DNA of 22,970 nucleotides from a virus: positions 1 through 22,970 of IMG/VR virus record IMGVR_UViG_3300027971_000234; one strand, 5' to 3'. Shown one piece after another: positions 1 to 22,970 of this stretch. The notes beneath the pieces were generated by a model that searched no databases, had not been told where the DNA came from, and saw only the letters and a program-made list of their open reading frames with translations. Both the position numbers and the translations under genes were made by a program. How positions within the stretch are numbered: the stretch's first letter is position 1; every line of letters starts with the position of its first letter.

Positions 1-304
1 GTATCCTAGCCAGCACTAGGCCGCCAACTCCAATGACTCCTGCGTATTTTCCGTCTTTGACTTGTGGGTAATTAGAGTCAGGATATTCATCCGCTCTAAC
101 AAATTCCCAACCAGATCTCAATTTGCCGGATATGTTCTTCGTATCATCGAAGCCAACACTTTCAGCTCTTATCCATCTATGTCTAAATCCGTCTGGCGCA
201 GGTGGTGCATCCAGAGATGATGGTGGAGTCCAAACTTTTGGTCTTTCTTTTTTGACCATAGTTTCGCTCGCACGGGAAGTCTTAATATTTTTATCTTTTT
301 CCAT
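1..304 (-). CDS. Virion-associated protein (capsid/decoration-like), 3' end missing
   Basis: About 101 residues are visible before the gene runs off the left edge. The ATG at 304 lies 9 bases after a strong AAGGAGG, and the start follows the scaffold-like gene's stop by 4 bases, so it is the next gene of the virion operon. The reading begins with a Lys-rich stretch (MEKDKNIKTSRASETMVKK), then ERPKVWTPPSSLDAPP, then a segment rich in W, R and D (FRHRWIRAE, GKLRSGWEFVRADEYPD) and a Gly-rich end. I recall this pattern from proteins encoded just before the major capsid gene in marine phages, but the function is not established. It may be a head-associated or DNA-interacting protein. Presence of a gene is certain; the role is inferred from position. 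Confidence 0.75.
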   Translation of the reverse strand, partial: MEKDKNIKTSRASETMVKKERPKVWTPPSSLDAPPAPDGFRHRWIRAESVGFDDTKNISGKLRSGWEFVRADEYPDSNYPQVKDGKYAGVIGVGGLVLARI

Positions 305-308
305 ATGC

Positions 309-1268
309 CTATACCTCCTTCGTGGTTAAATGTTTCGCATATTCTTCAAGTGGCACACCTAATCTTTTAGCAATTGCTACCTGTGAAGGTGTGAGTCTCA
401 CAGTTTTTTTGCGTCCTGTTTGGCTTGGACGTTTCGCCGAAGCTACATTTTGTACAGGTTTATTTGTACTTTCTGTAGATGTATCTTCTTTTATAGCAAA
501 TTTATGCGGAAATTCAAGTCTTATTCTTTTATCAATTTCTGCATAGTATTCGTCACTTCTAGGATCAAATCCTTCCTCTTCAACAATTTTTTTATGTAAA
601 TCAAATGCAGTATAAGTCATTGCTGAATCATTACCAAACCAATTATTTCTAGAAGCCCAATCTTCTGCTTTAGGATCAGTTTGTGGTGTTTGATTTGTTT
701 GTTGAGGAGTTATTGTAACTTCTTTTTCTTTTACAACATCTTGTTGATTAGATTTAAGAGAACCTAATCTAGCTGCTTCTAAAGTTAACTCTGCAATTTG
801 TTGTTGAGCTGAAATTTGAGCGTCAACATCTCCTGCATTGATAGCTGATTTAAGAGCTATTTTTACATTATCTAAACTAGATTTAACTCTATTTTCAAAT
901 TCAGAAACATATCTTTGATCTGTTCTAGATAATCTTGATTCAATCTGTTCTTTTTCTCTTTTAACAGAATGAGCAAAATTAATAGCTTCTTCTTTTTGTC
1001 TTTCAGCTTCTCTAATTTTATGAGTTAATTTAGCAATACGTTTTTTAACGCTCTCGCTATACTCTTCTAACTCATCTTTTTTTTCTACAGGTTTTTCAAC
1101 CTTTGCTTCAACAACAGGTTTTTCTTCCTCTTGTATAACGTCAATCTTCTCTTCCTTTTTTTCTTCTGCAACGACTTTCGTTTGTTCGTTGTTATCCAAT
1201 ATAACTTCAGCGCCTTCTTCCTCGCCGACATCTATCATTGGATCTCTTTTTTTATCTTCCATTGGCAT
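309..1268 (-). CDS. Scaffold-like head assembly protein
   Basis: This 319-aa protein is very highly charged. Residues ~1-65 are acidic and Lys/Glu-rich, ~70-125 read as a long coiled coil (IAKLTHKIREAERQKEEA and onward), and ~130-175 are Ala/Leu helical. A Gln/Thr-rich linker follows, and the end is basic (KKTVRLTPSQVAIAKRLGV) with a helix-turn-helix look. That build, an acidic coiled-coil body plus a short basic C-terminal helix that could dock on capsid protein, is typical of phage scaffolding proteins, and the position between portal and the expected capsid gene agrees. AGGAGG stands 4 bases before the chosen ATG and 10 before a second ATG two codons on, so either could be used. The scaffold role is inferred from composition and synteny; there is no catalytic motif. 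Confidence 0.75.
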   Translation of the reverse strand: MPMEDKKRDPMIDVGEEEGAEVILDNNEQTKVVAEEKKEEKIDVIQEEEKPVVEAKVEKPVEKKDELEEYSESVKKRIAKLTHKIREAERQKEEAINFAHSVKREKEQIESRLSRTDQRYVSEFENRVKSSLDNVKIALKSAINAGDVDAQISAQQQIAELTLEAARLGSLKSNQQDVVKEKEVTITPQQTNQTPQTDPKAEDWASRNNWFGNDSAMTYTAFDLHKKIVEEEGFDPRSDEYYAEIDKRIRLEFPHKFAIKEDTSTESTNKPVQNVASAKRPSQTGRKKTVRLTPSQVAIAKRLGVPLEEYAKHLTTKEV

Positions 1269-1282
1269 AGTGCCTCCTATGT

Positions 1283-1762
1283 TTAAATATGATGAAGAAC
1301 ATCTTCAGGATTTTTAATAGTCCCAAGTACTTCGTCATCGTTTAGTAGTCGCACTTCTCCACCCTCTATTGGTAATCTCGATCCAGCATAACGAGCAAAA
1401 ATTACCCAATCTCCTTTTTTACACCATGGACCTTTTGGATAACGTTCTTTATCATAGTACGCTAATGGTCCAATTTTTAATACATAGCCACAGTTTGTAG
1501 CTATTCTTAATTTATCTAATGATTCTTGTGCAATGATAATTCCACCTTTAGTTTTATCTTTAGGTGTAAATGGTAATACTAATAATCTCCAACCAGATGG
1601 TTCAGGTAAGCCATCAACTAATGATTCAGAAATGTTTTCTGCTCTTATAGTTTTATCTTCAATTTTTTTATTTTCTTCTTGATATTTTTCTTCTAAACCT
1701 AGAACGGTTTTAGGTATTTCATTTGACTGAACATCAGTCGAGTTTAATAACGTTTCCAGCAT
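1283..1762 (-). CDS. groES: Phage GroES-like co-chaperonin (Cpn10)
   Basis: This 159-aa protein has a Cpn10 fold in residues ~51-150: PSGWRLLVLPFTPKDKTKGG, then GIII as the mobile-loop-like segment (~71-80), VLKIGPLAY, KKGDWVIFARYAG (~116-127), and a final strand VLGTIKNPEDV. These match GroES landmarks: the hydrophobic mobile-loop tip that binds GroEL, the G-V-x-x-I/V-G core and K-x-G-D-x-V-x-F. It carries an extra N-terminal ~50 residues (Glu/Lys-rich) not found in bacterial GroES, which is usually ~95-100 aa. The roof loop has a long YYDKERYPKGPW insert. It would replace or modify the host cofactor during capsid folding, as T4 gp31 does for gp23; its place just before the scaffold and capsid genes supports this. 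The gene overlaps the 3' end of the 73-aa gene by 29 bases. Confidence 0.9.
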   Translation of the reverse strand: MLETLLNSTDVQSNEIPKTVLGLEEKYQEENKKIEDKTIRAENISESLVDGLPEPSGWRLLVLPFTPKDKTKGGIIIAQESLDKLRIATNCGYVLKIGPLAYYDKERYPKGPWCKKGDWVIFARYAGSRLPIEGGEVRLLNDDEVLGTIKNPEDVLHHI

Positions 1763-1955
1763 CTTGTTTTAGCTCCTTTGTGTTTAGCAGGTTAGAGATT
1801 TCCTGTAATAAAAATTCGTAAGTACGAATTTGTCCAAGTATATACTTGTATTCTTCCATATTGTCAACACCACCTGAAGTAATCATGGTTGTTAAATTAG
1901 CCAACTGGGCCTTCATATATCTTTGTAATTTACTTGCTACGTCTACTGTTTCCAT
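1734..1955 (-). CDS. Small conserved head-operon protein, unknown function
   Basis: A 73-aa, mostly helical protein. Recognisable segments are VASKLQRYMKAQLANLTTMI, SGGVDNMEEYKYILGQIRTY and EFLLQEISNLL. Two amphipathic helices joined by a Gly-Gly turn suggest an oligomerising helical hairpin. No catalytic, metal or membrane motif is visible. I recall similar short proteins at the same place in other marine phages, directly ahead of the GroES gene, but no function has been assigned to my knowledge. The reading frame overlaps the GroES-like gene by 29 bases, suggesting coupled translation. It could be a head-completion or connector accessory; that is only positional inference. Confidence 0.7.
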   Translation of the reverse strand: METVDVASKLQRYMKAQLANLTTMITSGGVDNMEEYKYILGQIRTYEFLLQEISNLLNTKELKQDAGNVIKLD

Positions 1956-1979
1956 TCTCTTCTCCTTTTGTTAGTTATA

Positions 1980-2363
1980 TTAACAATTCCACTTACGTAG
2001 GGATTTATTAATTCTTGAATTTGGATCTCTTGCTGTCTTTGCAGATGTTAATCTTTTCTTCATTCCAGACATTCTGGCACAGAATGATTTTCTTCTATTA
2101 GCAGATTTTGAACCTGGTTTTAATTTAGAGGGTTTAGTAGTTACTGCCATTGATAATTTAGAACCTGGGTTTGCAGCTCTATAAGATGCAATACCTTTTT
2201 TATTTAATCCACCTGATTCAGATTTACCTTCTTTTCTTTGCCATGCAGGAGTTCCACCTTTTGCAAATTTATCTCTTATTTTTAAACTAAATTTACATTC
2301 TGGATCTCTACCAGCGCAATTTTTAAAAGCCATTCCTTTGCCTTTTAAAGATATATCGCCCAT
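1980..2363 (-). CDS. DUF6321-like basic small protein
   Basis: This 127-aa Lys/Arg/Ser-rich protein reads GGLNKKGIASYRAANPGSKL in the middle, then KPSKLKPGSKSANRRKSFCA, ARMSGMKKRL and a terminal DPNSRINKSLRKWNC. The order GGL-x-x-KG-x-x-SY-R, K-S-x-x-RRKSFCARM-x-G and D-P-N-S-R-x-x-x-x-L-x-x-W-x-C is the pattern I associate with DUF6321, seen in many aquatic phages. Conserved Cys residues and strong positive charge suggest nucleic acid binding or a virion role, but none is demonstrated. The ATG shares one base with the stop of the upstream 90-aa gene, so the two are tightly coupled. Family assignment is from memory of the motif. Confidence 0.75.
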   Translation of the reverse strand: MGDISLKGKGMAFKNCAGRDPECKFSLKIRDKFAKGGTPAWQRKEGKSESGGLNKKGIASYRAANPGSKLSMAVTTKPSKLKPGSKSANRRKSFCARMSGMKKRLTSAKTARDPNSRINKSLRKWNC

Positions 2364-2635
2364 TATACTAATCCTCCATTACTCATTTTTCTTCTTGAAA
2401 ATGTTGGAACATTTGTAGGTTTAGGTCCTGTATTACCAGCGGCTCTTTTTCTTGTAACTGCTGATCTTCTTTGACCTTCTGACATTGATCTAGCTTTGGC
2501 TAGTGGTACACATTTTGGATAACCTTTTCTTTTTTCACCTTTGGATCTTCCACAAGGAGCAAATGATCCATCTTTTCTTTTAGATCCAATATCTACCCAT
2601 TTCTCTTGAACCCATGCGCGAAGACCTTTAGCCAT
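2363..2635 (-). CDS. DUF5872-like basic small protein
   Basis: A 90-aa basic protein with LRAWVQEKWVDIGSKRKDGS, CGRSKGEKRKGYPKCVPLAK and ARSMSEGQRRSAVTRKRAA. The W-V-x-I-x-S-K-x-K-D-G-x-x-x-x-CGRSKG-x-KR-x-x-YPKC-x-P core matches my memory of DUF5872, short proteins in large and marine viruses. The two Cys residues flanking the Gly/Lys turn could bind zinc or form a disulphide; this is speculation. The C-terminal RRKMSNGGLV carries the Gly-Gly-hydrophobic tail motif that recurs across this gene cluster. It lies between two other small basic proteins and shares one base with the downstream DUF6321-like gene. Function unknown; a virion or DNA-associated role is possible. Confidence 0.7.
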   Translation of the reverse strand: MAKGLRAWVQEKWVDIGSKRKDGSFAPCGRSKGEKRKGYPKCVPLAKARSMSEGQRRSAVTRKRAAGNTGPKPTNVPTFSRRKMSNGGLV

Positions 2636-2636
2636 A

Positions 2637-2948
2637 TTAATATTTCTTTGTAACTTTTCTTCTGTTATCTAAAACACCACCACAACCTTTGGCAACACCA
2701 CCTTGTTTATAATTGGATACCATTTTTCTTTGTTGTGAAAGATTTGTTTTATTTTTAGTAATAACTTTTTTTCTTTTATCTAAAGTTGCACCTGCAGAAA
2801 GCATTCCACCATCAGCTTTATTTTTTCTACCTCCTGGAACTATTTTTCCAGAACAAACTGCGCTCGCGTACATGTTTGCATACGCGCTAGGGTACACTTT
2901 AAATTTTGCTTTTGCTGCAGCTTTTCCTCTGGCACAAAGTTTAGCCAT
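2637..2948 (-). CDS. Small basic LCARGKAAAKAKF-type virion-cluster protein
   Basis: This 103-aa Lys/Ala/Gly-rich protein starts MAKLCARGKAAAKAKFKVYP, followed by SAYANMYASAVCSGKIVPGG and a Lys-rich tail. The N-terminal pattern LCARGKAAAK-F-x-V-Y-P-S-A-Y-A-N-x-Y-A-x-x-V-C is one I recognise from structural clusters of aquatic phages; it is usually left as hypothetical. Two Cys and dense Lys suggest a nucleic acid or capsid contact. Three Gly-Gly-hydrophobic motifs (ADGGMLSAG, KQGGVAKG, CGGVLD) follow, resembling those of its neighbours. The stop of the 92-aa gene and this ATG share one base. Function not known. Confidence 0.7.
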   Translation of the reverse strand: MAKLCARGKAAAKAKFKVYPSAYANMYASAVCSGKIVPGGRKNKADGGMLSAGATLDKRKKVITKNKTNLSQQRKMVSNYKQGGVAKGCGGVLDNRRKVTKKY

Positions 2949-3226
2949 TACTTTTTACTTTTTTTTGTCATCTTACCTGATTTAATTTCTTTAAATCCTT
3001 TTCTCTCCATTTTAGTTTCTTTTGCTTCCATTGCCATAGATTCAGCGCCTTCATGAGCCATAGATTCGTCCATAATCATTCCGCCTTTTTTCTTAATAAC
3101 ACCTCTACCTTTTAAAATATCTTTAAAAGTTACTTTACCATCTCCAGTTAAATCTGGAAATTTACCTTTAGCCATTCCACCTTTTTTAAGTGATTGTCTT
3201 GGTCTTATTTTATAATCGTTTCTCAT
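2948..3226 (-). CDS. Small protein with EF-hand/dockerin-like calcium loop
   Basis: A 92-aa Lys-rich protein. Residues 25-36, DLTGDGKVTFKD, fit a 12-residue calcium loop: D at 1, T at 3, D at 5, G at 6, K at 7, T at 9, D at 12. This is closer to dockerin loops than to a classic EF hand with Glu at 12. Only one loop is present, so a pair would need dimerisation. The motif is flanked by Gly-Gly-Met motifs (KKGGMAKGK, KKKGGMIMD), and a Met/Glu/Lys-rich tail follows. I recall such one-loop proteins in other marine phage head operons. A calcium-binding virion or assembly role is plausible in sea water but not shown. Confidence 0.65.
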   Translation of the reverse strand: MRNDYKIRPRQSLKKGGMAKGKFPDLTGDGKVTFKDILKGRGVIKKKGGMIMDESMAHEGAESMAMEAKETKMERKGFKEIKSGKMTKKSKK

Positions 3227-3235
3227 GTTATATCC

Positions 3236-3664
3236 TTATCCGTTTTCTTGATTGTTATTTACCGGTTTGTTCGCCATAGTGCGTGCAACCGATTCCGCGC
3301 TTCTGCCCACCACATAACCTCCGAGACCTATTTGTAATAATGTCCAAACATCTCCTGGAAGAGTTATAGTGATAGAAGCTTTAAAAAAAAATAATAGTAA
3401 GGGTCCTAATATATAATTCCATACTAATATAAAAATTAATACATACATTAATAAAGGTCTCCAGCTAGATGCGAACCAGCCCGCTTTGGCTTCTGCTTCA
3501 ATAATTTTTGCTGCAGCTTGTAATTCTTGTGTATTAGATTGTAGTAATTGAGTTTGTAAATCTGCTTTTAATTTTGCTTGTAAATCTTTATCAGGAACTG
3601 ATTTTTCAATTGTATTAAATAAAATTTTAGCTAAAGGTGCAATAGCTCCAAGCATTGGTAACAT
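3236..3664 (-). CDS. Three-TM-type holin
   Basis: This 142-aa membrane protein has a hydrophobic start (MLPMLGAIAPLAKILFNTI), an amphipathic helix (~20-62, KLKADLQTQLLQSNTQELQA, then EAEAKAGWFASSWRPL), a long TM stretch (~70-95, LLMYVLIFILVWNYILGPLL) and a last hydrophobic segment (~104-120, WTLLQIGLGGYVVGRS). The E-A-x-A-x-x-W-x-x-S-x-WRP-L-x-M sequence before the membrane stretch is characteristic of the 3TM holin family first described in gene transfer agents. It would form membrane lesions that release or activate the lysis enzyme at the end of infection. The partner is probably the muralytic protein at 18734-19291, which lies far away in another operon. It sits 3 bases after the upstream stop. 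Confidence 0.8.
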   Translation of the reverse strand: MLPMLGAIAPLAKILFNTIEKSVPDKDLQAKLKADLQTQLLQSNTQELQAAAKIIEAEAKAGWFASSWRPLLMYVLIFILVWNYILGPLLLFFFKASITITLPGDVWTLLQIGLGGYVVGRSAESVARTMANKPVNNNQENG

Positions 3665-3667
3665 TTC

Positions 3668-4027
3668 TTAATACCACTTTGCTTTACGCTTTTTCTCTGG
3701 AAGCATTGCTCTTTGTCCACCAACTTGTTCAAGTTGTGTTTCTTGTGGATTAGTCATTTCAACTTCAACTGCTTGTGCATAACCGTCACTATTTAAAAAT
3801 TGTGAATGGTTAACTTGATTACCAAATTCTGATCTTGATGTGCCATTTACTGAACCACCTTTTGCCATTGGCTTTCTAGACTGACCTGCTTCTGATAATG
3901 CAATTGCGATTGCTTGTTTTGGGCTTTTTACTTTTTTTGAAGATTGACCTATATTAAGTTCTCCTCTTTTAAATTCTCTCATAACTTTACCAACTTTTTT
4001 TTGGCTTGGTGTCATTAATTTTTTCAT
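3668..4027 (-). CDS. DUF6496-like small protein
   Basis: A 119-aa protein with the N-terminal core KKVGKVMREFKRGELNIGQS, then KKVKSPKQAIAIALSEAG (~35-52). This K-V-x-K-V-M-x-E-F-K-x-G-x-L-x-x-G-x-S plus KQAIAIALSEAG pattern is what I know as DUF6496, found in phages and some bacterial genomes. Two helices joined by a basic loop suggest a small DNA- or protein-binding module. It is followed by an MAKGGSVNG motif, a Gln/Glu-rich stretch and a basic C terminus (PEKKRKAKWY). It comes directly after the portal gene and before the holin. Function unknown; the family match is from memory. Confidence 0.75.
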   Translation of the reverse strand: MKKLMTPSQKKVGKVMREFKRGELNIGQSSKKVKSPKQAIAIALSEAGQSRKPMAKGGSVNGTSRSEFGNQVNHSQFLNSDGYAQAVEVEMTNPQETQLEQVGGQRAMLPEKKRKAKWY

Positions 4028-4083
4028 AATAATATCCTTGGTGTTTATATATACTAATATCTAAAATACCACAATACTGGTTA

Positions 4084-6531
4084 TTAGCCAGTAATTATTT
4101 TAGCGTTTTGCATGCCTTGTTTAGCAAGATCTACGCCTATTTTTAACTTTGTCAAATCATCTGTTTGTTCAAGTTTTTCATCGGCTACTTGTCTATTAGA
4201 CATAACTTTTAACTTATCTAGATTTATTCTATCTTCAGATTCTTTTTTCTTACGCTCATTCTCCATAGCTCTTAAATCAATCTCTCTAGATTTTAACTGA
4301 ACTAATGGATCATTATTCATACCATCATTAATCTTATTTTCTTCAGTCATATAATCTTTAGTCATTTCAGCAATTAGTTTTGCTTTTCTAGATTCAATAG
4401 CTTGTGTCATTTGTTGAACTTGTAATTGTAATTGTGGATTCATTTGTGCTTGTTGTTGCATTGATTGTAATTGCATTAACTCTTTAGAAAACTCTAATTG
4501 AATTTGTTCTTGAGCCATTACTGAAATATGTTCTAGAACATTCTTTTGAATAATACCCATTGCCATAGGATTATTTTTAATCATGTTTAATTGCATAAAG
4601 TTTAAATGCGCTTCAATGTGTGCAGTATGATCTTGTCCAGCAAATGCTTGAAAAGGTTGTCCCGTCATGGCATTGATATGTTCCATAGAAGGATCCATCG
4701 GTAAAGGTTGTTGTGGTGGAGGTAATATTAAATCAATATTCTTAACTCCAATCGCTTCATACATTGTTCTGTAAACTTGATACAAGTTATGCATTTGTGG
4801 ATTAGACATTGCAAGTTGCATTTCAGTTTGTGCTAAATTAATTCTTTGTGTTTGTGAAAATATATTTGGATCTGCAACAGGTAAAATATCAATCTTATCA
4901 TCAAAGTCAGCAGCTTTAATTTCTCTTGTTCCACCTACAACATCATACGGATAATTAGGAGGTAAGTAAGTTGCAAATACTTTTGCTAATAATTCAAATT
5001 CATTTTTAAGTGAAGCATATAATCTTTTATGAATTGCTGACATCACCCTCGATCCGCGCTCCAATAATGCCATCGTCGTACCCACAGCAGCGTTTTGATT
5101 ACCATCACCCACTTGCATATCTGCGATGGACGCGAATCGTTGACCTGCTTGAACCACAATACCCATCAGTTGTAATAAAGTTCCTGAAGGTTCTTTAAAG
5201 GGAAGAGGCATAAATGCATCTCTTAAATTTCCACCGGGTGCATCTACATCTCTAAATTCTCCAGGTTGAATAGGTTGTGCATCATCTCTTACACGAATAC
5301 CTCGCATTTTAAATCCAGAGGGTAAATTAGATAATGTTCCTGCATCTAGTAATTGTCTTAATGCTTGAGTTGCAGTTCGTGATAATCCACCAATCATGTG
5401 AATTAAACCAAAACCATAAAATCCAAGTCCTGGTAAAAATTTAAAGTGTACAAAGTAATTAGTTTTATTTTTTAGCGGATCGTCGGACTTATAATTTCTT
5501 CTTATAGATAAAACATCTCGTGATGATTCTTCAATCGTTACAACGTAAGGAAGTTTAATTCCTGTGGGCTCACCCGTTTGAAGATCTTTATCTTCAAAAC
5601 CTTCTATATCTAAATTAACGTGACATTCTAAAAGAGTGTAAATATTATCTTGTCTTTCAATTCTAACACCTTCTAGTTCACGTTCTTTTTCTTTTATTGG
5701 ATCTGTTTTAGTTGCGGGTTGACCTAGCTCTACATCTTTATAAAAACCACTTACTTGTTGCTTACGTAAATCATTTTCAGAAATTTTTAATACGTGAATA
5801 ATAGCATCTGCATCTTCTAATGAAGTTGCTGAATAAGGAACGATTAAATCTTCTGCAGGTATAAATTTAGATACCGCTCGTCCAAGGATTGCATCGTAAT
5901 AAACTTTTTTAAAAGTAGATCCTGATAGCGGTAAGTAAAATAACATCTGATCAAATTCTGGTTCATACTCTTTCATAACAGTCATGATTTGATAGTTCAT
6001 GAAATCTCTAACTCGTTCTGATTGTTGTTCTTTTTGTGAATCTATTTTACCTACGATTTGAGTTCTAACAGGCCCATCTGCTGGTAATAATTCTTTATAA
6101 GCTTGTGATTGAAATTGTGTTACTGATTCTGCAAGAACTGGATGTGTTACACCTGATGCATTATTAAAAGGTTCAGTTCTTCTTTCATATTTAAAACCTA
6201 ATAGTTCAAGACCATTCGTATATGCTGTTTCCCAATCTTGTCGTGAAGATCTATAATCTTTGTATTGTCCTTCTAATTCAGATCCTATTTCTGTTAAAAT
6301 ACTTTCATCTAAAAGTTCTGCTAAATTTGCATAGTGATCTTCACCTCCTTGAGGAGCTGCAGCACTTGGATCAAAAGAAATTTCTGCACCACCATCTTCA
6401 TCCATATTAATTTCAACAGATGGATCTTGTGCTTGTTCTACTTGTTCTTGAATAGTTTGATCAACTTCAGTTTGACCTGGAATTTCAATAGTAGTTTTTG
6501 TATTGGGTAATGACTTATCGATTTCTGCCAT
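4084..6531 (-). CDS. Portal protein (P22-like type)
   Basis: This 815-aa protein is the dodecameric portal candidate, the ring through which TerL pumps DNA. After an acidic ~60-residue start come a conserved crown and wing region (TEPFNNASGVTHPVLAESVT; ELLPADGPVRTQIVG ~148-162), RVRDFMNYQIMTVMKEYEPEF, then DQMLFYLPLSGSTFKKVYYD and FIPAEDLIVPYSATSLEDAD. The middle holds HFKFLPGLGFYGFGLIHMIG and ALRQLLDAGTLSNLPSGFKM, a signature I associate with P22-type portals in marine podoviruses. The C-terminal ~200 residues are Gln/Met-rich and strongly helical, fitting a barrel or tail-facing helix. Length and order (TerL, one unknown, portal) fit. The ATG is just after the stop of the 605-aa gene (2-base gap), so they are cotranscribed. 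Confidence 0.9.
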   Translation of the reverse strand: MAEIDKSLPNTKTTIEIPGQTEVDQTIQEQVEQAQDPSVEINMDEDGGAEISFDPSAAAPQGGEDHYANLAELLDESILTEIGSELEGQYKDYRSSRQDWETAYTNGLELLGFKYERRTEPFNNASGVTHPVLAESVTQFQSQAYKELLPADGPVRTQIVGKIDSQKEQQSERVRDFMNYQIMTVMKEYEPEFDQMLFYLPLSGSTFKKVYYDAILGRAVSKFIPAEDLIVPYSATSLEDADAIIHVLKISENDLRKQQVSGFYKDVELGQPATKTDPIKEKERELEGVRIERQDNIYTLLECHVNLDIEGFEDKDLQTGEPTGIKLPYVVTIEESSRDVLSIRRNYKSDDPLKNKTNYFVHFKFLPGLGFYGFGLIHMIGGLSRTATQALRQLLDAGTLSNLPSGFKMRGIRVRDDAQPIQPGEFRDVDAPGGNLRDAFMPLPFKEPSGTLLQLMGIVVQAGQRFASIADMQVGDGNQNAAVGTTMALLERGSRVMSAIHKRLYASLKNEFELLAKVFATYLPPNYPYDVVGGTREIKAADFDDKIDILPVADPNIFSQTQRINLAQTEMQLAMSNPQMHNLYQVYRTMYEAIGVKNIDLILPPPQQPLPMDPSMEHINAMTGQPFQAFAGQDHTAHIEAHLNFMQLNMIKNNPMAMGIIQKNVLEHISVMAQEQIQLEFSKELMQLQSMQQQAQMNPQLQLQVQQMTQAIESRKAKLIAEMTKDYMTEENKINDGMNNDPLVQLKSREIDLRAMENERKKKESEDRINLDKLKVMSNRQVADEKLEQTDDLTKLKIGVDLAKQGMQNAKIITG

Positions 6532-6533
6532 GA

Positions 6534-8351
6534 TTAATTATACCTTCTTCTAAATAATGATTCAACACCTTGTGAGTCAGGACCTTTAGCAGGTGGCACT
6601 GTTGTTGTCAATCCACCATCAGACATACTCACTCGTCCGCCATCCGAGAATCTTTTAGAAAAAGTTCCCATTACGCTATCATATAAATCAAATATTTCTT
6701 TTTTAGACATACCTGTAGTTTCATAACCTTTTTTATTTAATGTTTGTTCTTCATAACTTTTAACTTGTCCACCTTGATCAAAACTAGCTATTCCACCATC
6801 TGCCTTTTTTGTAGGAGTAACGCGAGCCGCGGCGTCTTGTTCAGATTTTAAAATATTTTGTAAAAGTTCATTTTGATTATATTTATATCCTCCAGTATTA
6901 CCAAAAGCATGAACTCGTTCATCTCCTCCTATATTTGCCATAGGTTTATTATAAATTGATTCTAATCTATCAAGAGCTCTTTTTTGTAAATCTATTTGAG
7001 ATTGCAATTCTACTGATGGAGTGCCTGTATATCCATATTGCTCTATTGGAGTTCCTCTTGATGAATATTGATATTGTGTTTGAGGTCGTTGTTGTTGAAC
7101 TGAAGGTGGTGCTTGAAATCTTTGGTTATAAATAGAAGTTGCTAAATCAATTGTTGATTTTTGTGGATCAGCTTGAAAGGTTGGACCAAAATATGCTTCA
7201 TTTAAACTTCTTTGAAAAGATGGAAAAAAATCTTGTTGATATCTTAACTCTTCCATTTCAGGTTCTGAATATCCAGCTGCTTGTGCTTGTTGCATCATCA
7301 GTCCAGCTTGTGGACTAAACACATCTCTAAATCTTTGACCTGATGTAAATATATTTCCTGTTAATGCAGAAATAACTGGATCGCTATAACCATATTGATC
7401 AATTGGAGATCTTTGTAAAGCAAGTGGATCTATGTTTCCTCCAACTTGATATCCCGGTCTTTCACGAAACATACTTGCAACACCACCGTCTGCATAAGGT
7501 GTGTCTGCTCTCATTGCAGCAAATTCTGTTGGTATATTAATATCAATATCTACTCCTTCTCCTTTGCTCGCTCTTGGTCCTAAAAGATTTCCTAACATTT
7601 CTAAACCAGCTGAAGTATCTACTCTTTTATTTTTAAATGAATTTGAAATATAATCTTTTATTAAAGATGTATCTACATCTCTGGCTTTAGGGTTATCATT
7701 TCCTATCCATCCTGTAAAATTACCTTGAGTTCCATATGCTGGATTCCAATCATATTTATCTTTAACTTTTACATCTAAAGTTTTTGGATCTATTTCATAA
7801 CTGTAAGTTCCTAATGTTGCATAAGTTGAAGGAAATTTAGTTATTGCATTTTGTCTACTTGATCTAGTTAAGTGTTGATCTTTTTCATTAACTTGCCCTG
7901 AAAGATCTCCTGTTCTTGAATATTTTTCTAATGCTTGTTTTCTTAAATCTAATTTAAAATCATCTGGAAAATAATTCTCATCAAGTTTTCCTGTTTTTAA
8001 ACCTGGAACCATAGTTCTTGTATATAATCTATATTCAGGTCCTATATTATTTTTTATTAAATTACTTAATCCACCATCAGCAAGATCCATATACTGTCTA
8101 TCTCTATTCATAATTTCTGGCATTACTGGAACTGCTCCTTTTGGAATAACATCTCTTGGTGGATAGATAGGCATTGTTTCATAACTATCATATTCTGGAG
8201 GTGAATAGTTTGGATATTTAGATTCTAAATTTCCTAAAATTTCTTGTTCAGTGTATGGTGTATATTTATCTAATGGTATTTCTTCTGGAGATCTTTCTTT
8301 ATTAGAAACTCTTGTTACAAATTTTTCAAATGCTTCTTCGATTCCTGCCAT
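6534..8351 (-). CDS. Unknown 605-aa protein between TerL and portal
   Basis: I do not recognise a named family. The protein is soluble, rich in Tyr, Gln, Asp and Pro, with no TM segment or catalytic motif. Residues ~170-205 (STYATLGTYSYEIDPKTLDV, DKYDWNP) look like a small folded beta domain. The rest is low complexity, including Gln/Tyr/Pro-rich tracts (QQQRPQTQYQYSSRG). At least five Asp-Gly-Gly motifs are scattered along it: ADGGLSNL, ADGGVASMF, ADGGIASFDQGG, SDGGRVSM and SDGGL, with IASF/VASM after two of them. The gene follows TerL by 1 base and precedes the portal by 2, so a role in the virion or its assembly (internal, ejected or packaging accessory) is likely by position only. Confidence 0.7.
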   Translation of the reverse strand: MAGIEEAFEKFVTRVSNKERSPEEIPLDKYTPYTEQEILGNLESKYPNYSPPEYDSYETMPIYPPRDVIPKGAVPVMPEIMNRDRQYMDLADGGLSNLIKNNIGPEYRLYTRTMVPGLKTGKLDENYFPDDFKLDLRKQALEKYSRTGDLSGQVNEKDQHLTRSSRQNAITKFPSTYATLGTYSYEIDPKTLDVKVKDKYDWNPAYGTQGNFTGWIGNDNPKARDVDTSLIKDYISNSFKNKRVDTSAGLEMLGNLLGPRASKGEGVDIDINIPTEFAAMRADTPYADGGVASMFRERPGYQVGGNIDPLALQRSPIDQYGYSDPVISALTGNIFTSGQRFRDVFSPQAGLMMQQAQAAGYSEPEMEELRYQQDFFPSFQRSLNEAYFGPTFQADPQKSTIDLATSIYNQRFQAPPSVQQQRPQTQYQYSSRGTPIEQYGYTGTPSVELQSQIDLQKRALDRLESIYNKPMANIGGDERVHAFGNTGGYKYNQNELLQNILKSEQDAAARVTPTKKADGGIASFDQGGQVKSYEEQTLNKKGYETTGMSKKEIFDLYDSVMGTFSKRFSDGGRVSMSDGGLTTTVPPAKGPDSQGVESLFRRRYN

Positions 8352-8352
8352 A

Positions 8353-9831
8353 TTAATAATAAGTTCTGTTATGATGAATCACTGGTTCGTCTCTATAATC
8401 CTCTGGGTGATCTATAAAACCACCTTGTCGAAATCTCATTACTGCTTGAGTCATAGAATCTACCAAGTCATCGTTATCCCCGTAAGGAAATGCTGCGCAT
8501 TCCTCTACGACCTCTTCAGCAAACTTTTGATCAGGTGCCCATATTTGTCCTGATTCAAACAATGGCGCAACTGCATTTACCCTTGCATGCTTATCATTTC
8601 CTTTGCTCGGTGTAAAGTTAACAACGGGAATACCCATTTTACGTAATTCATAGGTCAAAGGTAGTCCTGATGCTTTAGCTTCAATGATCACCGTTTCTGG
8701 ATTCCAGTAGCTATATTGTTCTAATGCTTTACGTTTTAATTCTGGAAACTCTAATCTTTCCTTATAAGCATCTAGTAATATTAAATTCGGTTCGCTATCC
8801 TCGTTCAATCTAAATACACCCCACGTTGTGATTGCAGAGTAATCCGCCGTTTCTTTTTTAAGAAACGCTGTATCATAACTTTGAATGACATGATCTAAAG
8901 GAGGAATATAAGGTTTATCCCAAACTCTCCACCACTCACGTTTAATGATTGATCCCTCTTCTGCCGTTGGATTTTGCATCCATTGTGCATTCCATTTCTG
9001 AACCGACAAAGAAGCTTTGACAGATTCTAATTCTGATAACTTCCAATACTCTGGCCACACCGCTTGATTGGTTGGAAGAATAGCTGGAAACTCAATCAAC
9101 TCCCATTGATCTGCTTTTGTTTCAGCTGATGATTTTATAAGTTGTGCTGTTAAATCTTTAACTGACCAACGCGTCATAACCACGACAATCTTACCGCCGG
9201 GTTGTAATCTCTGACGAGGTCCTGATGTATACCATTCATAAGCACGTTCCAGCGCTTCTGGATTCATGGCGTCTTGTTCTGAATGTGGATCATCTATAAT
9301 TAATAGATCAGCGCCTCGACCTGTTATCGCACCGCCGACACCGGCTGCAAAGTATTCACCCCCTTGTTCCGTTTCCCAACGGCCCGCGGCTTGCGAGTCT
9401 TCACGTAATCTTGTTTGAAATATTTTCTGATAGTCTTCGCTGTCAATGAGTGTTTTAGCTTTTCTACCGAACCGAACAGCGAGCTCCGCGGTGTGAGTAG
9501 TTTGGATAATCTTTAGTTTAGGATTCTTACCTATCATCCAAGCGGGGAGCAGGAACGATGCAAACTCTGATTTGGTATGCCTTGGTGGCATGTTGATTAT
9601 TAAACGATTGATATCGCCTCGTGCAAGTCTATTGAACTGATCAGCAATTTTTTTATGATGATCTCCTTGTATAAAATCTGGCCAAACAGTTTTAACAAAC
9701 TTTAAGAAATCATTATTGATTTCTTTTTTGTTTTTCTTTTCACGTAACATAAGAAAACATTTTCTATAATCCTTACGTGCATCTACTGGTAATTTTTGTA
9801 TCTGTTCTTCTGTTAGTGTTAACTCTTCCAT
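8353..9831 (-). CDS. terL: Terminase large subunit
   Basis: This 492-aa protein is the DNA-packaging motor and nuclease. The ATPase domain shows a Walker A-type sequence MPPRHTKSE at 81-89 and Walker B LLIIDDP at 176-182, with RGADLL just before. The nuclease domain shows SYDTAF (D320), VIIEAKASG (E384) and DNDDLVDS (~452-459) as the likely acidic metal-binding triad. The common form of the first motif is PPRHGKSE; a Thr replaces the Gly here. The product should dock on the portal with TerS. Oddly, the probable small subunit is at 17007-17525 on the other strand rather than next door. It is the first gene of the leftward operon and begins beside the 1-kb non-coding region. Confidence 0.95.
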   Translation of the reverse strand: MEELTLTEEQIQKLPVDARKDYRKCFLMLREKKNKKEINNDFLKFVKTVWPDFIQGDHHKKIADQFNRLARGDINRLIINMPPRHTKSEFASFLLPAWMIGKNPKLKIIQTTHTAELAVRFGRKAKTLIDSEDYQKIFQTRLREDSQAAGRWETEQGGEYFAAGVGGAITGRGADLLIIDDPHSEQDAMNPEALERAYEWYTSGPRQRLQPGGKIVVVMTRWSVKDLTAQLIKSSAETKADQWELIEFPAILPTNQAVWPEYWKLSELESVKASLSVQKWNAQWMQNPTAEEGSIIKREWWRVWDKPYIPPLDHVIQSYDTAFLKKETADYSAITTWGVFRLNEDSEPNLILLDAYKERLEFPELKRKALEQYSYWNPETVIIEAKASGLPLTYELRKMGIPVVNFTPSKGNDKHARVNAVAPLFESGQIWAPDQKFAEEVVEECAAFPYGDNDDLVDSMTQAVMRFRQGGFIDHPEDYRDEPVIHHNRTYY

Positions 9832-9842
9832 AATAACCTTTA

Positions 9843-9871
9843 ATTATATAGTATTATTACCAAATAAGAAA
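9843..9871 (-). promoter_or_regulatory. Possible promoter for the leftward virion operon
   Basis: On the minus strand a perfect TATAAT (9843-9848) stands 11 bases before the TerL start codon, with TTTCTT 17 bases further upstream as a poor -35. The -10 match is exact, but A+T richness makes it weak evidence, and the distance leaves a very short leader. It is the only obvious candidate between TerL and the divergent region. Confidence 0.3.
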
Positions 9872-10094
9872 GAGCTTGAAAGTACAATGAATGTTACGAA
9901 AAAGGGTTTCATAAAAATTTTTTATAAAATTTTTGAGGCATTGCAATATTTATAAATATTATTTTTTTGGGGGTAGGGGTACATAAAACAACATATATTT
10001 TGGAAATGTTTTTGGCGCGTAGGAATGTCCAAATCCTTGATTATAGAACAACATTTAGATACATCTAAAAGTTTAAGGGTATAGGGGTAAAGAA

Positions 10095-10146
10095 AAATAC
10101 TTCGTATTTCACTTTCATTTTGATTAGGTAATAACTTCGTTATTAC
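10095..10146. repeat. Pair of similar TTC-loop hairpins
   Basis: Two consecutive inverted repeats share the centre ACTTCGT: 10095-10109 (AAATAC, TTC, GTATTT) and 10128-10146 (GTAATAAC, TTC, GTTATTAC). The second has an 8-bp stem. They are spaced about 20 bases apart and could be protein-binding dyads. No function is known. Confidence 0.5.
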
Positions 10147-10167
10147 TTAATCGTTAAACAAGGAACG

Positions 10168-10203
10168 GATACACGCGATACGCGAACACGCGTGGCGTGT
10201 ATC
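10168..10203. repeat. Strong nested hairpin, GC-rich in an A/T-rich setting
   Basis: The outer stem pairs GATACACGC (10168-10176) with GCGTGTATC (10195-10203), 9 bp. After a small bulge an inner stem pairs ACGCG (10180-10184) with CGCGT (10189-10193) around an AACA loop. This is the most stable inverted repeat in the gene-free region. There is no T-run after it on either strand, so it does not look like a simple terminator. It could be a cruciform, an origin structure or an RNA stem. Confidence 0.6.
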
Positions 10204-10319
10204 GTTGGCGTTGGCTTGGCGGTTAGCGGTACGCTGTTGGCGTAGCGTGAAACGATAATAGATATTAATTAAAAGATAATGCTTGTCTTATAATATCCCA
10301 TAATATAAACCTTATGTTC

Positions 10320-10386
10320 TGGGTTGATAAGATACTAATACTTAATTAATAACTTATATTAATTAATATCTTGGTAGCATAACCCA
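10320..10386. repeat. Long imperfect stem-loop
   Basis: Three consecutive pairings nest within 67 bases: TGGGTT (10320-10325) with AACCCA (10381-10386), AAGATA (10329-10334) with TATCTT (10367-10372), and TTAATTAATA (10342-10351) with TATTAATTAA (10357-10366), leaving a 5-base loop. A 7-base bulge lies on the 5' side. Twenty-two pairs in nested order are unlikely by accident even in A/T-rich DNA. Role unknown: structured RNA or origin cruciform. Confidence 0.55.
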
Positions 10387-10751
10387 CGCCTAACGATTCG
10401 CGTATAGGTTGCATTTGTTTAGCTGTTATTTAATCGCGGATAGTTATTCAGTTATCTTTATTTATAAATGATAAGCGGATTTTGGATTGAGTAAAGGTAA
10501 GGCGGTCAGCGTTTCGTTAATATGCGTTAAGCGTTGGCGGATATTGGAACGGGGATTGTTAAGCATTTTGGCGGTTTGTTATATTTTTGGCGGTTGATTG
10601 CGGATATTTGATAAAGTATTTCGAAGCGGGAAGCGACGGGCTTTGGCTAGTTAATCGGTTTTATTCAGTCGGTTGAATTTACTTTGATTAACTTAAAAAC
10701 TGTATTTTATTAGATAGTTATTGATTAAGCGTTTCAAGTAAGGGTTGCGGT

Positions 10752-10767
10752 GTTGCAAGATTGCAAC
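10752..10767. promoter_or_regulatory. Operator-like dyad upstream of the early block
   Basis: GTTGCAA and TTGCAAC are separated by GA (10752-10767), a symmetric 16-base site ~45 bases before the TATAAT at 10810. Its place suggests a repressor or activator site for the rightward genes. Inferred from symmetry and position only. Confidence 0.35.
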
Positions 10768-10786
10768 TGTTCAAAACTATTTAACT

Positions 10787-10815
10787 TATCCTTTAAATAA
10801 CGCTTTAAATATAAT
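10787..10815 (+). promoter_or_regulatory. Possible promoter of the rightward early-type block
   Basis: A perfect TATAAT at 10810-10815 stands ~55 bases before the ATG at 10871. At 17-base spacing the -35 position reads TATCCT, a poor match, so activity might depend on an activator at the dyad 10752-10767. Weak in view of local A/T richness. Confidence 0.3.
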
Positions 10816-10870
10816 TTCAAATATGTATTATCCAACACAGAAAGAATAACAATAAAAGAAAGAGGAAAAA

Positions 10871-11098
10871 ATGATGTTAAGTTATAAAACAATCACATTT
10901 CATTATCCATTATCAAATATTGAAATTGATTTTAACGGAAAAAATGTTTTTAAGGTTTTTACTATTGATGATACGGGCAATAGAGATAATCAACCGCTTG
11001 AAATATTAAGAGAGCCATTAATGACAAACAAAAACGATATTAATTTGGCTCAATTATTTTGTGATAATTGGATAAGAACAGAATTATATAAAATTTAA
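10871..11098 (+). CDS. Small early-type protein of unknown function
   Basis: A 75-aa protein, not recognised. It begins with ATGATG, and AGAGGA lies 5 bases before the first ATG. The N-terminal half looks like beta strands (SYKTITFHYPLSN, IEIDFNGKNVFKVFTIDD) and the C-terminal third helical (DINLAQLFCDNWIRTELYKI). There is no TM segment or metal motif. It is the first gene of the plus-strand block that also encodes ArdA, and its TAA stop lies inside the TTTAATTAACT that opens the first double-hairpin element. As a small first gene after a large regulatory region it may be a host takeover or anti-defence protein; that is inference from position. Confidence 0.65.
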   Translation: MMLSYKTITFHYPLSNIEIDFNGKNVFKVFTIDDTGNRDNQPLEILREPLMTNKNDINLAQLFCDNWIRTELYKI

Positions 11099-11147
11099 TT
11101 AACTCAAAGCCCTTAATCTAGGGCTTTGGGATAGTTAAAAGACTATC
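11094..11147 (+). repeat. Double-hairpin intergenic element, copy 1
   Basis: TTTAATTAACT at 11094-11104 contains the upstream stop codon. Hairpin 1 pairs CAAAGCCC (11105-11112) with GGGCTTTG (11121-11128). Hairpin 2 pairs GATAGT (11130-11135) with ACTATC (11142-11147). A Shine-Dalgarno (GAGAGGA) and the next ATG follow 18 bases later. Hairpin 1 has a different stem sequence from copies 2 and 3 but the same form. Confidence 0.75.
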
Positions 11148-11164
11148 AAAAAAGAGAGGATAAA

Positions 11165-11338
11165 ATGCAACTAACAATAGAGATAAAAAGCGTTTATGGC
11201 GTGGATAGGATTTATGCTGTATGTAATAACGCTAAATTAATAACAAAGTTAAAAAATAGTAAAACTTTAAGTAAAGAAGATATTTCAATTTTAAGAGAAT
11301 TGGGGTATAAAATCGAAACGAAGCAACAAACGATATAG
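11165..11338 (+). CDS. 57-aa early-type protein of unknown function
   Basis: The ATG at 11165 is preceded by a good GAGAGGA, 5 bases away. The product starts MQLTIEIKSVYGVDRIYAVC, then has a Lys-rich linker and a C-terminal helix (SKEDISILRELGYKIE). A short beta hairpin followed by one helix is suggested. No catalytic or membrane motif is seen. The second half (ITKLKNSK then an Ile/Leu helix and a Gly) resembles the second half of the next gene's product (ITKRLKDKK), so the two may be diverged duplicates. It sits between the first double-hairpin element and the 51-aa gene, 5 bases from that gene's ATG. Function unknown. Confidence 0.6.
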   Translation: MQLTIEIKSVYGVDRIYAVCNNAKLITKLKNSKTLSKEDISILRELGYKIETKQQTI

Positions 11339-11343
11339 AAAGA

Positions 11344-11499
11344 ATGAAAAATAAAAAAAAAGTTTATTGTTATAAATTTACCCCTACGGGAATTATAACA
11401 GTTTACTATGATGATATAACAAAGAGGTTAAAAGATAAAAAAAATATCAATCAAAACGAAATAAAAGAAATAGTTAAACAAATAGGTATAAATGATTAG
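11344..11499 (+). CDS. 51-aa early-type protein of unknown function
   Basis: The product starts MKNKKKVYCYKFTPTGIITV, then has YYDDITKRLKDKKNI and a helix NEIKEIVKQIGIND. It starts 5 bases after the 57-aa gene; the ribosome-binding site would be the AGAAAGA overlapping that gene's stop, which is modest. It is basic at the N terminus, with a predicted two-strand plus helix build like its neighbour; the shared ITK-L-K pattern suggests common descent. No known family is recognised. The codon and base composition are the same as in the rest of the block. Confidence 0.55.
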   Translation: MKNKKKVYCYKFTPTGIITVYYDDITKRLKDKKNINQNEIKEIVKQIGIND

Positions 11500-11569
11500 A
11501 GAGTTTTGTCTTTCGGTAATTGTTTTGGCGTATCTTTACGCTTTAACAGTATTTTTATTTTTAATTTAA
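11492..11569 (+). CDS. Possible 25-aa single-TM microprotein
   Basis: An ATG overlapping the end of the 51-aa gene by 8 bases opens a short frame reading MIREFCLSVIVLAYLYALTV and ending FLFLI. That is one continuous hydrophobic helix with a charged start (R, E). Its TAA is exactly the one embedded in the TTTAATTAACT that begins double-hairpin element 2. This is where the two other elements carry the stop of the gene before them, and it is the main reason to take so short a frame seriously. No clear Shine-Dalgarno is seen, so it would depend on coupling. It may still be accidental. Confidence 0.35.
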   Translation: MIREFCLSVIVLAYLYALTVFLFLI

Positions 11570-11622
11570 TTAACTTATAACGCCTATTCATTTAGGCGTT
11601 ATTGGATAGTTAAATAGCTATC
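11565..11622 (+). repeat. Double-hairpin intergenic element, copy 2
   Basis: TTTAATTAACT at 11565-11575. Hairpin 1 pairs ATAACGCCTA (11577-11586) with TAGGCGTTAT (11593-11602) around a 6-base loop. Two bases later hairpin 2 pairs GATAG (11605-11609) with CTATC (11618-11622), extendable by a T-G and a T-A pair. The ardA start codon lies 27 bases downstream. Confidence 0.8.
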
Positions 11623-11648
11623 ATAACAATAAACAAAGGGTGTAAAAA

Positions 11649-12197
11649 ATGGAAAATGTACAAACAACAGAAATAAAAAAAGAAATACCAAAAGACACTA
11701 GCAACGAATATTCAATTTATATTGCTTGTTTAGCTTCATATAATAACGGAATATTATTTGGTAAATGGATTAAGCCAAGTAATGATGTTGAAGAATTACA
11801 AGGGCAAATAAATGAAATTCTTAAATCTTCATCAATTCCTAATGCGGAAGAATGGGCTATTCACGATTATGACGATTTTCATAATTTAGGGGAAAATCCA
11901 AATTTGGAAGATATTACAAAAATCGTTGAAGCATATGAAGAACACGGAATAGAACAAATAAACGCTTTTTTAACTTTGTATAGTGTTGAAGATTTAGAAC
12001 ATTTTGAAGAAAGCTATCAAGGCGAACATGACAGCTTTTTAGATTATGCAACTAATATATTTGATGAATGTTATTTACATGATGTACCAGAAAGCGTTGC
12101 TTCATATATTGATTATGAAAAATTTGCCCGTGATTTAAACCACGATTATAACAGCGTTGATAGTACAAACGGGGTTTTTGTTTTTGGTAGCTTTTAA
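11649..12197 (+). CDS. ardA: ArdA-family antirestriction protein
   Basis: This 182-aa, very acidic protein shows ArdA landmarks in order: YSIYIACLASYNNGILFGKW (21-40), INEILKSSSIPNAEEWAIHD (54-73) with YDDF after it, LGENPNLEDITKIVEAYEEH (80-99), EHFEESYQGEHDSFLDYA (118-135) and YIDYEKFARDL (153-163) followed by GVFVFGSF. ArdA dimers mimic bent B-form DNA and block Type I restriction enzymes, so the phage could use it on entry. The length is close to the usual ~165-180. The first ~18 residues are a Thr/Lys/Glu-rich tail outside the domain. It is flanked on both sides by double-hairpin elements, supporting cassette-like organisation. A weak AAGGG lies ~11 bases before the ATG. Family call is confident; activity is inferred. 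Confidence 0.93.
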   Translation: MENVQTTEIKKEIPKDTSNEYSIYIACLASYNNGILFGKWIKPSNDVEELQGQINEILKSSSIPNAEEWAIHDYDDFHNLGENPNLEDITKIVEAYEEHGIEQINAFLTLYSVEDLEHFEESYQGEHDSFLDYATNIFDECYLHDVPESVASYIDYEKFARDLNHDYNSVDSTNGVFVFGSF

Positions 12198-12250
12198 TTA
12201 ACTTATAACGCCTTAATATAGGCGTTATGGGATAGTTAAAAATAACTATC
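12193..12250 (+). repeat. Double-hairpin intergenic element, copy 3
   Basis: TTTAATTAACT at 12193-12203 carries the ardA stop. Hairpin 1 pairs ATAACGCCT (12205-12213) with AGGCGTTAT (12220-12228) around TAATAT. Hairpin 2 pairs GATAGTTA (12231-12238) with TAACTATC (12243-12250) around AAAA. The next ATG is at 12278. Stem 1 is shared with copy 2 but the loop differs. Confidence 0.8.
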
Positions 12251-12277
12251 ATTAAACAACTAACAAAAGGGTAAAAA

Positions 12278-12457
12278 ATGAAAAAAAACGATTATAAGAT
12301 GAGAGAATATATTGTCACTTTAAAAATTGATAATGAAAAAGTGAGAACTTTTGCCAATAACAAAAAAAGTGCAATCAATAATATTTTAAATTTTTACAGG
12401 TGGAAAAACTACAATAAAGATTGGGGTATCACAGCAAAATTTATAAGACAGCTTTAA
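12278..12457 (+). CDS. 59-aa early-type basic protein of unknown function
   Basis: The ATG at 12278 follows AAAAGGG by 7 bases. The protein reads MKKNDYKMREYIVTLKIDNE, then KVRTFANNKKSAINNILNFY, ending with an Arg/Trp/Lys-rich tail. Two beta strands then a helix are suggested; positive charge and aromatic residues would suit nucleic acid binding. No family is recognised. It is bracketed by double-hairpin copies 3 and 4 and is the last gene before the convergent minus-strand block, so it is the third cassette of this block. Function unknown. Confidence 0.65.
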   Translation: MKKNDYKMREYIVTLKIDNEKVRTFANNKKSAINNILNFYRWKNYNKDWGITAKFIRQL

Positions 12458-12467
12458 AATTAGAAAT

Positions 12468-12508
12468 CGCCACGCTGTAATGGCGTGGCGTTGTCAATTA
12501 AATGACAA
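12468..12508. repeat. Double-hairpin element, copy 4 (divergent sequence, same form); possible terminator
   Basis: Hairpin 1 pairs CGCCACGC (12468-12475) with GCGTGGCG (12483-12490). Hairpin 2 follows at once, TTGTCA (12491-12496) with TGACAA (12503-12508) around ATTAAA. Neither stem matches copies 1-3, but two adjacent hairpins after a gene's stop are repeated. Read on the minus strand the GC stem is followed by a T-rich stretch, so it could also terminate the convergent minus-strand operon. Confidence 0.6.
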
Positions 12509-12532
12509 GCACAAATAAAATAAACATAAAAC

Positions 12533-12621
12533 ACAGGCACAAGCGAAATAAGCCACAGGCACAGGCACAGGCACAGGCACAAGCGAACATACAAGCACAG
12601 GCGACAGGCACAGGCACAAGC
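12533..12621. repeat. Hexamer repeat array 1 (ACAGGC / ACAAGC)
   Basis: Eight ACAGGC and four ACAAGC hexamers occur within 89 bases, often as runs (four ACAGGC in tandem at 12555-12578) closed by ACAAGCGA. Short irregular spacers (GAAATAAGCC, GAACAT, G) interrupt it. It is C/G-rich against an A/T-rich background and ends 2 bases before the stop of the nuclease gene at 12624. A second, larger array of the same unit lies at 16794-16968 in the same orientation. Confidence 0.9.
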
Positions 12622-12623
12622 GA

Positions 12624-12983
12624 TTACAGTTTATATAAATAATCTCTAATATCTTTCCAATTATTAGCTATTGAATTTTTAGCTTTAAATCCCTCTTTCA
12701 ATAAGTCATCAATAAACTTGCTTTCAAATAGCTTAACTTCTTTTTTATGTCCTATTAAAAAGTAATGTCCGATAGGGTGTTGCATAGCAAAAGATATTTG
12801 AAACGGGCTAATTCTTATTTTATTGTGGTCAGTACACTTTAGCTCACAGGTGTAAAACCTATGCGTGTTTTGAACATAAAACACAACATCAGGAAACCCT
12901 ACGCCAATAAAATTTTCTATTCTGTGGTGTAGTATCTTTGGTGTTTCCTTTACGAAGCGTTTATAGAGGTCTTTCTCTTTCAC
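12624..12983 (-). CDS. PD-(D/E)XK (VRR-NUC/resolvase-like) nuclease
   Basis: A 119-aa protein with the nuclease core IGVGFPDVVFYVQNTHRFYT followed by CELK. D32 of PDVVFY and E47-x-K49 fit the metal-binding D...ExK signature, and the acidic helix before it supplies E23. The lone domain of about 120 residues fits the small VRR-NUC-type and Holliday junction resolvase-like enzymes of phages. It could resolve branched DNA before packaging or attack host DNA. It is the last gene of a minus-strand run of small genes and its 3' end touches hexamer array 1. The start codon overlaps the stop of the 59-aa upstream gene as ATGA, so translation is coupled. Confidence 0.75.
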   Translation of the reverse strand: MKEKDLYKRFVKETPKILHHRIENFIGVGFPDVVFYVQNTHRFYTCELKCTDHNKIRISPFQISFAMQHPIGHYFLIGHKKEVKLFESKFIDDLLKEGFKAKNSIANNWKDIRDYLYKL

Positions 12984-13159
12984 TCTTTGTGTTTGTTATT
13001 GAGTTCAACATTAACTTCGTTTTCGTAGTCAGATAAAAAATCATCAACTGTTTGTGCTGTTGTGTTATCTATCTCTAAAATGTCCTCTACTTTGCCATTG
13101 TTCCATTTTGCATTAATAGACCACCCAATAATTCTTAATCGTTCTGTGTTTTCACTCAT
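12980..13159 (-). CDS. 59-aa acidic protein of unknown function
   Basis: The ATG at 13159 overlaps the end of the 61-aa gene by 8 bases, and its TGA overlaps the nuclease ATG (ATGA at 12980-12983). Both joints argue that this short frame is real. It reads MSENTERLRIIGWSINAKWN, NGKVEDILEIDNTTAQTVDD and an acidic tail. One beta hairpin and an acidic helix are suggested. Because it is cotranslated with the PD-(D/E)XK nuclease it could be an accessory or inhibitor of that enzyme, which is speculation. No family recognised. Confidence 0.65.
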   Translation of the reverse strand: MSENTERLRIIGWSINAKWNNGKVEDILEIDNTTAQTVDDFLSDYENEVNVELNNKHKE

Positions 13160-13337
13160 TTATTTCTTCCTCACTTTCTTCATCTTCTATTGGATTATGA
13201 TAAAATACAATTCCACCCTCTAAATCGTGTGGATTTTTTAAATCTTCTTTATCGCAAGTATCTAAATAAGCCCAATTTGTATGTCCATAATTTTCTTCGC
13301 AATATTCGTCAAGCATTTCAGAAAAATCTCTACTCAT
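13152..13337 (-). CDS. 61-aa acidic protein of unknown function
   Basis: The product starts MSRDFSEMLDEYCEENYGHT and ends in a very acidic run (EDEESEEEINE). With Asp/Glu far outnumbering Lys/Arg it resembles DNA-mimic or charge-mimic mini-proteins only in composition. No motif fixes a role. Its ATG overlaps the stop of the 119-aa gene upstream by 4 bases (13334-13337), and its own end overlaps the next gene, so it is the middle of a coupled chain. Confidence 0.6.
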   Translation of the reverse strand: MSRDFSEMLDEYCEENYGHTNWAYLDTCDKEDLKNPHDLEGGIVFYHNPIEDEESEEEINE

Positions 13338-13693
13338 TTCAAAGTCCTATATATTTCATGTTGTTCGTGTGCTAATTCTTGTGCTGTTTTAGCGTCATAA
13401 TCTGGTTCTCTATCCTCATCTTTTTCTAAATCAAAGTCGTGTAGGAAAGCCATACTTAATTTTTCTAGTTTTATCATATCTTCATTAGATATTGGTATTT
13501 GACTTTCTATTCTAACTGCTCTCCCGTCAGATAAAAATTGTTCATCATCAATATCTTCATCACAGAAAAATTTAGATATTATTTGTCCGTCAGTATAAAA
13601 AAGACGCTGTTTGTTAGTTATAACTGCATAATCAGTATATTCTCTATCCCCGTCATAAATTCTAAAGCGTAATAGTGTTTTATCTTTTTTCAT
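13334..13693 (-). CDS. 119-aa acidic protein of unknown function
   Basis: Not recognised. The N-terminal half has beta character (LLRFRIYDGDREYTDYAVIT; FYTDGQIISKFFCDE), the centre is acidic, and the C terminus is helical and acidic with KTAQELAHEQHEIYRTL. No TM, metal or nuclease motif is visible. It overlaps the 64-aa gene upstream by 14 bases and the 61-aa gene downstream by 4. It belongs to a run of small minus-strand genes between the two hexamer arrays, which look like an exchangeable accessory module. Confidence 0.6.
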   Translation of the reverse strand: MKKDKTLLRFRIYDGDREYTDYAVITNKQRLFYTDGQIISKFFCDEDIDDEQFLSDGRAVRIESQIPISNEDMIKLEKLSMAFLHDFDLEKDEDREPDYDAKTAQELAHEQHEIYRTLK

Positions 13694-13874
13694 TTTCTAG
13701 TTCCTTTCTATTTCTTATCCCTATTTCTTCTATTACATCTGCCCATTGAAATATGAAGTTTTCGCAAAGGGTTTGCCGATACTTTTTTTCTTTCTTTATA
13801 TTCTCATTAAAATTTATCACAGCTTTGTGATAACTTTCAATAAGTTCTTCTGTTATTATCTTTTTTTCTGCCAT
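13680..13874 (-). CDS. 64-aa helical protein of unknown function
   Basis: A highly charged helical protein: MAEKKIITEELIESYHKAVI, then NFNENIKKEKKYRQ and a final helix ending RKELENEKR. The Lys/Glu pattern suggests a coiled coil or helical hairpin. No family is recognised. It overlaps the 33-aa basic gene upstream by 19 bases and the 119-aa gene downstream by 14. Start chosen at the only in-frame ATG. Confidence 0.55.
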   Translation of the reverse strand: MAEKKIITEELIESYHKAVINFNENIKKEKKYRQTLCENFIFQWADVIEEIGIRNRKELENEKR

Positions 13875-13957
13875 AGCGTTTTAAATACTCGTTTTCCTTT
13901 CTTTTTGTTGTAGCTTCCGTAATATCCGACTACTTCTCTTTTAGTTTTCTTTTTCAT
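13856..13957 (-). CDS. 33-aa very basic mini-protein
   Basis: The ATG at 13957 opens a frame with Lys/Arg at about half its positions: MKKKTKREVVGYYGSYNKKK then GKRVFKTLWQKKR. It fills the gap between the 68-aa gene, which ends at 13959, and the 64-aa gene, which it overlaps by 19 bases. The fit in an otherwise gapless chain is the main support. It would bind nucleic acid or acidic partners if made. Too short for a family call. Confidence 0.45.
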   Translation of the reverse strand: MKKKTKREVVGYYGSYNKKKGKRVFKTLWQKKR

Positions 13958-13958
13958 T

Positions 13959-14165
13959 TTATTCACTTTCTTTTAATACTTTTTTTATTTCGTTTAATAT
14001 CCACTCATTATCATCAACTTCGGGATATTTCATTAAGTGTTCAATCATAGACAATTTATTTTTTAATTGTTTATGACTTTCAACTATTCTAATTGCTCTC
14101 ATCTTTTGTTGTGCAAAAGTATTTTCTAATTTGTCTATTGCAATATTTAATCTTTCATCAAACAT
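13959..14165 (-). CDS. 68-aa helical protein of unknown function
   Basis: An all-helical prediction: MFDERLNIAIDKLENTFAQQ, then KMRAIRIVESHKQLKNKLSM and an acidic C-terminal helix. Leu/Ile heptads are compatible with a coiled coil. No known domain. It starts 2 bases from the stop of the 63-aa gene; a purine-rich GGAAAGTAAAA acts as the ribosome site. Function unknown. Confidence 0.55.
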   Translation of the reverse strand: MFDERLNIAIDKLENTFAQQKMRAIRIVESHKQLKNKLSMIEHLMKYPEVDDNEWILNEIKKVLKESE

Positions 14166-14167
14166 TT

Positions 14168-14359
14168 TTATTTTACTTTCCTTATTATGTTAAAAGAGGA
14201 AACATTATAATAATAATTTCCTTTTTCTATTTGTTCCAACTCTCTTTTTTTATCTCTATACTCCATAGCTTTATGGTACTCGTCAAAAGTTTGATTGTTT
14301 TCAACAGTACAATAATTATGGTTATTAGTTCTTATTACTACATATTTAGTTTCAATCAT
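14168..14359 (-). CDS. 63-aa protein of unknown function
   Basis: The product begins MIETKYVVIRTNNHNYCTVE, then a Lys/Glu helix (YHKAMEYRDKKRELEQIEKG) and a beta-type end (NYYYNVSSFNIIRKVK). Strand, helix, strand arrangement. Not recognised. It starts 1 base after the stop of the 74-aa gene and ends 2 bases before the next ATG, again part of the coupled minus-strand chain. Confidence 0.55.
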   Translation of the reverse strand: MIETKYVVIRTNNHNYCTVENNQTFDEYHKAMEYRDKKRELEQIEKGNYYYNVSSFNIIRKVK

Positions 14360-14360
14360 A

Positions 14361-14585
14361 TTATCCTTGTAAGTTAATTGTCCATTTGTTTTTAGCTGTG
14401 CGGTAGTTATTTTTATCTAAATCAAAATAACAAAACGCTATTTCGCCACTTGTCGTTGTAAATACTTTTGATTTTTCATCAAGCATACCAGAACGACATA
14501 CTGATTTTTTATCTATGTTTTCTTTACCATTAATTTTTTCTGGTACATAGATTATATTAAAATGTGCTTTCTTATTCTCTAACAT
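14361..14585 (-). CDS. 74-aa protein of unknown function
   Basis: The product reads MLENKKAHFNIIYVPEKING, then KENIDKKSVCRSGMLDEKSK and GEIAFCYFDLDKNNYRTAKN. Mixed alpha/beta, two isolated Cys, no recognised motif. A clear AGGAG stands 7 bases before the ATG, inside the 3' end of the 113-aa gene that it overlaps by 14 bases. Function unknown. Confidence 0.6.
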   Translation of the reverse strand: MLENKKAHFNIIYVPEKINGKENIDKKSVCRSGMLDEKSKVFTTTSGEIAFCYFDLDKNNYRTAKNKWTINLQG

Positions 14586-14913
14586 TATTAGACTCCTCTA
14601 AATTTGATAAAGGCACTACTGTTTTACGAGTGTAATCATTACCATAATAATCTTTCCTTTCTTCATTAACTATATCTATTGGTGTTTCGCTTGGTTTAGT
14701 TATTAAACCTAGAGTAAGAACACATCTATCAATATTTTTATTTAACCAATTAATCATACAAGTATAATCACAAAAATAGTTAAGATATTTAGTATAATCA
14801 TATTTAGTAGTAATTTTTTTTGTGCGTAAAACTTTAGCACCTTTAACACCTCTTATCCTAGAGAAAGTATTTCTAGTATGACAAGTAGGATTTTGGCAGT
14901 ATCTTTCACTCAT
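14572..14913 (-). CDS. 113-aa protein with a possible zinc-binding Cys cluster
   Basis: The N-terminal 60 residues hold YCQNPTCHTRNTF (C-x4-C-H) and, ~35 residues on, NYFCDYTCMINW (C-x3-C). Four Cys in two paired knuckles suggest a small zinc-binding module; it is not a standard finger. The region between is basic (KGAKVLRTKKITTKYDYTKY), suited to nucleic acid contact. The C-terminal 50 residues are unremarkable. It is separated from the 316-aa gene by a stem-loop at 14932-14968. Zn binding is inferred from Cys spacing. Confidence 0.6.
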   Translation of the reverse strand: MSERYCQNPTCHTRNTFSRIRGVKGAKVLRTKKITTKYDYTKYLNYFCDYTCMINWLNKNIDRCVLTLGLITKPSETPIDIVNEERKDYYGNDYTRKTVVPLSNLEESNNVRE

Positions 14914-14931
14914 TTTTTTCCTTTCTATTAT

Positions 14932-14968
14932 TTGTTATGGGATATTATATTACAATACCCCATAACAA
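14932..14968. repeat. Intergenic stem-loop between two minus-strand genes
   Basis: TTGTTATGGG (14932-14941) pairs with CCCATAACAA (14959-14968), 10 bp, and the inner bases can extend it after one mismatch. It lies between the stop at 14977 and the start at 14913. No T-run follows, so partial termination or RNA processing between the 316-aa and 113-aa genes is more likely than full termination. Confidence 0.6.
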
Positions 14969-14976
14969 GTCAATTA

Positions 14977-15927
14977 TTAATTTACTGTTGCCTGTACTTG
15001 TCTTGCTTTCTTAAATTGTTCAATCACAGATTTGTTATCTTGTTTTGCTCGTCTTGATTTAATTAAGTTAGCCAAGTTTTCTGGTTGATAAATAGTTAAT
15101 GAAACACCAGCAGTTCTTTGTAGTTCGTTCTCATTAACATCTAAACCCAACGCACCACACAAATCGATTGCGTCCTTAATATATTTATAATCTTTAAGAG
15201 CATTGTGTATATCTCTCATATCTTTAAATATATTTTCTGCCCAAGTATAATGAGCATTAACAAAACTTTCTTTTGCAAGTTTAAAAACTTTCATTTCATT
15301 AAACTCACTATTAAAACAAGGTATTGTTCTTGTACGACAATAGCTAGTTCCGATAACATCAAGAGAAAATTTATCTTTCCACTCTTGATATAATCCACCC
15401 TCACTATTAATCCCAAGAAATTTTTTTATCTTGTCTTTCTCTTGCGTCCAATTAGGATTTTCCCAATTTTCTTTTGCTTTCTGTTGGATATTAATTTCTG
15501 GATTAATACCTGCATTTTTTATTTCGTTTCGATAATATGCAATACCAAAATCAATATTATCAAATCGTCCTGACAAACTTGCGTCCATTTTAAAATCAAA
15601 ATGTTCGGCAACATCATCATCTTTTTGAGTATCAGTTTTCATTTCAGTATTAGCAAAATAAAAACAACTATCTTTGGCAACTACATCACACGCACTACCA
15701 TATTTTTTCTTAAATGCTTGTAGTGTTGCAACATCATTTTTAGGATATGCTCGTTGCACAACATTAGTAGCTAACTTAAATGCTCTATCATAGGCAATAT
15801 TAATATCCTCTTTTGCTGATATAAAATTTTCAAGTTCGGTAGTTTTTTCGTTCTCAAAATGAGATTGAATTAAACCACCAATTTTTTTTCTTATATCTGC
15901 GTTCAGTCTTGTTTTACTTGTTTGCAT
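14977..15927 (-). CDS. 316-aa protein of unknown function (faintly Nmad5-like start)
   Basis: A soluble, mostly helical protein. It starts MQTSKTRLNADIRKKIGGLI; the T-R-L-x-x-x-x-R-x-x-I opening faintly recalls Nmad5-type phage proteins linked to modified nucleotides, but I would not rely on it. The centre has an Asp-rich stretch (DFKMDASLSGRFDNIDFGIA) and Trp-rich loops (NWENPNWTQEKDK). The C-terminal ~90 residues form helices (LKDYKYIKDAIDLCGALGLD) and end with a basic tail. It is the largest gene between the hexamer arrays and the first of the minus-strand run. AGAAAGGA gives a good ribosome site ~8 bases from the ATG. It may be transcribed from within 15928-16140. Confidence 0.6.
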   Translation of the reverse strand: MQTSKTRLNADIRKKIGGLIQSHFENEKTTELENFISAKEDINIAYDRAFKLATNVVQRAYPKNDVATLQAFKKKYGSACDVVAKDSCFYFANTEMKTDTQKDDDVAEHFDFKMDASLSGRFDNIDFGIAYYRNEIKNAGINPEINIQQKAKENWENPNWTQEKDKIKKFLGINSEGGLYQEWKDKFSLDVIGTSYCRTRTIPCFNSEFNEMKVFKLAKESFVNAHYTWAENIFKDMRDIHNALKDYKYIKDAIDLCGALGLDVNENELQRTAGVSLTIYQPENLANLIKSRRAKQDNKSVIEQFKKARQVQATVN

Positions 15928-15957
15928 TTTATTTTCCTTTCTATTTATTTATTAATT

Positions 15958-16095
15958 GTGTGAGTATCAAATCCCTAGCGAGAATTCAAGGTATCTTATA
16001 TACTTACCTTACTATGCTGTTCGAACAATTGATTGGGTACACTTTTTAGCTAGTTCTTTGTGTTTAAACCTATCTCTCTTATTCGATACTCACAC
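15958..16095. ncRNA. Candidate structured element closed by an 11-bp stem
   Basis: GTGTGAGTATC (15958-15968) is the exact reverse complement of GATACTCACAC (16085-16095). Within the 138 bases are AAGGTA/TACCTT (15988-15993 with 16005-16010), a perfect TGTTCGAACA palindrome (16018-16027), CTAGC/GCTAG (15975-15979 with 16049-16053) and a GTTTAAAC palindrome (16062-16069). A multibranched RNA or a mobile-element-like unit would both fit. No open frame is evident inside. Strand is undecided. Confidence 0.4.
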
Positions 16096-16096
16096 C

Positions 16097-16130
16097 TTGT
16101 AAATAAAATTTATTAAAAAATTATTTACAA
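16097..16130. repeat. A/T-rich hairpin
   Basis: TTGTAAATAA (16097-16106) pairs with TTATTTACAA (16121-16130) around a 14-base A/T loop. It abuts the 138-base unit and precedes TATAAT at 16138-16143. It could be a regulator dyad or weak terminator. Confidence 0.45.
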
Positions 16131-16182
16131 ATAAATATATAATGCCCCTTGAAATAAATGTCAATAGGATTATATGGGAAAG

Positions 16183-16310
16183 TGAATATCCAAAATCCCA
16201 AACTTATTAAAGTTCGTATGGGTATATTAAATACACGGATATTCATTAACCTAAATTAGTTATACCCTTTCTTTATTTAGGTTGTTGTGCGTGTGGGGGA
16301 AACTCCACAC
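16183..16310 (+). ncRNA. Structured 5' leader, possible cis-regulatory RNA
   Basis: On the plus strand: TGAATATCC (16183-16191) pairs GGATATTCA (16237-16245), enclosing CCCA/TGGG (16197-16200 with 16219-16222) and AACTT/AAGTT with an ATTA loop. Next comes AACCTAAAT (16248-16256) with ATTTAGGTT (16275-16283). Last is an 8-pair stem GTGTGGGG/CTCCACAC capped by a GAAA tetraloop (16291-16310). GGGTATA (16220-16226) can instead pair TATACCC (16261-16267), breaking into the first two stems. The ATG at 16341 follows 30 bases later. This is the pattern of a switching leader, but no known riboswitch class is recognised. Confidence 0.5.
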
Positions 16311-16340
16311 AATCAATATAAGGGTGAGAAAGAAATAATA

Positions 16341-16517
16341 ATGAAAATACACGCAATAAATATGAATGACGGTTATCATTTAACTTATAACAGTATAGAA
16401 GATTTTATAATGGATTTTAATGATGGTCTTATAAGTTCTGAAACAATAAATTTATATACAGAAGAACAAAAAGAAGAAGTTAATAAAATAAAACAACAAA
16501 TAAAAAAAGGTAAATAA
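16341..16517 (+). CDS. 58-aa protein of unknown function
   Basis: I place the start at the ATG at 16341 rather than a GTG at 16287, because the latter would make the protein run through the tetraloop hairpin at 16291-16310. The product starts MKIHAINMNDGYHLTYNSIE, continues DFIMDFNDGLISSETINLYT and ends in a Lys/Glu-rich helix. Ribosome binding is by a distant AGGG or a purine stretch GAGAAAGAAA. No family recognised. It is followed after 1 base by the 85-aa gene. Its unusually structured leader suggests regulated expression. Confidence 0.6.
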   Translation: MKIHAINMNDGYHLTYNSIEDFIMDFNDGLISSETINLYTEEQKEEVNKIKQQIKKGK

Positions 16518-16518
16518 T

Positions 16519-16776
16519 ATGAAAAAGAAAATAGAAAAAACAATTCTACATAATATTAAAGATGATGATATTGATATGCCTATGCAAACCACTTTTGATA
16601 CTTGGTGTTGGTTTTTAGAGGGTTTTTCAAGTGAGTGTAGTGAAAATGTTTATAAAATGCTTGAAGAATTAGAAATAAAAGAAGATTGGAAATTTCAATC
16701 AAAACTTTTAAATTTTGTCGCAAGAAAAAAAGGTGTAAATATTTGTGATGAAACCGAGTGTTATATTGAACAATAA
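16519..16776 (+). CDS. 85-aa protein of unknown function
   Basis: The product starts MKKKIEKTILHNIKDDDIDM, with a Trp/Phe/Cys-rich middle (TFDTWCWFLEGFSSECSENV) and a helical C terminus (LLNFVARKKGVNICDETECY). Mixed charge, four Cys without a clear metal pattern. It starts one base after the previous stop and is followed by hexamer array 2. Not recognised; probably an early regulatory or host-interaction protein by context. Confidence 0.55.
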   Translation: MKKKIEKTILHNIKDDDIDMPMQTTFDTWCWFLEGFSSECSENVYKMLEELEIKEDWKFQSKLLNFVARKKGVNICDETECYIEQ

Positions 16777-16793
16777 ATAAATAATCCAAAAGC

Positions 16794-16968
16794 ACAGGCG
16801 AATTGTGTTTAAGGCACAGGCACAAGCTATGTTTAAGGCACAGGCACAAGCGAGAACAGGCACAAGCGAACACAGGCGGGAACAAGCGACAATCACAGGC
16901 GAACACAGGCGCAGGCGCAAGCGATAACAGGCGCAGGCGCAAGCGATAACAGGCGCAGGCGCAAGCGA
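16794..16968. repeat. Hexamer repeat array 2 (RCAGGC / RCAAGC), upstream of terS
   Basis: About 175 bases of ACAGGC, GCAGGC, ACAAGC and GCAAGC hexamers, usually closed by GCGA. Higher-order repeats are visible: GTTTAAGGCACAGGCACAAG occurs twice with a 24-base period, and AACAGGCGCAGGCGCAAGCG occurs with a 22-base period in the last third. The right end is 38 bases before the terS start. Same unit and orientation as array 1, but longer and drifting from ACAGGC to GCAGGC. Frames read through it are low complexity and not genes. Confidence 0.9.
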
Positions 16969-17006
16969 ATATTGACCTTTACTCAAACTTACTATAAGCT
17001 CTATTC

Positions 17007-17525
17007 ATGAACCTTCCGAAGAGATTAACAGAAATGCAACAGAAGTTTGCTGAATTATTAGTATTCAATGAAGGTAGAAAGACACCAACAGAATGTGCAA
17101 TAGAAGCGGGATATGATAAAGATTCTGCTCATGTACGCGCAAGCGAATTAAGAAATCCAAATAAATATCCGGGCGTAGTTAAATACATTGGCGAACTGCG
17201 TGAAGAGATTCAAAAGAAATATGAAATCACATTTGAAAAGCATGTAGCTGAACTTGCAAAGTTAAGAGATTCATCTAGGGATAAGGGAGCGTGGTCGGCA
17301 GCCATCAATGCGGAAGTTGCAAGAGGAAAAGCTGCAGGTTTATATGTTGAGCAAAAGATTATACGAACAGGCAAATTAGAAGATATGACTGAAAAAGAAT
17401 TAGAATTAAAAATGAAACAGCTTATTGAAGATCACAAAGGTTTAATAGTAGAAGCTGATTTTAATGTAGTTAATGAAAATCAAATAGAAAGCAAAGAAGA
17501 ACCTAAACAATCTGACTCGATCTAA
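17007..17525 (+). CDS. terS: Probable terminase small subunit
   Basis: This 172-aa protein starts NLPKRLTEMQQKFAELLVFN, then TPTECAIEAGYDKDSAHVRA, SELRNPNKYPGVVKYIGELR. L-T-x-x-Q-x-K-F-x-E followed by A-x-x-AGY-x-x-x-SA-x-x-x-AS-x-L-x-NP matches the small-terminase helix-turn-helix (Terminase_2-like), which recognises the packaging site. A helical central region for oligomerisation and an acidic tail follow (~100-172). Length is usual for the family. It is on the opposite strand from TerL, ~7 kb away. A hexamer array ends 38 bases upstream, and a 12-base copy of the array end (GCGCAAGCGAAT) lies inside the gene at 17137-17148. No good Shine-Dalgarno is seen before the ATG. Confidence 0.85.
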   Translation: MNLPKRLTEMQQKFAELLVFNEGRKTPTECAIEAGYDKDSAHVRASELRNPNKYPGVVKYIGELREEIQKKYEITFEKHVAELAKLRDSSRDKGAWSAAINAEVARGKAAGLYVEQKIIRTGKLEDMTEKELELKMKQLIEDHKGLIVEADFNVVNENQIESKEEPKQSDSI

Positions 17526-17739
17526 TTACTTTAGACATCTTATGTTTTTGTGGTTCAGTTACTAACACAAGTCTATGTGTTTCAAAAGGACCGATTAACA
17601 TATTCTCCATTAATTTTATTTCTGTGATGTCATGTAGATCGCCGTTCGGCATCTGAACTTGTATGCGTGCGTTCTGTGCAATTTCTGACTTTGTCAAAAG
17701 TTTATCAAGCACGCTTGCAAATGTCTTTCCATTTATCAT
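17503..17739 (-). CDS. 78-aa conserved marine-phage protein, unknown function
   Basis: The product starts MINGKTFASVLDKLLTKSEI, then AQNARIQVQMPNGDLHDITE and ends LVLVTEPQKHKMSKVIRSSQ. The F-A-x-x-L-D-K-L-L then NAR-x-x-VQ-PNG-x-L-H-D-I then LVL-T-EP-K-x-K layout is one I have seen repeatedly in marine phages with no assigned function. A small beta-sheet domain is likely. It runs towards terS and overlaps its last 23 bases on the other strand. Confidence 0.65.
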   Translation of the reverse strand: MINGKTFASVLDKLLTKSEIAQNARIQVQMPNGDLHDITEIKLMENMLIGPFETHRLVLVTEPQKHKMSKVIRSSQIV

Positions 17740-17807
17740 TCTGATTTATCTTATCACATTTACATTGATTTAACAATAAGCAGCCAAAGTGAGTTCTATA
17801 AATACAA

Positions 17808-18059
17808 CTAGAGATACTCGATTTTTTTAACAACTCCAATAGGGTAAATATTTCTGTCGCCATAACTTATAATCTCACCATCTTCAATTTCATATGAAGC
17901 AAAGGTCATAACAAAATTATCATCTTTATGAAATAGATGGCCTTCACTCACACAGGTACTACATTGCATATCCTTGAATTCATTCTCCTCGGCCCAACCT
18001 GTATCTCCAAGTATATCTATCCAATGTAATCTAACTCTTGGATATTTGCTAATGCTCAT
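17808..18059 (-). CDS. 83-aa conserved marine-phage protein, unknown function
   Basis: The product starts MSISKYPRVRLHWIDILGDT, then GWAEENEFKDMQCSTCVSEG, HLFHKDDNFVMTFASYEIED and ends IYPIGVVKKIEYL. The arrangement Y-P-x-V-R-x-x-W-x-D, a C-x-x-C, G-x-L-x-x-x-D, FASY-x-x-E-D and a final I-P-x-x-V-V-K resembles small hypothetical proteins I recall from pelagiphages. It is predicted as an all-beta SH3-like barrel. It ends 69 bases from the 78-aa gene. Function unknown. Confidence 0.65.
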   Translation of the reverse strand: MSISKYPRVRLHWIDILGDTGWAEENEFKDMQCSTCVSEGHLFHKDDNFVMTFASYEIEDGEIISYGDRNIYPIGVVKKIEYL

Positions 18060-18550
18060 TCTACATAAGTAGAATTTTTACCCCCCAATTGCAAATTAAA
18101 TTTGAAAAAAGGGGTCGCGTAGCGGGATACACAGAAATCCAGCAAAATGAACTATTTGCAATTCTACCCACTAAAATGAACAGTCCAAAATATGTATATA
18201 AATCAATAGCATATTCCCGCCGTGGCGAATCGTTGATACAAGCCCCTCCAGAATCGTTGTGCGCCAACACTTTTTTTCCCGTGGCGGAGTACAAAACCCT
18301 CTACTATTGATACACCTATGCACTTCTAGACGATTTCCGCCACGAGAGCCACGCGCCACGCTCCTCGAAAATATTTTATTTTATTTCTCTACCCCTAAAA
18401 TTTCCCTTATGTGTGGCGGAGTAATAAAAAAGCTATATAAATCAACGATCCTCGTTCCTCGCTCCGCCATACGTCATTTCGCGCTCATTATTCCGTTGAT
18501 ATGCCATAAAGATCTGCTATTAGGGGGTCGCGGATAGGGGGTAATTAAGC
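18060..18550. other. 490-base non-coding stretch with scattered short repeats
   Basis: No convincing gene is present. Short repeats stand out. GTGGCGGAGTA occurs at 18281-18291 and 18413-18423, and its partial reverse complement TCCGCCAC at 18336-18343. TATATAAATCAA occurs twice (~18195 and ~18433). ATCGTTGAT (18228-18236) faces ATCAACGAT (~18441-18449). GGGGTCGCG occurs near both ends (18111-18119 and 18524-18532). C and G are more frequent than in the neighbouring genes. AGGGGGT is doubled just before the next ATG (18522-18528, 18536-18542), and the second copy serves as its ribosome site. It may be regulatory or a decayed gene. Confidence 0.5.
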
Positions 18551-18703
18551 ATGGCTAAAAAGAAACAATCAATTGAAGATATCCTAGATAGTTTGAGAGA
18601 ACAGATCGATCTATTAGAGGATAAAATAAACGACATCCAAGATCAAAACGAAGAGGAAGATTTTGATTCGGAAGATGAAGACGAAGACGAGGACGAAGAA
18701 TAA
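18551..18703 (+). CDS. 50-aa acidic coiled-coil protein
   Basis: The ATG at 18551 follows AGGGGG by 9 bases. The product is MAKKKQSIEDILDSLREQID, then a short Asp/Gln/Asn helix and an Asp/Glu-only tail of ~15 residues. The first 35 residues have Ile/Leu heptads and should form a coiled coil. Similar short Lys-start, acid-tail proteins occur in other marine phages. It is the only plus-strand gene between terS and the right edge. The acidic tail could mimic DNA or bind a basic partner; function unknown. Confidence 0.6.
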   Translation: MAKKKQSIEDILDSLREQIDLLEDKINDIQDQNEEEDFDSEDEDEDEDEE

Positions 18704-18713
18704 GCAATTGGTG

Positions 18714-18731
18714 TGGGGCCTAAAAACCCCA
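18714..18731. terminator. Short GC hairpin between convergent genes
   Basis: TGGGG (18714-18718) pairs with CCCCA (18727-18731) around an 8-base loop, between the 50-aa gene (plus) and the muralytic gene's stop (minus, 18734). Position suits a two-way terminator, but no clear T-run follows on either strand. Confidence 0.35.
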
Positions 18732-18733
18732 TA

Positions 18734-19291
18734 CTAAAAGCCCATATTAGTTATTTCCTTATAAGTTTTTTTCAACAGTTGTGGGTATTCCGGATTAGTA
18801 GAATAGTTATATAATAGATAAAAATACCTATTTACATCATTAACTCTCATTTTAGATTGTAATTCACGTTCATTCCTAAATGATCTGTAAAAATCTTTAG
18901 TATTTAACAAATTCATATAATACTCTATAGATTGGCATTTAGATTGAAATTTAGCCACTCTAAACTTCGCATTTTGGTTACCTGCAGGTGTCATGCCAGT
19001 ATGTAAATTTTTAAACTGATATATGCCCATTAAATTGTTTCCCTCTTTAGCATATCTGCTGCGCCCATAATTAGACTCTAGCGCCGCCTGTGTGAGTAGT
19101 AATTTTCTAGGTATTCTTTCTTCTTTTTTATATCTTTTATCTAAATAGTCCGCGCATTTATTGACGGATTGTATAAATTCCTTGTTATTAGAGTAGCCAA
19201 AGGCGGGTTCTGAAAAAACTACAAAGAGAATAATAAACAACCAAAGAAGAGCTATTAATCCATACAGTACATAATGTTTTAAATTATTCAC
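18734..19291 (-). CDS. Bax-like glucosaminidase/endolysin with N-terminal signal or anchor
   Basis: I take the start as GTG at 19291, which has AGGAGG 5 bases upstream; a TTG at 19306 would lie before that site. The 185-aa product begins with a short basic stretch and a strong hydrophobic helix (YVLYGLIALLWLFIILFVV) ending in SEPAFGYS, a plausible cleavable signal or signal anchor. The catalytic domain shows IPRKLLLTQAALESNYGRSR and YAKEGNNLMGIYQF, the Bax/GH73 glucosaminidase pattern, with the Glu of ALESNYG as the likely acid. It would cut the glycan strands of peptidoglycan after export. The hydrophobic helix suggests export independent of the holin, or a tethered form released at lysis. 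It is the last gene of the right-hand minus-strand operon. Confidence 0.8.
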   Translation of the reverse strand: MNNLKHYVLYGLIALLWLFIILFVVFSEPAFGYSNNKEFIQSVNKCADYLDKRYKKEERIPRKLLLTQAALESNYGRSRYAKEGNNLMGIYQFKNLHTGMTPAGNQNAKFRVAKFQSKCQSIEYYMNLLNTKDFYRSFRNERELQSKMRVNDVNRYFYLLYNYSTNPEYPQLLKKTYKEITNMGF

Positions 19292-19319
19292 GTAGTCCTC
19301 CTGCAATGTTAGTTGATTG

Positions 19320-19910
19320 TTAGCTTATTCTGTTTCCTTTTGACAGATTTTCGCTGGCCCATAAGGGCTGTAAGTTTGTATAGTGAAAGCATTCTCGTTG
19401 TTCTGACGGTTTTGTCAAGTCAAAAGATGAACAAGGAATTATGTGGTCTATATGCCACTTTCCGTGGTTTTTCCAAGTCATTCTAGGTTTAAATAATTTT
19501 TCTAAATGTTTTTTAGCTGTAATTATATTATTAACACCAAGTAATTTTAATGTTTTACTTCTTTTTTTATCATTTTTTAATGCTAACCTTATTCGTGCCC
19601 TAATTGTTTTTCTTAATTTAAAATTAATATCTGTTTTTAATCTATCCCTTATGTATTTATTAAATTTATCTTTTCTCTTCATTCTTGCTTTTTTAGCCCA
19701 TTTCAAAATTTTTTCTTTATTTCTTGAACAATATAATTTTTGATAGTTTCTTTTTCTTTTATTAATTATTTTTTTATTTTTTTGATAATATTCTTTGGAT
19801 TTTTTAAGTATTCTTTCTTTATTTTTAATGTAATTTTTTTTACATCTTAATAATATTTTTTCTTTATTTTTAATATAATATTTTTTATCGTACTTTTTTT
19901 TGTATTTCAT
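19320..19910 (-). CDS. HNH endonuclease, probably free-standing homing type
   Basis: This 196-aa protein has an extraordinarily Lys-rich N-terminal ~85 residues with repeats of Tyr-x-x-Asn-Lys-Glu-Lys-Ile (KKYYIKNKEKIL, KNYIKNKERIL, KEYYQKNKKII), a DNA-binding stretch common in phage HNH enzymes. The catalytic part is HGKWHIDHIIPCSSFDL (H153, D155, H156) followed by NLQPLWASENLSKGNR (N179, N188, K191), an HNH with the usual NLxPLWxxENxxK close. It overlaps the 3' end of the exonuclease gene by 26 bases, as expected for an invader that settled between genes without harming them. Strand and spacing place it in the operon. Homing activity is inferred. Confidence 0.88.
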   Translation of the reverse strand: MKYKKKYDKKYYIKNKEKILLRCKKNYIKNKERILKKSKEYYQKNKKIINKRKRNYQKLYCSRNKEKILKWAKKARMKRKDKFNKYIRDRLKTDINFKLRKTIRARIRLALKNDKKRSKTLKLLGVNNIITAKKHLEKLFKPRMTWKNHGKWHIDHIIPCSSFDLTKPSEQRECFHYTNLQPLWASENLSKGNRIS

Positions 19911-20574
19911 AATACTGATCTACTCTTTCTAAAAATTCGTGCATGTATTTTTTAAGTTCTTCACCTTCTATAATAAACTCTTGATAATAACTATCCGGCG
20001 TCACCATCATAATAACTCCTTTTTGAATATCTGTTTGATAAACTGTGTTGTGCGCCATAGCATAACCTGCAAGTTGTAGACAATAATCCTCGATCCACTC
20101 TCGACGCTTCGGTTTATTTGATTGTTTAAAGTCAATAATACTGTCCTTTCCTTCGTGCACTGCGACCATATCTGTAGCTCCAGCGTATAGATCTGGATAA
20201 AATAGGGTAGCTTCTGTGGCGTAATATTCGCTGATTTTATCTTTCATTCCTTTCTCAAACACTGTTTGAGCCATCGAATGAGCATTCTTACCTACATCAG
20301 TTAAATCTAAATAACCTTGACCTGTTATGTAGTGCTCTAAAATAGTATGTAACGCCGTTCCACGATTCGCTGCAGTCGTAACTACTTTCTGCGCTTCGGT
20401 AGATCCGACACGTAACTTCCACGCATCAAGTGATTTTCTTTTTTCTTCAGGCATCGTAGCTGAAAGAATCGTAGTCACCGATGGTAATTTTGTTGTACCT
20501 ATCTCATAGTGTCGTTTATCATCTATTAATGATCTAATAGATTTAGGGTAAATAAATTTAGGATTATGTTTCAT
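19885..20574 (-). CDS. PD-(D/E)XK exonuclease (RecB/Cas4/MGME1-like)
   Basis: This 229-aa protein has the phage exonuclease layout: LPSVTTIL near the start, NRGTALHTILEHY (R71, H76), ATEATLFYPDLYAGATDMVA (E121, D135), DSIIDFKQS (D148, K150) and YCLQLAGYAMAHN (Q167). These are the R-G-x-x-x-H, E, D, D/E-x-K and Q-x-x-x-Y motifs of the RecB/Cas4 group. It probably degrades DNA ends, either host chromosome for nucleotides or its own ends in recombination. The ATG overlaps or follows closely a 92-aa nuclease gene upstream, and its 3' end overlaps the HNH gene. Confidence 0.85.
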   Translation of the reverse strand: MKHNPKFIYPKSIRSLIDDKRHYEIGTTKLPSVTTILSATMPEEKRKSLDAWKLRVGSTEAQKVVTTAANRGTALHTILEHYITGQGYLDLTDVGKNAHSMAQTVFEKGMKDKISEYYATEATLFYPDLYAGATDMVAVHEGKDSIIDFKQSNKPKRREWIEDYCLQLAGYAMAHNTVYQTDIQKGVIMMVTPDSYYQEFIIEGEELKKYMHEFLERVDQYYEIQKKVR

Positions 20575-20625
20575 ATAAATACTCTAATAACGTAAGATAA
20601 TATAATCATTCCAATAATAAAATTT

Positions 20626-20904
20626 CTAACTTCCTTCAGCGTAATATATTTTAATGCCCATCGATTTTTGCTTTTTCGATACAGAACGATTAATTGTATC
20701 TCCTCGTTTACAATTATAACTTTGGGTCTTACGACGAGATACGGACTTAACATCAAATAAACGGGCTTTACCTTTTTTGTCAACCACGACGATATCGAAC
20801 GGACATTGAGGATCCAATGATCTAGCAACATAATAACCTTTGTTTAAAAATTCTTTTGCAGCAATTAGTTCTGAACATACACCTTTTATTGATCTACTTA
20901 TCAT
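20626..20904 (-). CDS. Small PD-(D/E)XK endonuclease-like protein
   Basis: This 92-aa protein reads ISRSIKGVCSELIAAKEFLN, YVARSLDPQCPFDIVVVDKK and ARLFDVKSVSRRK. K-G-x-x-x-E-x-x-A-x-x-x-x-x-x-x-G-Y-x-V (E12), P-x-D-x-V-V-D (D37) and F-D-V-K-S (D51-x-K53) are the PDDEXK resolvase/endonuclease signature. This frame is preferred over an overlapping frame at 20571-20831 because only this one has a coherent fold. Its ATG shares one base with the stop of the 81-aa gene. It could be a Holliday junction resolvase or nicking enzyme. Confidence 0.75.
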   Translation of the reverse strand: MISRSIKGVCSELIAAKEFLNKGYYVARSLDPQCPFDIVVVDKKGKARLFDVKSVSRRKTQSYNCKRGDTINRSVSKKQKSMGIKIYYAEGS

Positions 20905-21149
20905 TAATGTAATGTCTTGTGATTAAAAGGTTCTATTGATTTAGATCTTTTCATAATAGTTACCATTATTTCTTCAAACTCACCTGGATGTTTAAACACC
21001 GTTTTATATAATCTCATAGCTTGTGCCATCATAGTAGATGCAACCATCTGTGGTTCATTAGTTCTTAATACGAGTTCAACCATCTTATCAAATAGTTCTC
21101 CGTAGATTATTTCAAGTTCTAGTTCTTTATTCTTTTTAGTTCTTTTCAT
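20904..21149 (-). CDS. 81-aa conserved helical protein, unknown function
   Basis: An all-helical protein: MKRTKKNKELELEIIYGELF, then VLRTNEPQMVASTMMAQAMR and LYKTVFKHPGEFEEIMVTIM. The P-Q-x-V-A-x-x-M-x-A-Q-A-x-x-L-Y-K pattern recalls a short hypothetical protein seen in other marine podoviruses near the exonuclease. It overlaps the 176-aa nuclease gene by 4 bases (ATGA) and the 92-aa gene by 1. Not further identified. Confidence 0.65.
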   Translation of the reverse strand: MKRTKKNKELELEIIYGELFDKMVELVLRTNEPQMVASTMMAQAMRLYKTVFKHPGEFEEIMVTIMKRSKSIEPFNHKTLH

Positions 21150-21676
21150 AATCCAATCTTTCTTACATCTTCTTCTGTATATAATGCATTTAATTCTTTA
21201 TTCTCTATTTCATACAAAGGTGCTTTAGTTTCAAATGAACTTCCGTCCGATCTAAATCTTGGCATTCCTTTATCAAAGAAAGAACACTTCTTAAAAAATT
21301 CTTCTTTCGGTAACCAACCACATATTTGAATGATTCGTTCGTTCTTTACAATACTATTAAATATATAAATGTCATTTGGAAAATTTTTTTGATAACCAAC
21401 AAAGTTGTGAACATAATTTGGTTTCATATAAACTGTTCGGCCCATAGTTTTAATATCAATCTTCTTACCATTAATAATAATATCCACTGTCCCCGCTTCG
21501 TTGTACTCGGGTAGTTTACCGTGGACGATATCATAGATTACTGCTTCACCAAGTATGCCCGTGTATTGCTGCTCTTTACTTCCATTAGCTCCAGCGCTTC
21601 TATTACCAAAATTTCTTTTGTTAACAGCATCCCAAGCAAACTTACAAAGATCTTCTTTCAACTTTATATTTAACAT
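21146..21676 (-). CDS. PD-(D/E)XK nuclease-like protein
   Basis: This 176-aa protein shows YTGILGEAVIYDIVHGKLPE (E44), AGTVDIIINGKKIDIKTMGR (D65, D74-x-K76) and a Tyr/Phe-rich C-terminal half. G-x-x-GE-x-x-x followed by G-x-x-D-I-x-x-N-G-x-x-I-D-I-K-T is the standard order for restriction endonuclease-like folds, with helix then strand-turn-strand. It could be a nuclease attacking host or competing phage DNA, or a recombination enzyme. Its ATG shares a base with the stop (TAATG) of the 45-aa upstream gene. It is the third nuclease of this operon. Confidence 0.7.
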   Translation of the reverse strand: MLNIKLKEDLCKFAWDAVNKRNFGNRSAGANGSKEQQYTGILGEAVIYDIVHGKLPEYNEAGTVDIIINGKKIDIKTMGRTVYMKPNYVHNFVGYQKNFPNDIYIFNSIVKNERIIQICGWLPKEEFFKKCSFFDKGMPRFRSDGSSFETKAPLYEIENKELNALYTEEDVRKIGL

Positions 21677-21813
21677 TACATACTTTCTTTACACTTTAAA
21701 ACCTTATCAACGAATTTAGTATTAACTAAAGTTTTTATTTTACTCTTTAATCTTTTATTTTCTTTCTTTAAACGATCTATTGTTTCGTCTAAATCATTCG
21801 GTCCACGTTTCAT
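21676..21813 (-). CDS. 45-aa coiled-coil mini-protein
   Basis: The ATG at 21813 overlaps the TGA of the 31-aa gene, and its TAA shares a base with the next ATG. It reads MKRGPNDLDETIDRLKKENK, then RLKSKIKTLVNTKFVDKVLK. A single charged helix with Leu/Ile spacing of a coiled coil; basic overall. Gapless coupling on both sides supports it as real. Function unknown. Confidence 0.55.
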   Translation of the reverse strand: MKRGPNDLDETIDRLKKENKRLKSKIKTLVNTKFVDKVLKCKESM

Positions 21814-21905
21814 TTTCTATTTAAGTACATTAAATAAACTATAATGCACATCACAACAATGGCTGTGATCTCTGCATACACTATATTTATAACTGTTTGA
21901 GTCAT
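21810..21905 (-). CDS. 31-aa single-TM microprotein
   Basis: The ATG at 21905 overlaps the previous stop (ATGA) and its own TGA overlaps the next ATG (ATGA). The sequence MTQTVINIVYAEITAIVVMC then IIVYLMYLNRK is one membrane helix with a basic C-terminal end, so C-in topology is likely. Such microproteins can modulate host membrane channels or lysis timing; no evidence here decides. Too short for family assignment. Confidence 0.5.
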   Translation of the reverse strand: MTQTVINIVYAEITAIVVMCIIVYLMYLNRK

Positions 21906-22078
21906 ATAGATAACTCCGCATTATCAATGTTCTCTAACATTTCCTCTTCTGTAAATGTTATCTCACCTTGTGATTTACATTCTTTACATTGGTATACTTC
22001 ACCATAGCAATCTCTACGATACCCATTACCTTTGCAATCATGACAAATAGTTTTATGCGTTTTGTTTTCCTTGTCCAT
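21902..22078 (-). CDS. 58-aa DnaJ-like zinc finger mini-protein
   Basis: The ATG at 22078 opens MDKENKTHKTICHDCKGNGY, then RRDCYGEVYQCKECKSQGE and an acidic helix. Two C-x-x-C-x-G-x-G-type knuckles (CHDCKGNG; CKECKSQG) with an extra Cys between resemble the DnaJ Cys-rich zinc-binding repeat, reduced to one pair. It would bind one zinc. Similar mini-proteins are common in phages; partner unknown. It overlaps the ribbon-helix-helix-like gene by 26 bases and the 31-aa gene by 4. Confidence 0.65.
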   Translation of the reverse strand: MDKENKTHKTICHDCKGNGYRRDCYGEVYQCKECKSQGEITFTEEEMLENIDNAELSI

Positions 22079-22229
22079 TTGTTTTTTCTCCTCTATTTTC
22101 TTTATAAAACTTTAAAAGTTTATCTACCATTTTAGATCGAGTTCTATTTGTTCTTTCTGCTTGTAATCCAAGTTCTTTCCAAGTTGTTATTGCAACAGAT
22201 AAAGACTTGTATTTAGACGGGTTTGCCAT
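22053..22229 (-). CDS. 58-aa ribbon-helix-helix-like protein
   Basis: The ATG at 22229 follows AGGAGAAGA by 3-6 bases. The product MANPSKYKSLSVAITTWKEL, GLQAERTNRTRSKMVDKLLK has the order strand (KSLSVAI), helix (TTWKELGLQAERT), turn (NRTR), helix (SKMVDKLLKFYKEN). This is the Arc/MetJ pattern with N-R-x-x-S-K-x-V-x-x-L-L. It may act as a dimeric DNA-binding regulator of the phage operons; symmetric sites such as the palindrome at 22505-22516 or the dyad at 10752-10767 are possible targets. Inference from pattern. Confidence 0.6.
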   Translation of the reverse strand: MANPSKYKSLSVAITTWKELGLQAERTNRTRSKMVDKLLKFYKENRGEKTNGQGKQNA

Positions 22230-22246
22230 TTTCTTCTCCTTTTATT

Positions 22247-22507
22247 TTAGTTTTTTTTTATGTAATACTCGTATACTGGTTTTTTAGTTTGATCTCCTGA
22301 TTCAACTTTTTTTTGATATAAGATAAAAGAATCATTCTTTTTTTCAAAATCTAAAAGATCATTAGAAAACTTTCTCATTTCATATTTATCTTTTGAATCT
22401 TCAGCAAAAAAACCTTTATAATATACCATTTTTTCACTTCTTTTAGCAGACGCAACCCATTTGTTTACTTGTTCAAACGTCATATTTTTTCTTTCTATTT
22501 GGTTCAT
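22247..22507 (-). CDS. 86-aa conserved phage protein, unknown function
   Basis: The product starts MNQIERKNMTFEQVNKWVAS, then KMVYYKGFFAEDSKDKYEMR, and ends PVYEYYIKKN. YY-x-G-x-x-A-x-D then a helix, L-Y-Q-K-x-x and a closing Y-E-Y-x-x-x-x resembles a small family I recall in alphaproteobacterial and marine phages, perhaps a winged-helix-like fold. The ATG overlaps the TGA of the 41-aa gene as ATGA. A perfect palindrome CATATTAATATG (22505-22516) covers the start codon. Function unknown. Confidence 0.6.
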   Translation of the reverse strand: MNQIERKNMTFEQVNKWVASAKRSEKMVYYKGFFAEDSKDKYEMRKFSNDLLDFEKKNDSFILYQKKVESGDQTKKPVYEYYIKKN

Positions 22508-22629
22508 ATTAATATGGGAAGATATACTAAAAAAACAAGTGTTGCAAGATAATTATATTTAAGGTATTGTGGATATCTCTTCTCACACCTTTTGTTTGCT
22601 CGTCCTAGTTTACTAGGGCGGGCATTCAT
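22504..22629 (-). CDS. 41-aa membrane mini-protein
   Basis: The ATG at 22629 shares a base with the stop of the 43-aa gene (TAATG), and its TGA overlaps the next ATG. The sequence is MNARPSKLGRANKRCEKRYP, then QYLKYNYLATLVFLVYLPIL: a basic N-terminal half and one C-terminal TM helix. A hairpin-like dyad at 22598-22623 falls inside the coding sequence. Coupling at both ends supports it. Function unknown. Confidence 0.5.
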   Translation of the reverse strand: MNARPSKLGRANKRCEKRYPQYLKYNYLATLVFLVYLPILI

Positions 22630-22760
22630 TATCTTCTCCCTTGACCGTTATATTCTTTTCTATCGTTACGTTTATTAGGGCTTTTTGAATGACGTCCTGG
22701 ACGTTTCTTATTTGATTGATTTATAAATTTACCATTACCTACGCTTACTTTACGTGCCAT
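22629..22760 (-). CDS. 43-aa very basic conserved mini-protein
   Basis: The product reads MARKVSVGNGKFINQSNKKR, then PGRHSKSPNKRNDRKEYNGQ. The G-K-F-I-x-x-SNKKRPGRHSKSPNKRNDRK-x-x-x-GQG pattern is one I recognise from many cyanophage-like and pelagiphage-like genomes; its function is not known to me, though it looks ribosomal-protein-like and would bind nucleic acid. TAATG joints link it to both neighbours. GGTTTAATGACC upstream is coding for the preceding gene. Confidence 0.65.
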   Translation of the reverse strand: MARKVSVGNGKFINQSNKKRPGRHSKSPNKRNDRKEYNGQGRR

Positions 22761-22970
22761 TATTTTATTTCGGTCATTAAACCTAATCTTTTACTATTTG
22801 TAATTGGAATATATTTGATAACTCCATTAATATATTGTTCTATTTCTTCACCACACAAAGCACATCTGTAAAAATCTTTATATAAAAATATCAAAGGTGA
22901 TAATAAATTGCAATAGGGACATATACCATGTTCTATTTTGGCATCTAATCTTAAAGCTTCTTTAATTTTT
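22760..22970 (-). CDS. Zinc-binding small protein, 5' end beyond window
   Basis: The visible 69 residues run off the right edge. They hold CPYCNLLSPLIFLYKDFYRC then ALCGEEIEQYINGVIKYIP: two C-x-x-C pairs ~16 residues apart make a zinc ribbon, followed by the E-Q-x-I-N-G-V-I-x-Y-x-P strand pair. I recall this same ribbon plus tail in pelagiphages as a hypothetical protein. The C-terminal end is basic and short. It shares a base with the next start (TAATG). Zn binding is inferred from spacing. Confidence 0.65.
   Translation of the reverse strand, partial: KIKEALRLDAKIEHGICPYCNLLSPLIFLYKDFYRCALCGEEIEQYINGVIKYIPITNSKRLGLMTEIK

Follow-up and report, generated by a model that had tools for sequence, protein, structure and literature searches.

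CARGC-core arrays of HTVC023P/HTVC027P-type pelagiphages: a conserved repeat family and its possible role as binding sites for a regulator at promoters

Two rows of short direct repeats, one at the end of a nuclease gene and the other upstream of the terminase small subunit (TerS) gene, lie on either side of a group of genes in the 22,970-base virus record analysed here (the window), and they raise the question of what such repeats do in a lytic phage. An earlier note on this DNA described them as hexamer arrays that would allow the segment between them to be excised, duplicated or swapped, with packaging or replication sites and the spread of a simple repeat as alternatives. This work shows that both arrays belong to a family that is conserved among HTVC023P/HTVC027P-type pelagiphages. 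The best explanation that we find, and one that is probable though far from certain, is that they are rows of binding sites for a multimeric regulator acting at promoters. The window TerL is 73–77% identical to those of Pelagibacter phage HTVC027P and phage 023Pt_psg01, and the window is therefore assigned to an HTVC023P-type podovirus. None of the papers searched describes such arrays, and an Rfam search gave no match.

Both arrays were found where they had been reported, on the plus strand: a scan of the window with ACARGCNCAAGCGA (up to 2 mismatches) gave 17 matches, 15 of them inside the arrays, compared with 0.37 expected from shuffles, and no array other than these two. Their GC content is indeed high, 0.57 in both compared with 0.32 for the window. 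The unit is shared and has the same orientation in both, but it is not a pure hexamer, as the cores are spaced by 6 and 10 bp with breaks (22,6,18,6,10,6,10,10,13,10,6,6,10... in array 2) and the unit common to the relatives is the CARGC core. Array 1 (12533..12623, plus strand) has 12 CA[AG]GC cores, the last of which ends at 12621 and is followed by GA. It directly abuts the stop codon of a VRR-NUC/Hjc-like nuclease gene of 119 aa (12624..12983, minus strand; phrog_2165, E 1.7e-5; the homologue in contig L010 matches Hjc with E 0.003), the constant neighbour of arrays of this 'nuclease-end' type, and it has no promoter downstream. Shortly ahead of array 1, where genes converge, there is a terminator-like hairpin, CGCCACGC...GCGTGGCG (12468..12490); it is the only consensus hit, with 1.8 expected in shuffles. 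Array 2 (16794..16968, plus strand; 19 CA[AG]GC cores) is of the 'promoter' type: a promoter-like TTGACC-N15-TATAAG (16972..16998, plus strand) with a weak -10 box stands 5 nt after the last core, and the ATG of TerS (17007..17525, plus strand; phrog_51, E 2.4e-13) 8 nt after the -10 box. This promoter is absent from our generic consensus scan, which takes spacers of 16–18 only. In all six window-clade relatives that reach TerS (L559–L563 and L089), array 2 is kept upstream of TerS and the CAAGC-GAATA-TTGACCTTTACT block is invariant while neighbouring genes change. The nuclease-end array is present in the four contigs of the clade that reach the nuclease gene (4/4), and the location of array 1 is matched in L089, L561, L562 and L563 and in relatives with a period of 7 or 8.

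The family unit is a CA(A/G)GC core iterated at a fixed pitch, which is 7 bp in most relatives, 8 bp in others, 6/10 bp in the window clade and 4/8 bp near 023Pt. Our census of about 180 contigs yielded 552 arrays; many of these contigs were retrieved via the array pattern itself, and near-duplicates are included in the family counts except where they were taken out. Two samples are independent of the arrays. Contigs retrieved with the 316-aa protein p316 regardless of arrays mostly carry arrays in which this core recurs at a pitch of 7 or 8, and contigs retrieved with an unrelated small protein carry arrays in 49 cases out of 57 (33 at pitch 7, 10 at pitch 8 and 6 at pitch 4 with 8). Five CAAGC at pitch 7 are found in at least 120 stretches of IMG/VR, and 119 of the 120 matches listed are HTVC023P/HTVC027P-type phages. 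The 118 cellular loci with the same 7-mer pattern were rejected as family members, being homogeneous tandem repeats and lacking phage genes. A single orientation is shared by all 552 arrays. They are restricted to the TerS/VRR-nuclease/TerL neighbourhood (only at 16.5–17.7 kb in the HTVC027P genome), and are not scattered at random over the genome, the pattern that the earlier note had named as telling against its proposal. The usual gene order is TerS leftward, p78 and the nuclease rightward, one or more arrays, gp88 leftward, an array, at least one small leftward gene, sometimes a further array, and then p316 and TerL rightward. One clade, of about 12 contigs, lacks arrays.

Over 1,766 alignments between orthologous arrays, substitutions amount to 3.5% in cores, 41.8% in spacers and 19.2% in flanks, cores having been demanded in the query array only and a core-on-core register being possibly favoured by the alignment. 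Spacers that change faster than the flanks, together with cores that change far more slowly, would not be expected of a neutral repeat. The units are not near-identical over their full length, as those of a microsatellite would be, and 86% of the spacers in a phage array are distinct, compared with 25% in the cellular look-alikes. Of 122 contigs with at least two array sites, 121 have the same pitch at every site, and at least eight pitch switches can be placed on a TerS tree (FastTree), TerS being a gene that could also be exchanged between phages. Two arrays from the same genome resemble each other no more than arrays from different genomes do: runs of three or more consecutive shared spacers occur in 0/143 same-genome pairs and in 1.2% of pairs between genomes. 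The arrays of a genome are thus not copies of each other, and copying within the genome by gene conversion was rejected on this ground. A pitch shared in the absence of copying is best accounted for by a factor that reads every site in the genome with a single geometry, and this, together with the repeated pitch switches, points to a trans-acting reader.

The position of the arrays with respect to promoters suggests where such a reader might act. A good sigma70 promoter is present within 80 bp in 107 of the 154 arrays that lie upstream of genes, compared with 6.2% at random positions and 9/277 in the upstream-side control, and the commonest arrangement, seen in 50 promoter-type arrays, is a last core directly against TTGACA. 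Among nuclease-end arrays, which are the commoner type, promoters are at background level (7/140). Several sites per genome abutting or overlapping promoters are therefore a feature of the gene-upstream arrays and not of the nuclease-end arrays; the window has one array of each type. We propose a model in which one sequence-specific protein would bind the CARGC cores, its copies lining up next to one another on the DNA with a constant pitch. If the row reaches a -35 box or stops only a few bases short of it, the protein on the row would touch or block the host sigma70 RNA polymerase, and the accessory gene behind the array (TerS in the window) would thereby be set in a separate time class. At the nuclease end, opposite a converging gene, this protein may keep converging transcripts apart or bring further protein onto the DNA. 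Together with its promoter, each array would make up an autonomous control unit placed where modules meet, which could be why the modules between arrays vary. Several observations speak against this model: promoter control does not explain the nuclease-end arrays, which lack a promoter, window-clade arrays have an irregular 6/10-bp spacing, and the -10 box of the TerS promoter is weak.

Expression data exist for one phage of this type. The cultured phage HTVC027P encodes no RNA polymerase, and in RNA-seq of its infection gp33 and gp34 alone, of 87 genes, form 'extra cluster 2' (6–9 h); the arrays are not mentioned in that paper (PMC12753301). In the HTVC027P sequence, promoter-type arrays (B, 17396–17439, and C, 17719–17737) belong to precisely this pair, gp33 and gp34. 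This match is supportive and not a proof, since the two genes are neighbours and may have another cause in common. The arrays would stand at the promoters of a class of expression that RNA-seq has already revealed, and would bear on gene timing in a phage that lacks its own polymerase. Tentatively, and with more doubt than confidence, the model may be extended to a family-wide control element: an iterated 5-bp word of evolvable pitch (4, 6, 7 or 8 bp), with one pitch per genome, through which a single polymerising regulator would give accessory genes a private expression class. If so, this class would exist in phages that rank among the most abundant of the ocean. HTVC023P-type phages are widespread and kill SAR11, the commonest bacteria of the ocean. 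The arrays would provide a sequence handle for locating the regulator, and a constant core with repeated, in-step switching of pitch would be a natural experiment in the re-tuned geometry of a multimeric DNA (or RNA) binder.

The nearest known design is the heptad array of pSM19035. There, parS sites made of 7–10 contiguous non-palindromic 7-bp repeats, several of which overlap promoters, are bound by Omega (ParB), a small ribbon-helix-helix (RHH) protein whose dimers each bind one 7-bp unit and control those promoters (PMC9499535). The arrays of the relatives are similarly contiguous direct repeats of 7–8 bp with a conserved core (6/10 bp in the window clade), and several sites per genome lie at promoters, in the proportions given above for the two types. 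However, the phage core is CAAGC and not WATCACW, all phage repeats are direct with none inverted, the pitch varies between relatives, and a second type of array stands at the nuclease gene end. In addition, the Omega repeats are read by an RHH protein, whereas the phage RHH-like protein is a candidate only, with a sub-threshold match. Tandem short boxes at promoters are also known for MetJ, whose RHH dimers bind 8-bp met boxes cooperatively; met boxes are palindromic, whereas the phage units are asymmetric and found in a lytic phage. The PeSL of T4-type phages, attributed to Arbiol et al. 2010 (cited in PMC4177764), are reportedly mobile regulatory cassettes (early promoter and stem-loop), repeated among the accessory genes of a variable region and said to be linked to module shuffling. 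The phage arrays resemble them as a repeated promoter element at the boundaries of swapped accessory genes, with a moderate enrichment that is inflated by the method; they differ in that the constant part is an array of an iterated 5-bp core, the only stem-loop counterpart in the window being the hairpin before array 1, in a number no higher than that of shuffles. Finally, tandem octa- and heptanucleotides of Geobacter, predicted to be 'putative global regulator binding sites' (PMC2700814), share the four or five short tandem units, but have other motifs and are dispersed across the chromosome of a cellular genome.

Three proteins encoded in the window are candidate readers. The first is p316, an unknown protein (14977..15927, minus strand; its homologue in HTVC027P is gp35) whose gene, in relatives, is transcribed away from the array-bearing genes, and which is present in 27/36 array-bearing and 1/12 array-lacking sampled contigs. 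The second, a 74-aa WYL_2/Sm-like protein (14361..14585, minus strand; sub-threshold Pfam match, E 9e-4), has its cluster in 26/36 and 0/12, respectively. Phylogeny confounds both associations, since most of the contigs without arrays come from one clade. The third is a 58-aa RHH-like protein conserved in the family (22053..22229, minus strand; the RHH-like protein of HTVC027P is gp21). Sub-threshold RHH_5 matches (best 1.3e-3) were found in 13/13 of its homologues, and its AF2 model (pLDDT 74.5) has an extended N-terminus followed by two helices; Foldseek of both RHH models gave no significant PDB match, and a profile search of PDB sequences found none. RHH types 1 and 2 initially seemed to match pitch 6/8 versus 7, in sets selected by arrays; contigs retrieved by RHH alone had type 1 with pitch 7 (10 contigs) and type 2 with pitch 8 (4 contigs), and the idea that RHH type sets the pitch was rejected. 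The RHH-like protein is also kept at 87% identity in the array-lacking L400/L401. In view of the failed prediction and of these two contigs, we assign no reader. A palindrome, TGCGACA-N3-TGTCGCA, was considered as a companion operator and rejected, being absent from the window.

The arrays could instead act as RNA, as repeated protein-binding motifs in the 3' UTR of leftward transcripts that control stability or termination. TRAP binds spaced GAG/UAG triplets in RNA, and a core with free spacers would suit ring-type RNA binders; all arrays are sense to leftward genes, typically after the stop codon of one, and the WYL_2/Sm-like protein tracks with them. We nevertheless consider this unlikely: it does not account for the 50 cases of core–TTGACA abutment, a clear leftward gene is missing ahead of some promoter-type arrays, and the orientation could persist by common descent alone.

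Promoter control also has to be weighed against recombination, the reading from which the earlier note started, in which the arrays would be short-homology junctions for module swapping between coinfecting phages. The description of the segment as accessory and facing the other way holds in part: ORFs from 12624 to 15927 are on the minus strand, but two ORFs (16287–16776) are on the plus strand, and the minus-strand set includes p316 and p113, carried by most relatives, and the nuclease gene with its conserved link to array 1. In the four window-clade relatives that cover both ends (L089, L561, L562 and L563), neither array is missing, the interval is filled (2.4–5.2 kb), and none of the four has a single array left with the segment gone. 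The arrays are not long near-identical copies, the longest exact match between them being 18 bp. Excision or duplication through them thus finds no support. Swapping fares better, as gene content between the arrays differs among close relatives (among compared window-clade contigs, p316 is only in the window and L561, and the nuclease allele differs), the gp88 slot is held by a gene of 108–126 aa in a few contigs, small-gene families occur on both sides of gp88 and shift place around it, and 65 homology breakpoints fall in arrays in the wider family compared with 29.4 expected, an excess inflated by alignment tails that run into arrays and by the intergenic position of the arrays. An interval that is always filled, with variable genes and breakpoints in the arrays, makes the arrays module boundaries. 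As an account of why the arrays exist, recombination is nevertheless still less likely than an RNA role, since exact homology is short, no deleted form is seen, and core-only conservation, single orientation, single pitch and promoter abutment are left unexplained.

Packaging (pac) or replication-initiator sites near TerS would fit the position of array 2 directly before TerS and the confinement of arrays to the TerS–TerL neighbourhood, and directional packaging would suit a polar array. This is improbable: the roughly 12 array-less contigs have, besides the same nuclease gene, an orthologous TerS (66–70% identical to that of the window where measured), which disfavours packaging through a site that TerS reads; several arrays are present per genome, at gene boundaries; and in L290, L365 and L366 TerS is inverted while the arrays stay put. 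A neutral or selfish simple repeat grown by slippage, although copy number varies between close relatives (window array 1 compared with L089) and some duplication is found inside arrays, is barely credible given conserved cores among random spacers, the substitution rates in orthologous arrays, the fixed orientation and place, and the homogeneity of cellular arrays with the same pattern.

The sites that CAAGC arrays occupy in other relatives are taken in HTVC023P by direct repeats of about 34 bp, of the TTGAGAATAACAACGAAAAATTTT type (7190–7290 and 9600–9800), which lie directly after the gene for the terminase small subunit (TerS) and directly after the nuclease gene. Pitch-4 (GAGC)n arrays, accompanied by a GGGTGGGCCC block, are found at the nuclease-end position in 023Pt_psg01 (15380–15500) and in the relative L407 (5950–6210). 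In another contig, L010, an array lies directly against the 3′ end of a tRNA-Cys(GCA) gene (9096–9169).

The annotation of HTVC027P (MN698241) omits the nuclease gene (16174–16560) and includes gp32 (16499–16747). The latter is probably not a gene, because it is antisense to the 3′ end of the nuclease gene and because the array encodes its C-terminal half (KPQAPSCKPQA...).

In the window, array 1 has as a neighbour a plus-strand gene for an ArdA anti-restriction protein (11649–12197; Pfam E 4.5e-37). This is one of the short plus-strand genes directly preceded by a 5′-leader module, present in three copies (11096–11165, 11566–11649 and 12197–12278), in which a hairpin is followed by GGGATAGTTAA...ACTATC; this module may be a recurring control element that acts as RNA. 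A similar hairpin stretch (about 16249–16290) lies upstream of the plus-strand ORF starting at 16287, and its counterpart is also found upstream of TerS in L562, a relative from the window's clade. Two long non-coding stretches of the window (9940–10870 and 18061–18550) contain many short repeated words (GCGTAGCG..., CCGCCACG...).

Two array-poor relatives, L026 (3500–5180) and L400 (6990–8180), carry TGCGACA-N3-TGTCGCA palindromes before TTGACA, and L026 additionally has repeated GGGTGGGCCCCGCCCAC-AAGTGTTTAGTG elements.
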